From Neorhizobium galegae (GTDB lineage: Bacteria; Pseudomonadota; Alphaproteobacteria; Rhizobiales; Rhizobiaceae), in the NCBI RefSeq assembly GCF_017877135.1, contig NZ_JAGIPH010000001.1, positions 744,001 through 808,000 on the forward strand: 64,000 bases of DNA, given 5' to 3'. This document shows positions 1-64,000 of the stretch, one piece after another (positions within the stretch are counted from its first letter, which is position 1; the number at the start of each line of letters is the position of its first letter). Below the pieces are notes generated by a model that ran no database searches, had not been told where the DNA came from, and saw only the letters and a list, made by a program, of their open reading frames with translations. The position numbers and the translations under genes are program-made.

Positions 1-273
1 TGCGATGCCGAAGGCAATGTCTGGAATGCCCGCTGGGGCGCATCGGCGGTGGATTGCTACCGTCCCGATGGCAGCCATGCCGCCCGCTATGCGCTTCCGA
101 CTGCCCGTACCTCCTGCCCCGCCTTCTTCGGCAAGGACCTGGATCGCATCGCCGTCACCACCGCCTATGAAGGGGCAAGCGCCGAGGAACGCGAAAGCGA
201 TCCGCAGGCAGGCTTCCTGTTTGACCTCGGCATTACGGTGAAGGGTCGGCCGGAACCGGCCTACATCCTGTAA
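1..273 (+). CDS. SMP-30/gluconolactonase/LRE family protein, C-terminal part
   Basis: The reading frame is open from the first base and stops at 271-273, so only the last 90 residues are in the window. The visible part begins with DAEGNVWNARWG, a typical last-blade segment of the six-bladed SMP-30/gluconolactonase propeller, followed by PDG and the C-terminal strand pattern of this family. Members are calcium or zinc dependent sugar lactonases (gluconolactonase, arabinolactonase, regucalcin). The substrate cannot be assigned from the C-terminus. A strong terminator follows 48 bases downstream, so this is the last gene of its transcript. Confidence 0.8.
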   Translation, partial: CDAEGNVWNARWGASAVDCYRPDGSHAARYALPTARTSCPAFFGKDLDRIAVTTAYEGASAEERESDPQAGFLFDLGITVKGRPEPAYIL

Positions 274-320
274 GGCAACAGCTTTCACCCTCCCCGCGAA
301 GGCGGGCACAAACAAAGATC

Positions 321-356
321 AGGCGAAAACGTTCCCGCGTTTTCGCCTATTTTTTT
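321..356 (+). terminator. Rho-independent terminator after the SMP-30 gene
   Basis: An 11-bp perfect stem (321-331 with 338-348, arm aggcgaaaacg) with a 6-base loop is followed by a T-rich run at 349-356. It lies between the lactonase-family stop and the start of the PRC-barrel gene. Confidence 0.85.
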
Positions 357-469
357 GGCAGATGCCTTCGGAACTATCGAGCCTCCTCCGCATTCTCTCC
401 TCGAACCGACACGGAAGACCACTCCGGTCACCGCGTCAGATCGAAAACAGATAAAAAGGTAGGTACGAT

Positions 470-1078
470 ATGAAGAAGACCCTTAGCACCATGGCAGCCG
501 CTGCCGTACTGATGGCCTCCACAGCAGTCGCACCCGCGCTTGCTCAGACCGCAACCCCTGCGGCCCCCTCGGCCCAGACCCAGACCACGATGCCGTCGGC
601 TGCGACGACCGGAACGACGTCCGCTGCTGGCGCTGGCATGACCGGCGAATACCTGACCGAGCAGGCGCAGAACCAGATCAGTGCCAATGATTATATCGGC
701 AAGTCGATCTATAACGGCGAAGACAAAAGCATCGGCAGCGTGACCGACCTCATCCTGGAACAGGATGGCGGCATTGTCGCAGCCGTGGTCGGCGTCGGCG
801 GCTTCCTCGGCATCGGCCAGAAGAACGTAGCAGTTCCGATGGACAAGATCACGGTGACCCGCGAAGCCGACAGCAACGACATCCGTCTGACGACGGCTGA
901 AACGGCTGATGCGCTGAAGGCCGCACCGGAATTCAAGACGCTGGATGATCAGGCCTCCACGGCTTCGACCAACGGCGCAACGGACGCCACCACCACCTCG
1001 TCCACCGGTGGCGCTGCAACGACCCCGGCCCCTGCTGCAGGCGGTGCAACTGCCCCGTCGACGACCACCCAGCCGTAA
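470..1078 (+). CDS. exported PRC-barrel domain protein
   Basis: A 202-residue protein with a clear Sec signal peptide (MKKTLSTMAAAAVLMASTAV, cleavage near ALA-QT at residues 24-26). A low-complexity Ala/Thr/Pro linker follows, then one PRC-barrel domain at about residues 70-150 (YIGKSIYNGEDKSIGSVTDL onward), then another Thr/Ala/Pro-rich tail. PRC barrels are small beta-barrel adaptor domains. Exported versions are common in rhizobia and their role is generally not defined. The start is supported by an AAGGTAGG-type ribosome site just upstream. The gene stands alone between two terminators. Confidence 0.85.
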   Translation: MKKTLSTMAAAAVLMASTAVAPALAQTATPAAPSAQTQTTMPSAATTGTTSAAGAGMTGEYLTEQAQNQISANDYIGKSIYNGEDKSIGSVTDLILEQDGGIVAAVVGVGGFLGIGQKNVAVPMDKITVTREADSNDIRLTTAETADALKAAPEFKTLDDQASTASTNGATDATTTSSTGGAATTPAPAAGGATAPSTTTQP

Positions 1079-1134
1079 TCTTTACGGCGGGTCCCGGAAC
1101 GAGAGACGTATTGCCCACAGGGACAAACGGATGA

Positions 1135-1161
1135 GGGCGGCACGCAGGTGTCGCCCTTTTT
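1135..1161 (+). terminator. Rho-independent terminator after the PRC-barrel gene
   Basis: A 9-bp stem with one G-T pair (1135-1143 with 1148-1156), loop gcag, is followed by five T at 1157-1161. It separates the PRC-barrel gene from the convergent GGDEF-EAL gene. Confidence 0.8.
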
Positions 1162-1191
1162 CCTATGGATGCACATGGGCCAAGCGCAGCG

Positions 1192-2559
1192 TCAGGCGGT
1201 TTCGCGGCTCTCGCCGGAGCGGTCGCCGATACGCAGGTGCTGTTGCAGATAATGCTGCGTTGCCGCCGCATCGATCGGGCGACCGTAATAATAGCCTTGC
1301 CCCATGGCGCAGCCGAGGGCTCTGAGCTTCTCGGCATCGGCCTGCTCCTCGATGCCTTCCGCAACCACTTCAAGACCGAGCCCGTCACACATGGCAATGA
1401 TCGCCCGGACGATATGTTCGGTGGCACGATCAACGGTGATGCGGGATATGAAGGCACGGTCGATCTTCACCTTGTCGAAGGTAAAATCGCGCAGGCGCCC
1501 GAGGCTCGACTGGCCGGTGCCGAAATCATCGAGCGCGATGCGCACGCCGACCCGTCGAAGATCGGCAATGATCCGCTCGGCCGTATCGGCCGATGTCATC
1601 ACCGCCGTCTCGGTGATTTCCAGTTCCAGCCGGGCAGGGTCGAGCCCGACGCGCGAGAGCGTGCTCAAAATGGCGCCGGCCGTGCCGCTATCCATCAGTT
1701 GCGCAGAGGACAGGTTGAACGACAGGAACAGTTCGCGCGGCCAGGACAGGGCCGCTTCCGCAGCCTTTCGCAACAGCGCGTGCGACAGCGCATCGATGAA
1801 GCCGCGCTCTTCTGCAAGGGGAACGAAGACGGCAGGCGAGACGAAGCCGAGATCCGGATCGTTCCAGCGGGCAAGCGCCTCGAAGCCGACGACAGAGGCA
1901 TCACGAATGCGCACGATGGGCTGGAAATACACCTCGACGGCGTCGGCGATGATGGCATTGCGCAGCGCCTGTTCGAGCTGCGTAGACCGCTTCATTTCCT
2001 GGGCGATTTCGCGCGAATAGACGGTGATCTGCCCGCGTCCACGCCGCTTGGACCGGTAAAGCGCGGTTTCGGCACTTTTCAGCAATTCCTCGAACTCGGC
2101 TCCGGCGAACGGGTAGACGGCAAAGCCCAGCGAGGCCGACAGGCGCACATGACGATCGCCGAGATCATAGGGGGCCGACAGCACGTCCTTGATCATCTGG
2201 CCCAGCCGTTCGGCGCTCAGCTTCTCAAACACCAGAGGCAGGAGGATGGCAAATTCGTCTCCCTCGTGACGGGTGACGGTCGCGCCATCGGGGATGCAGG
2301 CTTTCAGGCGAAAGGCGACCTGGCAGAGGATTTCGTCCCCGGCTTCCGAACCGAAAAGGTCGTTGATCGGCTTGAACCCATCGAGATTGACGATGCCCAG
2401 GGTGAAGGGCGCCGGGTCATCAGCCCGCTCGGCGGCAATCAGACGCACTTTGTCGCGCAGCCGGTAACGATTGCCCAGGCCCGTTAGGGGATCCCGGTAC
2501 GCCATCGCCTGCAGTTCGTTCTGACTGACGTCTGGCAACGGATCGCCCGCCGACTTCAT
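1192..2559 (-). CDS. GGDEF-EAL domain protein (c-di-GMP turnover)
   Basis: A 455-residue soluble protein with an N-terminal GGDEF domain (about residues 20-185, opening DPLTGLGNR) and a C-terminal EAL domain (about 200-445). The cyclase signature reads EGDEF rather than GGDEF, so cyclase activity is uncertain. The phosphodiesterase side looks complete: EALARW, FNLS, EITE, LDDFGTG, DKVKID, EGIE and the GQGYYYGRP end are all present. It therefore most likely hydrolyses c-di-GMP. I chose the ATG at 2559 because GGGGGA precedes it by 9 bases; a GTG at 2595 would add 12 residues. It lies 73 bases downstream of a co-directional PAS/receiver gene and may share its transcript. No sensory or membrane segment is visible. 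Confidence 0.92.
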   Translation of the reverse strand: MKSAGDPLPDVSQNELQAMAYRDPLTGLGNRYRLRDKVRLIAAERADDPAPFTLGIVNLDGFKPINDLFGSEAGDEILCQVAFRLKACIPDGATVTRHEGDEFAILLPLVFEKLSAERLGQMIKDVLSAPYDLGDRHVRLSASLGFAVYPFAGAEFEELLKSAETALYRSKRRGRGQITVYSREIAQEMKRSTQLEQALRNAIIADAVEVYFQPIVRIRDASVVGFEALARWNDPDLGFVSPAVFVPLAEERGFIDALSHALLRKAAEAALSWPRELFLSFNLSSAQLMDSGTAGAILSTLSRVGLDPARLELEITETAVMTSADTAERIIADLRRVGVRIALDDFGTGQSSLGRLRDFTFDKVKIDRAFISRITVDRATEHIVRAIIAMCDGLGLEVVAEGIEEQADAEKLRALGCAMGQGYYYGRPIDAAATQHYLQQHLRIGDRSGESRETA

Positions 2560-2632
2560 AAAACCGTGTCCCCCGGATGTCTGGCCTTGGCGCACAATGC
2601 TGGCGAAAGATTAACAAAGCATGGCTTTGCGA

Positions 2633-4327
2633 CTAGCGGTATTCCCTTTGCGCTAAACGCACGCCGTCGCGGTGGCGCCTCTCGGCGCCATCGTCTGCCA
2701 GATGCCGGCGAAATGTCTCCTCCAAAAGATCAGGGCTCAGCGGTTTCATCACCACATCGTCCATGCCGGCCGCCCAGCAGGCGTGGCGGTCGCCTTCGAC
2801 GGCCGGCGAGAGCACGCCGATGATCGGCACCGTGCCGGGCACCGTCTCCAGCTCGCGGATCGCCGATGCGGCTTCAAACCCGTTGAGGCGTGGCAGCGTG
2901 ATATCCATCAGGACGATGCGCGGCTGAAGTTCGCGAAACAGCCGAACCGCCTCCTGGCCGTCGGACGCAATCGCGTAGCGATAACCAAGACCTTCGAGGA
3001 TCTGCGAAAAGACGATCTGGTTGACGGCATTATCCTCCGCCACCAGGACATCGGCCGGCGTGGCGGTGGAGATCTGCCATTGATCCTCCGGCTCCGCCTT
3101 TGCGGCACGAGGCTGGCGGAAGCGCCGCTTGACCGAGGGGACCAGCTCGCGGGCGATCTGGAAGGCTTCGAGCACCAGAACGTCGATGCCGGACGCCTGG
3201 GCCGCCTCCAGGCAGGCGAAATCCATGGCGGCATCGACCACGATCAGATCAACCGACACCTGCCTGTCACGAACGACGGCGAGGAGCGCGGCAAGCTCGC
3301 GACCATTGCGGGCAGCGGTTGCATCAAAACCTGCAGCAAGGAGCAGCGAGACCCCTTCCTCCTCTACCGCCCGGTCGTCGGTGACCAGCAGAACGCGGCA
3401 ACCGGCGATGCTCGCCGCCGTCACGCCCTGCGGCCCCTGCTCCTCGCGCCTCTGCCGGCCGAGATCCGAGACGATGAAATCGACACCCTCGAGACCGGCG
3501 AAATTCCACTCCGGCTGCCCGCCGCTTGCCAGCACATCGGCCACGTCCTCCAACACCGTCACGACGCAGTAGCGACCGGGCTTGCCGACGCGGAATTTGC
3601 GCAGGAGATAGCAGGAGGGCGGCTCATCCGGGGGAATGATCTGGACGCCGATGGAAAACGGCACGCCGGTCTCCAGAACCTTTCGGTTGGTGGCATCGAT
3701 ATGGACCGAGGGCTCCGACGCATGCAGTTCATCGGCCCGGCGACCGAGAATTTCATCCACCGGGCGGCCATACAGCCGTTCCGCCGCCTTGTTGACAGCC
3801 ACGCAGACGAGATGGCGATCCCGAACGATCACCGGGAAAGGCAGCGTATCGAGGATTTCCTCCGTGAGCTGGACCCGTTCGAGGTCCGTTCGCCACTGAT
3901 CTTCGCGGCGGCGCAGTTCCGAGACATCGCGGATGACGCAGGTGCCATGGCCGGACGGCAGGCGGCGGCGGGAAAGGCTCATCCAGCGGTCGCCGTCGCG
4001 GCGCACCACCGTTTCGCAGCGCTCGCGCCAGAGGGCGGCGATCTCGCCGGAAATCCAGTCCTCGCGGCGGATGCAGCGATGCTCCACGCCACCGGACAGA
4101 TCGCCACTATAGCCGCCACCGTCGTAGATGGCGCCCAGAAGATCGCGAAGCCGCGTGCCGGGCGCGGGTGCGACCGAAAGCGCCGGCAGGAAGCTCAAGA
4201 CCTGCGGACTTGCAAACACGATCATATCGTCGCGATCATAGATCAGCACGGCGCCGGAGATCGCGTCGGCAACCATGTCCATCATCAAGGAGGCGGCAAG
4301 GCCTTCCGTCTGCCCGGGACCGGTCAT
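2633..4327 (-). CDS. PAS-PAS-receiver-receiver protein without a kinase domain
   Basis: A 564-residue cytoplasmic signalling protein. Two PAS-like folds occupy about residues 20-135 and 150-265 (the second begins EEILDTLPFPVIVRDRHLVC). A degenerate receiver follows at 308-390; it keeps an acid pair (D317-D318) and D365 but lacks the usual C-terminal lysine region. A complete receiver is at 426-543 with E431/D432, phospho-acceptor D475 in LMDITLPR, S507 and K528. There is no histidine-kinase dimerisation or ATPase domain, so phosphate must come from another protein. The layout resembles a hybrid sensor kinase that has lost its core. It is probably co-transcribed with the downstream c-di-GMP protein, which makes that enzyme a plausible output. 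It is divergent from mutL. Confidence 0.85.
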   Translation of the reverse strand: MTGPGQTEGLAASLMMDMVADAISGAVLIYDRDDMIVFASPQVLSFLPALSVAPAPGTRLRDLLGAIYDGGGYSGDLSGGVEHRCIRREDWISGEIAALWRERCETVVRRDGDRWMSLSRRRLPSGHGTCVIRDVSELRRREDQWRTDLERVQLTEEILDTLPFPVIVRDRHLVCVAVNKAAERLYGRPVDEILGRRADELHASEPSVHIDATNRKVLETGVPFSIGVQIIPPDEPPSCYLLRKFRVGKPGRYCVVTVLEDVADVLASGGQPEWNFAGLEGVDFIVSDLGRQRREEQGPQGVTAASIAGCRVLLVTDDRAVEEEGVSLLLAAGFDATAARNGRELAALLAVVRDRQVSVDLIVVDAAMDFACLEAAQASGIDVLVLEAFQIARELVPSVKRRFRQPRAAKAEPEDQWQISTATPADVLVAEDNAVNQIVFSQILEGLGYRYAIASDGQEAVRLFRELQPRIVLMDITLPRLNGFEAASAIRELETVPGTVPIIGVLSPAVEGDRHACWAAGMDDVVMKPLSPDLLEETFRRHLADDGAERRHRDGVRLAQREYR

Positions 4328-4616
4328 GGCAGGACCGTCTGCAGGGTCCGGTTGGCTCCCGCCCGAGGGAGCCGGCTTTGGTCAGCTGCCGGTTGCATTG
4401 CGTCCTGTCCTGTCGTGCGGGCAGCGTGCCGAGCGCAACCCGATCTTGCATGTTCCATAGGGGAAACCGCAGTGACTGGCGCGACGCCGTACGGCAGGGT
4501 ATCCTGTTGCAAACGATTACCGATTCCGCGTTAAGGTGCGCTTAACGCTGCGTTCTTCGGGGGACAAGGCGCCAGACGGGCTTTTCCCGGGGCGGAAAAT
4601 CCAGGAAAATGGTGCA

Positions 4617-6524
4617 ATGTCCGTCAAACAGCTTCCCGAAACGCTCATCAACCAGATCGCCGCCGGCGAGGTGATCGAGCGCCCCGCCAGCGCCGCCAAG
4701 GAGCTGATCGAAAACGCCATCGATGCCGGCGCGACGCGCGTGGAAATCGCCACGGCCGGCGGCGGCAAGAGCCTGATCCGCATCACCGACAATGGCAGCG
4801 GCATGGATGCCGACGACCTGAGCCTTGCGGTGCGCCGTCACTGCACCTCGAAGATTTCCGAAACGCTCGATGATATCCGCACGCTCGGCTTTCGCGGCGA
4901 GGCGCTGCCCTCCATCGGCTCGGTCGCCAAACTGTCGATCACCAGCCGGCGGGCCGGTTCGGCGACGGGTGTCGAAATTGCGCTTGCCGGCGGCAAGCTG
5001 ACGCCGGTGCGCCCGGCGGCCGCCAATATCGGCACCGTGGTCGAGGTGCGCGACATCTTCTTTGCCACCCCGGCCCGGCTGAAATTTCTAAAGACGGAAA
5101 AGGCCGAGGCCGGCGCCATCACCGAGGTGGTGAAGCGCATGGCAATCGCCTTTCCGCATGTGCGCTTCGTGCTGTCGGGATCGGACCGTTCGACGCTGGA
5201 GTTTCCCGCCTCGCCCGGCGATCCGCTCGCCCGCATGGCGCAGGTGCTGGGCGCCGAGTTCAAGGACAATGCCATCGAAATCGATGCGACGCGCGAAGAT
5301 GTCGGCCTCAAGGGCTTTGCCGGCGTGCCGACCTTCAACCGCGGCAATTCGGCCCATCAATATGCCTTCGTCAACGGTCGCCCGGTGCAGGACAAGTTGA
5401 TCCTCTCGGCGATCCGCGGCGCCTATGCCGAAACCATTCCGTCCGGCCGCTATCCGGTCGCTGTCCTGTCGATCACGCTCGATCCGGCGCTCGTCGACGT
5501 CAACGTCCATCCGGCCAAGGCCGATGTGCGCTTTCGCGATCCGGGCCTCGTGCGTGGCCTCATCGTCGGTGCGCTGCGACAGGCCCTGGCGCGCGAGGGC
5601 GACCGGGCGGCAACGACCGGCGCCGATGGCCTGATCCGCGCCTTCCGTCCAGGCTTTGACGCAGGCCTTGGTACAGGGGCGGTCGAAAAAACGGCGGCAG
5701 CGCAGGCCAGTGGTTCCAAGGGCTATTTTACCGGCCACCGCAGCGGCAATCTCGGCTGGACGCCGGCCGCATCGCCATTTCGGCCAATGGCCATGCCGGA
5801 GAAGGCCGGTCTCTCTGCGGGAGGTTTCGCAGAACGCCGCCAGGCCGCCTTCGACGCGGTGCTGACGCCGAGTGCGCGCGCCGACGCCGTGATGGCGCAC
5901 GACACCGAAAACCCGGCCGCGCCTGCCGGCGACCCCGCCACGCAGTTCCGGCTCGGCGCGGCGCGCGCGCAGCTGCACGAAAACTATATCATTGCCCAGA
6001 CCGACACCGGCCTTGTCATCGTCGACCAGCACGCCGCCCATGAGCGGCTGGTCTTCGAGGCCATGCGCAAGGCGCTGGAAAAGGACCGCCTGCCCTCGCA
6101 GGTCCTGCTTATTCCGGAAATCATCGACCTGCCCGAAGAAGAGTGCGACCGGCTGATTTCGCATGCGCCGGAGCTTGAAAAACTGGGGCTGGCGCTGGAG
6201 CGCTTCGGCCCCGGTGCCGTTGCCGTGCGCGAAACGCCGGCTCTCCTCGGCAGTGTCGATGCCGCCGGCCTCGTGCGTGATCTGGCCGATGAAATCGGCG
6301 AGTGGAACACGTCCGACGGCTTGAAAAGCCGGCTGGAACACGTGGCGGCCACCATGGCCTGCCATGGCTCGGTGCGTTCGGGCCGCAGGCTTCGGCCGGA
6401 GGAAATGAACGCGCTCCTGCGCGAGATGGAGGCAACGCCAGGCTCTGGCCAATGCAACCACGGCCGCCCGACCTATATCGAACTGAAGCTCAACGACATC
6501 GAGCGCCTGTTCGGCCGCAGCTGA
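4617..6524 (+). CDS. mutL: DNA mismatch repair protein MutL
   Basis: A 635-residue mismatch-repair mediator that couples MutS recognition to strand incision. The GHKL ATPase motifs are in the first 110 residues: [31 protein letters not shown] and FRGEAL. A variable linker covers about residues 330-445. The C-terminal dimerisation domain carries [12 protein letters not shown] near residue 470, matching the endonuclease motif DQHA-x2-E-x4-E, together with CHGSVRSG and GQCNHGRPT. This is therefore the nicking type found in bacteria without MutH. The ATG at 4617 has AGGAAA about 10 bases upstream; in-frame codons back to 4536 lack homology. DUF2093 follows 88 bases downstream. Confidence 0.97.
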
Positions 6525-6612
6525 CTTTTTAACCATGCCCGCGCCGGCGGCTCTGGCCAAGGGGCGGCGCGTGGGGATAGATGAAACGATGAATCTACGC
6601 AGGAGACGACCG

Positions 6613-6846
6613 ATGAACCGTTTTGAAGGCGGCAGCCACCGCGAGGCGAAAATCCGCTATCTCGACGGCGATTTCCAGATCCTGTCCGCCGGCGCCTATG
6701 TCACCTGCGCCATGACGGGCGCCCAGATTCCGGTCGACGAGTTGCGCTACTGGAGCGTCGCCCGCCAGGAACCCTATGTCGATGCCGCCGCCTCGCTCGA
6801 AGCCGACAAGCGGGCGGGGATTTTACCGAACCAGGGCCGGGGGTAG
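6613..6846 (+). CDS. DUF2093 domain-containing small protein
   Basis: A 77-residue protein starting MNRFEGGSHREAKIRYLDGD, which matches the DUF2093 family in length and opening motif; the central YWSVARQEPY is also characteristic. The family is largely alphaproteobacterial and its function is unknown. An AGGAG site at 6601-6605 sets the start at 6613. It sits directly downstream of mutL in the same direction and converges with lpxK across a repeat-bearing gap. No signal peptide or membrane segment is visible. Confidence 0.88.
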   Translation: MNRFEGGSHREAKIRYLDGDFQILSAGAYVTCAMTGAQIPVDELRYWSVARQEPYVDAAASLEADKRAGILPNQGRG

Positions 6847-6895
6847 TTTTGTGGTGGTGGTGACTTGGGGCTGAGGCCGCCGAGTATGCCGCCAA

Positions 6896-6943
6896 GACCC
6901 TCTCTGCCCTGCCGGGCATCTCCCCCACAAGGGGGGAGATCAG
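6896..6943 (+). repeat. RIME-like palindromic intergenic repeat, copy 1
   Basis: The core contains CCCTGCCGGGCATCTCCCCC followed by an ACAAGGGGGGAGAT arm, two short palindromes in tandem. Near-identical copies occur at 7044-7089, 31131-31174, 31268-31316, 33179-33224 and 35322-35366. The family resembles the RIME elements described in rhizobia; the name is assigned from memory, not by a search. Confidence 0.75.
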
Positions 6944-7043
6944 ATGGGGCCACCGCCCAATTTCATCGATATCTACCAAGTTTCTCGGGAGTATAAAGGG
7001 CAGCGCCCCTCTGCAATGGGAGCCGCGACGGCAGCGCCACGCT

Positions 7044-7089
7044 CATCTCCCCACCTGTGGGGGAGATGCCCGGCAGGGCAGAGGGGGAC
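7044..7089 (-). repeat. RIME-like repeat, copy 2 (inverted relative to copy 1)
   Basis: The reverse complement of this segment is almost identical to 6896-6943, so the two copies form an inverted pair about 100 bases apart. Both lie in the gap between the convergent DUF2093 and lpxK genes, which contains no other recognisable feature. Confidence 0.75.
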
Positions 7090-7143
7090 TTTGCGGCAGA
7101 TTGAAAGATCTCGCCGCATGCCGAACACCTTCGATCCGCCGCG

Positions 7144-8193
7144 TCAAACCGGCCCGCTGCCTCGCTTCTCCCGCAACACCCGCTTCCGGCAATGAGCAAT
7201 CGCGTCCTCGATCATCTGGCCCGGCGCATGGGGATCATCGAACACCATATCGACCTCCACCACCCGCAGCCGATCCAGAAGCGTTTTGGCCGCCCCCGGC
7301 CGCCCGGCAAGGCGCACGGCATCCTTTGACGTGGTGACGATCACAAGATTTTTCTCCTCCGCCTCGCGCAGGAGGTCGGCCAGTTCCTCGTCGGTGAAGG
7401 CATGGTGGTCCGGGAAGGACCGTTCGACCGCGATCTCCCCGCCGATCGACACCACCGTGCGGTAAAATTTCTGCGGATCGGCAATGCCGGCGAAGGCCAG
7501 CACGCGCTTGCCGGCAATCTCCGGGTCCGGACGCGGCACAAGGCTTGCCATGCGAAGCGGTTTTCCGGCGCGCGCCGCACGGCGCACCACCGTATCGGCG
7601 CCGGTGCCATTGCCCACCTTCATCAGCGCCGACATCTGGCGGATCTGTTCGGAAAGCGGCGCACGCAACGGCCCTGACGGAATGACATGGCCATTGCCCA
7701 CGCCGCGCACCGAATCGATGACGACAAGGGCGAAATCGAGCACCAGACGGGCGCTTTGAAAGCCGTCATCCATGATGATGAGGTCGCAGCCTTCTGCCAC
7801 GAGCTTTTGCGCCCCTTCGAACCGCTTGCGGGAAATCACCGTCAGCGCCTCGCGCGCCAGAATCAGCGGCTCGTCACCAACCGCATCGGCACCGTGGCGC
7901 TGCGGATCGACCACCGTCGTCACGGAAAGCTTGCCGCCATAACCGCGGCTGAGAAAGCCGGGCGTGAGCCCTTTCGCCTTGGCCGCTCGGGCGATGGCAA
8001 TAGCGGTCGGTGTCTTGCCGGCGCCGCCGACGGTGAAATTGCCGACGCAAAGCACCGGCACGGGAACGCTTGGCCGCTGCGTGCGGGCCATGCGCCGGCC
8101 GGCAATGCGACCATAGACGACAGAGAGCGGCCACAGGCCATAGGCACGCCAATTCGTCCGTGTCCACCAGAAGGAAGGCGCCTCAGAAACCAT
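7144..8193 (-). CDS. lpxK: tetraacyldisaccharide 4'-kinase LpxK
   Basis: A 349-residue inner-membrane-associated kinase that phosphorylates the 4' position of the tetraacyldisaccharide-1-phosphate precursor to give lipid IVA. The start [20 protein letters not shown] and the Walker A segment [14 protein letters not shown] (about residues 50-63) are diagnostic. IIMDDGFQ, the conserved LpxK acidic motif, follows. GAGGA precedes the ATG at 8193 by 6 bases; the frame extends to 8217 without support. It is the last gene of the leftward pmbA-cysQ-DUF4170-waaA-HAD-lpxK cluster, 50 bases after the HAD gene. Confidence 0.96.
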
Positions 8194-8243
8194 CTTTGTC
8201 CTCTTTGCCGCCAGCACCTATCCTGCCGAACGCTCGCACAGGG

Positions 8244-8981
8244 TCAGGCCGGCTCACCCTGCGGCAAAAGCGTTTCAAGTCCGGTAATATCGTCCAGCAC
8301 GTGATCGGCGGCGCCCGCCAGTGTCTCGGGCGAGCCGGTGCCTGTCAGCACCGCAACCTTGAGGCCCGCGCCGGCCGCCGCCCCCATGTGCAGATCGTGA
8401 TTGTTGTCCCCGACCATCGCCACTTCGAAAGGCTGCAGGCCCACCGACTTGCAGAAGCCCAGCACCATGCCCGGCTCCGGCTTGCAGCCATGGCCGCTGT
8501 CATAGCCGGCAATGAAATCGAGATGATCGAGAAAGCCGAAGCGGCGCGCCGTCTCGCGGATCGAACGCTCGTTGTCGCTGGAGGCCACGCCGAGCCGGAA
8601 GCCACGCGCGCGCAGGCGGGCGAAGAAGCCGGCAAGATCGGTCACCGCGACGGAAAAATCCGAGGCCCGCACGAACAGTTCATCCAGTGCAACGGTGAGC
8701 GGTCCAACGGCGAGCGGCGATCCGGCGGCGACGAAGCCGGCGGCGATCTGGGCTGCGGTTCCGGCCGCAAACAGGCTGTCGGCCCGCGTCAGCCCGGTCA
8801 CCGGGTCCATGCCGCAGGCAATCAGCAGCCGGTTCTCCATCGCCTCGCCGGCGCCGTCGGCGGCAAGCTTTGCCGCCTGCCGGTTCACCGGCCCCCAGCT
8901 TTCGTCATAACGCAACAGCGTTCCGTCCTTGTCGAACAGAAGGCCCCTGATCGCGGCAAGCGGGTTGTCGCTGTTCATCAT
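8244..8981 (-). CDS. HAD-family phosphatase between waaA and lpxK
   Basis: A 245-residue HAD-superfamily hydrolase similar in layout to phosphoglycolate phosphatases. Motif I is FDKDGTLL near residue 17, motif II is VASSDN, the lysine lies in CKPEPGM and motif III is VGDNNHDL. A helical cap lies between motifs I and II. The start overlaps the waaA stop (TGATG), and an adjacent in-frame ATG at 8978 is equally possible, so translation is probably coupled to waaA. The substrate is unknown. Its place between two lipid A/Kdo genes suggests an envelope or housekeeping phosphatase role, but that is inference from position. Confidence 0.85.
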   Translation of the reverse strand: MMNSDNPLAAIRGLLFDKDGTLLRYDESWGPVNRQAAKLAADGAGEAMENRLLIACGMDPVTGLTRADSLFAAGTAAQIAAGFVAAGSPLAVGPLTVALDELFVRASDFSVAVTDLAGFFARLRARGFRLGVASSDNERSIRETARRFGFLDHLDFIAGYDSGHGCKPEPGMVLGFCKSVGLQPFEVAMVGDNNHDLHMGAAAGAGLKVAVLTGTGSPETLAGAADHVLDDITGLETLLPQGEPA

Positions 8982-10303
8982 CAGCCAGCTGCTCCGGCCG
9001 GGCGCAGACGGGCGGTGACCGTCAGCGGGTTGAGATAGGGTTCGAGCGCCTTGATCGTGGTGGAGAGCGCGCCGCGCATGTCCTGCACGGCCTCATGGCC
9101 ACAATCGATCATCTTCTGGCGGGCCGGATCATTGGTCAGCAGGTAATGCACGGCTTTCGCCAGCATTTCGGTGTCGCGCACCATACGCGCGCCGCCGCGG
9201 CGGATCACCTGCTGATAGGTCTCGCGGAAATTCTGCACATTGGGGCCGGTCAGCACCGCGCAGCCCAGCATGGCCGATTCGAGCGGGTTCTGGCCGCCTT
9301 CGGCCGTCAGCGAGCGGCCGACGAAGGAAATTTCAGTGAGCCGCAGGTAAAGCCCCATTTCGCCGATCGAATCGCCGAGGAAAACGTCGGTTTCCGGCGT
9401 GATGCGGTCGTTGCGGCTGCGGCGTGCCACGACAAGACCCTGGCCAACCAGCATCGCCTCGATATCGTCAGCCCGTTCGGGATGGCGCGGCACGAGAACC
9501 GTCAGCTGTTCGTTGCGCGGCTTCAGCGCCCGGTGAACGAAGGCCGCCGCCTCCTCCTCGCCCTGGAACGTGCAGATCGCAGCCCAGGTCTTGCGGGTGC
9601 CGATGTCCGAAAGATAGCGCGACAGGACCACCTCATCGACCGGCGGCGGATCCGTATCGCCCTTCAGGTTACCCGACACGACCACCGGCCAGGCACCAAG
9701 ATCGCGAAAACGCTCCGCATCGACATCCGAGCGTGCCACCACAAGCGCAAGCTTACCAAACAGCAGTTCGGCGATCGCCGAGCGACTGCTCCAGCGGGCA
9801 AAGGAACGGTCGGAAATGCGCGCATTGACGCGGATCTGCGGAATGTTGCGCCGCGTCAGTTCCGCCATGGTGGTGGGCCAGATCTCCGATTCGGCGGTGA
9901 TTGCCGCATCCGGATGCCAGTAGGCGACGAAGCGCTTGATGGGGAACTTCACGTCGAGCGGCACATACTGGTGGATGACCTCGTTGCCGAGGCGTTTTCG
10001 GCTGAGTTCCGCCGAGGTCACGGTACCGGTCGTCAGGAGAACGTGGATCTCGCGGCGCACAAGCTCGCGGATGAGCGGGATGACGGCAATGGTTTCGCCG
10101 ACGCTTGCCGCATGCACCCAGATCAGGGGACCGCGCGGGCGCGCCACGCTGGCATAGCCGAAACGCTCCAGCCGGCGCTGGCGCTCTTCTTTGCCCTTGA
10201 GGGATCGGTAGGCAAGATAGGGGGATGCCAGAGGATATCCGCAAATTCCGGCCATGCGATATCCCAGCAAGGCCATGCGCGCCAAGCCATTGCTCAATGC
10301 CAT
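8981..10303 (-). CDS. waaA: 3-deoxy-D-manno-octulosonic acid transferase WaaA
   Basis: A 440-residue Kdo transferase (family GT30) that adds Kdo from CMP-Kdo to the lipid A precursor at the cytoplasmic face of the inner membrane. The N-terminus has a hydrophobic anchor. Diagnostic segments are WVHAASVGETIAVIPLI, with the catalytic-type Glu of the family, TTGTVTSAEL, WHPDAAITAESEIWP and VVSGNLKGD. The ATG at 10303 follows AAGAAGGGCG. The next gene downstream (HAD) overlaps it. It lies 136 bases after the DUF4170 gene, and that gap holds a short GC hairpin (10410-10424). Confidence 0.96.
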   Translation of the reverse strand: MALSNGLARMALLGYRMAGICGYPLASPYLAYRSLKGKEERQRRLERFGYASVARPRGPLIWVHAASVGETIAVIPLIRELVRREIHVLLTTGTVTSAELSRKRLGNEVIHQYVPLDVKFPIKRFVAYWHPDAAITAESEIWPTTMAELTRRNIPQIRVNARISDRSFARWSSRSAIAELLFGKLALVVARSDVDAERFRDLGAWPVVVSGNLKGDTDPPPVDEVVLSRYLSDIGTRKTWAAICTFQGEEEAAAFVHRALKPRNEQLTVLVPRHPERADDIEAMLVGQGLVVARRSRNDRITPETDVFLGDSIGEMGLYLRLTEISFVGRSLTAEGGQNPLESAMLGCAVLTGPNVQNFRETYQQVIRRGGARMVRDTEMLAKAVHYLLTNDPARQKMIDCGHEAVQDMRGALSTTIKALEPYLNPLTVTARLRPAGAAG

Positions 10304-10409
10304 CGCCCTTCTTTGCTTGCCATCCGCACCATCCCCGGTCGCAGCCCTATTTTACACACTGGTGCATGCCTGACAAATGCGTCGAAAACACAGCCGTCGA
10401 TTGCTTGAG

Positions 10410-10424
10410 GGCGGCAGGGCCGCC
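10410..10424 (-). other. GC-rich hairpin between DUF4170 and waaA
   Basis: A perfect 6-bp stem ggcggc/gccgcc with a 3-base loop lies 15 bases after the DUF4170 stop on the transcribed strand. No T run follows, so it may be an attenuator, a processing site or chance in GC-rich DNA. Confidence 0.35.
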
Positions 10425-10439
10425 GCGTGGGGCTTAAGC

Positions 10440-10679
10440 TCAGCCCTTCGTCTCAGGGTCCAGCAGGCGGTGCATGTGGACGATGAAATAGCGCATATGC
10501 GCATTGTCCACGGTCATCTGCGCCTTGCTTTTCCAGGCTTCCAGAGCGCTTGCATAATCGGGAAAGATACCGACGATGTCGAGGGCTGCCAGATCCTTGA
10601 ATTCAAGGCCCTTGAGGCTTTCCAGCTCGCCGCCGAAAACCAGGTGTAGGAGTTGTTTCTTGCCGCTTTGCTCGGTCAT
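10440..10679 (-). CDS. DUF4170 domain-containing small protein
   Basis: A 79-residue protein starting MTEQSGKKQLLHLVFGGELE and ending in a segment with MRYFIVHMHRLLDP, matching the DUF4170 family in size and pattern. The function is unknown, but the family is regularly found beside cysQ and Kdo/lipid A genes in Rhizobiales, as here. I placed the start at 10679, with a GA-rich ribosome site (GAAGAGACGAGG) just upstream. It lies 60 bases after cysQ and before waaA on the same strand. Confidence 0.85.
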   Translation of the reverse strand: MTEQSGKKQLLHLVFGGELESLKGLEFKDLAALDIVGIFPDYASALEAWKSKAQMTVDNAHMRYFIVHMHRLLDPETKG

Positions 10680-10739
10680 GTTATGCCTCGTCTCTTCGTC
10701 TCCCCCGCCCCTTCCTCCTGCGGCATTCCGCATCAAAGG

Positions 10740-11546
10740 TCAACCCGAGGCAAGGCCCGCTACCAAGCTTTCCAGAACATGTTCGGCCCCGCCGCACAGA
10801 ACGCCCTGCGTCACCGCCTGCCGGTTGTAGACGAGGCGATGTCCGGCAAGATCGACCAGCCGGCCGCCAGCCCGCTCCAGAATGATGTCGGCGGCGGCCA
10901 GATCCCATTCATGGCTGTTGCGCTTCACCACCGTTCCATCGATACGGCCATCCGCCACCATGGCCAGCCGATAGGCGAGCGAGGGCACGTGGCGGATGCG
11001 GTGCAGGGTCTGGCGGAAGCCCGGCGCAAACTGGCCGAGCATGTCTTCGGCAACCGCGATCTGGCGCGCCTCGCCGGGTTTTTCCGCGGAAACCGAAATC
11101 TCCGACCCATTCTTCATCGCCGGCCCGGTGGCTGCCGCCCAAAACTCTTCCTGCAGCGCCGGCGCATAGAGAACGCCCGCCACCGGCTTTCCCCGGTGAA
11201 CCACAGCCACGCTGACGCACCAAGTCTTTTCGCCGTTGATGAAGGCCCGCGTGCCATCGATCGGATCGACCACGAAGAGCGTGTCGCGCGAAAGCCGCCC
11301 GGCATCGTCATCGGTTTCTTCCGACAGCCAGCCATAGCCGGGACGGCTCCCAAGAAGCAGCGTCTGCAGCCGGTCGTTGGAGGCAAAATCGGCAGCGCTG
11401 ACCGGGGAGCGGCCCTCGTTCTTCCACCAGACCTCCGGCGAGCGCCCGAAATAGCCCAGCGCGATATCACCCGCCTCGCGCGCAGCGCGGCGGATCAGCG
11501 CCAGGTCGTCATCGAAAGTCTGCCGCGTCTCCTGCTCCAAGATCAC
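10740..11546 (-). CDS. cysQ: 3'(2'),5'-bisphosphate nucleotidase CysQ / inositol monophosphatase family
   Basis: A 268-residue magnesium-dependent phosphatase of the inositol monophosphatase fold. The metal-binding signatures are all visible: the WLSEETDDD region, VVDPIDGTRAF near residue 95, and EWDLAAADIILE near residue 215. CysQ-type members remove the 3' phosphate from PAP/PAPS and so protect sulfate assimilation; inositol phosphatase activity cannot be excluded from sequence alone. The start is a GTG at 11546 that overlaps the pmbA stop by four bases (GTGA), so the two are translationally coupled. DUF4170 follows 60 bases downstream. Confidence 0.88.
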   Translation of the reverse strand: MILEQETRQTFDDDLALIRRAAREAGDIALGYFGRSPEVWWKNEGRSPVSAADFASNDRLQTLLLGSRPGYGWLSEETDDDAGRLSRDTLFVVDPIDGTRAFINGEKTWCVSVAVVHRGKPVAGVLYAPALQEEFWAAATGPAMKNGSEISVSAEKPGEARQIAVAEDMLGQFAPGFRQTLHRIRHVPSLAYRLAMVADGRIDGTVVKRNSHEWDLAAADIILERAGGRLVDLAGHRLVYNRQAVTQGVLCGGAEHVLESLVAGLASG

Positions 11547-12889
11547 CGCCCCGCCAGTGTCATGCCCTCGATGGCAATCGTGGGTGCGGCAACGCCGTAT
11601 TTGCGGTCGATGTCATTTGCCGGCGTCAGCCGCATGAACATGTCCTTCAGATTGGAAGCGATGGTGACTTCGGAGACGGGAAAGGCAAGCTCGCCGTTCT
11701 CGATCCAGAAGCCGGTGGCGCCGCGGCTATATTCGCCCGTCAGCATGTTGACGCCCTGCCCGATCAGTTCGGTCACGTAAAGCCCGGTGCCGATGCTGCG
11801 GATGAGGTCTTCAGGGGAGATATCGCCCGGCTCCAGTGCCAGATTGGTCGAACCCGGCGAGACGGAGGTGCCGCCGCGCACACCGCGCCCGTTGGTGGAA
11901 AGGCCAAGCTCGCGGCCGGTCGAAGTGGACAGGAACCAGTGGTTCAGCACACCGTCCTCGATCATGAGAAGCCGGCGGCCCGAGACACCTTCGCCATCGA
12001 AGGGACGCGAGGAGGAGCCGCGCACGACCAGTGGATCGTCGGTGATCGACAGGCCGGCCTTGAGAACCTGCTGGCCCATCTTGTCGCGCAGGAAGCTTGT
12101 CTTGCGGGCAACCGATGCGCCGTTGATGGCGCCGGCGATGTGACCGACGAAGCCGCGGGCAAGGCGCGGATCAAACACCACGGTGACATTGGCACCGGTT
12201 TCCACCTGGCGCGGGTTGAGGCGTTTCACCGTCCGCTCGCCGGCACGCCGTCCGATGAGGTCCGGCGCGGCAAGCTCTGCGGCATAGAGGCGGCTGTCGA
12301 AATCATAGTCGCGCTCCATCTTCGTGCCCTCGCCGGCAATGACGCTGACGGAGCGGCTGAAGCGGCTGGCCATATAGCTGCCGGAAAAACCGTGCGAGGT
12401 GACGAGGACGAGGCCACCGGCGCCCGCGGAGGCACCGGCGCCGGACGAATTGCTGATGCCCGCAACGCCAAGTGCGGCCTCTTCCATGGCAAGCGCGGCT
12501 TCCGTCAGCTCTTCGGCCGACATTTCGGTCGGATCGAACAGGTCGAGATCCGGATAGTCGCGCGCCAGATCGGCCTCGTCGGCCAGACAGGCGTAAGGGT
12601 CATCCGGCGAAACGCGCGCCATGGCGACAGCCCGTTGGGCAAGCGCTGCCAGATCAAAGCCCGGATTGGCCGAGACGCTGGCCACGCGCTTTCCAACGAA
12701 CACCCTGAGCGAAAAATCGTCACTTTCGGATGCTTCCGTGCCCTCCACCTTGCCGAGGCGAACGCTGACGGAACGGGAGCGGGAGCGCACGATGACCGCA
12801 TCGGCCTGATCTGCACCGGCCTTTCGTGCAAGATCGACAAGCTCACCGGCGCGAGAAAGCAGAGCGCTGGTGCCAATTTCAGAGGACAT
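11543..12889 (-). CDS. pmbA: TldD/PmbA family metalloprotease subunit (TldE/PmbA type)
   Basis: A 448-residue member of the TldD/PmbA (peptidase U62) family. TldD and TldE/PmbA form a heterodimer that degrades unfolded peptides and, in E. coli, matures microcin B17. This copy lacks the HExxxH metal motif carried by TldD, so it fits the TldE/PmbA subunit; no tldD lies in this window. The C-terminal half contains the GSTNL and GYSRGATGFWIENG-like segments typical of the family. I chose the ATG at 12889 (MSSEIGT), preceded by AAAGGG at a normal distance; an upstream codon at 12904 would add five residues. It heads the leftward envelope cluster. Confidence 0.92.
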   Translation of the reverse strand: MSSEIGTSALLSRAGELVDLARKAGADQADAVIVRSRSRSVSVRLGKVEGTEASESDDFSLRVFVGKRVASVSANPGFDLAALAQRAVAMARVSPDDPYACLADEADLARDYPDLDLFDPTEMSAEELTEAALAMEEAALGVAGISNSSGAGASAGAGGLVLVTSHGFSGSYMASRFSRSVSVIAGEGTKMERDYDFDSRLYAAELAAPDLIGRRAGERTVKRLNPRQVETGANVTVVFDPRLARGFVGHIAGAINGASVARKTSFLRDKMGQQVLKAGLSITDDPLVVRGSSSRPFDGEGVSGRRLLMIEDGVLNHWFLSTSTGRELGLSTNGRGVRGGTSVSPGSTNLALEPGDISPEDLIRSIGTGLYVTELIGQGVNMLTGEYSRGATGFWIENGELAFPVSEVTIASNLKDMFMRLTPANDIDRKYGVAAPTIAIEGMTLAGR

Positions 12890-12995
12890 GGGAAACCCTT
12901 TCATTCCTGTTCCATGTATTGTGCACTAAAGGAAGCATCAAGGGCGGCTCAGCGATTCTTGACGATCGGCCGCCGAAAGGTCCCCGCGAGGTTTT

Positions 12996-14789
12996 ATGGC
13001 AACCGCAGATCCCCTGTTCAACGAAACGCTGCTGCTTCTCGCAGGCGCGGTTCTGGCCGCTCCCCTGTTCAAGAAGCTCGGCCTTGGCACGGTGCTGGGC
13101 TATCTTGCCGCCGGCATCGTCATCGGCCCCATCCTGCAGCTGATCGCCGATCCGGAAGAAGTGCTGCATGTGTCGGAACTCGGCGTCGTCTTCCTGCTGT
13201 TCATCATCGGGCTGGAGCTGAAACCCTCGCGCCTGTGGCAGATGCGCGGCGATATTTTCATCCTCGGCACGGCGCAGGTGCTGGCAAGCGGACTGGTGCT
13301 GACGGGACTTGCCTGGGCGACAGGCATTGCCAGCTGGCAGGGTTCGGTGATTGCCGGCTTTGGCCTTGCGCTCTCGTCCACCGCCTTTGCGCTGCAGATC
13401 CTCAATGATGCCGGCGACACGAACTCGGCCTATGGGCGGCGGGCCTTCTCCATCCTGCTCTTCCAGGATCTCGCCATCGTGCCGCTTCTGGCGCTGGTGA
13501 CGCTGCTGCGGTCTGGCCCAGGCGTTGCCGAAAGCTCGTTCGTCAGCGATTTTGCCATTGCAGCCGCCGCCGTCATCGGCATGATCGTGGCCGGCCGCTA
13601 TCTGCTGACGCCACTCTTCCAGGTGATTGCACGCACCGGCGCACGCGAGGTAATGCTGGCGGCAGCGCTGCTGGTGGTGCTCGGATCGGCGGTTCTGATG
13701 CAGCTTGCCGGGCTCTCCATGGCCATGGGCGCCTTTCTCGCCGGCATCATGCTGGCCGAATCCTCCTATCGCCATGAGCTGGAGGCCGATATCGAGCCGT
13801 TCCGCGGGCTGCTCTTGGCCATGTTCTTCATGGCGGTCGGCCTGTCGCTCGATCTCGATGCCATCCTCTCCAATCTGGCGCTGATCGTCATCGGCGTGCC
13901 GCTGTTCATGGCGGCAAAAGGCATCGTCATCTATCTGCTCTGCCGCATCGGCGGGTCCCGCCGGGACGATGCCGCAAGCATTGCCGTGCTTTTGCCGCAG
14001 GGCGGCGAATTCGGTTTCGTGCTGTTTACGACGGCCGTCAGCGCCGGCCTTCTGTCGCCCGCCACGGCCTCGCTGCTGATTGCGAGCGTCACCCTGTCCA
14101 TGGCGCTGACGCCGCTCGGTTCGGCCATCGCCAAACGCCTTCTCGTTCGTGATGAGGGTCGCGAGGAAATCCCGGAGGATTTCGAGGGCGCCGGCTCCGA
14201 CGTGCTGATGGTGGGCTTTTCGCGCTTTGGCCAGATCGCCTCCCAGATCCTGCTCGCCGGCGGACGCGACGTGACGGTGATCGACGATTCGCCCGACCGT
14301 ATCCGCCAGGCGGCGACCTTCGGCTTCCGCATCTATTTCGGCGACGGCACGCGCCGCGAAGTTCTCTTGGCGGCCGGCATCGAACGGGCGAAGATCGTGG
14401 CTGTCTGCACCCAGAAGCGCGAAATCACCGACCGCATCGTTGATCTCATCCGGGCCGATTTCCCCGATGTGCGGCTGTTCGTGCGCTCCTATGACCGCAT
14501 CCACACCATTTCGCTGAGGGCCCGCGAGGTGGAATACGAGCTGCGCGAAACGCTGGAATCCGGTCTGCTGTTCGGCCAGAAGACGCTCGAGGCGCTCGGC
14601 ACATCCGAAGCGGAAACGAGCGAGATCGGCGCCGACATTCGCCGGCGCGACGAGGAGCGGCTGCAGATCCAGGCCGCGCAAGGCATTTCCGCCGGTGCCC
14701 ACATGCTGCACACGCGCCCTGTCCGCCCCGAACCGCTGACCAAGCCGAAACGCGCCACGATGGTGACGGAAGAGCAGGAAGACGCCTGA
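12996..14789 (+). CDS. CPA2-family cation:proton antiporter with RCK domain (KefB/KefC-like)
   Basis: A 597-residue inner-membrane protein. About 12 hydrophobic segments fill residues 8-380 and include LYLFIIGLELKP-like and ALSSTAFALQIL sequences typical of CPA2 exchangers. A TrkA-N/RCK domain follows at about 400-520. Its nucleotide loop reads GFSRFGQ where KefC-type proteins usually have GFGRFGQ, a small deviation from GxGxxG. The tail is charged. Related proteins are glutathione-gated potassium efflux systems or potassium/proton antiporters; which applies cannot be decided. It diverges from pmbA across about 106 bases and is monocistronic. Confidence 0.9.
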   Translation: MATADPLFNETLLLLAGAVLAAPLFKKLGLGTVLGYLAAGIVIGPILQLIADPEEVLHVSELGVVFLLFIIGLELKPSRLWQMRGDIFILGTAQVLASGLVLTGLAWATGIASWQGSVIAGFGLALSSTAFALQILNDAGDTNSAYGRRAFSILLFQDLAIVPLLALVTLLRSGPGVAESSFVSDFAIAAAAVIGMIVAGRYLLTPLFQVIARTGAREVMLAAALLVVLGSAVLMQLAGLSMAMGAFLAGIMLAESSYRHELEADIEPFRGLLLAMFFMAVGLSLDLDAILSNLALIVIGVPLFMAAKGIVIYLLCRIGGSRRDDAASIAVLLPQGGEFGFVLFTTAVSAGLLSPATASLLIASVTLSMALTPLGSAIAKRLLVRDEGREEIPEDFEGAGSDVLMVGFSRFGQIASQILLAGGRDVTVIDDSPDRIRQAATFGFRIYFGDGTRREVLLAAGIERAKIVAVCTQKREITDRIVDLIRADFPDVRLFVRSYDRIHTISLRAREVEYELRETLESGLLFGQKTLEALGTSEAETSEIGADIRRRDEERLQIQAAQGISAGAHMLHTRPVRPEPLTKPKRATMVTEEQEDA

Positions 14790-14865
14790 CAGTCTAACCC
14801 GTCATTCCCTGCGGCGGGCTGCAAATGGCGATTGTCAGGGTCTGAAGGCCCGTGTCCGCGGCAGG

Positions 14866-15744
14866 TTAAGCGCGGGCAGCGGCAAGCAGGCCTTCCAGCC
14901 CGCGCTTCAGCTCGTCCTTGATCGGCGCCGATTCCTCGAGGATCTCGCGGGCCTTCAGAAAGTCCATCACGCCGAAGCGGTTGACCGAGGGGCGCAGGAA
15001 AAGATGCGGCGGATGCAGCTTCATCTTCAGGGCGATCGCCGCCTGCATCATCAGCTGGCTTGCGCCAAAGACGCTGTCGATACGGTTCGGCGGGTGCGTT
15101 CCATCGCCTTCCGGCGCGCCCACCACATCGACGCCGATAACGATATCGGCATTGTCCATGACATGTTCGTAAGGGATCGGGTTGAACACCCCGCCATCGA
15201 TCATCACCCGGCCATGGATCATCACCGGCATGAAAAGTCCGGGAATGGCGGCGGAGGCGGCAATGGCCGGGCGCAACTCCCCCTCTTCCAAGATGACTTC
15301 GGACTGGCCGTAATAATCGGTGACGGCGATCTTCAGCGGGATCTTCAATCCTTCGAAACCGGCTGGAATGTCTGCCGGCAGAAACGCTTCCAGGATGCGT
15401 TCCAGGTTGAAATGGCCAAGCCGGAAACCGCCCACGACATCGCGCATGCTGGAGGGACCGAGCGACCAGAGACGGTTGAGAACGGCTGTCCGATTGCCGA
15501 CGGTTTCCAGCGTATGCTCGCGGATGGCAGCGCCGGTGAGGCCGGCCGCCATGCCGGCGCCGAAAATCGCCCCGATGGAAGAACCGGCAATGGCAACGGG
15601 CCTGATGCCCATTTCGTCGAGGGCTTCTATGACGGCGATATGGGCAATGCCGCGCGCGCCGCCGCCGCCAAAGGCCACCGCCACCCGCGGTGCGCCGCCC
15701 TCAAGCGGCAGACCATGTTCGGGAAGCGAGAGTTTCGTCGTCAT
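14866..15744 (-). CDS. patatin-like phospholipase family protein (RssA-like)
   Basis: A 292-residue predicted serine acyl hydrolase. It has the oxyanion loop FGGGGARGIAHI, the nucleophile elbow GSSIG and the catalytic Asp in DGG (VMIDGGVFNP), so the Ser-Asp dyad is intact. There is no signal peptide, so it is probably cytoplasmic or membrane-peripheral, similar to RssA/YchK-type proteins. I chose the ATG at 15744, which has GAGG upstream and lies 10 bases after the rsmD stop, suggesting an operon rluB-rsmD-patatin. The physiological lipid substrate is unknown. Confidence 0.9.
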   Translation of the reverse strand: MTTKLSLPEHGLPLEGGAPRVAVAFGGGGARGIAHIAVIEALDEMGIRPVAIAGSSIGAIFGAGMAAGLTGAAIREHTLETVGNRTAVLNRLWSLGPSSMRDVVGGFRLGHFNLERILEAFLPADIPAGFEGLKIPLKIAVTDYYGQSEVILEEGELRPAIAASAAIPGLFMPVMIHGRVMIDGGVFNPIPYEHVMDNADIVIGVDVVGAPEGDGTHPPNRIDSVFGASQLMMQAAIALKMKLHPPHLFLRPSVNRFGVMDFLKAREILEESAPIKDELKRGLEGLLAAARA

Positions 15745-15754
15745 CGCCTCGGCC

Positions 15755-16315
15755 TCAGACCGGCCTGTAACGGTAAAAATCGACGCGCGTATCGCCAAAC
15801 ACCCGCTGTTCCAGCGGCTGGAAGACCGGCGCGACGGCCGGTGTCACATCGGCGCGCTCCTCCAGCACCACCAGCGCGCCGGGCAGAAGCCAGCCGCCCT
15901 CATGGGCCGAAACGAGCGCTGCCTCGCCGAGCCCGCGCCCATAGGGCGGATCGGCAAACAGGAAATGACAGGGCTCCATCGTGCCGACGGTGCCAAGCTT
16001 GGTGGCATCGCGGCGCAGGATGCGCGCCCGGCCGTGCAGGCCAAGGCTCTCGATGTTTTCCCACAAGAGCCCGCGGCCCTCGACGCCGTTTTCGACAAAC
16101 AGCGCGCTGCGACAGCCGCGCGACAGGGCTTCAAGCCCCACCGCGCCGGTGCCGGCAAACAGGTCGATCACCCGCGTGCCTTCGATGGCATCGGGATAGA
16201 CATGCCCGATGATGTTGAACAGGCTTTCGCGCGTCCGGTCGATGGTCGGCCGGATCGCGTCTGTCTTTGGCGCGGCAAGATTGCGGCCACGAAATTCACC
16301 GCCAACGATGCGCAA
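15755..16315 (-). CDS. rsmD: 16S rRNA (guanine(966)-N(2))-methyltransferase RsmD
   Basis: A 186-residue SAM-dependent methyltransferase acting on G966 of 16S rRNA. The start MRIVGGEFRGR, the SAM loop DLFAGTGAVGLEALSRG and the catalytic DPPYGRG are all present. The initiation codon appears to be TTG at 16315, with AGGGG about 7 bases upstream; no nearby in-frame ATG fits the conserved N-terminus. Only three bases separate it from the preceding pseudouridine synthase stop, so it is almost certainly co-transcribed with it, and the patatin gene follows. Confidence 0.94.
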   Translation of the reverse strand: MRIVGGEFRGRNLAAPKTDAIRPTIDRTRESLFNIIGHVYPDAIEGTRVIDLFAGTGAVGLEALSRGCRSALFVENGVEGRGLLWENIESLGLHGRARILRRDATKLGTVGTMEPCHFLFADPPYGRGLGEAALVSAHEGGWLLPGALVVLEERADVTPAVAPVFQPLEQRVFGDTRVDFYRYRPV

Positions 16316-16318
16316 GGA

Positions 16319-18403
16319 TCAGCCCCTCGGTGTTCTGGAACGATTGCCGCCGCCCTTCGGGCCGGAGCCCGGGCCACGACCGCCGGATGGCTTTCCACCG
16401 GAAGGCTTTCCGCCAAACGGTTTTGCACCACCGGGTTTCCCACCAAATGACTTGCCGCCGCCGGGCTTACCGCCAAAAGGCTTCGCACCACCGGGCTTGC
16501 CCCCGAACGGCTTTCCACCGGCAGGCCTGTCACCGAAGCCCCCGCGTCCGCCTTCGGACCGTTCGCCGGCCGGGCGACCCGAATAGGGCCGTGCGCCGCC
16601 GGGCTTGCCGCCGAAGCCGCCGCGACCACCTTCGGCGCGATCGCCTTCAGAACGGCCACCCTCGAAACGGCCTTCAGAGCGGGGACCGGACGGGCGAAAC
16701 GCCCGTTCGGCATTTTCACGCGGCGAACGACCGGGGCCGGCACCAGCGCCGTAAGGCTTGGAACGGCCACCCTCTTCGCGCGGCTTGCGATCCCCGAAGG
16801 AACGGTCGCCCCTGGGGCGATCTCCTGAAGGACGGTCTCCTGCCGGGCGGGCACCGCGCGGACGGTCGGAAAAGTTGCGCTCGCCACCTTCGCCGCGGGC
16901 GGGACGATCGCCGCGCGGCGGACGGTCACCGCGGGCCGGACGATCTCCCCGATCACCCCGATCTCCACGGCCTTCGCCACGACCGCCGGAGCGATCGCCA
17001 CGGCCGCCGGCAGGCGGTTCGTCGGCGCGGATCCAGTCGCTGTCGCCCTGTACCCGGTTCACCTGCACGCGCAGGCTTGCATCATCCGTGCCCTTGGCAA
17101 ACAGACGCTCGGCCTCGGCGCGGGCAGAGGACTTGCCCTTCTGATCAGCGGTCGGACGTGCACCGGGCGCCATCCAGACATTGGCCGTGCGCGAGGTGCC
17201 GAGCGGCGGGCGCTTCTTCGGCTTGTCCTCGTCGAAGGCGGGCGCCCTGTCGAACTTGCCGCCGAATTTGGCGCCGCCCTTGTCGAATTTGCCGGCAGGC
17301 TTGCCCGAGGGCTTTGAAAAGGCGGGGCGCTTGCCCTCACCGGCAGCCTCGGAGCGCTCGCGCCGTTCGACGGCAAAGCCACGCTCTTCGCGGTCGCCCT
17401 GCTTGCCAAACGGCTTGCCGAGCGGCTTTTCCGCCGAGCGGGCGGTGGCCACATCCTCTTCGATGGGACCGTTGTTGCTATAGATCGGCGCGTCGAAATT
17501 CGCCTTGGATTCCTCGATGAGGCGGGGGCCGAGCTGGTCGCGCAGCATGCGGCCGCGCACTTCCACCACCTGGCCTTCCGGCAGGTCACCGAGCTGGAAG
17601 GGACCGTAGGAGAGACGGATCAGGCGGTTCACCTCAAGGCCGAGCGCACCGAGCACGTTCTTGATCTCGCGGTTCTTGCCTTCGCGAAGCCCCATGGTGA
17701 TCCACACATTGTGGCCCTGGGTGCGGTCGAGCGTCGCATCGATTGCGCCATAGAGCACGCCATCGACGGCAATACCGTCCTTCAGCGTGTCGAGCTTTTC
17801 CTGGCTGATATCGCCATAGGCGCGCACGCGGTAGCGGCGCAGCCAGCCGGTGGTCGGCAGTTCCAGAACGCGCGACAGGCCGCCGTCATTGGTCAGCAGC
17901 AGCAGGCCTTCGGTGTTGATGTCGAGACGGCCGATCGACATCACGCGCGGCAGGTCTTCCGGCAGGTTGTCGAAGACCGTGGGGCGGCCTTCCGGATCGG
18001 AATTGGTCGTCACCAGGCCGGCGGGCTTGTGGTAGAGCCACAGGCGCGTGCGCTCGATGCCGCGGATCGGCTGGCCATCGACCTCGATGCGGTCGGCAAG
18101 CGTGGCGTTCAGAACCGGCGTCTCCAGCTGCTTGCCGTTGACGCTGACGCGGCCCTCCATGATCATCCGCTCCACGTCGCGGCGCGACGCAATGCCGGCG
18201 CGGGCGAGGATCTTGGAAATGCGTTCGGGCTTTGCGGAGGCGGATGCCGCGCCGTCCGTTGCCACCGGCGCCGGCTTGCGCGCAGCACGCGGCTCGCCAT
18301 CCGGCGCGCTTCTGCTCGGCGTCTTCTTGGGGGCGGAGGTGGATTTCCGGTCGCGATCGAAGGACCTGGTCCCCTCGCGCTTCGGCTTGTCTTTGAAGCT
18401 CAT
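16319..18403 (-). CDS. rluB: RluB-type 23S rRNA pseudouridine synthase with long low-complexity tail
   Basis: A 694-residue protein, more than twice the usual RluB/RsuA length. A basic N-terminal stretch (1-58) precedes an S4 domain at about 60-105 and the synthase domain at about 115-295; the catalytic Asp is D161 in GRLDINTEGL. Family activity is isomerisation of uridine in 23S rRNA helix 89/93 regions (U2605 in E. coli for RluB). Residues from about 300 to the end are unusual: charged, Gly/Arg/Lys-rich, with RGD/RGDR runs near 470-520 and repeated GGKPFGGKPGGAK-type units at about 625-685. The tail is probably disordered and RNA-binding. rsmD follows immediately. Confidence 0.9.
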   Translation of the reverse strand: MSFKDKPKREGTRSFDRDRKSTSAPKKTPSRSAPDGEPRAARKPAPVATDGAASASAKPERISKILARAGIASRRDVERMIMEGRVSVNGKQLETPVLNATLADRIEVDGQPIRGIERTRLWLYHKPAGLVTTNSDPEGRPTVFDNLPEDLPRVMSIGRLDINTEGLLLLTNDGGLSRVLELPTTGWLRRYRVRAYGDISQEKLDTLKDGIAVDGVLYGAIDATLDRTQGHNVWITMGLREGKNREIKNVLGALGLEVNRLIRLSYGPFQLGDLPEGQVVEVRGRMLRDQLGPRLIEESKANFDAPIYSNNGPIEEDVATARSAEKPLGKPFGKQGDREERGFAVERRERSEAAGEGKRPAFSKPSGKPAGKFDKGGAKFGGKFDRAPAFDEDKPKKRPPLGTSRTANVWMAPGARPTADQKGKSSARAEAERLFAKGTDDASLRVQVNRVQGDSDWIRADEPPAGGRGDRSGGRGEGRGDRGDRGDRPARGDRPPRGDRPARGEGGERNFSDRPRGARPAGDRPSGDRPRGDRSFGDRKPREEGGRSKPYGAGAGPGRSPRENAERAFRPSGPRSEGRFEGGRSEGDRAEGGRGGFGGKPGGARPYSGRPAGERSEGGRGGFGDRPAGGKPFGGKPGGAKPFGGKPGGGKSFGGKPGGAKPFGGKPSGGKPSGGRGPGSGPKGGGNRSRTPRG
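16330..16530 (-). repeat. in-gene short tandem repeat encoding GGKPFGGKPGG-type units
   Basis: Units of about 15-33 bases encoding Gly-Gly-Lys-Pro-Phe are repeated several times at the 3' end of the pseudouridine synthase gene. Copies differ slightly, for example GGAKPF, GGGKSF and SGGKPS. Such tracts can change in copy number by slippage while staying in frame. Confidence 0.7.
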
Positions 18404-18559
18404 TTGTTGTTTGCCTGAAGCGTGTGTCGGACAATGCTGTCCATGACATGCGTGTTTGACTGAAATTAAAGTCTGTCGCGTTGCGAAAGACGGCTGACGC
18501 AACGCAGGTTGGACCGTTCCTACCAGTTCGCGTTGCCCTGGTTAAGAGGAAATCGCCGC

Positions 18560-19021
18560 ATGGGCGGGACAAATCGCTTCATGGACGAAGCATTGATCGA
18601 GGCGCAGCAGGCGGCAGAGCGCAACGAAGTGCCGATCGGCGCCGTCGTGGTGCTGGATGGGACGATCGTCGGACGCGCCGGAAACCGTACCCGGGAGATG
18701 CACGACGTGACGGCACATGCCGAAATTCTCGCCATTCGCATGGCCTGCGAAGCGCTTGGCCAGGAACGGCTCTCAGGCGCCGATCTCTATGTGACGCTCG
18801 AACCCTGCACCATGTGCGCCGCCGCCATTTCCTTTGCCCGCATCCGCAGGCTCTATTACGGCGCAAACGATATAAAGGGTGGCGCGGTGGAAAGCGGCGT
18901 GCGCTTCTTCAACCAACCCACCTGCCATCATCAGCCGGATGTCTATTCCGGCATCGGCGAAACGGCAGCAGCGGACATTCTGGTGGAATTTTTTAAAGGC
19001 AAGCGCGGGGATGCGATCTGA
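18560..19021 (+). CDS. tadA: tRNA adenosine(34) deaminase TadA
   Basis: A 153-residue zinc deaminase that converts A34 to inosine in tRNA-Arg(ACG). The zinc ligands and proton shuttle are visible: TAHAEILA (His-Ala-Glu) and PCTMCAAAI (Pro-Cys-x-x-Cys). NEVPIGAVVV near residue 27 is also typical. I chose the ATG at 18560, which has AAGAGGAAA upstream; the frame extends to 18509 without homology. It diverges from the pseudouridine synthase gene across about 156 bases. Confidence 0.95.
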   Translation: MGGTNRFMDEALIEAQQAAERNEVPIGAVVVLDGTIVGRAGNRTREMHDVTAHAEILAIRMACEALGQERLSGADLYVTLEPCTMCAAAISFARIRRLYYGANDIKGGAVESGVRFFNQPTCHHQPDVYSGIGETAAADILVEFFKGKRGDAI

Positions 19022-19136
19022 TTTTTGCGAAGGGCTGAGAAGGCACGGAGCAAGCGCACCTTCATCCGCCAAGATCAAATGTCGATCAAACCATACTGTA
19101 GTCGGATCGGGATAACCGCTCCCGGAAAAAATCACC

Positions 19137-19787
19137 TTACTGGAACGGCTTCCACCAGGACGATGACTTGGTGCCCGCTTCCTGGGCGGCTTTCTTGCGT
19201 TCGCGTTCCTTCTTCAGCTCCGGCTCGCCCAGATCGTTGAGCTGGTCGGTATCGGCGATGCGATACTCGGCCGGCGGATCGGTCAGCGAGCGGCGGGCGC
19301 CGGTGATGCCGGGATTTTCGGCATTCTGGCGCGCCTTGCGGAAGGCGTCCCATTTCTGGCTTTCCGTCAGCGTGCCGGCGGTGCCATTGCCGGCCAGAAG
19401 CGGCGAGCGGTAGTTCGGGTTGTCCTTGTTGGCGTCGGCCTCGTCGCGCAGGCGCGCGCGGGTTTCTTCCGGCGATTCAACCCAGTTGGGATTGTTCTCG
19501 CGGCTGGCGAGCGAGGTCTGCGGCGCCGGCAGGGTCTGCGTGACGTTCTTGTTCACCACCAGCTGCGGGCGCGGATTGTACTTGGTGTTCTTGTTGGCCG
19601 GTTCAGAACCCAGCGATACCGCCTGTCCGAGGTCATCGACCAGCTGTTCGGATGCCGTCTTGTTCGTTCCGTAAGTCGGGCCGGTGGTGCAACCCGACAC
19701 CGCAAGAGCGGCTGCGGCAACGGCAAGAAGCCCCGCGCGCGCGCGAATTGCAGCTGCCCGTGCGCCCATGACAGTGGTCATTTTCAT
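19137..19787 (-). CDS. predicted lipoprotein of unknown function
   Basis: A 216-residue protein with a positively charged N-terminus, a hydrophobic stretch and the lipobox AVSGC near residues 29-33, so it is probably lipid-modified and membrane-anchored. The mature part is hydrophilic and rich in Asn, Pro and charged residues, with NKTASEQLVDDL near the N-terminus and a Lys-rich C-terminus ending SSWWKPF. I recognise no catalytic motif; similar proteins sit downstream of ileS in related bacteria as I recall. The ATG at 19787 is preceded by GGAAGGG. It is co-directional with ileS, 132 bases downstream of it. Confidence 0.75.
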   Translation of the reverse strand: MKMTTVMGARAAAIRARAGLLAVAAAALAVSGCTTGPTYGTNKTASEQLVDDLGQAVSLGSEPANKNTKYNPRPQLVVNKNVTQTLPAPQTSLASRENNPNWVESPEETRARLRDEADANKDNPNYRSPLLAGNGTAGTLTESQKWDAFRKARQNAENPGITGARRSLTDPPAEYRIADTDQLNDLGEPELKKERERKKAAQEAGTKSSSWWKPFQ

Positions 19788-19919
19788 CAAAACCCTTCCA
19801 GCCGCGCCCGTCCGTGACGCTTGCGAGATCCATCATCTCCCGTTGACCGAAAATTCCGGCCAATTTCAGGCAGATTTACCGGATGACGCGGCAAAGCGCA
19901 ATCATCCGGTATCAAGGCT

Positions 19920-22883
19920 TTAGTTCAGCGCGGCAAGTTCACGCAGAGCTTCCGCATCACGGGCAGACACATCCGGATAGTCGGGATCGGAGCCGACATC
20001 CTTGGTGATCTTCCACGAGCGGGCGCATTTGACGCCTTCGGCAAGTTTTGGCTCGACAGCAACCTTTGTGCCGTCCTCCAGGCGAAATGCCTCTGCCGGC
20101 CCCTCGCCCGCCACCACGGAAATATCCGAGGTGATGCAGATTTCGGCCATGTCGAGGCCCTCCAGCGCCGCAAGAAGTTCGGCATCCGCCACATGGACGA
20201 CCGGAGCCGCCTCCAGCGACGAGCCGATGCGCTTGTCCTTGCGCTCCACTTCCAGCGCGCCGGTGACGGCACGGCGCACGGTGCGCACACGCTTCCACTT
20301 GTCGGCGAGCGCCTCGTTCAGCCACTCGGCGGGAATTTCCGGGAATTGCTCCAGATGCACCGAGACGGCGGAGGGATCGCGACTCAGCCACGCCTCTTCC
20401 GTGGTAAACGGCATCATCGGCGCAAACCACAGAACCAGGCAGTCAAACAGCTTGCGGATGACATGCAGGGCGGAGCGGCGGCGCAGAGACGACGGCGCAT
20501 CGCAATAGAGCGCATCCTTGCGGATATCGAAATAGAAGGCCGACAGTTCCACATTGGCGAAATCGGTGAGCGCACGGGTGATGCGCTTGAAATCGAAATC
20601 ATCGTAAGCGCGGCGCACAAGCTGGTCGAGTTCGGCCAGCCGGTGCAGCATCAGCTTTTCGAGTTCCGGCAGGTCGGCATAGGCGATCTCCTCGCCTTTA
20701 TCGTGGGCGAGCGTGCCGAGCATCCAGCGGATGGTGTTGCGGATTTTCCGGTAGGCATCGATATTGGTCTGGATGATCGTCTTGCCGACGCGCAGGTCCT
20801 CGGCGTAATCCGAACTCATCACCCACAGACGCAGGATATCGGCGCCGGCATCGTTCATGATGGCTTGCGGGGCGGTCACATTGCCCTTCGACTTCGACAT
20901 CTTCTCGCCCTTCTCGTCCATGATGAAACCATGGGTGACAACGGCGTTGTAGGGCGCGCGGCCGCGCGTGGCGCAGCTTTCGAGAAGCGAGGAATGGAAC
21001 CAGCCGCGATGCTGGTCGGACCCTTCCAGATAGACATCGGCCGGCCATTTCAGGTCCGGACGGTCTTCCAGCGTGAACGTGTGCGTGGAGCCCGAATCGA
21101 ACCAGACATCGAGAATGTCGGTGACCATCTGCCACTGTTCGCTATCATGCGCATTGCCGAGGAAGCGTTCCTTGGCGCCTTCAGCAAACCAGGCGTCAGC
21201 CCCTTCCTTCTCGAAGGCGTCGAGGATGCGGGCATTGACGTCCTCGTCCTGCAACACGTTTCCGGCCTTGTCGGCAAAGACGCAGATCGGCACGCCCCAG
21301 GCGCGCTGACGCGACAGCACCCAGTCCGGCCGCCCCTCGATCATGGCGCGCAGACGGTTCTGGCCGGCAGCGGGCACGAAGCGGGTGTCATCGATGGCAG
21401 ACAGGGCGCGCGACCGCAGCGTCGTGCCATCGGACAATTCCTTGTCCATGTAGACGAACCACTGCGGCGTATTGCGGAAGATGACCGGCTTTTTCGAGCG
21501 CCAGGAATGCGGATATTCGTGCTTGATGCGGCCGCGAGCAAACAGGTTGTTGGCCGCGATCAGCGCTTCCGTCACCCTCTTGTTCGCATCGCCCTTCTTG
21601 CCGTTGTCATCCAGCACACGCGCCGCACCACCCTCGGCCGAGGGGCCGAAACCGGGGGCTTCATCGGTGTAGAAGCCGGCGTCGTCAACGGGGAACGGGA
21701 TTTTGGTGTCGATGCCGCGGGCTTCCAGCGCGCGGACATTGCTCATCCAGGCCTCGAAGTCTTCGCGACCGTGGCTGGGCGCCGTGTGGACAAAACCGGT
21801 GCCGGCATCATCGGTGACGTGATCGCCATCGAGAAGCGGGACGGCGAAGGTGTAGCCCATATCGGCGAGCGGGTGAGCGCAGGTGATGGCTGCAAGTTCC
21901 GCACCGGTGACGTCGCGGATCAACTTGAACGTGACCTTGGCCTTGGTTGCAGAGTCCTCCGCAAGACGCTTGGCAAAGATCAGCTTTTCACCCGGCTGCG
22001 GGCCAAAGTCGTTGACGGCTTCGGTGACTTCGTAAAGCCCATACTCGATACGAGACGAATAGGAGATTGCCCGGTTGCCGGGGATCGTCCAGGGCGTGGT
22101 CGTCCAGATGACGACAGCGGCACTCCACAGATCCTGCGGAGTTTTGTCAGGCGAGTGAGATGGCGCCGTGTCGCCGGTCAGGCGATCTACAACAATATTC
22201 TGCGGGACGATCGGAAACTTCACCCAGATCGTATCGCTCTCGACCTCGTGATACTCCACCTCGGCTTCGGCCAGCGCCGTGCGCTCCACCACCGACCACA
22301 TGATCGGCTTCGAGCCGCGATAGAGCTGGCCGGACATGGCAAGTTTCAGCAATTCGCCGGCGATGCGGCTTTCGGCGTGAAAATTCATCGTCGTGTAGGG
22401 GCGCTCGAAATCGCCCTCGATGCCGAGGCGGCGGAATTCTTCCGACTGGATGTCGATCCAGCCTTGCGCGAACTCGCGGCATTCGCGGCGGAATTCGTTG
22501 ACCGGGACCTCGTTCTTGTCCTTGCCCTTCTCGCGGTATTTTTCCTCGATCTTCCATTCGATCGGAAGGCCGTGGCAATCCCAGCCGGGCACGTAATTGG
22601 CGTCATAGCCGCGCATCTGGAACGAGCGGGTGATGACGTCCTTCAGTACCTTGTTCAGCGCATGCCCGATGTGGATATTGCCGTTGGCGTAAGGGGGGCC
22701 ATCGTGCAGCACGAATTTTTCGCGCCCGGCGGCGGAGGCGCGGAGCTTCTTGTAAAGTTCCATCTCCTTCCACTTCTTCGCCATTTCCGGCTCCTTGGCA
22801 GGCAGGCCGGCGCGCATCGGAAACTCGGTCTCGGGCAGATAGAGGGTCTTGGAATAGTCAGGCTTTTCAGCGGTCTCGGTCAT
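19920..22883 (-). CDS. ileS: isoleucyl-tRNA synthetase
   Basis: A 987-residue class I aminoacyl-tRNA synthetase that charges tRNA-Ile. The HIGH motif is in [15 protein letters not shown] near residue 70, the KMSKS loop is in EKMSKSKGN, and an editing (CP1) domain lies between them, with [11 protein letters not shown]. The C-terminal region has CARSWK but lacks the full Cys-pair zinc site of the E. coli enzyme. The ATG at 22883 begins [20 protein letters not shown]. In many alphaproteobacteria ribF and ileS are neighbours; here a rightward toxin-antitoxin pair separates them. Confidence 0.97.
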
Positions 22884-23187
22884 GGATCAACCATCGGAAA
22901 GGCGACCGGTCGCGGTCGCAGAATAAACAATTTGGATTGGCGACGGACGCGCAAGGGAAAACCCAAGCGCCAAAAACCCGGACCTTCCCGTCGGCTTTTC
23001 AAGCCGTGGGGAAAGCCGGGCCAATAATTCGAATGACACGGGCCGCCGAAAGATAGGTCATGGTGGCGCATTCTTTAGGGGTTTTCGCCGCCAAAAGGAA
23101 GAGGGGATTGGCATTGCGGCGGATGGATGTATTCTTGGGGCCGCAAGGTTTGAAATACGGCGGGCGGCGGAACGAACGGAAAATGCC
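22884..23187. other. intergenic region between ileS and the toxin-antitoxin pair
   Basis: This divergent 304-base gap must hold promoters for ileS (left) and the antitoxin (right). A small hairpin CGGCTT-TTC-AAGCCG lies near 22992-23006. I see no gene, RNA or repeat with confidence; a T-box leader, which would be unusual in this group, is not evident. Confidence 0.5.
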
Positions 23188-23472
23188 ATGGCACCGAAAG
23201 CACAGCTGACCATCGACATGGACGCGACGCTGGCAGCCGAATTTGCCGCCGCGACGAGATCGGCGCGGACCTCCGAAACGGAAGTGCTGCGCGCCATGGT
23301 GCGCGACTATGTGGAACGTCAGAACGTGCCCGAAGCCTATCGATCGTTTGTCGAGGCCAAGGTGGAGCGGGGACGCGCCGATGTGACGGCCGGCATCACA
23401 CAGTCTGCCGAAGACGTCGAACGAGAATTTTCGCAATTGCGCAACCGCCTGATCGACACAGGCCAGCAATGA
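23188..23472 (+). CDS. ribbon-helix-helix-type antitoxin
   Basis: A 94-residue protein whose first 55 residues fit a ribbon-helix-helix DNA-binding fold: the strand AQLTIDMDATL is followed by two helices with the SETEVLRAMVRDYVE pattern. The charged C-terminal half would bind the toxin. Its stop overlaps the start of the next gene by four bases (ATGA), the standard arrangement for type II toxin-antitoxin operons, where the antitoxin autorepresses. GGAAAA lies upstream of the ATG. The family assignment (CopG/ParD-like) is by pattern only. Confidence 0.8.
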   Translation: MAPKAQLTIDMDATLAAEFAAATRSARTSETEVLRAMVRDYVERQNVPEAYRSFVEAKVERGRADVTAGITQSAEDVEREFSQLRNRLIDTGQQ

Positions 23473-23756
23473 TTATCCGGTGGACGCTGCAAGCCACCGA
23501 AGACCGCCTTTCCATTTTCAATGACATCAAGGACCACCATCCGCCGGCAGCGCTTGCGATGGATCTGCTCTTCGAGCAGGCCACGAAACATCTGGCGCAG
23601 TTCCCAAGGCTTGGCAAAGCCGGGCTGGTGGCCGGCACGCGCGAACTCTTGCCGCACCCAAGCTATCGACTGGTCTATGAAATAGATGGCGATACCCTGT
23701 TCATCCTGACCATCGTTCATACGGCGCGCGCATGGCCGCCTGTCAAGGACGGCTGA
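23469..23756 (+). CDS. RelE/ParE-family toxin
   Basis: A 95-residue protein with the RelE/ParE layout: MIIRWTLQATEDRLSIFNDI at the start, a central helix pair, LAQFPRLGKAG, and a C-terminal strand pattern YRLVYEIDGDTLFILTIVHTARAWP. RelE-like members cleave mRNA on the ribosome and ParE-like members poison gyrase; the sequence does not settle which. It overlaps the antitoxin by four bases and ends four bases before the convergent ribF stop, so there is almost no intergenic spacer at that side. Confidence 0.85.
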   Translation: MIIRWTLQATEDRLSIFNDIKDHHPPAALAMDLLFEQATKHLAQFPRLGKAGLVAGTRELLPHPSYRLVYEIDGDTLFILTIVHTARAWPPVKDG

Positions 23757-23760
23757 TCGC

Positions 23761-24741
23761 TTAGAACGCGATTTTGCCATCCACCGCACTCAGCGGCTGA
23801 ACGCCCGACAGCAGCGCGCGCGCCTCTTCCTCGTCACGCTTCATCTGCACGACAAGCGCATCGAGCCCGTCGAATTTCAGTTCCGGGCGCAGATAGCCGA
23901 AGAAAGACACCGAACAGATTTCGCCATAGAGGCTGCCGGAGAAATCGAAGACGAAGGTTTCCAGAAGCGGTGCGCCGTTTTCCGTCACCGTCGGGCGCCG
24001 GCCATAGCTTGCCACGCCATTATAGAGCGTGCCGTCCGGACGGCGGAAGCGCACGGCATAGATGCCGGCTTTCAGCTCCACCTCGGGTTCGAGCGCCATG
24101 TTGGCGGTGGGGTAACCGAGCGTGCGGCCAAGCTGCTCGCCGCCGACGATTTCGGCCTCGACGGTATAGCGATAGCCGAGCAGGCCGGCCGCCTCGCTGA
24201 CATCACCTTGGGCAATCAGATCGCGGATGCGGCTCGACGAAATCACCTCGGCATTTTCATCGCGGAAGGCATCGACCAGCGTCACGTCGAAGCCGAAGCG
24301 GCGCCCGGCATCCATGAGGAAGGCCGGCCCACCCTCGCGGCCACGGCCGAAATGGAAATCGAAACCGGTGACGACGGCGCTCGCCTTCAGCCAGCCGGAG
24401 AGAATGTTTTCGACGAAATCCTCGGCGGAGCGCTGCGAGAACGCGCGGTCGAACGGATATTCGATCACCGAGTGAAAGCCCATGGCCTCCAGCACCCGCG
24501 CCTTCAAGGGCGCCGGCGTCAGGCGAAACACCGGCTGGTCGGGCTTGAAGACGGTGCGTGGATGCGGCTCGAAGGTTAAAACCAGCGCCGGGACGCCACG
24601 CTCCGCAGCAAGCGCCAGCGCCCGGTCGAGCACGCTGCCATGGCCGCGATGCACGCCATCGAAATTGCCGATCGCCACGACGCCGCCCTTAAGGTCCTGC
24701 GGCAGCGGCTCCTTCATTTCATTGCGGTGAAACACGCTCAT
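23761..24741 (-). CDS. ribF: bifunctional riboflavin kinase/FAD synthetase RibF
   Basis: A 326-residue enzyme that phosphorylates riboflavin to FMN and adenylates FMN to FAD. The N-terminal nucleotidyltransferase domain shows AIGNFDGVHRGH near residue 28 and a later ISSSRIRDLIAQGD. The C-terminal flavokinase domain has GRTLGYPTANM near residue 205 and PLLETFVFDFSGSLYGE. I favour the ATG at 24741, with GAGGG at a normal distance; an ATG at 24750 lies directly against that site. It follows the TIGR01459 HAD gene by 12 bases and is probably co-transcribed. Confidence 0.95.
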   Translation of the reverse strand: MSVFHRNEMKEPLPQDLKGGVVAIGNFDGVHRGHGSVLDRALALAAERGVPALVLTFEPHPRTVFKPDQPVFRLTPAPLKARVLEAMGFHSVIEYPFDRAFSQRSAEDFVENILSGWLKASAVVTGFDFHFGRGREGGPAFLMDAGRRFGFDVTLVDAFRDENAEVISSSRIRDLIAQGDVSEAAGLLGYRYTVEAEIVGGEQLGRTLGYPTANMALEPEVELKAGIYAVRFRRPDGTLYNGVASYGRRPTVTENGAPLLETFVFDFSGSLYGEICSVSFFGYLRPELKFDGLDALVVQMKRDEEEARALLSGVQPLSAVDGKIAF

Positions 24742-24753
24742 CTCGTCCATCCC

Positions 24754-25602
24754 TCAGGCAAGCCGCGGCATCCACCATTTGGGCGTCGCATTCTCGCGCT
24801 CCAGATAGGCGTTGAGGATCGCCTCGTCGGTCTCGCCATTGATGGTGTATTCGGCCGCATGAATGCCGCCGGAGATGTAGAGAAGGTCGAGGCCGTAGCT
24901 CAAGGCGCCCTTCACATCGGTCGGCATGCCATCGCCGACGGCAATGATCTTCGACAGGTCGATTTCGCCCTTCACGTCGCGCGCGCTGGCAAGGGCCGCC
25001 TCGTAGATCGGCCGGTGCGGCTTCCCGCCGAAGCGCGTATGGCCGCCCAGCTGGTGGTAATAGGCGGCAACGGCACCGGCGCAGGGGATAATGCGATGAC
25101 CGCGCTCAACCACCAGATCCGGATTGGCGCAAATCATCGGCACGTCACGCCCGATGAAACGCACCAGCATGTCGTGATAGTCTTCCGGCACCTCTTGCTC
25201 GTCATCGAAAAAGCCGGTGCAGACAACGCAATCGGCATCCGCCTCGCCGGTGACTGTCACATCAAGGCCCTCGAACAGCGGCATGTCGCGCTCCGGGCCG
25301 AGCAGAAAGACCTTTTGCGGGCCTTCGGCGATCAGCTTGCGGGTGACGTCGCCGGAGGTCACGATGCGGTCATAGGTTTCGTCCGGCACGCCGAGCGCCC
25401 GCAACTGGTCGATGACGCCGGGTGCCGGCCGCGGCGAATTGGTGATGAGGACAACGGCAAGGCCTGCCTTTCGGGCGTCCTTCAGGGCTTCGCAGGCAGC
25501 CGGAAAGGCAGTGATGCCATCGTGCAGCACGCCCCAGACATCCGAAAGCACGAGATCGTAGCCAGTGGTGATTGCGCTGAGGTTCTTGATGCGGTCTGCC
25601 AT
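24754..25602 (-). CDS. TIGR01459-family HAD hydrolase (NagD-like)
   Basis: A 282-residue HAD-superfamily phosphatase with a large cap, of the NagD/PNPase-like group. Motif I is LSDVWGVLHDG near residue 20, with Trp-Gly-Val where NagD has Asp-Gly-Val, as is typical of this alphaproteobacterial family. LITNSPRP is motif II, and GDGMPTDVKGA near the C-terminus is motif III. The substrate is unknown. The ATG at 25602 (MADRIKNLSAITTGYD) has CAGGGTG upstream; the frame runs back to 25746 over chrA without homology. It is directly upstream of ribF, a linkage common in this class. Confidence 0.88.
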   Translation of the reverse strand: MADRIKNLSAITTGYDLVLSDVWGVLHDGITAFPAACEALKDARKAGLAVVLITNSPRPAPGVIDQLRALGVPDETYDRIVTSGDVTRKLIAEGPQKVFLLGPERDMPLFEGLDVTVTGEADADCVVCTGFFDDEQEVPEDYHDMLVRFIGRDVPMICANPDLVVERGHRIIPCAGAVAAYYHQLGGHTRFGGKPHRPIYEAALASARDVKGEIDLSKIIAVGDGMPTDVKGALSYGLDLLYISGGIHAAEYTINGETDEAILNAYLERENATPKWWMPRLA

Positions 25603-25732
25603 GATCACCCTGATGCGTTGCAAGAAACTGGCGCTGACATGACAAAGCTTGCCTGCAATGGCAAGGAGTTTTAGCCTATGCCGCGCGTGGAAGCCCCTGC
25701 CTCTTCCTGCAGAAGACGGCCCCACGAACCGC

Positions 25733-27130
25733 TCAAAAGCCTGCAAGCCGCCAGCACAGACCGGCGGAGGCTGAAAGCGCCAGTACCTTCACCATGCCGA
25801 GCTTCAGCCGCAGCAGGAGGAAAGCCGAGACGGCAAAGAGGACGGCAGCGGCCGCATCGAGCGAATGCAGATCCGGCCACCAGAGGCCGGGCGCGCCCTC
25901 GCCGGCCCAGCCGGGAAAGAGGGCGATGCGCGCGACGCGCGCAAACAGCACATGCAGGCCGAACCACAGGGCGAGATTGAGGATGACGCCGACGACGGCC
26001 GCCGTAATGGCAGAGAGGGCCGCCGAAATGGCGGCATTGCCGCGCAGCCGCTCGATATAGGGTGCACCGGCAAAGATCCAGATGAAGCTCGGCACGAAGG
26101 TTGCCCAGGCCACCAGAAGCGCGCCGACAGTTCCCCCAACGATCGGATCGAGCCCCGGCACGGTGCGGAAACCGACGAGATAGCCGACATAGGAGAGAAC
26201 GAGCACCAGCGGACCGGGCGTGGTTTCGGCAAGCGCCAGCCCGTCCAGCATCTCGCCGGGCTGCAGCCAGCCGTAATTTTCCACCGCCACCTGCGCCACA
26301 TAGGCCAGCACCGCATAAGCGCCGCCGAAGGTGACGAGCGCCATCCTCGAAAAGAAGGCAAACATCGCCGCAAGGCTTTCGGCGCCGGAGATCAGCGACA
26401 GGACCAGAAGCGGCAATTGCCACACGCCGATCCAGAACAGCAGGGAGGCGATGGAGCGCAGAAGCGGCGGGCGGGAAGGTGCTGACGGCAAAAGTTTTTG
26501 TGGGGCATCGTGACGGTTCAGGGAGCCGGCCTCACCGCGCCTTGCTTGAAGAAATCCGGCAAGACCGGCCAGCAGCACGACAAGCGGAAACGGCAGCGCC
26601 AGCACGAAGAGCGCCAGAAAGGCGAGAAGCGCCAGCGCCCGCAGGAACCGCGTCTTCAAAGTCTTCCCGGCGAGCCGGATCACCGCCTCCACCACCACCG
26701 ACAGGACGGCCGCCTTCAGCCCGAAGAACAGGCCGGCAAGCCAGCCCGCCTCCTGGTACAGCCCATAGGCGGTGGACAGCCCGATGATGACGAAAAGCCC
26801 GGGCAGCACGAAGAGAAGGCCAGCGACGATTCCGCCGCGCACGCCGTGCAGGAGCCAGCCCGTATAGGTCGCCAGTTGTTGCGCCTCCGGCCCTGGCAGA
26901 AGCATGCAGTAATTCAGAGCGTGCAGAAACCGGTCTTCCGACAGCCAGCGGCGCTCCTCGACGATGGCCCGGTGCATCATGGCGATCTGGCCGGCCGGGC
27001 CGCCAAAGCCCAGGCAACCGATGCGGGCAAAGACCAGCGTCAGCTCCTTCAGCGAGGGGTTTTCCGGCACAGCCGACGGAGCCGCGCCGGGGGTGATTTT
27101 TGCCGCCGGCGGGGTCGAAAGGCCGCTCAC
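25733..27130 (-). CDS. chrA: chromate efflux transporter ChrA
   Basis: A 465-residue inner-membrane protein of the CHR family, two-domain type, exporting chromate. Each half carries the family pattern: GCLGFGGPAGQIAMMHRAIV with LLPGPEAQQLATYTG in the first, and LVTFGGAYAVLAYVAQ with LAETTPGPLVLV in the second. About 10-12 hydrophobic segments are visible. The likely start is a GTG at 27130 with GGAGGG about 7 bases upstream; a TTG at 27148 would add six residues. It is divergent from groES and 130 bases upstream of the TIGR01459 HAD gene. Confidence 0.92.
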   Translation of the reverse strand: MSGLSTPPAAKITPGAAPSAVPENPSLKELTLVFARIGCLGFGGPAGQIAMMHRAIVEERRWLSEDRFLHALNYCMLLPGPEAQQLATYTGWLLHGVRGGIVAGLLFVLPGLFVIIGLSTAYGLYQEAGWLAGLFFGLKAAVLSVVVEAVIRLAGKTLKTRFLRALALLAFLALFVLALPFPLVVLLAGLAGFLQARRGEAGSLNRHDAPQKLLPSAPSRPPLLRSIASLLFWIGVWQLPLLVLSLISGAESLAAMFAFFSRMALVTFGGAYAVLAYVAQVAVENYGWLQPGEMLDGLALAETTPGPLVLVLSYVGYLVGFRTVPGLDPIVGGTVGALLVAWATFVPSFIWIFAGAPYIERLRGNAAISAALSAITAAVVGVILNLALWFGLHVLFARVARIALFPGWAGEGAPGLWWPDLHSLDAAAAVLFAVSAFLLLRLKLGMVKVLALSASAGLCWRLAGF

Positions 27131-27207
27131 GCCATCCCTCCGCCGCAAAGACGCGCCACGGCAGAGGCCGGCCCAAAAATCGCGACAGATTTTTTAGAGG
27201 CCCGTTC

Positions 27208-27236
27208 TTGACTCATCCGCCCACCGGTCTTATTTC
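27208..27236 (+). promoter_or_regulatory. putative groESL promoter
   Basis: A TTGACT -35-like hexamer (27208-27213) is spaced 17 bases from a TATTTC -10-like hexamer (27231-27236). The predicted transcription start falls at or next to the first base of the CIRCE element. An RpoH-type promoter overlapping the same region cannot be excluded. Confidence 0.6.
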
Positions 27237-27243
27237 GAGGCCG

Positions 27244-27270
27244 TTAGCACTCCCAAGGGGTGAGTGCTAA
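27244..27270 (+). promoter_or_regulatory. CIRCE operator (HrcA binding site)
   Basis: A perfect TTAGCACTC-N9-GAGTGCTAA inverted repeat, exactly the CIRCE consensus, lies 58 bases upstream of groES. It is the operator bound by the HrcA repressor, so groESL here is predicted to be derepressed on heat shock. HrcA is not encoded in this window. Confidence 0.97.
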
Positions 27271-27328
27271 CAAAGGGACACGGGCCTCCTCAAAGCCCGT
27301 AAAGGTCATTTGATCGAGGGATTAGACA

Positions 27329-27625
27329 ATGGCAAGCACCAATTTCCGTCCGCTTCACGACCGCGTCGTCGTTCGTCGCGTTGAATCCGAAGCCAAGACC
27401 AAGGGCGGGATCATCATTCCCGACACCGCCAAGGAAAAGCCGCAGGAAGGCGAAATCGTCGCTGTCGGCACCGGCGCTCGCGATGACAGCGGCAAGATCG
27501 TTGCACTCGACGTCAAGGTTGGCGATCGCGTTCTGTTCGGCAAGTGGTCGGGCACGGAAGTAAAGCTCGACGGCGAAGACCTTCTGATCATGAAGGAAGC
27601 CGACATCATGGGCATCATCGGCTGA
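27329..27625 (+). CDS. groES: co-chaperonin GroES
   Basis: A 98-residue GroES of normal length, forming the heptameric lid of the chaperonin. It starts [20 protein letters not shown] and includes the mobile loop [17 protein letters not shown] and the ending [14 protein letters not shown] lies 8 bases upstream of the ATG. It is the first gene of the CIRCE-controlled operon, with groL 70 bases downstream. Codon use is more T-ended than in neighbouring genes, as expected for high expression. Confidence 0.98.
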
Positions 27626-27677
27626 TTTTTCAGTCCGATCTTTTCCATCAGATTATCAATTCAACCAAAGGGCGTGA

Positions 27678-29336
<1,659 letters not shown>

Positions 29337-29384
29337 GACCTGATCGGTCTTGCATCTGGGCCATCCGGTTCAGACTACGGAAAA

Positions 29385-29410
29385 GGCGCCGGGAAACCGG
29401 CGCCTTTTTT
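29385..29410 (+). terminator. Rho-independent terminator of groESL
   Basis: An 8-bp perfect GC stem (ggcgccgg, 29385-29392, with 29397-29404) with a GAAA loop is followed by six T. Upstream A residues pair further with the T run, so it may also work for the convergent gene that ends at 29425. Confidence 0.9.
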
Positions 29411-29424
29411 GCGTGATGAGGACA

Positions 29425-30375
29425 TCACCGTGACTGGTCGAGGTGATCCGAAAGGGCCGAGGCAACGACGACTTCCGTTCCGGCAAGCCCCGTCGAGCAG
29501 AACAATGTCACATCGTCCAGTCCGCGCCCCTGCCCCGTAGCGCCCGCCGGGAGCGCTCCCGCAACAATGTCCGCCAGATCTTCCATCCGAGAGAGTTGCG
29601 GCGTGCCCGCCAGAAAGAAAGGTCGCCCATAGGCCTGCAACTGCGCGGGCGAATCCGTGGCGATGCGACGGGCCATTGCGGCAACCTCGACAGGCAGTTC
29701 GTGTGCCTCCGCGGTTTTTGGACCCACAGTGTTGATGTGCGCGCCGGGCTTCAGCCATTCTGCGCGGATGACCGGTTCCGGGCTTACCGTGGCACACAGC
29801 ACGATATCGGCCCCCTCCACCGCGGCTCTTGCCGTTTCCACCGCCTGCACGGGACGTCCGAGGCGCTGCTGCATTTCCATGGCAAAGCGATCGCGGTTTT
29901 CCGCCGAGCGGCTGAACACGCGCACCTCGCGGACGGGACGCACGGCTACGGCCGCCTCGAGCTGTGTGCGCGCTTGGAGCCCGCTGCCGATGACGGCAAC
30001 CACCTGCGCATCCTCACGCGACAGGTAACGGATGGCAGCGCCGCCAATGGCGCCCGTCCGGATCGCGCCGAGCAGGCTGCCGATGACGACGGCTTTCAGG
30101 GTGCCCGTCTCGACGTTCCAAACCGCCACGAGCTGATCGTCCTGCTGTACCGAAAAGGTCGTATAGGCGCGAAAACCGGCAACCGGCGACTGCCCGCCGG
30201 CACCGCCGCCAATCGTGAAGACGAGGTCGCCGGCGCCGTCGATTGAAACGGCATGGCGGGGCGGCGAGACGAACGCACCCCTTGCCCGCTGACGCAGAAC
30301 ATCCTCGACAGCCTCGATCGCGAGCGGCATCAGGGCGGGCATCTGGAGGTCATGATCTGTCAAAATACGCGTCAT
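29425..30375 (-). CDS. ornithine cyclodeaminase/mu-crystallin family protein
   Basis: A 316-residue NAD(P)-binding protein of the OCD/mu-crystallin family. The Rossmann motif is VAVIGSGLQARTQLEA near residue 118, and GAIRTGAIGGAA and INTVGPKTAEAHELP are family features. Members include ornithine cyclodeaminase, alanine dehydrogenase and pyrroline-2-carboxylate reductase; the substrate cannot be assigned here. I chose the ATG at 30375, with AGAGGAG upstream; the frame extends to 30423 without support. It is divergent from doxX and convergent with groL. Confidence 0.88.
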   Translation of the reverse strand: MTRILTDHDLQMPALMPLAIEAVEDVLRQRARGAFVSPPRHAVSIDGAGDLVFTIGGGAGGQSPVAGFRAYTTFSVQQDDQLVAVWNVETGTLKAVVIGSLLGAIRTGAIGGAAIRYLSREDAQVVAVIGSGLQARTQLEAAVAVRPVREVRVFSRSAENRDRFAMEMQQRLGRPVQAVETARAAVEGADIVLCATVSPEPVIRAEWLKPGAHINTVGPKTAEAHELPVEVAAMARRIATDSPAQLQAYGRPFFLAGTPQLSRMEDLADIVAGALPAGATGQGRGLDDVTLFCSTGLAGTEVVVASALSDHLDQSR

Positions 30376-30591
30376 CGTCAGCTCCTCTACGACATTGACC
30401 GGATGATGGAGCCTCAAGCGCATGTCAGGTCAAGTGAGGGGTGATCGGCGGTTAGATTTGCCGACAAGCCGCCGTTCATCAATATCGAACAATTTGTCTC
30501 CGATCGTTCATCTTTCGCGGGGCGACGATCTGGCGCATATCAGAGGGCAGAAAGTTAACGGCCACCTGGCCCTGCCCCCGGAGATCCTCCC

Positions 30592-31044
30592 ATGTCTACC
30601 CCCAGCAATGCACTTCTGCTTCTTGCCCGCATCCTCCTCTCCTTCATCTTCATCCTGTCCGGTTTCGGCAAGCTGGCCGATCCGTCGGCCACTGCCGGCA
30701 TGATCACCGGCGCCGGCCTGCCGGCCGCAACCGCCCTTTCCTATCTCGCCGGCCTGTTTGAACTGGTCACCGGCCTTGCCGTTCTCGCCGGCTACCAGGT
30801 AAAGATCGTCGGCTGGGCACTCGCCCTCTTCTGCATCTTCACCGGCGCCGTCTTCCATTCGGGCACGGTTGCCGTTCCCGGCTGGCCGGATGCCGCTCTC
30901 GGCTGGATCAACGCGCTGAACAGCATCATGATGATGAAGAACTTCACGCTGGCTGGCGCCTATATCCTGCTCGCCACCGTCGGCGCCGGCGCCTACTCGG
31001 TCGATGCCCGTCGCGGCGCTGCACCGGCGCTTGCCACCCGCTAA
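30592..31044 (+). CDS. DoxX family membrane protein
   Basis: A 150-residue protein with four hydrophobic segments, beginning LLLLARILLSFIFILSGFGK, the DoxX/SURF4 opening pattern. Small DoxX proteins act in redox or thiosulfate-related membrane complexes in some bacteria; the specific role here is unknown. A GGAG ribosome site lies about 8 bases before the ATG. It is monocistronic, divergent from the ornithine cyclodeaminase-family gene, and followed by a clear terminator. Confidence 0.88.
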   Translation: MSTPSNALLLLARILLSFIFILSGFGKLADPSATAGMITGAGLPAATALSYLAGLFELVTGLAVLAGYQVKIVGWALALFCIFTGAVFHSGTVAVPGWPDAALGWINALNSIMMMKNFTLAGAYILLATVGAGAYSVDARRGAAPALATR

Positions 31045-31067
31045 TCCCTGCCCCCAAGGCAAAAAGA

Positions 31068-31097
31068 AACCCGCTGGAGCGATCCGGCGGGTTTTTT
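31068..31097 (+). terminator. Rho-independent terminator after doxX
   Basis: The stem aacccgc (31068-31074) pairs with gcgggtt (31087-31093), extended inward by three more pairs, and is followed by a run of T to 31097. Confidence 0.88.
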
Positions 31098-31130
31098 CGT
31101 GGGGAAATTTTGACCTTGCACTCCGCAAAG

Positions 31131-31174
31131 CCCCCTCTGGCCTGCCGGCCATCTCCCCCACAGGTGGGGAGATC
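31131..31174 (+). repeat. RIME-like repeat, copy 3
   Basis: Contains CCCCCTCTGGCCTGCCGGCC and then the ATCTCCCCCACAGGTGGGGAGAT palindrome (two overlapping arms). It is in the same orientation as 6896-6943 and forms an inverted pair with the copy at 31268-31316. Confidence 0.8.
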
Positions 31175-31267
31175 ACCGTGCCGTAACCCTCGCGTTTCCC
31201 ACGCCTGGCAGAATATTGGTGCGGAAACCGTCGACATCCCTGTTCTGGCGCCGAGCGTGCATCCTGC

Positions 31268-31316
31268 TGATCTCCCCACCTGTGGGGGAGATGGCCGGCA
31301 GGCCAGAGGGGGGGCT
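31268..31316 (-). repeat. RIME-like repeat, copy 4 (inverted relative to copy 3)
   Basis: The reverse complement closely matches 31131-31174. About 93 bases of unrelated sequence separate the two, and nothing else is recognisable in this gap between doxX and hisG. Confidence 0.8.
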
Positions 31317-31340
31317 TGGCAGGCACTTAGCGTTACCGCC

Positions 31341-32036
31341 TCACAAAGCCCCGCGCACAGCCTCTACGATCCTTGCGACCGTCGCATTGCCCTCATGCTC
31401 CGGCTTTTTCGCCCGCACGAGGCAGGCCTCGGATTTGAGGATGACGCCGTCCGACAGCACTTTCAGATGATTGGCAACGAGCGTCGAGCCCGTCGAGGTG
31501 ATGTCGACGATTATATCCGCCTGGCCGGCCGCCGGGGCGCCTTCGGTGGCGCCGAGGCTTTCCACGATGCGATAGAGCTGGATGCCGTGGCTCCCGGAAA
31601 AATGCTGCTGGGTGAGCCGCCAGTATTTGGTGGCAATCGCCAGACGCCGGCCGTGACGGGCGCGGAAATCCGCCGCCACATCGCCGAGATCCGCCATGCT
31701 TTCCACGTCGAGCCAGATGTCCGGCACCGCCACAACCACATCCGCATGGCCAAAGCCCAGGCGGGCGGAAATTTCCATGCGCCGGTCGGCATCCGCCAGT
31801 TCCTCGCGGATGAGATCCTCGCCGGTCACGCCGAAATCCACCGTGCCGTTGCCGATTTCGCGCGAGATTTCCGAGGCCGAGAGGAAGGCGATTTCGATAT
31901 CGTCTGCACCTTCGACGCGGCCGCGATAGGAGCGCTCGTTGCCGATGGCCGAAATCACAAGGCCAGCCCTGGCAAAAATCGCCGAGGCATCGTCCTTCAT
32001 GCGGCCCTTGGAGGGAAGCCCGATGGTAATGGTCAT
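31341..32036 (-). CDS. hisG: ATP phosphoribosyltransferase, short form HisG
   Basis: A 231-residue catalytic subunit of the first enzyme of histidine biosynthesis, condensing ATP and PRPP. The length and lack of a C-terminal regulatory domain identify the short form, which needs HisZ; hisZ is directly upstream. Motifs include [10 protein letters not shown] at the start, DFGVTGEDL and the PRPP-binding-type loop [12 protein letters not shown]. The ATG at 32036 overlaps the hisZ stop by four bases (ATGA), so translation is coupled. The frame extends to 32075 inside hisZ without homology. Confidence 0.95.
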
Positions 32037-33157
32037 CGGCTGGTCTCCCTCGCCTTTTCGATGCGGTCCAGCCACAGCGCAAAGCCGACGGCGGGAATAT
32101 GGTCCTTGGCGCCGAGCAGCGTCAGCATGCGATCATAGCGCCCGCCGCCGGCCAGCACGTCATGGTCGCCGCGCGCGGTGATTTCGAACACGAGCCCGGT
32201 GTAATAATCGAGCGGACGCCCGAAGGCGGCCCGCCAGGTGATATCGGCAAGCGAGGCGCCTGCATTGGCAAAGGCTGCCACGCGCGCATCAAAGCCTGCA
32301 ATCGCGGCCTGAAGCGGCAGCCCCGCGGACCGGGCGAAATCGGCAAGCACGCCCGGCGCATAGCGCAGCGAGACGTTGAGCGACAGAAACTCCTTCAGCG
32401 CATCGAGCTTGGCCGGTTCGAGCGAAGCCCCGGCCAGCAGCCGCTTCTCTTTGAGCCGCCGCACGATCTCGACCGGCGCGCGGCTGGCATTGGTGAGATA
32501 GCCGGTGCGCTCCATCTGCGCTTCGACATGGACGACAAGGGCTGCCTCGTCTCCCGCCTCCAGAAGCGCTTCCACTTCACCCGACAGGCCCGACACGGGC
32601 TGTGGGCGCGCAAGCCGTGCAATCATCGCTTCCAGCAGATCCGTCTGGCCAAACGCGCGCACGAGGCGCTTCTGCCAGCCGGCGGGAAGGCCAAGCGCTG
32701 CCACCACGGCCTCGAACACCGCCTGATCGCCGATGGTGACGGCAAGGCCCCGGTTCGGCAGGACCTTGGTGAGGCATGACAGCGCATCGACCACCACGCG
32801 CGCATCGGCGCTTGCCACGTCCCGGTCACCCAGATCCTCGATGCCGGCCTGATAGAACTCGTTTGCCCCTTCGCGGCGCTGGCGAAACACCTGGCCGAGA
32901 TAGGCATAGCGCTTTGGCGTGCCGGTTGCCGTTTCGATGTGGCGCAGGCAGACCGGAATGGTGAATTCCGGGCGCAGGCAAAGGCTTGCGCCGCGCTCGT
33001 TCTCGGTCAGAAAGATACGCCGGCGCAGGTCTTCGCCGGCCATGTCGAGAAAGGGTTCGGCCGGCTGGATGACGGGCGTATCCACCCGCGTGGTATTGCG
33101 TGCTGCAAATTCTTCGAGCAGCATGGGCGCGAAATCGGGCATGTCGATCAGCGGCAT
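32033..33157 (-). CDS. hisZ: ATP phosphoribosyltransferase regulatory subunit HisZ
   Basis: A 374-residue paralogue of the histidyl-tRNA synthetase catalytic core that lacks the anticodon-binding domain and serves as the regulatory partner of short HisG. Visible HisRS-like segments are [33 protein letters not shown] and [15 protein letters not shown] set the start at 33157 ([12 protein letters not shown]). The open frame continues to 33235, but those residues are encoded by a RIME-like repeat and are not part of the gene. hisS lies about 220 bases upstream on the same strand. Confidence 0.95.
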
Positions 33158-33178
33158 GGGGTAAGGCCTTGGGTGAAA

Positions 33179-33224
33179 TACCCCCTCTGGCCTGCCGGCC
33201 ATCTCCCCCACAAGGGGGGAGAAG
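33179..33224 (+). repeat. RIME-like repeat, copy 5
   Basis: Contains CCCCCTCTGGCCTGCCGGCC then an ATCTCCCCCACAAGGGGGGAG arm. It is located just upstream of hisZ in the hisS-hisZ gap and is translated in frame with hisZ if the start is placed too far upstream. Confidence 0.78.
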
Positions 33225-33321
33225 ACCTGGAGCAAGCGCCCGTTACCAATCTAGCGCCCCGGGCACGACGAACAGTCTGAGCGCGCAAATTGAACAGGTG
33301 GGAAAACGGCACGCGCCGACC

Positions 33322-33357
33322 GGCTCCCTCCCCCTTGTGGGGAGGGTTGGGGAGGGG
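33322..33357 (-). repeat. second-type GC-rich repeat (CCCTCCCCCTTGTGGGGAGG family)
   Basis: A CTCCCTCCCCCTTGTGGGGA palindromic arm followed by GGGTTGGGGAGGGG lies between hisS and hisZ. Related sequence in the opposite orientation is at 58248-58281. It shares the CCCC-TTGTGGGG heart with the RIME-like family but not the CTGCCGGCC part. Confidence 0.6.
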
Positions 33358-33377
33358 AAAAACCACAGACGCCAACA

Positions 33378-34949
33378 TCAAACGCCCTTTGCCCGCAGAC
33401 GATCTTCCGCCTGCTGGCCCAGAATTTCCTTCACCTTGGCCACCAGATCCGCCTCCGGCACGACCACCTGCGCAACACGGGCCTCGCGCCATTCGGTGTT
33501 GTCGGAAATCTCGCCGGAAAGGCGCTTGCCCTCGATCAGGTCCTTGATCTGCACGACGCCTTGCGCCCGCTCGTCACCGCCCTGGATGATGGCGATGGGG
33601 GAGCCGCGACGATCGGCATACTTCAGCTGGTTGCCGAATTTTTTCCAGTTGCCCTGGTACATTTCGGCGCGGATGCCGGCATTACGCAGGTCCTGCGCAA
33701 ACTTTTGGTAGCGCCCCATGGCTTCCACATCACCATCCATGACGGTGACGAGAACCGGCGCCAGAACGTCGTCCTGACCCAGTTTGCCAAGGTTTTTCAG
33801 CGCCGTCATCAGGCGCGACACGCCGATGGAAAAGCCCGTGGCCGGCACCGGCTGGCCCATGAAGCGGGAGACGAGGCCATCATAGCGACCACCACCGCCG
33901 ACAGATCCGAAGACGACCTTTTCGCCCTTTTCGTTGGTCACATCGAAGGTGAGTTCAGCTTCGTAGACCATGCCAGTGTAGTATTCGAGGCCACGTACAA
34001 CAGACATGTCTATAAGTATCCGATCAGGTCCATAACCGGCAGCTGCAACCAAATCCTCAAGGGTACGCAGCTCATTGAAACCGTTCGTGTATGTCTCGTT
34101 TTGCTTGCTTCCTCCAAGGACGCCTTGCAGAGGCATGTTCATCGACCGTCGGACAATTTCTGAGGATTGGACCTGTTTTGTCGACTCGCTTTCCTTTGTC
34201 TTCAGGAATAGATTAGCAACAAAATCGATGTGCTTTTGCTCAAGCCCTGCACCCTTGGTGAAGTCACCACTCTCATCCTTGCGGCCCTCACCAAGCAACA
34301 GCCGCACACCCTCCAGGCCAAACTTGTCAAACTTATCGATCGCCCGCAGCACAGTCAGCCGCCGCGCCGCGTTCTCCTCGCCGCCAAGGCCGATGGCTTC
34401 CATCACGCCATCCAGAACCTTGCGGTTGTTGACGCGAATGACGTAATCGCCGCGCTTGATGCCCAAGGCTTCCAGCGTATCGGCCATCATCATGCACATT
34501 TCCGCATCGGCAGACACGCCGGGTGCGCCAACGGTATCGGCATCGAACTGCATGAACTGGCGGAAACGGCCGGGGCCCGGCTTTTCGTTGCGGAACACAT
34601 AGCCGGCGCGATAGGTGCGGTAAGGCAGCTGGATCTCGTTGAAATTTTCCGCGACGTGGCGGGCGAGCGGGGCGGTCAGATCATAGCGCAGGCTCATCCA
34701 CTGATCGTCGTCATCCTGAAGCGAGAACACGCCCTCGTTCGGGCGGTCGCTGTCGGGCAGGAATTTTCCGAGCGCATCGGTATATTCGAACAGCGGCGTC
34801 TCGATCGGGTCAAAACCGTAGCGCTCGTAGACCTCACGGATTTTTGCCATCATCTCGTTGGTGGCATGGATGTCGGTTGCGGTACGATCGCCAAACCCGC
34901 GCGGCAGGCGGGCCTTGAGTTTCTGCGTTTTTTGCTTCTTGTCGCTCAT
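33378..34949 (-). CDS. hisS: histidyl-tRNA synthetase
   Basis: A 523-residue class II synthetase charging tRNA-His. Motif 2 region [20 protein letters not shown], the HisA-type loop [17 protein letters not shown] and motif 3 region [10 protein letters not shown] are present, and a C-terminal anticodon-binding domain covers about 420-510. The ATG at 34949 has AAGGAAG upstream. Oddly, bases about 33940-34350 (roughly residues 200-336) are much poorer in G+C (119 of 240 counted at 34021-34260) than the flanks and use rare codons such as two nearby ATA. This suggests an internal recombination patch. Confidence 0.95.
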
Positions 34950-35103
34950 GATCGTCTTCCTTGGCCGCGGCACATGAAAAAGGCCGGAAATGTGTGCGGT
35001 TTCTTAGAGGATGCAGGCGAAGGCGGCAAGCCTTGAAGCGGGCGCAACGGCTGGCCGCACACGCTGCGGCCTGCTAGGATGGCGCGGTGTTGGAGATTGG
35101 GCG

Positions 35104-35283
35104 ATGAACCAGCAAATAACCCTCGATATGCCGGATGAAACCTATGCGCTCCTCTCAAAGGAAGCGGAAAAATGCCGCCTTACGGTCGAAGAATTTATAC
35201 TCGACCTCATCAGGAGCGATATCGGGCGCGAGGTGCACGAGGCGGAAAGTGCCGACGACCGGCAAGAGCGACCGGTTGCCTGA
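35104..35283 (+). CDS. small ribbon-helix-helix-like protein
   Basis: A 59-residue protein, MNQQITLDMPDETYALLSKE onward, that fits a ribbon-helix-helix or antitoxin-like N-terminal fold: a short strand with ITLDMP, then two helices with TVEEFILDLIRSD. GGAG lies about 9 bases before the ATG at 35104. No toxin-like partner follows; the next feature is a repeat and then a hypothetical gene. It could be an orphan antitoxin or a small DNA-binding regulator. Confidence 0.6.
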   Translation: MNQQITLDMPDETYALLSKEAEKCRLTVEEFILDLIRSDIGREVHEAESADDRQERPVA

Positions 35284-35321
35284 CGCAGGTTCAGGCACCT
35301 CTCCATCGCGGCGCAAGCGCG

Positions 35322-35366
35322 CCCCCCTCTGCCCTGCTGGGCATCTCCTCCACAGGTGGGGAGATC
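35322..35366 (+). repeat. RIME-like repeat, copy 6
   Basis: Contains CCCCCCTCTGCCCTGCTGGG then ATCTCCTCCACAGGTGGGGAG, a slightly diverged copy of the 31131-31174 type. It occupies the gap between the small RHH-like gene and the next hypothetical gene. Confidence 0.75.
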
Positions 35367-35464
35367 AGCCTGCACGCCACCCTCGCCTTTCATCAATGAT
35401 GCGGTGGGATAAGCAGCGGCGCACTTCCCGCCACCTCCATGATGAAAAGTGAACGCAATCGGCC

Positions 35465-36220
35465 ATGATCCTCGAAGCCCTCAACTATGCCGCAAGCTGG
35501 CCGCTGACGCCAAAGCCGTTTCGCCCCCACATCGCCTCCTCCATCAGCCTTTTGGCGCGCGCCAACCGCTGCCGGGCTGCCTGGGGGCACCATGAGGACA
35601 ACAGCAAGGCGCATGTGCTTTCCGCCATCAACGGCCTGAAGCAGCGCCGCACCGCCGTCGTGCTCGGCTCCGGCCTGTTGCGCGATGTGCCGATCCTGGA
35701 ACTGTCGCGCGCGTTCGATACGGTGGTGCTGGTCGATCTCGTGCATCTGGCAAGCGTGCGCGCCTTTCTTGCCGCACGACGGCTTTCCAATGTGCGGCTG
35801 ATCTGGCGCGATCTCTCAGGGTTTGACGAGGCCGTGGCAGGACAGGTGCCGGAACCGCTCGGCTTCCTGCGGCAGGTGCCCTATCTCGATCTCGTCGTCT
35901 CGGCCAATATCCTGTCGCAGATCGGCGTCGGCGCCCGCGCCCGGCTGGAGGCGACCGGGCAGAGCGCGAGCGCGGAGACGGTGCTGCCCGCCCTTGTCGG
36001 CGCCCATCTGCACGGGCTCGCCACCGTTGCCGCAAAAACCTGCCTGATTACCGATGTCTCCTATCGCATCGAGGACAGGGGCGGCAAAATTCTGGAGGAG
36101 CACGATCTTCTCGCCGGCGTGCGCGTCCCCGCGCATGACCAAAGCTGGGACTGGCCGGTGGTGCCGCTCGAAGAGGCGCGCGGGGCGTATCGGGCGGTGC
36201 ACCGGGTGGTGGCAGGCTGA
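35465..36220 (+). CDS. conserved hypothetical protein with Rossmann-like core
   Basis: A 251-residue soluble protein. The segment TAVVLGSGLLRDVPILELSR followed by FDTVVLVDLVHLASVRAFLA looks like the first glycine-rich loop and acidic strand end of a SAM-dependent methyltransferase fold, and LDLVVSANILSQIG would fit motif IV. No catalytic signature is recognisable, so activity is not assigned. The ATG at 35465 has only a weak upstream site. The gene lies after a repeat and 85 bases before the Cys/His/Met-rich exported protein. Confidence 0.65.
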   Translation: MILEALNYAASWPLTPKPFRPHIASSISLLARANRCRAAWGHHEDNSKAHVLSAINGLKQRRTAVVLGSGLLRDVPILELSRAFDTVVLVDLVHLASVRAFLAARRLSNVRLIWRDLSGFDEAVAGQVPEPLGFLRQVPYLDLVVSANILSQIGVGARARLEATGQSASAETVLPALVGAHLHGLATVAAKTCLITDVSYRIEDRGGKILEEHDLLAGVRVPAHDQSWDWPVVPLEEARGAYRAVHRVVAG

Positions 36221-36305
36221 AGGTGCCGGGATTGCCGGCCCCGACAACGCCCGTCAAAACAGCAAACGAGTTGTCCGGCCGATGCAATGCGCTTATAGTT
36301 CGGCC

Positions 36306-36698
36306 ATGCGCCACATTGCCCGGCTTTTCATGGTTGTTGCCGTTCTCCTGCAGGGGATGATGCCGGTGCTTGCCCTGCAGCCGATGGCCGTAATACCGAC
36401 AATGGCGTTAATGCCGCATCATGCTGCCTTTTCGTCCGCGGCCATGGACGATGGTCACGCGCCGCATGGCCCGCATCACGCGCATGCGACACAGAAAATG
36501 GCTCCCTGTCCCGGCTGCAAGCCGATGCCGATGATGAACTGCTGCGCCGGAGCGTTTTGCGCGGCCTGCTTGTCGCCGCTGCCGGTGCCGCTTTTTGCCG
36601 ATGTGCGCAAAACGCTTCCGCTGAGCTATCCCGCTTCCCGCGTGGCACAGATGCGGGCCGGCGCGCCCGATCCGCTGGTGCCCCCTCCCCGCGCCTGA
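36306..36698 (+). CDS. exported Cys/His/Met-rich small protein, putative metal binding
   Basis: A 130-residue protein with an N-terminal signal-like segment (MRHIARLFMVVAVLLQGMMP). It is followed by a region dense in Met, His and Cys: MPHH, DDGHAPHGPHHAHA, CPGC, MMNCC and CAAC within about 90 residues, then a Pro-rich end. Such composition is typical of exported copper- or heavy-metal-binding proteins. It is directly upstream of a DUF305 gene (67 bases), itself linked to copper in several bacteria, so a metal-handling pair is plausible. I do not recognise a named family with confidence; an upstream ATG at 36282 is possible. Confidence 0.65.
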   Translation: MRHIARLFMVVAVLLQGMMPVLALQPMAVIPTMALMPHHAAFSSAAMDDGHAPHGPHHAHATQKMAPCPGCKPMPMMNCCAGAFCAACLSPLPVPLFADVRKTLPLSYPASRVAQMRAGAPDPLVPPPRA

Positions 36699-36765
36699 CC
36701 TTTGCGATGAACGGGCCGATCCGGCCCAATTCCATCCATTTGCGTCAGATAAAAGGGAAATCCCC

Positions 36766-37191
36766 ATGACCACCAGACTGCTCGACCCGAGACTGATCCC
36801 GGCTGCGCTTGCCGCAGCGCTTGCCTTCACCGCCCCGCTTCTCGGCGCGCCCGCAATCGCGCAGGACATGCCGGCCCATGCCGGGCATGGCGAGATGAAG
36901 GGCTCCATGATGAGCCAGATGCCAAAAGCGGCCGACACGCCCTCCACCCGCGCCTTCGAAGCGGCCAACCGCAAGATGCACATGGACATGGCGGTCAAAT
37001 ATACCGGCGATGCCGATGTGGATTTCGTCCGTTCGATGATCCCCCATCATCAGGGTGCCATCGACATGGCCCGCGTCGAGCTTGAACACGGCAAGGATCC
37101 AAAGATCCGCGCGCTGGCGCAGGACGTGATCAAGGCGCAGGAGGCCGAGATTACCGAGATGAAGGCCTGGCTGAAGAGCCACGGCCGTTAA
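36766..37191 (+). CDS. exported DUF305 family protein (CopM-like)
   Basis: A 141-residue protein with a signal peptide (cleavage near AIA-QD at about residue 33) and one DUF305 domain of the ferritin-like/four-helix type. Key segments are ANRKMHMDMAVKYTGDADVD and the signature SMIPHHQGAIDMARVEL. Met/His-rich motifs such as HAGHGEMKGSMMSQM precede the domain. DUF305 proteins, for example CopM of cyanobacteria, bind copper in the periplasm, so a periplasmic metal-binding role is likely. AAAGGGAAA precedes the ATG. A strong hairpin follows the stop. Confidence 0.88.
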   Translation: MTTRLLDPRLIPAALAAALAFTAPLLGAPAIAQDMPAHAGHGEMKGSMMSQMPKAADTPSTRAFEAANRKMHMDMAVKYTGDADVDFVRSMIPHHQGAIDMARVELEHGKDPKIRALAQDVIKAQEAEITEMKAWLKSHGR

Positions 37192-37208
37192 GCACGGGCA
37201 CGACCGAT

Positions 37209-37240
37209 GCAATGGCGCTTTCCCGCGCCATTGCTTTGCC
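37209..37240 (+). terminator. hairpin terminator after the DUF305 gene
   Basis: A perfect 10-bp stem GCAATGGCGC (37209-37218) with GCGCCATTGC (37225-37234) and loop tttccc is followed by a weak T-rich stretch. It ends the Cys/His-rich/DUF305 unit. Confidence 0.7.
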
Positions 37241-37288
37241 TCACCGCCGGGTTACACTTGCGCTTGGCTGAACATTCGGAGGCTGCCC

Positions 37289-38005
37289 ATGACGATCCGC
37301 CGCTTGTCCGTGATCGGTTTCGATGCCGACGACACGCTCTGGCAGAACGAGCAGTTCTATCGCCTGACGGAAGGCCATTTTCGCGCGCTGCTCGCCGACT
37401 TTGCGGAAGGCGAGCAGATTTCCGAACGGCTGCTGGAGGCGGAAAAGCGCAACCTTGCCCATTACGGTTTCGGCATCAAGGGCTTTACCCTCTCGATGAT
37501 CGAGACGGCGCTGGAAGTGACCGAAGGCAAGGTGTCGAGCGAGGTCATTGGAAAAATCCTCACCATCGGCCGCGATCTGCTGAGCCACCCGGTGGAATGC
37601 CTGCCGCAGGCGCGGGCCGCGCTGGAGGCGCTTCGCGGGCGCTATTTTCTGGTGCTGATCACCAAGGGCGACCTCTTCGACCAGGAACGCAAGCTTGCCC
37701 AATCCGGTCTTGGCGATTTCTTCGATGCGGTGGAAATCGTCTCCGACAAGACGGCCACCACCTATCGCCGGATCTTTGCAAAACATGGCGAAGGCGCCGA
37801 ACAGGCGATGATGGTGGGCAATTCGCTGAAATCCGATGTGGTGCCGGCCATTGCAAGCGGCGCCTGGGGCGTGTTCGTGCCGCACGAACTGACCTGGGTT
37901 CTGGAGCATGTGGAACGCCCGCTCGAGGCGCCGCGCTTTCGCGAGATCGAAACGCTGGGCCAACTGCCCGACCTCATCGCGCAGATCTGTTCGGCACCGG
38001 ATTAA
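37289..38005 (+). CDS. HAD-family hydrolase (YjjG-like)
   Basis: A 238-residue HAD phosphatase. Motif I is VIGFDADDTLWQNEQF at residues 8-23, motif II LVLITKGDLFDQERK, and motif III MMVGNSLKSDVVPAIASGA. The Asp-Ala-Asp-Asp-Thr start and helical cap fit the YjjG/haloacid-dehalogenase nucleotidase-like subgroup; the substrate is unknown. GGAGG at 37278-37282 marks the start. Its stop overlaps the convergent tag gene by four bases. Confidence 0.88.
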   Translation: MTIRRLSVIGFDADDTLWQNEQFYRLTEGHFRALLADFAEGEQISERLLEAEKRNLAHYGFGIKGFTLSMIETALEVTEGKVSSEVIGKILTIGRDLLSHPVECLPQARAALEALRGRYFLVLITKGDLFDQERKLAQSGLGDFFDAVEIVSDKTATTYRRIFAKHGEGAEQAMMVGNSLKSDVVPAIASGAWGVFVPHELTWVLEHVERPLEAPRFREIETLGQLPDLIAQICSAPD

Positions 38006-38631
38006 GGCCGCACGAAAGCATCCTTGAGCGCCTGCACCTCCGGCTGGCGATAACAGCCGTCCAGATGATCGTTGACGAGGCCCATGGCCTGCATGAAGGC
38101 ATAGACCGTGGTCGGGCCGACAAAACTCCAGCCGCGCTTTTTCAAGTCCTTTGACAGCCGCACCGAGGTGGGCGTCGTCGGATTGGCCCGCAGCGTGTCG
38201 AGATCCATCACCGCCGGGCGTTCGGAGGTATCCGGCTCATAGGACCAGAAGAACTTGGCAAGCGAGCCGAATTCATCGCGCAGCTCCACCGCCCGGCGGG
38301 CATTGTTGATGGTGGAAACGATCTTTCCGCGGTGGCGGATGATGCCGGCATCGGCCACGCAGCGTTCGATATCCGCCTCATCGAACAGCGCGACCTTGTT
38401 AAAATCGAAGCCGGCAAAGGCTGCGCGAAAATTGTCGCGCTTGCGCAGGATGGTGAGCCACGACAGGCCCGACTGAAAGCCTTCAAGGCAGATCTTTTCA
38501 AACAGCCGGATATCGTCGACCACCGGCAGGCCCCACTCCGCATCGTGGTAGCGCTCGTAATCGGCAAGGCCCTGATGCCAGCTGCAGCGGCAACGTCCGT
38601 CCGCCCCCTCAATGATCCCCGGCTTCTGCAT
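38002..38631 (-). CDS. tag: DNA-3-methyladenine glycosylase I
   Basis: A 209-residue base-excision repair glycosylase removing 3-methyladenine. Features of the Tag family are the N-terminal RCRCSWHQG (Cys zinc ligand), YHDAEWGLPVVDD with the catalytic Glu, LEGFQSGLSWLTILRKR, and the C-terminal His/Cys DGCYRQ. GGAGGG precedes the ATG at 38631 by about 9 bases; the frame remains open far upstream, but that part is a shadow of the opposite-strand gene. It converges on and overlaps the HAD gene by four bases. Confidence 0.95.
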   Translation of the reverse strand: MQKPGIIEGADGRCRCSWHQGLADYERYHDAEWGLPVVDDIRLFEKICLEGFQSGLSWLTILRKRDNFRAAFAGFDFNKVALFDEADIERCVADAGIIRHRGKIVSTINNARRAVELRDEFGSLAKFFWSYEPDTSERPAVMDLDTLRANPTTPTSVRLSKDLKKRGWSFVGPTTVYAFMQAMGLVNDHLDGCYRQPEVQALKDAFVRP

Positions 38632-38838
38632 GATCGATATCCCTCCCGACGCGCCCCCTCGTTTAGCCGGGATAAACCATGTCTGCCAACCAGAGATTAA
38701 CCGTGACGGCAGAGTTTGCGCCAAAACCTGACAGGCAACGGGAGCGCATTTACGTTTCGCTTGCACCTTTCCCGCACGGTCAGGCCATCGCGGCGTGAAG
38801 GCGATCAGTGGGTTAAGCATTTGCAAAGGATAAGGCCG

Positions 38839-39660
38839 ATGAAGACGATGTGGCTGATCGGTGCGCTGGGACTTGCAAGCCTCTCGGGTCCGGCACTGGC
38901 CGAGGACCGTTATGCGGAGCGCCCGCCCGTCATCGTCAGCCCGGATCTCACCGCGCCCTGGATTACGCAGCTCGGCGGCACGCCGCGTCGCACGCCTGTC
39001 CCCTCCGGCGTCCGCGCCGCTCAAGTGCCACCACCGCCCGGCCTGCGCGTCCTCTACCGCCAGCCGCCGCCGTCGCCGCGCACCCAGTCCACCCAGATCC
39101 GCCCACGGGAGCCGCAAGTGGCACCGGAGCCGCAGGCGCAAGGTGTGCGGCCGGTGCAGACGACGGTGGCCGGGCGGCCTCTTCCGGTCATCCGCGGGCG
39201 CATCGAGCCGCAATTCCTGCCGCAGATCGTGTCCTTCGACACCAGCCACGCGCCCGGCACGATCATCATCGATTCGACCAGCCGCTTTCTCTATCTCGTG
39301 CTGCAGGATGGCAAGGCGAAGCGCTATGGCGTCGGCGTTGGCAAGCCCGGCTTCGAATGGGCCGGCGCCCATACCGTAACCCGCAAGGCCGAATGGCCAA
39401 GCTGGCATCCGCCACAGGAGATGATCAGCCGCGAGGCGGAAAAGGGGCATTACCTGCCGGCTTCCATGGAGGGCGGACCGGAAAACCCGCTCGGCGCCCG
39501 TGCGCTCTATCTCGGCTCGACGCTCTACCGCATCCACGGCACCAATGCCCCCTGGACCATCGGTTCCGCCGTCTCCTCCGGCTGCATCCGCATGCGCAAT
39601 GAAGACGTCACCGATCTCTACGGCCGCGTGCCCGTTGGCACCAAGGTGATCGTCATCTGA
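38839..39660 (+). CDS. L,D-transpeptidase (YkuD domain)
   Basis: A 273-residue periplasmic protein with a signal peptide (MKTMWLIGALGLASLSGPALA). A Pro/Arg/Gln-rich linker (about 30-115) precedes a YkuD domain at about 140-273. The catalytic motif is IHGTNAPWTIGSAVSSGCIR with the nucleophilic Cys. Such enzymes form 3-3 peptidoglycan cross-links or attach outer-membrane proteins to peptidoglycan; rhizobia have many paralogues. AAGGATAAGG precedes the ATG at 38839. It is divergent from tag and followed by an outer-membrane barrel gene. Confidence 0.93.
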   Translation: MKTMWLIGALGLASLSGPALAEDRYAERPPVIVSPDLTAPWITQLGGTPRRTPVPSGVRAAQVPPPPGLRVLYRQPPPSPRTQSTQIRPREPQVAPEPQAQGVRPVQTTVAGRPLPVIRGRIEPQFLPQIVSFDTSHAPGTIIIDSTSRFLYLVLQDGKAKRYGVGVGKPGFEWAGAHTVTRKAEWPSWHPPQEMISREAEKGHYLPASMEGGPENPLGARALYLGSTLYRIHGTNAPWTIGSAVSSGCIRMRNEDVTDLYGRVPVGTKVIVI

Positions 39661-39755
39661 GTTCAAGTGATGCCGCCGCGCCACAGCCGCGTCATCACCC
39701 TGTCATCGACGCCCGCTTAGCTCCATCCCAAGCTTTGGGGATCGGGGTCAACATC

Positions 39756-40418
39756 ATGTCTTTTCGCATGGGTCTTGCCGCTGCCGTCTTGGGCGGCTGT
39801 CTTCTTGTCGGTGTCGCCCATGCGGGCGATTTCGAGATTTCCGCCTATGGCGGTTACCAGACCGCGCCGCACAGCAAGGTAGAAGTGTCCGACCAGGCGG
39901 ATTTCACCGCCGGCTGGGAGGGAAAATCCTTTGCCTCGCCGCCCTATTGGGGCGTGCGCGGCACCTACTGGTTCGAGGGCGGTGCGCTCTCCAATCTCGG
40001 CATCTCGCTCGATTACACCCATGACAAGGTCTATGCCGACGACGACACGCTGCAAAAATCCGGCTGGTCGCATTTCGAGTTCACCGATGGCCTCAATCTC
40101 CTGACGCTGAACGCGCTCTATCGCTTTCCGCTGGAGAGCATGCCGGCGCTCACCCCCTATGTCGGTGCCGGTGCCGGCATCAACGTGCCGCATGTGGAAG
40201 TCACGCGTGCCTCGGGCAAGACGTTCGAATACCAGTTCGGTGGCGCGACGCTGCAGGCGCAGGCCGGCGTGAGTTACGCCATCACCAGGAACTGGTCGAC
40301 CTTTCTGGAATACAAGGGCACCTATTCCTTCGTCGACGTGGACATCGACAGCGGCGCGTCGCTGAAGACCGACGTGAAGACCAATGCGGTTAATTTCGGC
40401 GTCGCCTACAAGTTCTAA
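39756..40418 (+). CDS. outer-membrane beta-barrel protein (possible LpxQ-like)
   Basis: A 220-residue protein with a signal peptide (cleavage near AHA-GD at residue 24) and alternating hydrophobic strands ending in VNFGVAYKF, with a C-terminal aromatic residue as expected for an eight-stranded barrel. DFEISAYGGYQTAPHS opens the barrel. Proteins of this type in rhizobia include the lipid A oxidase LpxQ; the size and opening fit, but I cannot verify this without a search. The ATG at 39756 has GGGG upstream. It converges with glcF, overlapping its stop by four bases. Confidence 0.75.
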   Translation: MSFRMGLAAAVLGGCLLVGVAHAGDFEISAYGGYQTAPHSKVEVSDQADFTAGWEGKSFASPPYWGVRGTYWFEGGALSNLGISLDYTHDKVYADDDTLQKSGWSHFEFTDGLNLLTLNALYRFPLESMPALTPYVGAGAGINVPHVEVTRASGKTFEYQFGGATLQAQAGVSYAITRNWSTFLEYKGTYSFVDVDIDSGASLKTDVKTNAVNFGVAYKF

Positions 40419-41719
40419 GCCCGTTCAAGACCGGCAAGCTTGGCGGGTTTCGGCCCGCCATAGGCCCAGTCCAGCAGTTCCACCGTATGCAGGATCGGCA
40501 TTTTCGCAGCGGTCGCAATCTGCGTGATGCAGCCGATATTGCCGGTGGCGATCAGATCGGCGCGGGTCGCCTCGATATTCTTCACCTTGCGCGCCTTCAA
40601 CTGCGCCGAAATCTCGGGCTGCAGGATATTATAGGTTCCGGCCGATCCGCAGCAGAGATGGCCTTCGGCCGGATCCTTCACCGCAAACCCCGCCGCCTTC
40701 AGAAGAAGTTTCGGCTGCATTGTGATCTTCTGGCCGTGCTGCATCGAGCAGGCGGAATGATAGGCGACGGTGAGGTTCTGCGGAGCAAGACGCGGCAGGT
40801 CGAGCAGCGCCAGAAATTCGGTGACATCCTTGGCGAGCGCCGAAACCCGTGCGGCCTTTTCAGCATAGGCCGGATCAAGCCGCAGCATGTGGCCATAGTC
40901 CTTGATCGTCGTGCCGCAGCCCGAGGCGGTGATGAGGATGGCATCGAGCCCGCCCGCCTCGATCTCGCGCGTCCAGGCATCAACATTGGCGCGGGCAAAA
41001 TCCAGCGCTGCCGCCTCGCGGCCCATGTGATGCACCAGCGCGCCGCAACAGCCCTCTCCCTTGGGTGTCACGATCTCCACCCCGAGCCGGGACAGCAGCC
41101 GAACGGTTGCCGCATTGATGCCGGGATCGAGCACCGGCTGGGCGCAGCCGGCAAGGATCGCGACACGCCCGCGGACCGGTTGTTCCACTGGGACCGGACC
41201 CGCAGGTGCGGCCGGAAGCGGGCTTTGCGGCGCAAGTTCCAGCATGGCGGCAAGCGGTTTTAACGCCCTTACGCGGCCAAGAACGGACGCTAGCGGCCGG
41301 GCCAGACGGGCAAGCGCCAGCGCCAGCCGGAAGCGCTGCGGATGGGGCAGCACCGCCACAAGCACGCCGCGGATCAGCCGGTCGATCAGCGGGCGGCGAT
41401 AGGTGTTTTCGATATGGGCCCGCGCATGGTCGATGAGGTGCATGTAATCGACGCCGGAGGGACAAGTGGTGGTGCAGGCAAGGCAGGAGAGACAGCGGTC
41501 GATATGGGTCACCACCTCGCGGTCGGCCGGCCGGTCGTTCTCCAGCATGTCCTTGATGAGGTAGATGCGCCCGCGCGGACTGTCGAGTTCATTGCCGAGC
41601 GTTACATAGGTCGGACAGGTGGCGGTGCAGAAACCGCAATGCACGCAGCGCCGCAGGATTTTTTCCGATTGCGCCACATGCGGATCGGCAAGCTGGGCTT
41701 CGGTGAAATTGGTCTGCAT
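40415..41719 (-). CDS. glcF: glycolate oxidase iron-sulfur subunit GlcF
   Basis: A 434-residue subunit passing electrons from the flavin subunits of glycolate oxidase. Two 4Fe-4S motifs are near the N-terminus: CVHCGFCTATCPT (with the fourth Cys-Pro) and CLSCLACTTTCPSGV. Two CCG-type domains follow, with EGCCGALVHHMG and HLCCGSAGTYNI. It starts MQTNFTEAQLADP. It is the third gene of glcDEF, six bases after glcE. The complex oxidises glycolate to glyoxylate. Confidence 0.96.
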   Translation of the reverse strand: MQTNFTEAQLADPHVAQSEKILRRCVHCGFCTATCPTYVTLGNELDSPRGRIYLIKDMLENDRPADREVVTHIDRCLSCLACTTTCPSGVDYMHLIDHARAHIENTYRRPLIDRLIRGVLVAVLPHPQRFRLALALARLARPLASVLGRVRALKPLAAMLELAPQSPLPAAPAGPVPVEQPVRGRVAILAGCAQPVLDPGINAATVRLLSRLGVEIVTPKGEGCCGALVHHMGREAAALDFARANVDAWTREIEAGGLDAILITASGCGTTIKDYGHMLRLDPAYAEKAARVSALAKDVTEFLALLDLPRLAPQNLTVAYHSACSMQHGQKITMQPKLLLKAAGFAVKDPAEGHLCCGSAGTYNILQPEISAQLKARKVKNIEATRADLIATGNIGCITQIATAAKMPILHTVELLDWAYGGPKPAKLAGLERA

Positions 41720-41725
41720 CGGCGG

Positions 41726-42991
41726 TTACGCCCCCATCTTTCCCGGATTGAAAATGCCGGCCGGGTCCAGCTTTTGCCTGACCCGTTCAGACAGGGCCGC
41801 AAGCGGCGCCGGCTGCGGCTCGAAGGCGGGCGTCTGATCGCGCACGGTATCGCCGGCGCGCAGCAGCGTGGCATGGCCGCCGCCGAACCGGGCAATGAGG
41901 GCACGCAACAGCGCGGCCTCCGGGTCTGCCTCCATGCGCATCCACACAAGACCGCCCTGCCAGTCGTAAAACGCATCGACACCGGCTTCGAGCCTGAGGG
42001 CCGCCACCAGCGACGCTCCGGCACCGGGCGAAACCGAAACCCGCCAGAGCGGTTTCTGGCTGCGATCCGCATAAGGCAGCACGTCGCGGATCTGCAGCCA
42101 CAAATGCGCGCTCGCCTCGGCCTCGACGCGCGAGACCGGACCGAACCGGTGAAGGGCAGCAGTGAGTTTTTCGGCGCGCACGGGAACGGAGGCGGACAGG
42201 CCCTCGAGCCGCAGAACGGTTGCCGCACCATCCGGCAGGCGGCCGGAAAGGAAGCGGCCGCGCACGCTTTCCGGCAGGTGGGCAGCGCCGGACACCTCGA
42301 CGGAAAGTCCCATGGCAAGCGCCATGGCGCGTGCGCCGACGTCATCCTCAAGGCCGCTTACGATCAGCGTCTGTTCCGTCTGCGGGCGGGGCGCCACGCG
42401 AAACGTCACTTCGGTGAGGAAGCCGAGCGTGCCGAAGGAGCCGGCCAGCAGCTTGACGAGATCGAGCCCGGTGACATTCTTCATCACCCGTCCGCCGGCG
42501 CGGATGACCTCGCCCTCCCCGTTGATGAAGCGGATGCCGAGAAGGCTGTCGCGCGCGGCGCCCGCCAGGATGCGGCGCGGACCGGAGGCATTGGTGGCAA
42601 AGACGCCGCCGATGGTGGGCTCGCCTTCCGTGCCCATCACCGCCCGGTGATCCATGGGCTCAAAGGAGAGCATCTGATTGTTTTCGAGCAGGATGTCCTC
42701 GATTTCGGCAACCGGCGTGCCGGCCCGTGCCGTCATCACCATCTCGGCCGGATCATAGGCGACGATGCCGGACATGGCCGCCGAGCGCAGCACCGCATCG
42801 GCGTCCACGCGGTTGCCGAAGCCGGAGCGGGTATTGCCGCCGGAGATCGAAAGCCGGCGCCCGGCCTCGGCCGCCGCGCGGATCATGCCGGCCGCCTCCT
42901 CCTCGCAGATCGGAACCAGGATCGCGCTCATCGCGCCGGTATCGAGCGGATTGGCGGTGATGGATGTCATATCCGTCGAAATCGCACTCAT
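41726..42991 (-). CDS. glcE: glycolate oxidase FAD-binding subunit GlcE
   Basis: A 421-residue FAD-binding (PCMH-type) subunit of glycolate oxidase. The FAD-binding part shows LSISGGNTRSGFG, TIGGVFATNASGPRR and GRVMKNVTGLDLVKLLAG, all typical of GlcE. The start at 42991 overlaps the glcD stop by four bases (ATGA), giving translational coupling; the open frame further upstream is a shadow of glcD. A later ATG (MTSITAN or MSAILVP) is possible. It is the middle gene of the leftward operon. Confidence 0.95.
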   Translation of the reverse strand: MSAISTDMTSITANPLDTGAMSAILVPICEEEAAGMIRAAAEAGRRLSISGGNTRSGFGNRVDADAVLRSAAMSGIVAYDPAEMVMTARAGTPVAEIEDILLENNQMLSFEPMDHRAVMGTEGEPTIGGVFATNASGPRRILAGAARDSLLGIRFINGEGEVIRAGGRVMKNVTGLDLVKLLAGSFGTLGFLTEVTFRVAPRPQTEQTLIVSGLEDDVGARAMALAMGLSVEVSGAAHLPESVRGRFLSGRLPDGAATVLRLEGLSASVPVRAEKLTAALHRFGPVSRVEAEASAHLWLQIRDVLPYADRSQKPLWRVSVSPGAGASLVAALRLEAGVDAFYDWQGGLVWMRMEADPEAALLRALIARFGGGHATLLRAGDTVRDQTPAFEPQPAPLAALSERVRQKLDPAGIFNPGKMGA

Positions 42992-44442
42992 GCGGAAACC
43001 GTCCCCATGGCAGGCCGCCCGTCGAGCGGAAACACCTTTGACGGGTTCATCAGCCATTGCGCATCGAAGGCGGCGCGCACCGCCATCTGCTGGTGAAGAT
43101 CGGCTTTCGAATACTGGTGGCGCATCAGGTCGCGCTTTTCGATGCCGACGCCATGCTCGCCGGTGAGGCAGCCGCCCGCATCGACGCAGAGTTTCAGGAT
43201 CTCGTTGCCGGCCGCCTCCGCGCGGGCTGCCTCGTCGGGATCGTTCGCATTGAACAGGATCAGCGGATGCATGTTGCCATCGCCGGCGTGAAAGACATTG
43301 GCGACGCGAAGCCCAAAGCCTTGAACGATCTCGCCGGTGCGCTTCAGCACATAAGGCAGCTGGCTGAGCGGCACCGTGCCGTCCATGCAGATGTAATCGG
43401 CGATGCGGCCGGTGGCGCCGAAGGCGGATTTGCGGCCCTTCCAGATGAGAGCGGCCTCCGTCGCCGACTGGCATTCGCGCACCGTTTTCACCCCATGGCG
43501 GCAGGCGATCTCGACGATCAGCGCCAGCATGGCGTCCATCTCGGCCTCCGACCCCTCGACCTCGACGATCAGCAGAGCCTCGACATCCAGCGGATAGCCG
43601 GCCTTGGCAAAGGCCTCGCAGATCTCGATGGCGGGCTTGTCCATGAATTCGATCGCAACGGGAATGATGCCCGATCCGATGACATCGGCCACGCAGGCGC
43701 CCGCCCCTTCCGAGGTGTCGAAGCCGAACAGCACGGGCCGCGCGCCCTCCGGCTTTGCGATGAGGCGCACCGTCGCTTCCGTGACGATGCCAAGCTGGCC
43801 TTCCGAGCCGCAGACGAGGCCAAGCAGATCATAGCCGCCGGCATCCAGATGCTTGCCGCCAAGCTCGATCACCGTGCCATCCACCAGCACCAGTTTGACG
43901 CCGAGCAGGTTATTGGTGGTGACGCCATATTTCAGACAGTGCGCGCCGCCGGAATTCATGCCGATATTGCCGCCGATGGTGCAGGCCAGTTGCGAGCTCG
44001 GATCCGGCGCGTAGAAAAACCCCTCCGGCGACACCGCATCGGAAATGGACAGATTGGTGACGCCCGCCTGCACGGTTGCCGTGCGGTTGAACGTGTCGAT
44101 CTCCAGGATCTGCGTCATGCGAGACAGCCCGATTACGACGGCATCCTCCTGCGGGATGGCGCCGCCGCAGAGCGACGTGCCCGCCCCGCGCGGCACGACC
44201 GGGATGCCATAGCGGTGACAGTATTTCAGGACAGCCGCCACCTCGGCAGTGGTCTTGGGCAGCGCGACGGCCAGCGGCAGGCGGCGATAGGCGACAAAGG
44301 CATCCGTTTCAAACGGCACCAGTTCGCGCGCCTCATGCACCAGACACTCCGGCGGCAAAAGATCCGCCAGATCGGCAATGATGACCGAGCGGCGCGCCAA
44401 CACCTCGGCACGCGGCTTCAGGAATGCGATGACCTCCGACAC
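42988..44442 (-). CDS. glcD: glycolate oxidase subunit GlcD
   Basis: A 484-residue FAD-linked oxidase, the catalytic subunit of glycolate oxidase. FAD-binding segments are VPRGAGTSLCGGA and IGGNIGMNSGGAHCLKYG, and the C-terminal metal/substrate part has VFHAGDGNMHP and CLTGEHGVGIEKR. The start is a GTG at 44442 with GGAGGAG upstream. It heads the glcDEF operon. The 267-base gap to the divergent NUDIX gene includes an AT-rich stretch at about 44520-44660 that may hold promoters. Regulator GlcC is not in the window. Confidence 0.97.
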   Translation of the reverse strand: MSEVIAFLKPRAEVLARRSVIIADLADLLPPECLVHEARELVPFETDAFVAYRRLPLAVALPKTTAEVAAVLKYCHRYGIPVVPRGAGTSLCGGAIPQEDAVVIGLSRMTQILEIDTFNRTATVQAGVTNLSISDAVSPEGFFYAPDPSSQLACTIGGNIGMNSGGAHCLKYGVTTNNLLGVKLVLVDGTVIELGGKHLDAGGYDLLGLVCGSEGQLGIVTEATVRLIAKPEGARPVLFGFDTSEGAGACVADVIGSGIIPVAIEFMDKPAIEICEAFAKAGYPLDVEALLIVEVEGSEAEMDAMLALIVEIACRHGVKTVRECQSATEAALIWKGRKSAFGATGRIADYICMDGTVPLSQLPYVLKRTGEIVQGFGLRVANVFHAGDGNMHPLILFNANDPDEAARAEAAGNEILKLCVDAGGCLTGEHGVGIEKRDLMRHQYSKADLHQQMAVRAAFDAQWLMNPSKVFPLDGRPAMGTVSA

Positions 44443-44709
44443 GTCGTCTCCTCCACCTGTCCGCCAGTCGTCTCACACATGGCCCATCCGCATCAAGGGC
44501 TTCGCGCAAAGAGAGTGGAGGTCGAAAAAAATCGCTCCATTCCCCAAGCAAATTCTCATATATTCAGGTTGGTGCAATCCAGAGAGTGTAAAAGAGTTTT
44601 GAGATTGCCGCACTTCGAATCAATTTTTCCGCTAACGTCGCAAATGAACAGCTGTGCAATGGCCTTTTCTGCTAGGAGCAATTCAGCATATCCGGAGTGA
44701 ACCAGGACC

Positions 44710-45216
44710 GTGAACCTTCTAAACCAACTCGTCTCGAACCTTTCCCTGATGCTGCGGCGTCCACCGCGCCAGCAGTATGCCGCGCTGTGCTATCGGTTCG
44801 ATGCGGCGCTGGGGCTTCAGGTCCTGCTGCTGACCAGCCGTGAAACCCGCCGCTGGGTCATTCCGAAGGGTTGGCCGATGAAGGGCAAGAAGGCCCATGC
44901 GGTCGCCGAACGCGAAGCCTATGAAGAGGCCGGCGTGCGCGGCAAGGCGGAAAAGGAGCCCTTCGGCTATTTCGCCTATATGAAGAAGCGCAAGAGCGGC
45001 GTGGAAGTGCCGGTGCGGGTGCAGGTCCATGCGCTGCGCGTCGACGAGATGCTGACGGACTTCCCCGAAAAGGACAGCCGGACACTGGACTGGACATCCT
45101 GCGCCGAGGCGGCATTGCGGGTGAACGAGCCGGAACTGCGCGCCCTGTTCATGGCCTTTGATAAGCGGATGGCTTCGCCGGCACCGGTGAAACTGAGGGC
45201 GGCTGCCGGTCGCTGA
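44710..45216 (+). CDS. NUDIX hydrolase
   Basis: A 168-residue Nudix-fold pyrophosphatase. The Nudix box is readable as GWPMKGKKAHAVAEREAYEE followed by AGV; the REAYEEAGV helix with the metal-binding Glu residues is intact, while the Glu expected eight residues before the Arg is a Lys, as in the DIPP-like bacterial subgroup. VIPKGWP just before the box also fits that group. Substrates could be nucleoside polyphosphates or phosphoinositide-like compounds; not determinable. The start is GTG at 44710 with AGGA upstream. It is divergent from glcD. Confidence 0.88.
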   Translation: MNLLNQLVSNLSLMLRRPPRQQYAALCYRFDAALGLQVLLLTSRETRRWVIPKGWPMKGKKAHAVAEREAYEEAGVRGKAEKEPFGYFAYMKKRKSGVEVPVRVQVHALRVDEMLTDFPEKDSRTLDWTSCAEAALRVNEPELRALFMAFDKRMASPAPVKLRAAAGR

Positions 45217-45395
45217 CGCAGGCCGCACGGCAAAATGACGTTGCGCCGCAGCCCTTGCGGCCAGGATATTCATAAACATCGACCGGCGCAGGCGAGATTG
45301 TCGCACAGTGCGTCCATATTGTCTGACATCCCGGCGCTGCCGCGCATCGGCGATGATTGACCTCAAGAAAATTTTGCGAAGGCGGCATTTAATCC

Positions 45396-46946
45396 GTGAA
45401 TACAGGCTCCGACATCGGCAGTGACCGACCGCAGAAGGCGCGCACCCCAAAGGCCCGCACGGCGACGCTCGACAAGGATCTCGACAAGATCAGCTCGGTC
45501 GAGGATGCCTCCAAGCACCTCGGCCGGCGGCTTGCGGGATCGGGTGCCGGCTTTCTGTTTCTGCTGGCGGTGATGATCTTCACGCTCGCCTCCACCGCCG
45601 GCCATCCGGATACGCTGGTGGCGATTGCAGCGGCCGTTCTTGCCGGCTACATGGCCATGAACATCGGCGCCAATGACGTGGCCAACAATATTGGCGCTGC
45701 CGTCGGCTCCAAGGCCCTCAGCCTCGGGCTCGGCCTTGCCCTTGCTGCCGTCTGCGAAGTTGCCGGCGCGCTCATTGCCGGAAACAAGGTCGCGGGCACC
45801 ATCGCCAACGGCATTCTCTATGCGGACCGCGTGGCAAACCCGGATCTCTTCGTCTGGGCGATGATGGCAGCACTGCTTGCCGCCGCGATCTGGATCAACA
45901 TTGCCACCTGGATCAGCGCGCCGGTATCGACCACCCATGCCATTGTCGGCGGCGTCATGGGGGCCGGCATTGCCGCCGCCGGTGTCAGTGCCGTCAACTG
46001 GACGGTGCTGGCCGGCATCGCCACCAGCTGGGTCGTCTCCCCGCTTCTCGGGGCCGCGGTGGCGGTTGCCATGCTCGCCTTCATCAAGACCTTCATCATC
46101 TATACGCCCGACAAGATTGCCGCCGCCCGCCGCTGGGTGCCGGTGCTGATCGGCGTCATGGCCGGCTCCTTTGCCGCCTATCTGATGCTGATGCTGCCGA
46201 TAGAAATCCTGAGCGTTGCCCTGCCGCAGGCGCTTTTGGTCGGCCTTGCCTTCGGCGCAACAGTGACCCTCATGTCCCGCCCGCTGGTCAGGCGCCAGTC
46301 GGAGGGTCTGGACAACCGCAACCAGTCGCTGCGCAAGCTCTTCCAGCTGCCGCTGATCTTTTCGGCCGCCCTTCTCTCCTTTGCCCATGGCGCCAATGAC
46401 GTGGCCAACGCCATCGGACCGCTGGCCGCCATCATCGGCACGCTGAACGACGGCCCGCTGGTGGCCGATGCCCCGCTGCCGCTCTGGGAACTGCTGATCG
46501 GCGGCCTTGGCATTTCCATGGGCCTGCTGCTGTTCGGACCAAAGCTGATCCTGCTGGTCGGCAAGGAAATCACCAAACTCAACCCGATGCGGGCCTATTG
46601 CGTGGCGCTGTCTTCGGCCGTCACCGTCATCCTTGCCTCCTCCATCGGCGCCCCGGTCAGCTCCACCCATATCGCGGTGGGCGCCGTCTTCGGCGTCGGA
46701 CTGTTTCGCGAATGGCACCACCGGCATTCGAACCAGCGCAAGGCCTATCTCGCCCAGATCGCGCCGGGCGGCGGTGAGGGTTTGGAAAAGCCGGTCGGCG
46801 AGGTCAACACGGCCGAATTGCGAAGGCGTTACCTGGTGCGCCGGTCGCATCTGCTCACCATTGTCGGCGCCTGGACGATTACCGTTCCCGTGTCCGGAGC
46901 CCTTGCGGCGCTCATTGCGATGCTTATGTTCCGCCTGTTCGTGTAA
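45396..46946 (+). CDS. inorganic phosphate transporter, Pit family
   Basis: A 516-residue inner-membrane low-affinity phosphate (metal-phosphate/proton) symporter. The duplicated family signature is present: GANDVANNIGAAVGS near residue 90 and GANDVANAIGPLAAI near residue 335. STTHAIVGGVMG and SSTHIAVGAVFG are also repeated. About 11-12 membrane segments are visible, with a charged N-terminal tail of about 45 residues. The start is GTG at 45396. PhoU-like or pap genes often precede pit in rhizobia, but none is seen here. rsmE follows 44 bases downstream. Confidence 0.93.
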   Translation: MNTGSDIGSDRPQKARTPKARTATLDKDLDKISSVEDASKHLGRRLAGSGAGFLFLLAVMIFTLASTAGHPDTLVAIAAAVLAGYMAMNIGANDVANNIGAAVGSKALSLGLGLALAAVCEVAGALIAGNKVAGTIANGILYADRVANPDLFVWAMMAALLAAAIWINIATWISAPVSTTHAIVGGVMGAGIAAAGVSAVNWTVLAGIATSWVVSPLLGAAVAVAMLAFIKTFIIYTPDKIAAARRWVPVLIGVMAGSFAAYLMLMLPIEILSVALPQALLVGLAFGATVTLMSRPLVRRQSEGLDNRNQSLRKLFQLPLIFSAALLSFAHGANDVANAIGPLAAIIGTLNDGPLVADAPLPLWELLIGGLGISMGLLLFGPKLILLVGKEITKLNPMRAYCVALSSAVTVILASSIGAPVSSTHIAVGAVFGVGLFREWHHRHSNQRKAYLAQIAPGGGEGLEKPVGEVNTAELRRRYLVRRSHLLTIVGAWTITVPVSGALAALIAMLMFRLFV

Positions 46947-46990
46947 CCGCACGGCTTTGAATAAAACGACACCTGAACGGGGCATTCCGG

Positions 46991-47728
46991 ATGCGCGCCA
47001 ATTTCCGCATGCAGCGGCTTTTCATCGACACGCCGCTCTCGGCCGGTCTGGCCCTGGAGGCAACGAGCGACCACTTCAACTATCTCGTCAACGTGCTGCG
47101 CATGGCCGAAGGCGACGAGGTTCTTGTGTTCAACGGCCATGACGGCGAATGGCGGGCACGACTTCTTCTTCCGACCCGCAAGAAGTTGCTGCTTCAGCCG
47201 TTCGAGCAGACGCGGCCGCAATCGCCCCTTTCCGACCTGCATTATCTGTTCGCGCCGCTGAAGGTCGGCCGGCTGGATTATCTCGTGCAGAAGGCGGTGG
47301 AGATGGGGACCGGCCTGTTGCAGCCGGTGATGACCCAGCATGTGCAGGGCAAGATCACCAGCCTGGAGCGGCTTCAGGCCAATGTGGTGGAGGCGGCCGA
47401 GCAATGCGGCGTGCTGGCCGTGCCGCAGGTGACGGCACCGGTGAAGCTCAAAGATCTCTTCGACACCTGGCCCGCCGACCGGCGCATCATCTTTTGCGAC
47501 GAGGGCGAGGAAAGCCAGAACCCGCTGCCGATCCTCAACGAGATCAGGGAGCGCAAGCTGGCGCTGCTGATCGGCCCGGAAGGCGGGTTTTCTGAAGAAG
47601 AGCGGACACTGCTGCGCAGCCTGGCCTTCGTGACCGCCATTCCGCTCGGGCCGCGCATCCTCAGGGCCGATACCGCAGCGGTGGCAGCCCTTGCACTCGT
47701 GCAGGCCACAATCGGCGACTGGCGATGA
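46991..47728 (+). CDS. rsmE: 16S rRNA (uracil(1498)-N(3))-methyltransferase RsmE
   Basis: A 245-residue SPOUT-class methyltransferase acting on U1498 of 16S rRNA. The N-terminal PUA-like domain includes [20 protein letters not shown], and the C-terminal knot region has [13 protein letters not shown] and [16 protein letters not shown], the SAM-binding knot. It starts [11 protein letters not shown]. It is 44 bases downstream of pit. A perfect 9-bp hairpin (47811-47833) in the gap to gshA may end its transcript. Confidence 0.95.
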
Positions 47729-47810
47729 CGGGGCGAGAACGAAGACGCGTGCCGACACACTTCAGAGAAATTCACTTGCGCCGCCGCTAGATCCGGTACA
47801 AGCAGCATTC

Positions 47811-47833
47811 CCGAAGGCGATTGCCGCCTTCGG
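47811..47833 (+). other. GC hairpin upstream of gshA
   Basis: CCGAAGGCG (47811-47819) pairs perfectly with CGCCTTCGG (47825-47833) across a 5-base loop. No T run follows. It could be a weak terminator for rsmE or a structure in the gshA leader, 47 bases before the gshA start. Confidence 0.55.
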
Positions 47834-47880
47834 ACCGTGCCCCACTTTCAAGAGCCCGTATCCCAGACAAGGTCGACTTC

Positions 47881-49254
47881 ATGGCCCGCGACACCACCGA
47901 TCACACCCCCCTTACCTCCGTCTCGGAGATGGCCGACTATCTGGCCGGGGGCTGCAAGCCGGAAAACAGCTTCCGCATCGGCACAGAGCACGAGAAATTC
48001 GCCTTTTTCCAGAAGGACCACACGCCGGTTCCCTATTTCGGCGAGGCCAGCATTTCAGCGCTCCTGAAGGGCATGCAGCAGAAGCTCGGCTGGGAGCCGA
48101 TCATGGATGGCGACAACATCATCGGGCTCGGCGAGACCGGCGGCATGGGGGCAATCTCCATCGAGCCGGGTGGCCAGTTCGAGCTGTCGGGCGCCCCGCT
48201 TGAAACGCTGCATGAGACCTGTCGCGAATCCAACCAGCATCTGGCCGTGCTGCGCGAAGTGGCCGAGCCCATGGGCATCCGCTTCCTCGGCATCGGCGGC
48301 AGCCCGAAATGGACGCTTGCCGAAACGCCGGTCATGCCGAAATCCCGCTACAAGATCATGACCCGCTACATGCCGAAGGTCGGCCGCCACGGGCTGGACA
48401 TGATGTACCGCACCTGCACCATCCAGGTGAACCTCGACTTTGCCTCCGAAGCCGACATGGCGCGCAAGATGCAGCTGTCGCTCAAGCTGCAGCCGCTGTC
48501 GACGGCACTGTTTGCCGCCTCGCCCTTTACCGAGGGAAAGCCGAACGGGCTTCTGTCCTGGCGCGGCGAGATCTGGCGCGATACGGACAATGCTCGCGGC
48601 GGGCTGATGCCGAAGGCGTTCGAGCCCGGCTTCGGTTTCGAGACCTATGTGGAATGGGCGCTCGACGTGCCGATGTATTTCATCGTGCGCGACGGCAAAT
48701 ATCATGACTGCACCCACATCACCTTCCGCCAGTTCATGGCCGGCGGGCTGAAGGGCGAGGTTGCCGACTGGCAGCCGACGCTCGGCGACTGGACGAACCA
48801 TCTGGGCACGCTGTTTCCGGATGTGCGGCTGAAGCGCTACCTCGAAATGCGCGGCGCAGACGGTGGCCCGTGGCGGCGCATCTGCGCGCTTCCGGCCTTC
48901 TGGGTGGGTCTTCTGTACGACGATGCGGCGATGAGTGCCGCCGAAGAGGTCACCCGCGACTGGACCTATCAGGATGTGCTGGCGCTGCGCGATGCGGTGC
49001 CGGCCGGCGGCCTTGCCGCAACGATTGCCGGCCGCCCGCTGATGGAGGTCGCCCGCGACATCGTCGCCATCTCCCGGCAGGGCCTGAAGGCCCGCAACCG
49101 CCTGAACGGCGACGGCGCCGACGAAACGCTGTTCCTCCAGCCTCTGGAAGAAATCCTCGCCAAGAAGAAGGTGCTGGCGCAAGAACTTCTGTCGCTCTAC
49201 GAGGGCCGCTGGAACGGCTCCGTCGAGCCGGTTTTCGAGGAATACCAGTATTGA
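47881..49254 (+). CDS. gshA: glutamate-cysteine ligase (plant-type)
   Basis: A 457-residue ATP-dependent ligase making gamma-glutamylcysteine, the first step of glutathione synthesis. The sequence fits the class II 'plant-type' GCL used by alphaproteobacteria: FRIGTEHEKFAFF near residue 32, ISIEPGGQFELSGAP, MTRYMPKVGRHGLDMMYRTC and VNLDFASEADM. The ATG at 47881 (MARDTTDHTPLTSVSEMADY) is the family start. It follows rsmE by 152 bases and precedes the DUF937 gene by 114 bases. Confidence 0.96.
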   Translation: MARDTTDHTPLTSVSEMADYLAGGCKPENSFRIGTEHEKFAFFQKDHTPVPYFGEASISALLKGMQQKLGWEPIMDGDNIIGLGETGGMGAISIEPGGQFELSGAPLETLHETCRESNQHLAVLREVAEPMGIRFLGIGGSPKWTLAETPVMPKSRYKIMTRYMPKVGRHGLDMMYRTCTIQVNLDFASEADMARKMQLSLKLQPLSTALFAASPFTEGKPNGLLSWRGEIWRDTDNARGGLMPKAFEPGFGFETYVEWALDVPMYFIVRDGKYHDCTHITFRQFMAGGLKGEVADWQPTLGDWTNHLGTLFPDVRLKRYLEMRGADGGPWRRICALPAFWVGLLYDDAAMSAAEEVTRDWTYQDVLALRDAVPAGGLAATIAGRPLMEVARDIVAISRQGLKARNRLNGDGADETLFLQPLEEILAKKKVLAQELLSLYEGRWNGSVEPVFEEYQY

Positions 49255-49368
49255 GCGTCACGCCTTCCCGGCGCGGGACAGTTTAAAGCTGAACAAACCG
49301 GTTCCGTCCCGGATTTTTCCAGTTATAGTGGCTGGACAAAAGGGGATTCCAGAAAGGAGCCGGTGACG

Positions 49369-50262
49369 ATGCTGCCGCTGTTCGACATGATGCTGAAGGC
49401 GCAGAACGGCGCCGCAATGGACACTCTGGCCAAGCAGTTCAATCTGGCACAGGAGCAGGCGGCACAGGCGATGGCGGCGCTCCTGCCGGCCTTCTCCTCC
49501 GGCCTTAAGCGCTCCAGCAGCAATCCGTATGATTTCAGCGCGCTGATGAGCGGCATGTTTTCCGGCGCCTATGGCAAATATTTCGAAGACATCAACAAGG
49601 CGTTCACGCCGCAGGGCATGGCCGACGGCAATGCGGTTCTGGAACGCCTGTTCGGCTCCAAGGACGTTTCGCGCGCGATTGCGGCGCAGGCCGCACAACT
49701 CACCGGCATCGGCCAGGACGTGCTGAAGCAGATGATGCCGGCCATGGCCGACACGATCATGGGCGGCCTCTTCAAGCAGATGACCGGACAGGTCGGCACG
49801 AACCCGTTTTCGCCGGAAGCCTTGGGCCAGGCAACGCAGCAATGGCTGCAGGCGATCGGTTTCCAGGCCAAGCCCAAGCCGCAGCCGGCGACCATCCCGT
49901 TCGACAACCCGATGTTCCAGGCCATGCGCAGCCTGTGGGGGCTGGAAAAGCCCGCAGACGCGCCAGCGCCGAGCAACCCTTTCACCGACAATCCGTTTGC
50001 CAAGGCCTTCCAGGACATGATGAGCGGCAGTTTCTCCACGCCCGAGGCGGCCCCTCAACCGGCCAAGGCCGCAGCGCCGAAGGCCGGGGCACCCTCAGCC
50101 CCCACCGGCAAGCCGGAGATCGAAAAGTTTCAAGCCGTTCTCTCCAGCATGTTCGACAGCGGCGTCGAGGTGCAGAAAGCCTACCAGAAGAACATGGAAG
50201 CGATCTTCGAGGGTTATGTGCGCGCGCAACAGGCCGGCGAGGCTCCCAAGGCCTCTGTCTGA
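49369..50262 (+). CDS. DUF937-like hypothetical protein
   Basis: A 297-residue protein beginning MLPLFDMMLKAQNGAAMDTL, with the pattern NLAQEQAAQAMAALLPAFSSGLKR seen in DUF937/YidB-like proteins. It is Ala/Met/Gln-rich and mostly helical, with a Pro/Ala linker at about 220-245 and a C-terminal helix (EVQKAYQKNMEAIFEGY). No membrane segment is evident and the function is unknown. AAAGGAG (49353-49359) lies 9 bases before the ATG at 49369; a GTG at 49363 is too close to it. A TATAGT hexamer near 49324 may be its -10. Confidence 0.75.
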   Translation: MLPLFDMMLKAQNGAAMDTLAKQFNLAQEQAAQAMAALLPAFSSGLKRSSSNPYDFSALMSGMFSGAYGKYFEDINKAFTPQGMADGNAVLERLFGSKDVSRAIAAQAAQLTGIGQDVLKQMMPAMADTIMGGLFKQMTGQVGTNPFSPEALGQATQQWLQAIGFQAKPKPQPATIPFDNPMFQAMRSLWGLEKPADAPAPSNPFTDNPFAKAFQDMMSGSFSTPEAAPQPAKAAAPKAGAPSAPTGKPEIEKFQAVLSSMFDSGVEVQKAYQKNMEAIFEGYVRAQQAGEAPKASV

Positions 50263-50294
50263 TCTCTTCAGTCGACGGTCGCAAATGTGGACAT

Positions 50295-50326
50295 AAAAAA
50301 GCCCGGCGCGGATAAACCGGCCGGGC
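50295..50326 (-). terminator. Rho-independent terminator of the DUF1127 gene
   Basis: On the minus strand, gcccggc (50326-50320) pairs with gccgggc (50307-50301), followed by six T (50300-50295). It lies 44 bases after the DUF1127 stop and between convergent genes. Confidence 0.85.
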
Positions 50327-50369
50327 AAGTATGCAGGGCGATTGGCGTTTACCCTGCGGGGAAAACAGG

Positions 50370-50681
50370 TCAGGGGCGGCTTTGCCCCCAAGGCGCGCGC
50401 CGGCCGCGCAGGCGGGCATGCGGCGGCAGAAGCGCATGCGGATCCTGCAACAGGCCGGACTGGCTCATGGCGCGTTCGACCTCCAGCCGCGTCAGGCCGA
50501 TGTCGAACAGCTGGTGATCTTCAAGCTCGCAGATATGCGTCAGCGCCCGGCGGTTGCGAAGCGCACGAAGAACGGTTTTGCTCCAGTCCGCGGCAGAGGC
50601 GATCACATCGGCAAAAAGGCGCACATTGCCTTTCCGGGTGACGGAAAGAGTGCGGGTCATGGTCCGTTCAGTCGTGCTCAT
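50370..50681 (-). CDS. DUF1127 domain-containing small protein
   Basis: A 103-residue protein with the DUF1127 motif at about residues 40-75 (LRNRRALTHICELEDHQLFD then IGLTRLEVERAM). The flanking termini are basic. Small DUF1127 proteins are abundant in rhizobia and some have been tied to RNA or phosphate/carbon regulation, but this one is not characterised by sequence. AAAGGAAG precedes the ATG. It is divergent from the LysR gene (199 bases), a typical arrangement for a LysR target, and has its own terminator. Confidence 0.88.
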   Translation of the reverse strand: MSTTERTMTRTLSVTRKGNVRLFADVIASAADWSKTVLRALRNRRALTHICELEDHQLFDIGLTRLEVERAMSQSGLLQDPHALLPPHARLRGRRAPWGQSRP

Positions 50682-50855
50682 GGGAACTTCCTTTCTTCAG
50701 GCACGAAAATTCATTCCTTAAACAGTGTCAGGCCGCCCGCATCGGGCTGCCGTATCCGAAAAGGAAGGCAGGGACGACGCTTTTCAAAAGCGCCCTCTGT
50801 TTGGCTTTGCCCTTGCGTTATGCGAATTCTCCATTGATCAGTCCAACGAATGTTT

Positions 50856-50866
50856 CTAATGATTAG
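50856..50866. promoter_or_regulatory. short dyad CTAATGATTAG upstream of the LysR gene
   Basis: A perfect CTAAT-G-ATTAG inverted repeat lies 14 bases before the LysR start in an otherwise AT-richer intergenic region. It could be part of a LysR autoregulatory site or a -10 region; the assignment is tentative. Confidence 0.35.
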
Positions 50867-50880
50867 CATCAACCTCACTG

Positions 50881-51849
50881 ATGGATGTGTCGCCGATGTC
50901 TGCTCCCCTTGATACTGACCAGTTGCAAACCTTCGTCGCCATCGTGGACAGCGGCAGCTTCACCAAGGCCGCCGACCGCGTGTTCAAGACGCAAAGCGCC
51001 GTTTCCATGCAGATGCGAAGGCTTGAGGAACGGGTGGGCAAGCAGCTGTTTACCAAGGACGGGCGCGGCAACCGGCTGACGCTGGAGGGTGAAAAGCTCT
51101 TGAACTATGCCCGCCGCATTATCCGGCTGAACAACGAGGCCATTGCCGCCTTCGACGACAACCGGCTGGAGGGGACGCTGCGCATCGGCACGCCCGACGA
51201 TTATGCCGACCGCTACATGCCTGAGATCATCGGGCGTTTTGCAAAAACCCATCCGAATGTCGAGCTGTTCATTGTCTGCGAACCCTCGGTGGATCTGGCG
51301 GAAAAGATGGCGCGGGGCGAGCTGGACATCGCGCTTGTGACGCATAATCCGCGCGCGCGCCAGTCGGACGTGGTGCGCACCGAGCCGCTCTGCTGGGTGG
51401 CCTCTGCCAATCACCCGCTGCGCGACGACGCACCGGTGCCGCTGGCCGTTGGCCGGCGCGATTGCAACTGGCGCCAGCTTGCCTGTTCGGCGCTCGATGC
51501 CGATGGACGCGAATACCAGATCCTGTTTACCAGCTGGTCGTCGATGGTGGTGGCCTCGGCGGTTCTGGCCGGCATGGCCGTCTCCATCCTGCCCGAATCG
51601 GCCCTTCGTCCCGGCATGAAGGTGCTGTCGCAGTCGGACGGTTTTCCGCCGCTTCCGCCGGTGCAGATCGGCCTGATGAAGCGGCCGGGCCTGTCGCCCT
51701 CGCTGATGACGGCGATCACCGACCATATCACCGCCTGCCTCGACAACATTTCGCCGGCCGTTGCCCCCGACGACCTCGACGGCGACATGAAGGCCTTTGG
51801 CCGGGCTGCCGCCCGCCTGCGCACCGCCCAGATGATGCCGGGCTGGTAA
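50881..51849 (+). CDS. LysR-family transcriptional regulator
   Basis: A 322-residue regulator. The winged-helix DNA-binding domain is residues 10-70 (LDTDQLQTFVAIVDSGSFTK followed by AADRVFKTQSAVSMQMRRLE), then a linker helix and a periplasmic-binding-like effector domain from about 95. Four Cys residues lie in the effector region (near 133, 171, 195 and 202), so redox sensing is possible but unproven. The start may be 50881 or the ATG at 50896 (MSAPLDTDQLQTF). It diverges from the DUF1127 gene, its most likely target besides itself. Confidence 0.9.
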   Translation: MDVSPMSAPLDTDQLQTFVAIVDSGSFTKAADRVFKTQSAVSMQMRRLEERVGKQLFTKDGRGNRLTLEGEKLLNYARRIIRLNNEAIAAFDDNRLEGTLRIGTPDDYADRYMPEIIGRFAKTHPNVELFIVCEPSVDLAEKMARGELDIALVTHNPRARQSDVVRTEPLCWVASANHPLRDDAPVPLAVGRRDCNWRQLACSALDADGREYQILFTSWSSMVVASAVLAGMAVSILPESALRPGMKVLSQSDGFPPLPPVQIGLMKRPGLSPSLMTAITDHITACLDNISPAVAPDDLDGDMKAFGRAAARLRTAQMMPGW

Positions 51850-52284
51850 TCGCCGACCCCCTGCCGTTCGGGACAAGCCGGCCTTCGCAAAAGCGTTTCC
51901 GGCTTAAGCGCCCTGTCGCCTTCCGGTGACCCACGAGCGGACATAAAACCGCACCCACGCATGTTCCGGGCCGATCCCAAGCGATGGACGGCACGCAAGC
52001 AGTGCTTGTAACGTCGTGTCTGAAGGCACCCTCGCCTGACGCGACCGCCGCTCCGCCGAGCTCGGCGCCCCATCACTGTGCCCCTTCCGCACACTCTGCA
52101 ACGCCATACCGCAAATCGCACCCAGGCCATTTACAGCGGATTATTCAGCGTATTATCTAGAATAAAACTTCAACGATTCCCCCAATTTGCACGAATACTA
52201 AATATCAAACCCGGAAAATCTCCGAAATATATTTATATTCGAATAATTTGAGCTCATCGTTGATCAAAAACGAGGGAGGAAGCT
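51850..52284. other. intergenic region and AT-rich leader of the autotransporter gene
   Basis: The first about 290 bases are GC-rich without a supportable gene. From about 52140 to 52260 the sequence drops to about 31% G+C (37 of 120 by hand count), with runs such as ATATATTTATATT. Such a segment likely contains the promoter and could be bound by xenogeneic silencers of the MucR/Ros type. No RNA gene or repeat was recognised. Confidence 0.55.
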
Positions 52285-55026
52285 ATGCATTCATTTTTAT
52301 ATTCGCAGCGTCGCGGACACGATCCTTTATATACGGGATCATATAATTCCTGTGGTAGGCTCGCCCTGCGCCATGCGCTCCTGATGACGACGGTTTGCGT
52401 GCCGCTTTCGCTTCTCGCGCTGGCGGCAGCCGGCGTGCGGACCGCGTCTGCGCAGTCCATCACGGCAACCGGCGATATCAGCCCGACACTACCCGGCCCA
52501 ACCGGCTCCTGGTCGCCGTCCGGCCGGCTCGAAGTGGGTGCAACGAGCACGGGGGCGCTCAGCGTCACGGATGGCGCGACCCTGAACTCGATCGATTCCG
52601 CACTTGGCCTGGCCGCCGGCAGCAACGGAAGCATCACCATCAGCGGACAGGGCTCCACCTGGATCAACCAGGGCGGCATCCTGATGAACGATGTCGGTAC
52701 CAGTTCGCTCACCATCTCGGACGGCGCGCGGATGGAGACCGTCAACGGCAGCCTCGCTATGGGCCCGAATTCAAGCCTCACCATCACCGGCGCCGGCACA
52801 TCGGTCGATCTTGGAACCCTGACCGCAACGGATCCGCCAGACTGGACGAGTGCGGCGGGTTATCTCAGTCTCAACGAGGGAACGGCGACGCTGTCCAATG
52901 GTGCAACCCTGCATGACGATGGTGGTTATGTCGGTGGCGCGGGAGCAAGCTGGGCCGAAATGACCGTGACAGGCCGGGGCACGCATTGGACGAACAGCCT
53001 CAACGTCTATGTCGGCGGCAACGGAAACGGCACTGTCGGTTATGGGCGCCTCACTGTCTCCGACGGCGCCGTGGTATCGGCCCATACCGGCGCGGTCGGC
53101 ACCGATACCGGCTCCTTCGGCGAGATGACGCTGACGGGTGCAGGCACGCGGTTTGAAACCCTGGCGAATGCGCATTTTTCTGGAAACATGCGCGTCGGCT
53201 TCAACGGCAACGGCATCGTGACCGTGACGGATGGCGCAGAACTGCTGGTCAGCAACCAGCTCGATATCGCCACCTATGCCGGCAGCACCGGCACGCTGAA
53301 CATCGGCGCGGCGCAAGGGTCGGCGGCGACCGCAGCCGGCACGATCTCGGTAACCAACGGCATCTATTTCGGCGACGGCACGGCCAAACTGGTGTTCAAC
53401 CACACCAGCGACGCCTATGAATTTGACCAGAAACTGTTCGGAAATGGCGGCGATATCCTGCAGATCGCGGGTACAACCATCTACACCGGCGATGGATCGG
53501 GCTTTACTGGCACAACGCATGTGGAAGGCGGAACGTTCGTGCTGAATAGCACGCTCGGCGGGACGATCGAAATCGGAACAGGCGGCACGCTGAAAGGGTC
53601 AGGCTCCATCGGCGCGATCGAGATTGCCACCGGCTCCACCGTGGCACCGGGCAATTCCATCGGAACGCTCAACACCTCGGGCACCTATGTCCAGCAGGCG
53701 GGCGCACTTTATGAAGTGGAACTCGACCCCACCTCGACGGCCTCGGACCTGATCAATGCGGGCGGCACCGCCACGCTGCAGCCCGGAGCGCTGATCTCCT
53801 GGTCCCGCGGTGCCGCCGGCAGCTTCGTGCCCGGCGCGCAATACACCATCCTGACGGCAGCCGGCGGTCTCACCGGAACCTTCGACTGGTCCGGCTCTCC
53901 CGCCGTTTCAGCCTTCTACGATCTGGTCGATTCCTACGACGCCAACAATGCCTACCTGACTGTCACCCAGACGACGGCGTTTACCGATGCCGCCCAGACA
54001 CCAAACCAGATTGCCACGGGCACGGTTCTGCAATCGCTTGCCAGCACCAACAGCCTGCGGGCAGCCGTCGGTATGACGGCCGATTTCGATGCGGCGCGGG
54101 CTGCTTTCGATCTGGTTTCGGGCGATGTCTTTGCCTCCCTGCGGTCGCAGATGCTGGATCACGCCCGCGTTTCCAGCCAGGCTGCCTTTGCGCGACTTGC
54201 CGATGACGAAGAGGGTTTTTGGGCCACCACCCATGGCGGGCGTCTTTCCCTGTCCAGCGACGGCAATGGCGGCGCAATGGCCGCCAACAGTTTTGACATG
54301 ATCGCCGGCATGGATCGCAGCCTCGGCGACTGGCGCCTTGGCGTGTTGATCTTCGGCGCCACGCAGCATATTTCTGCCGGAGACCGGGACATGACCGGCA
54401 CGCTGAACACCGGCGGACTCGGCGCCTATGCCGGCGCCGACTGGGGTGCAACGGCCTTCGATCTGGCGGCGAGCTTCGGCTACAGCGGCATCGACACCAC
54501 CCGCAACGTGACCATCGGCAGCTTTTCCGATCACCTGACGGGCGATTATGGCGGGCTTTCCGGCCAGGTGTCTGCCCGCCTGTCGCAGCGCATCAGCACG
54601 CCGCAGTTTGACATCGTGCCTTTCGGCGAGGCCATCTACCTGACGGCCTCCACGCGCGACCTGCGTGAAAGCGGCGGCCTTGCCGCCCTGTCTGTCGATG
54701 GCGACACCGATCATGCGCTGATCGCAACGATCGGCACGACGGTTGAAAAGGGCCTGACGCTGGAGGACGGGCGAAAGGCGGATCTGAAGCTGGGGCTGGG
54801 CTGGCAGCATGCCGATGCCGACACGCCCCAATCGCGCAATGCCTTCTCCACCGGCAATGCCTTCACCGTGTCAGGGGTTGCCTTGCCGGAGAATGCGCTG
54901 GCGCTCAATGCAAGCTTCGGTGTTGCCGTCAGCGAGAAGGCAGCGCTCGGGGTGAGCTACAATGGGCTGCTGAGCGGCGACGGCGATGCCCATGCCGTGA
55001 AGATCAACTTTAACAGCCGCTTCTGA
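52285..55026 (+). CDS. autotransporter (type Va secretion) with beta-barrel domain
   Basis: A 913-residue outer-membrane autotransporter. An extended N-terminal region leads into a signal peptide (LALRHALLMTTVCVPLSLLA, cleavage near ASA-QS at residue 57). The passenger (about 58-590) is a repetitive Gly/Thr/Ser-rich beta-helix with recurring TVSDGA, TITGAGT and VGGNGNGTV-like units, as in pertactin-like adhesins. A linker helix region (about 600-640) precedes the 12-stranded barrel (about 645-913), which ends in the required Phe (FNSRF). No protease triad is evident, so an adhesin or surface-structure role is more likely. GGGAGG precedes the ATG. Confidence 0.92.
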   Translation: MHSFLYSQRRGHDPLYTGSYNSCGRLALRHALLMTTVCVPLSLLALAAAGVRTASAQSITATGDISPTLPGPTGSWSPSGRLEVGATSTGALSVTDGATLNSIDSALGLAAGSNGSITISGQGSTWINQGGILMNDVGTSSLTISDGARMETVNGSLAMGPNSSLTITGAGTSVDLGTLTATDPPDWTSAAGYLSLNEGTATLSNGATLHDDGGYVGGAGASWAEMTVTGRGTHWTNSLNVYVGGNGNGTVGYGRLTVSDGAVVSAHTGAVGTDTGSFGEMTLTGAGTRFETLANAHFSGNMRVGFNGNGIVTVTDGAELLVSNQLDIATYAGSTGTLNIGAAQGSAATAAGTISVTNGIYFGDGTAKLVFNHTSDAYEFDQKLFGNGGDILQIAGTTIYTGDGSGFTGTTHVEGGTFVLNSTLGGTIEIGTGGTLKGSGSIGAIEIATGSTVAPGNSIGTLNTSGTYVQQAGALYEVELDPTSTASDLINAGGTATLQPGALISWSRGAAGSFVPGAQYTILTAAGGLTGTFDWSGSPAVSAFYDLVDSYDANNAYLTVTQTTAFTDAAQTPNQIATGTVLQSLASTNSLRAAVGMTADFDAARAAFDLVSGDVFASLRSQMLDHARVSSQAAFARLADDEEGFWATTHGGRLSLSSDGNGGAMAANSFDMIAGMDRSLGDWRLGVLIFGATQHISAGDRDMTGTLNTGGLGAYAGADWGATAFDLAASFGYSGIDTTRNVTIGSFSDHLTGDYGGLSGQVSARLSQRISTPQFDIVPFGEAIYLTASTRDLRESGGLAALSVDGDTDHALIATIGTTVEKGLTLEDGRKADLKLGLGWQHADADTPQSRNAFSTGNAFTVSGVALPENALALNASFGVAVSEKAALGVSYNGLLSGDGDAHAVKINFNSRF

Positions 55027-55033
55027 CGATAAG

Positions 55034-55064
55034 GGCGGTGCGCGGCAATCCTGCGCGCACCGCC
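55034..55064. terminator. bidirectional hairpin between autotransporter and DLH-like gene
   Basis: An 11-bp perfect stem (GGCGGTGCGCG, 55034-55044, with 55054-55064) with a 9-base loop sits between two convergent genes. T runs are short on both strands, so termination strength is uncertain. Confidence 0.7.
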
Positions 55065-55081
55065 GGTATTTGCAGCGTGGG

Positions 55082-55960
55082 TCAGCCGAGATATTTCCGG
55101 AAGAACGCCACCGTTCGGCTCCAGGCGAGATCTGCTGCTGCCTTGTCGTAGCGGGCGGCCGAGGTATCGTTGTTGAAGGCGTGGTTGGCGCCGTCATAGA
55201 TGAAGATCTCGAAGGTCTTGCCGCCCGCCTGGAGCGCCTTGCGATAGGCGTCGATGCCGGCATTGATGCGCTCGTCGAGCCCGGCATAGTGCAGCATCAG
55301 CGGCGCCTTGATCTTGGCAACGTCGGCGGCCGGCGGCTGGGCGCCGTAATAGGCGACGCCGGCATTGAGGTCCGGCGCGGCGACCGCCAGACGGTTCACC
55401 AAGCCGCCGCCCCAGCAGAAGCCGATGGCGCCGACCTTGCCGTTTGCCCCTTCGCGCTTCGACAGGAATGCCCGCGTCGCCTCGCCATTGGCAACGGTTG
55501 CGCCCATGTCGAGGGTGGAAAACATCTGGCGGGCCTGATCCTCGTCGGTCGGCGTGCCGCCATTGGGCGAGAGGAAATCCGGGGCGAGCGCCACAAAGCC
55601 CTCGAGCGCCACGCGGCGCGCCACATCGCGGATATGGTCGTTGAGGCCGCGATTCTCGTGGATGACGATGACCGAGCCGAGCGGACCGGCCGGATTTTTG
55701 GGCGCGACCAGATAGCCCTTCATCTCGCCGCCGGCGCCGGGATAGGTGATATCGGCACCGGTCAGGCGGGCATCATCTGCCGGCACGAGCGCTGCCTGCG
55801 CATGGCTTGCTGCCAGCATCGGGGCAATGGCGGCAGCCGCCGCACCGGAGCCCGCAAGCAGGGTCAACCGCTCCATGAACTTTCGCCGGTCAAGGCTCAG
55901 ATGGGTATATTCATCATAGGCATCGATCATCGCCTGCGTGATCTTCGGCGTCTCGGTCAT
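55082..55960 (-). CDS. exported dienelactone hydrolase family protein
   Basis: A 292-residue alpha/beta hydrolase. The Cys-nucleophile motif GFCWGGG, Asp in LDERINAG and His in YDGANHAFNND give the Cys-Asp-His triad of dienelactone hydrolases. The N-terminus is unusual: about 24 residues precede a twin-arginine-like DRRKFMERLTLLAGSGAAAA stretch ending near AQA, suggesting Tat export of a folded enzyme. GGGAGGAC precedes the ATG at 55960. The natural substrate is unknown. It is divergently placed from nothing obvious and converges with the autotransporter. Confidence 0.88.
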   Translation of the reverse strand: MTETPKITQAMIDAYDEYTHLSLDRRKFMERLTLLAGSGAAAAAIAPMLAASHAQAALVPADDARLTGADITYPGAGGEMKGYLVAPKNPAGPLGSVIVIHENRGLNDHIRDVARRVALEGFVALAPDFLSPNGGTPTDEDQARQMFSTLDMGATVANGEATRAFLSKREGANGKVGAIGFCWGGGLVNRLAVAAPDLNAGVAYYGAQPPAADVAKIKAPLMLHYAGLDERINAGIDAYRKALQAGGKTFEIFIYDGANHAFNNDTSAARYDKAAADLAWSRTVAFFRKYLG

Positions 55961-56113
55961 GGCATGTCCTCCCTGGAAAGACCCTCTGGCTCGCATTGTG
56001 GTGGGCACAGGACGACATGTCGGACGCAATCCGGCAACAGCACCCGTCACACATGTACGTGATGAGTGCGGCACCGGATCAAGCCCTGCGGGCGTATGGG
56101 CCCGGCAAAACGG

Positions 56114-56896
56114 TCAGCCCATGTGCCAGCCGTGGCTGACGGTGATCGACTGGCCCGACAGCGCATTGGTCTTGAATGCGGCGAGGAAGAGGGCGACGTC
56201 TGCCACATCCTCCACCGTGGTGAACTCACCATCGACGGTTTCGCCGAGCATCACCCGCTTCACCACCTCGTCCTCGGAAATGCCGAGCGTTTTTGCCTGT
56301 TCGGGGATCTGCTTGTCGACCAGCGGCGTTCGCACGAAACCGGGGCAGATGACATTGGTGCGGATGCCGAACTCGCCGCCTTCCTTGGCGAGCACCCGGG
56401 CCAGGCCGAGCAGCCCGTGCTTTGCCGTGACATAGGCGGATTTGAGTGGCGAGGCTTCATGCGAGTGGACGGAGCCCATGTAGATGACCGCGCCGCCGCC
56501 GTTTGCCTTCATGTGCGGCACGCAGGCCTTGGTGGTCAAAAAGGCGCCGTCGAGATGGATGGCGAGCATCTTTTTCCAGTCGGCAAAGGGGAAATCCTCG
56601 ATGCGGTGGACGATCTGGATGCCGGCATTGGAGACGAGGATATCGACGCGGCCGAAGGTTTCGACGGTCTTTGCAACGCCGGCATTCACCGCCGCCTCGT
56701 CCGTTACGTCCATGGCAATGCCGATGGCCCGGCCGGGACCGATGGCGGTGAGTTCCTTGGCTTTTGCTTCCGCCGCATCGAGCCTCAGATCGGCGATGAC
56801 GACATGGGCGCCCTGTTCGACATAGCGCCTGGCGATCTCGGCGCCGATGCCGCTTGCCGATCCGGTGACGATGGCGATTTTTCCGTTGAGTGTCAT
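56114..56896 (-). CDS. bdhA: 3-hydroxybutyrate dehydrogenase BdhA
   Basis: A 260-residue classical SDR converting 3-hydroxybutyrate to acetoacetate with [17 protein letters not shown] is the cofactor loop; NAGIQ, the catalytic Ser in [11 protein letters not shown] and YVTAKHG (Tyr-x-x-x-Lys) follow. The C-terminal ending HGWHMG and the [16 protein letters not shown] segment are typical of BdhA. AAGGAGACC precedes the ATG. It lies 68 bases after a co-directional patatin gene, so the two may work together in poly-hydroxybutyrate breakdown (the enzyme step is known; the link is inference). Confidence 0.95.
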
Positions 56897-56964
56897 GGTG
56901 CGGTCTCCTTCAAATCATTCGGGCCGCCCCGTCGGCGTGTCTTTTACCGGCTGAGGGTCCGTCG

Positions 56965-58077
56965 TTATTCGTCTCGCTGCCTGTCCTGGGCGAGATCGAA
57001 GATCTGGATGCCGTCCTTCGGGCGGCCGCGTCTTGTCCATTTGGGGTGTTTGAGCGTGTGCATCACATCGTCATAGCCAGCCTTCCAGTTGGCCTCGACG
57101 CTGGCGCGGGAAAACTCGGCATCCATGGCGTGCGAATCGTAGGCGGCGCTGCGGTGAATGAGATGGACGAGCGTCACGTCATATTCGATGCCGACCGAGC
57201 GCAGCAGTTTTACATCTTCGTCGTCGTGAAGCTCCGGCGGCAGTTTTTCGAGAAGGCGGCGGGCGGCGCGGCGAAATATCTGCTTGCGGGCAAACTCGTC
57301 GGTATTCATGCGTGTGCGGCTGGAATAGCGGATTTCCTTGACGCGCGCGTCCACCTCCATGAGGTCGCGGGGCATCTCGCCGCGGGCGGGAAACAGGTCC
57401 ACCTGGAAGATGCACAGATCCGCGTCGAACCCATCCTCCGCCAGCACATATTGCAGCGGCGTGTTGGAGACGAGGCCGCCATCCCAGTAGAACTCGCCCT
57501 CGATTTCCACCGGCGCAAAGCCCGGCGGAAGCGCCCCGGAGGCTGCCACATGGCGGGATGTCAGCCGAATGTCGCGATTGTCGAAATAGGCGAAATTGCC
57601 GCTTTTGACATTGACGGCGCCAAGGCTGAGGCGAATGTCGCCACGGTTGATGCGATCGAAATCGACGAGCCTGTCGAGCGTCTTCACCAGCGGTTCCGTA
57701 TCGTAATGGCTGATCATCACGTCGCGGTTGAACAGAAGCTGGTAGGGGGTTTGCAGGCGCGGCGAGAAGAAGCCGGGAATGCCGGTCACGGCGCCGGCGA
57801 GCACCGACCAGTCCTTCAGAAACCGCCTGGCATCGTCCTGAACCACCGGTCCGAAGTCGAGGCCGGAAGACACCATCTCCCAGAACTGCCTCAGATTATC
57901 CACCCGCCGCTCTTCCGGGCTTCCGGCTATGATGGCGGAATTGATGGCGCCGATGGAAATGCCGGCCAGCCAATCCGGCTTGATGCCCTGATTGTGCAGC
58001 GCCTCGAACGTGCCCGCCTGATAGGCGCCGAGCGCACCGCCGCCCTGGAAGACAAGAATATTTTCGATAGACCGCAT
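56965..58077 (-). CDS. patatin-like phospholipase with C-terminal DUF3734-type region
   Basis: A 370-residue predicted serine acyl hydrolase. It has the oxyanion loop FQGGGALGAYQAG, nucleophile elbow GISIG (Ser about residue 41) and WDGGLVSNTP with the catalytic Asp. The C-terminal part (about 275-360) fits the DUF3734 extension often seen on patatins of this type. There is no signal peptide. It precedes bdhA by 68 bases on the same strand. Substrates could be phospholipid, other acyl esters or storage polymer; the bdhA neighbour favours the last but does not prove it. Confidence 0.9.
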   Translation of the reverse strand: MRSIENILVFQGGGALGAYQAGTFEALHNQGIKPDWLAGISIGAINSAIIAGSPEERRVDNLRQFWEMVSSGLDFGPVVQDDARRFLKDWSVLAGAVTGIPGFFSPRLQTPYQLLFNRDVMISHYDTEPLVKTLDRLVDFDRINRGDIRLSLGAVNVKSGNFAYFDNRDIRLTSRHVAASGALPPGFAPVEIEGEFYWDGGLVSNTPLQYVLAEDGFDADLCIFQVDLFPARGEMPRDLMEVDARVKEIRYSSRTRMNTDEFARKQIFRRAARRLLEKLPPELHDDEDVKLLRSVGIEYDVTLVHLIHRSAAYDSHAMDAEFSRASVEANWKAGYDDVMHTLKHPKWTRRGRPKDGIQIFDLAQDRQRDE

Positions 58078-58247
58078 GCTAGATAACTCCCGATGCTTTC
58101 TGCTCTTCGCACATGCAGCATCTTCATCTTCACATGGGGCGGCACAAGGCGATTGTCATGGCCTTGAACATTAAACTTCGTTCATGGGGGGGAAGCTTAG
58201 CCGAACTTGCCGCCCCCGTGCGGAGGGCTATTGCATATGCAGAAAGT

Positions 58248-58281
58248 CCCCTCCCAAACCCTCCCCACAAGGGGGAGGGCT
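58248..58281 (+). repeat. second-type GC-rich repeat (CCCTCCCCACAAGGGGGAGG family)
   Basis: CCCCTCCCAAACCCTCCCCA followed by CAAGGGGGAGGG is the reverse-oriented relative of the unit at 33322-33357. Confidence 0.6.
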
Positions 58282-58330
58282 TAACCCGGCCGCACCTTCT
58301 GATGGGGGAACGGGACGCTTGCCGGATCGA

Positions 58331-58414
58331 ATCTCCCCCCTTGTGGGGGGTCCGAAGGACGGGGCGAGACCCGTGGCTCGACCACGGTCGGCCCGGCAGG
58401 GCAGAGAGGGTCTT
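58331..58414 (-). repeat. composite RIME-like repeat carrying an extra palindrome
   Basis: The ATCTCCCCCCTTGTGGGGGG arm and the GCCCGGCAGGGCAGAGAGGG part of the RIME-like unit are present but separated by about 40 extra bases. The insert contains its own stem, CCGTGG-CTCGA-CCACGG. This is consistent with the mosaic build described for RIME elements. Confidence 0.65.
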
Positions 58415-58478
58415 ATTTCAAATGCGATAGCCGTACCCCCGTGCGGGGCGGCAATCGGGATAGAGGCTGAAAATCAGC

Positions 58479-59507
58479 TCAGCCGGCAAGATCCAGCACG
58501 ATGCGGCCGTCGATCTTGCCTTCCTCCATGCGGTGGAAGATGGCGTTGATATTCTCGATCTTGTCCCAGGAGAAATGCGAGGCGACCTTGCCTTCGCCGG
58601 CAAATTGCAGGCTTTCCTCGAGATCCTGACGGGTGCCGACGATGGAGCCGCGCACGGTGATGCGCTTCAGCACCGTCTCGAACACCGGCAGCGAGATAAA
58701 ACCCGGCGGCAGGCCGACCAGCGCCATCGTGCCCTTGGAGCGCAGGAAGCCATAGGCCTGTTCCATGGCCTTTGGCGAAACGGCCGTCACCAGCGCACCG
58801 TGGGCGCCACCGGTTGCCTTCTGCACCTGTGCGATGGCATCGGCGTAGCGACCATTGACCACCACGTCGGCGCCAAGTTTCTTGGCAAGCTCCAGCTTGT
58901 CGTCAAAAATGTCTGCGGCCACCACATGCATGCCCATGGCCTTGGCATATTGCACGGCCATATGGCCAAGCCCGCCAATGCCCGAAATGACCACCCATTC
59001 GCCGGGACGCACTTCGGTTTCCTTCAACCCCTTGTAGACGGTGACACCGGCGCAGAGGATGGGGGCGGCGGCGCCGAATTCGAGATTGTCCGGCAGGCGC
59101 CCGACGAAATCAGGATCGGCGAGGCCATATTGGGCAAAGGTGCCATTGACCGAATAGCCGGTGTTCTGCTGGCTGCCGCAGAGCGTTTCCCAGCCGGTGC
59201 GGCAGGGATTGCAGCAGCCGCAGGCCGTGTGCAGCCACGGCACGCCGACACGGTCGCCTTCCTTGATGCGGGTGACGCCTGCCCCGAGCTTGGTGACGTA
59301 GCCGACGCCCTCATGGCCCGGAATGAACGGCGGATTGGGCTTGACCGGCCAGTCGCCGTTTGCCGCATGCAGATCGGTATGGCAGACGCCGGTCGCCTCG
59401 TATTTGACGAGGATCTGGCCGGGGCCGGGTTCCGGGATCGGCATTTCCTCGATGGTGAGCGGCTTGCCGAACGTGCGCACCACTGCGGCCTTCATCATTG
59501 CTGCCAT
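58479..59507 (-). CDS. adhP: zinc-dependent alcohol dehydrogenase AdhP
   Basis: A 342-residue medium-chain alcohol dehydrogenase. Catalytic zinc ligands are C42 (GVCHTDLH) and H65-E66 (GHEGVGY) plus the later Cys in ILCAGVTVYKG. The structural zinc Cys cluster is CGCCNPCRTGWETLC (about 96-110). The NAD loop is ISGIGGLGHMAVQYAKA. AdhP-type enzymes oxidise ethanol and other primary alcohols. GAGGAGAAG precedes the ATG at 59507. It appears monocistronic, with the MAPEG gene 134 bases upstream on the same strand. Confidence 0.95.
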   Translation of the reverse strand: MAAMMKAAVVRTFGKPLTIEEMPIPEPGPGQILVKYEATGVCHTDLHAANGDWPVKPNPPFIPGHEGVGYVTKLGAGVTRIKEGDRVGVPWLHTACGCCNPCRTGWETLCGSQQNTGYSVNGTFAQYGLADPDFVGRLPDNLEFGAAAPILCAGVTVYKGLKETEVRPGEWVVISGIGGLGHMAVQYAKAMGMHVVAADIFDDKLELAKKLGADVVVNGRYADAIAQVQKATGGAHGALVTAVSPKAMEQAYGFLRSKGTMALVGLPPGFISLPVFETVLKRITVRGSIVGTRQDLEESLQFAGEGKVASHFSWDKIENINAIFHRMEEGKIDGRIVLDLAG

Positions 59508-59641
59508 GGATCTTCTCCTCGAACCGATGGCGGCACCGCCCGGGTGCCGCGCGTTTATCCTGCAAGCGTTTTTCCGCCTGCAACGGTTCTAGAGGACCGG
59601 ACCGTGTGACAGTTTGATCTGCCGCAAAACCCGTCAATCTC

Positions 59642-60061
59642 TCAGGTCAGCGCCAGCCAGACGATCAGCCAGCCCCAGATGCCAAGGAGGCTTGCCACGC
59701 CCAGCATGAAAAGATTGCGGCGCAGGAACACGCGGTTGCTCGTCACATGCACGTAGGAATGGGCATAGCGGGAGGCGACGAACAGCCAGGCCAGGATGAC
59801 CGTGCCGAGATTGTCGCCATCCACGGCAAACAGCGTCAGGCAGCCGATGTGGAAGAACATCGGCAGTTCGAACTGGTTCTTGAGGTTGTTGTGGACGTAA
59901 AGACTGTCTGCCGGCTCCTGCAGATTGTCCCGAAACTGCTCCACGGTGGCACGCCCCGCCTTCACCGCCGCCACGCGCCGCCTGGACAAGAGGATATAGA
60001 GCACAAGGACGAGCGCCGCATGTGCGACCATTGGCCAGATCATGGCCTCATTGGAAATCAT
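59642..60061 (-). CDS. MAPEG family membrane protein
   Basis: A 139-residue protein with four hydrophobic segments and the MAPEG pattern: an N-terminal helix, then FRDNLQEPADSLYVHNNLKN, QFELPMFFHIGCLTLF and ASRYAHSYVHVTSNRV. MAPEG proteins include glutathione-dependent membrane transferases; bacterial members are mostly uncharacterised. The ATG at 60061 begins MISNEAMIWPMVAHA. It is upstream of adhP and downstream of guaB on the same strand. Confidence 0.88.
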   Translation of the reverse strand: MISNEAMIWPMVAHAALVLVLYILLSRRRVAAVKAGRATVEQFRDNLQEPADSLYVHNNLKNQFELPMFFHIGCLTLFAVDGDNLGTVILAWLFVASRYAHSYVHVTSNRVFLRRNLFMLGVASLLGIWGWLIVWLALT

Positions 60062-60235
60062 CAGTCATCCTCGCGGTTTGGCGTAATCGTCGGCGCGTCT
60101 TAGCCGAAGGATACCCGGAAGGGAAAGCCTCGCGGCGGTTTAATCACGCCAAGATCAGACGGCGCACCGCGAGGAAAGACTGGGCGGCCGGCAGACATTG
60201 CCAACCGCGTTGCTGTCGGACGGATGGTGGAACCC

Positions 60236-61726
<1,491 letters not shown>

Positions 61727-61952
61727 GGCCAATTTCCTTTAATGAATGGAAGTTCGGTCCGGCGGGAGGTTAACCGGAGGCGATCTTCAGGAATGGGAAG
61801 TTGGCGAGGGCAGGTAACACGGTTATGACGGGAAGGGAATAGGAAAAACCGTGGACCGGGATCTGGTTACGGCCTTCACTCCCCCCGCCCCTTCAAGGCA
61901 GCCGCGACAGGAGCGTCGCTCCCCAAGCATCCCGAGCGTCGCGGATCGCGCT

Positions 61953-62804
61953 TTAGCCGGCGACCTCCCCGGCCGCGGCGGCCTGCCGCTTCCGGACGAG
62001 CCCGCGAATACGCTCGGCATCCTGGCTGCGCACCGGATTGTAGACGACGAGGCCGAGATCGGGACGGCCATCCACGGCAAAACCAGAATATTCAAGCTCG
62101 ATCGGCCCGAGGATCGCATGGTTGAGCCGCTTGGTGCCTTCCCCATGCAGGCCGACATCGTTGTCGTTCCACAGGCGCTCGAAATCCGGGCTACGGGCGC
62201 TGAGCTCGCTGACCAGATCGGTGATCTCGGCACTGGCACCGGCACGCGCCGCATCGGTCCGGAAGGCGGCCACCACAAAGCGGGCAATACCGTCGAAATC
62301 CTGTTGCGCGGCGCGGACACGGGGATTGCAGAACACCAGACGCAGGATATTGCGCTCCATCGGCGGCAGGGTCGCGTAATCGGTCATCACCACGCAGGCG
62401 GCCCCGTTCCAGGCCACGACATCCCAGGTGGCGGTGCGCACGATGGCAGGCGTCGTGTCCATGGCATCGAGCAGGCGTTGCAGGCGGGGTGAAATGCCCT
62501 CGACCGGCCGATAGCGGGCCTCGGGCGGATGGCCGAGCCCCAGCATGAACAGGTGCTGGCGCTCCGGTTCCGTCAGCATCAGGCCATTGGCGATGCGGTT
62601 CAGAACGTCTGCCGAAGGCGCGCCGCCGCGCCCCTGCTCCAGCCAGGTGTACCAGGTGGGGCTGATATTGGCGCGCTGCGCCACCTCCTCGCGGCGCAGG
62701 CCGGGCGTGCGTCTGCGGCTGCCGGAAAAACCGAAGCTTGCCGGATCGAGCCGCAGGCGGCGGTCGCGCAGATAGGTGCCGAGCGTATCGGGGGCTTTGG
62801 TCAT
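61953..62804 (-). CDS. helix-turn-helix regulator with MmyB-like ligand domain
   Basis: A 283-residue regulator. The N-terminal HTH (about 10-85) contains RTPGLRREEVAQRANISPTW, YTWLEQGRG and the PSADVLNRIANGLML pattern; the C-terminal MmyB-like domain (about 105-270) includes TWDVVAWN, NILRLVF and AAFRTDAAR-like segments. This family regulates adjacent oxidoreductases in response to small ligands. It diverges from an SDR gene across 98 bases that include a 16-base dyad (62833-62848), the probable operator. Confidence 0.92.
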   Translation of the reverse strand: MTKAPDTLGTYLRDRRLRLDPASFGFSGSRRRTPGLRREEVAQRANISPTWYTWLEQGRGGAPSADVLNRIANGLMLTEPERQHLFMLGLGHPPEARYRPVEGISPRLQRLLDAMDTTPAIVRTATWDVVAWNGAACVVMTDYATLPPMERNILRLVFCNPRVRAAQQDFDGIARFVVAAFRTDAARAGASAEITDLVSELSARSPDFERLWNDNDVGLHGEGTKRLNHAILGPIELEYSGFAVDGRPDLGLVVYNPVRSQDAERIRGLVRKRQAAAAGEVAG

Positions 62805-62832
62805 CGCGAACCTGTTAGGTCTTATACCATGA

Positions 62833-62848
62833 TAAAGTCACTACTTTA
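62833..62848. promoter_or_regulatory. candidate operator dyad between HTH regulator and SDR gene
   Basis: A perfect TAAAGT-N4-ACTTTA inverted repeat is centred in the divergent 98-base gap. A nearby TATACCATGAT may be a -10 for one direction. The position fits control of both genes by the adjacent regulator. Confidence 0.65.
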
Positions 62849-62902
62849 ACAGGATGAAGTCTAGGTGCATCAGGCTCTCCAGACAAGACAGGAGACGAAC
62901 CC

Positions 62903-63790
62903 ATGCGGATCTTTCTAACCGGCGCAACCGGCTTCATCGGCTCGGAAGTGGCACGCAATCTCATTGAGGCAGGACATCAGGTGCTCGGGGTCACCCGCTC
63001 AAGGACCGGCGCAGAGGCACTCGCGGCGCTGGGTACGGAGGTTTTTCATGGCGACCTCAGCGACCCCGATGGTTTGGCCAAGGGTGCCGCCAGCTGCGAC
63101 GCCGTCATCCACACAGCCTTCGATCATGATTTTTCGAACTTTGCCGCCAATTGCGAGAAGGATGCGCGGGTGATCGGAGCACTTGGCGCCGCCCTCAACG
63201 GCTCTGATCGCCCCTTCGTGATCACCTCGGTCACGGGCCTTGGCATGGTGGCGCCGGGACAGCCGGCCATCGAGGATCATTTTGACACCCACAATCGAAA
63301 CCCGCGGATTGCCTCGGAACGGGCCGGCCGCACGCTTCTGGATCGCGGTCTCAACGTATCCTTCGTGCGTCTGTCGCAGATTCACGACACCCGCAAGCAG
63401 GGCCTTGTGACGGCCCTGATCGATCTTGCCCGGCGCACCGGGGTCTCTGCAATGCTGGGCGATGGGGCCGGCCGATGGTCAGCGGCTCCCCTTGAGAGCA
63501 CGGCCCTGCTCTATCGTCTGGCGCTTGAAGAGAAAAAGCCCGGCGGGTGTTACCATGCGGTGGCCGAGGAGGGTGTTCCCCTTAACGCGATTGCCACAGC
63601 CATCGGCGAGCGCCTCAATCTTCCCGTCGTGTCTCTGGAGCATGAGGCGGCGGCCCATTTCGGCTGGCTGTCGCATTTCCTGGAAAGCGACTTCGTCGCA
63701 TCGAGTGCGGCGACGCAAAAGCTGCTGGGCTGGCATCCGCAGGGGCCAAGCCTGCTGGACGACATCCGCAACCTGGATGATGGCGCCTGA
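62903..63790 (+). CDS. NAD(P)-dependent SDR-family oxidoreductase (extended type)
   Basis: A 295-residue extended short-chain dehydrogenase/epimerase-like protein. TGATGFIGSEVARNLIEAGH gives the TGxxGxxG cofactor loop; HGDLSDPDGLAKGAA and AVIHTAFDH follow in the usual order. The classical Tyr-x-x-x-Lys is not clear, since the region near SERAGRTLL lacks it, so catalysis may differ, as in NmrA/atypical SDRs. AGGAG precedes the ATG. It is divergent from the HTH regulator, which probably controls it. Confidence 0.88.
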   Translation: MRIFLTGATGFIGSEVARNLIEAGHQVLGVTRSRTGAEALAALGTEVFHGDLSDPDGLAKGAASCDAVIHTAFDHDFSNFAANCEKDARVIGALGAALNGSDRPFVITSVTGLGMVAPGQPAIEDHFDTHNRNPRIASERAGRTLLDRGLNVSFVRLSQIHDTRKQGLVTALIDLARRTGVSAMLGDGAGRWSAAPLESTALLYRLALEEKKPGGCYHAVAEEGVPLNAIATAIGERLNLPVVSLEHEAAAHFGWLSHFLESDFVASSAATQKLLGWHPQGPSLLDDIRNLDDGA

Positions 63791-63806
63791 TCTGCCCAAT
63801 CGTCTT

Positions 63807-63843
63807 CACCTGACCCCGCGGACAAGGACCGCAGGGTCAGGTG
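63807..63843. terminator. bidirectional hairpin between SDR gene and MBL-fold gene
   Basis: A perfect 10-bp stem CACCTGACCC (63807-63816) with GGGTCAGGTG (63834-63843), extended by an inner GCGG/CCGC stem, lies between convergent genes. There is no clear T run on either strand. Confidence 0.65.
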
Positions 63844-63850
63844 CAGGCCA

Positions 63851-64000
63851 TCAGATGTCGAACTGGTAGGACTTGGGCACGAAACGGTATCCCGTCTCAT
63901 GCTTTTCCGCATAGCCTACGGCCGGGAACGGCATGTGATAGCCGAGGAAGGCAATCCGATCGTTCGCGATCATGTCGAACACCGTCTTGCGGCTTGCGGC
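63851..64000 (-). CDS. MBL-fold metallo-hydrolase, C-terminal part
   Basis: The frame is open to the window edge, and the stop is at 63851-63853. The visible 49 residues include VFDMIANDRIAFLGYHMPFP, whose GYHMPFP segment with the last zinc-ligand-type His is typical of a widespread family of (often Tat-exported) beta-lactamase-fold hydrolases, and the ending YQFDI. The N-terminal HxHxDH motif lies outside the window. It converges with the SDR gene. Confidence 0.8.
   Translation of the reverse strand, partial: AASRKTVFDMIANDRIAFLGYHMPFPAVGYAEKHETGYRFVPKSYQFDI

Follow-up and report, generated by a model that had tools for sequence, protein, structure and literature searches.

Rhizobial histidyl-tRNA synthetase (HisRS), an otherwise highly conserved enzyme that is single-copy in the strain considered here, varies at one fixed position, where rhizobia have dozens of different cassettes; tRNA-His does not change with the cassette. 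The low-GC patch in hisS of Neorhizobium galegae is one allele of this hypervariable cassette, which lies in the HisRS insertion domain and is exchangeable. On the reading we prefer, and in which our confidence is evenly balanced, the cassette is kept diverse by an antagonist. Dozens of interchangeable modules of differing sequence would not be expected in an essential, single-copy tRNA synthetase.

The hisS gene and its low-GC patch

The window is a stretch of 64,000 nucleotides of N. galegae (contig NZ_JAGIPH010000001.1, positions 744,001 to 808,000). In it, hisS occupies 33378..34973 on the minus strand, as a 531-aa frame from GTG, with an ATG at 34949 as the likely start. The product scores 379.8 bits against TIGR00442 (histidine--tRNA ligase), above the curated cutoff of 286.75, and the segments GRFRQF and RGLEYYTG, which we take to be the catalytic segments of histidine--tRNA ligase, are intact and invariant across 36 aligned HisRS sequences. 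The genome of this strain (G000) has a single hisS match; the synthetase is thus single-copy here, which implies that this gene is probably the one that charges tRNA-His. Resistance through a second synthetase copy was rejected on the same match. Contamination was also rejected, since hisS lies on a 1.54-Mb contig beside its downstream neighbours hisZ (32033..33235, minus strand) and hisG (31341..32075, minus strand), as in annotated S. meliloti, and since its cassette type recurs in six other assemblies.

The first-pass annotation described a low-GC, rare-codon patch inside hisS, and the patch is real. The G+C of 119/240 over 34021-34260 is exact, and 33841-33900 stands at 71.7%. Across the window, 240-base windows have a mean GC of 63.4% (SD 4.0%), and a value as low as that of the patch is reached by 0.72% of them; at hisS, those below 50% span 33903-34298, a tract (without strand) that runs past the cassette into conserved codons. 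Three further stretches of the window contain 240-base windows below 50% GC (52006-52442, 44416-44793 and 50675-50933), the deepest dip (37.9%) taking in the upstream region and the start of a 913-aa frame at 52285 that by eye is autotransporter-like. The rare codons reported are found in hisS as ATA at codons 319 and 321, TCT at 324 and GTA at 326; TCT also occurs at codons 154 and 357. GC3 is 54/106 over codons 240-345, an interval picked after the dip was seen, versus 324/425 in the remaining gene (Fisher p = 1e-6).

A divergent protein segment, which had been placed at residues 200-336, does exist, but it is narrower, at about residues 245-322. These 78 residues (34008..34241, minus strand), delimited by alignments and assigned by typing to type 2, are the hypervariable cassette, which lies within the HisRS insertion domain between a conserved 12-residue and a conserved 10-residue motif. 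Its N-side edge (34242..34298, minus strand; 19 residues) has low GC3 despite a conserved protein. The alignments also give a conserved C-side edge (33972..34007, minus strand; 12 residues), which contains the HisA motif of HisRS. More widely, residues 226-244 and 323-336 are conserved as protein and low in GC3 in this strain.

Diversity of the cassette across rhizobia

hisS was read from 57 genomes of the genus and 10 of other genera in the family or order, from 80 named GTDB loci (nearly all Rhizobiaceae by title, and partly the same assemblies) and from seven plasmid-collection records, giving 154 genes. The cassette pattern failed in two of these (L059 and L081, both typed later). Merging 16 identical copies, mostly one assembly present in two collections, and excluding genes too distant, incomplete or frame-broken (L057, L058, L060-L067, L079 and L082) left 124 distinct genes for counting; L057 and L061 were still included in cassette typing. 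The hisS frame is broken outside the cassette in L079 (S. meliloti Ak57), L082 (Sinorhizobium sp. M103) and L057 (G015), possibly by sequencing errors. Typing was done separately for 30 loci from a second genus and three from a third. Types were defined by single linkage at phmmer E < 1e-4, and weaker links between types exist. There are 165 unique cassettes, one of them too short for typing, and the 164 typed, other genera included, fall into 56 types.

Outside the segment between the two conserved edges HisRS is nearly constant. Over the 80 named loci, the 25-residue blocks 251-275 and 276-300 have mean identities of 15% and 11% to this strain, and the other HisRS blocks 75-100%, except residues 1-25 (56%) and 301-325 (59%, mostly cassette). 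As controls in the same loci, no block of hisZ falls below 46% and none of hisG below 66%; a less conserved neighbour at 35465, present in 63 loci, has a mean of 57% and one block at 38%.

A standard cassette of 60-61 aa is carried by 71 of the 124 distinct genes and is recognisable as one family in Rhizobium, Agrobacterium, Sinorhizobium and Shinella records. The other 53 genes carry alternative cassettes of 51-119 aa in 38 types, and 28 of the 39 types in all are singletons. Within the genus of the window, 23 of the 57 genomes have the standard cassette and 34 an alternative one, in 28 types; the patch is thus not peculiar to this strain. The same pattern is seen in a second genus of the order (genomes of 5-10 Mb; 40 genomes searched, 30 loci read), where two types are common (16 and 7 loci) and six are rarer. 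Six of those seven loci have a cassette GC3 of 0.47-0.58, versus 0.72-0.89 in the flanks.

Type 2 is found in six other rhizobia, three of the same genus (G014, G052 and G032) and three others (L085-L087: Rhizobium wuzhouense, a Rhizobiaceae MAG and Rhizobium sp. S152). To judge from the cassette sequences, some types appear to cross families: type 4 is common to Neorhizobium petrolearium, Rhizobium oryziradicis and G099 (family f41), and type 13 to G015 and G065 (family f7). Weaker links (E 2e-4 to 3e-4) involve L097, L140 and L256, the last from family f35.

Base composition of standard and alternative cassettes

Among the 124 genes, cassette GC3 has a mean of 0.75 (0.48-0.92) in standard versus 0.54 (0.35-0.68) in alternative genes (p = 2e-18). 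More than 60 codons out, the values are 0.81 and 0.82, slightly higher in alternative genes (p = 0.01). A composition dip in all rhizobial hisS genes, which the first-pass annotation had set against its own reading, is found in part: the dip is characteristic of genes with alternative cassettes, standard genes showing a shallower one (0.75 versus 0.81 in the flanks). On the N side of alternative cassettes GC3 is lowered over about 50 codons (for example 0.68 versus 0.83 next to the cassette), and therefore the exchanged tract often extends past the variable protein on that side. On the C side, there is no effect in the first ten codons (0.72 in alternative versus 0.70 in standard genes) and a weak one farther out (0.73 versus 0.79, then 0.74 versus 0.81).

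Exchange of the segment between strains

By flank DNA, the gene nearest to that of this strain is that of G017 (88%), which has a standard cassette with 29% identity in the segment, and the cassette itself is nearest to those of G014, G052, G032 and L087 (70-72% identity). The flanks and the middle of hisS, for which separate trees were proposed as a check in the first-pass annotation, have conflicting histories. The flank tree was made without the 60 and 50 codon columns adjoining the cassette and is a quick tree in which 47 of 121 inner branches are weakly supported. On it the sister of this strain is G008, which carries type 7. The seven carriers of type 2 require seven changes, and a tree constrained to unite them is rejected (AU p = 1.1e-6). 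Nine more types are shared among the 124 genes, each with two carriers and two changes required. The standard or alternative state requires 33 changes, versus a mean of 40.0 in 300 shuffles (minimum 33, with two at 33 or fewer), so that the state is scattered yet slightly more clustered than expected by chance.

The clearest case lies within one named species. Shinella zoogloeoides strains Teo12 (L084) and PQ7 (L157) are 98.3% identical over 5,556 aligned bases on one side of the replacement and 97.6% over 5,655 on the other, and inside hisS 442 bp (43% GC) stand in place of 304 bp (67% GC). A repeat downstream of hisS in Shinella matches many rhizobial plasmid records. In G014 and G052, 28 + 78 + 31 = 137 codons centred on the cassette differ at a single codon, versus 47 of 387 codons in the remaining gene (p = 7e-6, the tract being chosen after inspection); their pS is 0 in the cassette and 0.14-0.18 elsewhere. 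In two close pairs with different cassettes (G017/G056 and G042/G050), 20-codon blocks stay at 85% or above within 100 codons of the cassette. Thus, a wide exchanged tract is not present in every close pair; replaced tracts vary in extent and run into conserved codons. These alignments and trees show that the segment has been replaced between strains and between species while its flanks stayed where they were, and we infer homologous recombination as the simplest mechanism.

The first-pass annotation had attributed the patch to gene conversion from a distant donor. The segmental replacement inside an essential gene stands, but the distant donor is without support. A single such event in this strain would agree with the low GC and rare codons, and with the different nearest relatives of flanks and cassette. 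However, type 2 is shared with six more rhizobia, and the same place is occupied by another 37 alternative types; moreover, samples of the order (397 genomes, E <= 1e-7) and of the class (385 genomes, E <= 1e-5) yielded no relative of this cassette except that of G000, and low GC persists in alternative types whose members are near silent saturation. Given the genus-wide pattern, a single distant-donor conversion is largely refuted, and we give it hardly any credence.

Linked genes, mobile sources and structure

With many different fillers at one site, the variants might instead be made by a mobile or self-diversifying device (a retroelement, an intein remnant or shuffling of silent cassettes). 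We regard this as very improbable. No direct or inverted repeats were found in window positions 33800-34500, G000 has one copy of hisS and one of this cassette, and the replaced tracts are of unequal extent and enter conserved codons. Against a diversity-generating retroelement target is that these positions contain no template/variable repeat pair, and against silent-cassette shuffling that this cassette, queried with its own type, has one match in G000. The cassette of this strain has no relative in PHROGs, phages or IMG/VR, its only plasmid match is of 31 residues within another hisS, and PDB and Pfam give nothing for the isolated cassette. When six cassette types were compared with PHROGs, type 4 alone matched, weakly (phrog_18026, function unknown; E 0.038). 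Nor does any ORF family within about 6 kb of hisS stand out in carriers of alternative cassettes in the 80 loci (27 alternative, 53 standard): the smallest p was 0.004, for a family commoner beside standard cassettes, and is not taken as convincing.

Three predicted viral contigs in IMG/VR (L291-L293) have a hisS 55-70% identical to this one, and are perhaps host flanks of proviruses. A recurrent intergenic repeat lies around hisGZS (near 30508-31279, 31110, 33100-33492 and 35135), recognised as the shared peptides PAGHLPH and ACRPSPPQ in chance reading frames. Two structure models were poor (mean pLDDT 42.5 and 51.0), and for this reason the surface position of the cassette is a presumption.

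tRNA-His

Full-length tRNA-His was read in 56 of the 57 genomes of the genus; partial copies are a fragment for G032 and one of two for G016. The tRNA starts with GCGGTTG and ends with ACCA, consistent with A73. It is identical in 28 of the 56 genomes, 11 with standard and 17 with alternative cassettes, and none of the 56 differs in the acceptor stem or the D-arm; the T-arm varies, as does the anticodon arm in two genomes, regardless of the cassette. Since the same tRNA-His occurs with both classes of cassette, co-evolution with tRNA-His was rejected as the driver.

Two genomes each have two tRNA-His 3'-half matches (G032:C7:51516 and 72671, 21 kb apart; G016:C4:355810 and 381566, 26 kb apart), and in each pair at least one is without the 5' half (for G032, one of the two was read). 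Such pairs are as left by an integrative element using tRNA-His as its attachment site, and the T-arm polymorphism of an otherwise nearly constant tRNA perhaps comes from swaps by such elements.

Another possibility is co-evolution with an internal partner other than tRNA-His, such as a regulator, another binding protein or HisZ. A role in binding has been proposed for variable regions of conserved genes (PMC387263). We consider this unlikely, as cassettes differ despite identical tRNA-His, the Shinella cassettes differ between flanks about 98% identical on both sides, and no linked gene co-varies in the 80 loci.

Constraint and age of the cassettes

pN/pS of the cassette was calculated for 17 pairs within alternative types. 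Fifteen pairs have 0.21-0.63 and G014/G032 has 0.74, and for G014/G052 the ratio is undefined. Four standard pairs have 0.11-0.34 and are mostly more constrained than the alternative pairs, whose flanks have 0.03-0.26 (G014/G052 left out). Reading frame and amino-acid constraint are thus kept in the cassettes; a pN/pS below 1 shows constraint only, and not selection for diversity. A pseudogene was rejected, as no frame among the counted genes is interrupted within the cassette and as pN/pS stays under 1. In nine of the 17 pairs the silent sites of the cassette are near saturation (pS at least 0.71), versus 0.34-0.62 in the flanks, suggesting that these cassettes are older than their present flanks. 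By silent sites the cassette is the younger part in G014/G032 and G000/L087.

What may keep the cassettes diverse

The main rival to an antagonist is a structurally tolerant module: the insertion domain would take many fillers, and ancient alleles would be shuffled by ordinary recombination and persist, being all about equally functional. This is a serious possibility, although we rather doubt it. It agrees with the conserved edges kept in the aligned types, with the weaker constraint on alternative cassettes than on flanks (0.21-0.74 versus 0.03-0.26, without G014/G052) and with the scatter of the standard and alternative states over the flank tree. However, the standard type is one family across Rhizobium, Agrobacterium, Sinorhizobium and Shinella, and so the segment is not free to vary. 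Also, a neutral pool under frequent exchange would in general be expected to collapse to few alleles, whereas most types here are singletons.

With an antagonist as driver, the insertion domain would be the docking surface of a putative phage, bacteriocin or toxin protein. Rare surfaces would escape it, and many rare types would be kept because the domain would be where the antagonist docks. Replacement would proceed by homologous recombination in the conserved flanking codons, and the enzyme, its module changed but neutral towards the tRNA, would continue to charge the same tRNA. That versions are swapped with the rest of the gene and the tRNA near-constant suggests that nature may reward the rare version; we infer, short of proof, that an agent which docks on the domain exerts diversifying selection. 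An antagonist does not account for the low GC of alternative cassettes. One idea is that rare alleles, seldom meeting a similar partner, may escape GC-biased conversion and so keep their low GC.

More broadly, and more tentatively, HisRS, a cytosolic housekeeping synthetase, may have become a serotype-like locus, whose insertion domain docks a putative family of proteins borne by phages or competitors. Rhizobia would escape these by swapping cassettes, and dozens of rare alleles would form a common pool extending across genera and probably across families; our confidence in this falls short of even. An antagonist, if real, would point to phage or toxin proteins of an undescribed class that act on HisRS. 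The natural panel of cassettes and the close Shinella pair make the idea directly testable.

Comparison with known systems

Among the matches listed in open-licence PubMed Central, no report of a variable HisRS cassette in rhizobia was found. Producers of agrocin 84 carry a resistant second copy of LeuRS. This resembles the antagonist reading in that a synthetase variant escapes an antagonist, and differs in that a second gene copy is involved, and not one segment of a single copy.

In alphaproteobacterial HisRS (Caulobacter), where tRNA-His is without G-1, the tRNA-linked change is in the motif 2 loop and positions 72-73, and the passages available do not mention a variable insertion-domain cassette (PMC3875453, PMC9976931). 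The enzyme and the bacterial class are the same as here, and the tRNA-His here is consistent with A73.

Segmentally variable genes were described by Zheng, Roberts and Kasif in 2004 (PMC387263). Such a gene is conserved but holds a rapidly changing, domain-size segment, as hisS does here, and aminoacyl-tRNA synthetases are discussed in the portion available, with ProRS as an example (PMC387263). The definition given there asks for a variable region of 70 aa or more flanked by conserved ones (PMC387263), and the present cassette, at 78 aa, falls within it; many cassettes are shorter (alternative 51-119 aa, standard 60-61 aa). Outside that definition, the variability of synthetases is ascribed, in the same portion, to tRNA recognition across distant species (PMC387263), an explanation that does not hold here. 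The hisS cassette differs in varying between members of a genus and between strains of a named species, in being exchanged, and in leaving tRNA-His unchanged. In what is available of that source, the segmentally variable gene is the closest published idea found, although the tRNA-His data do not fit its tie to tRNA (PMC387263); the hisS cassette parts two things that are usually tied, the variability of a synthetase and the recognition of its tRNA.
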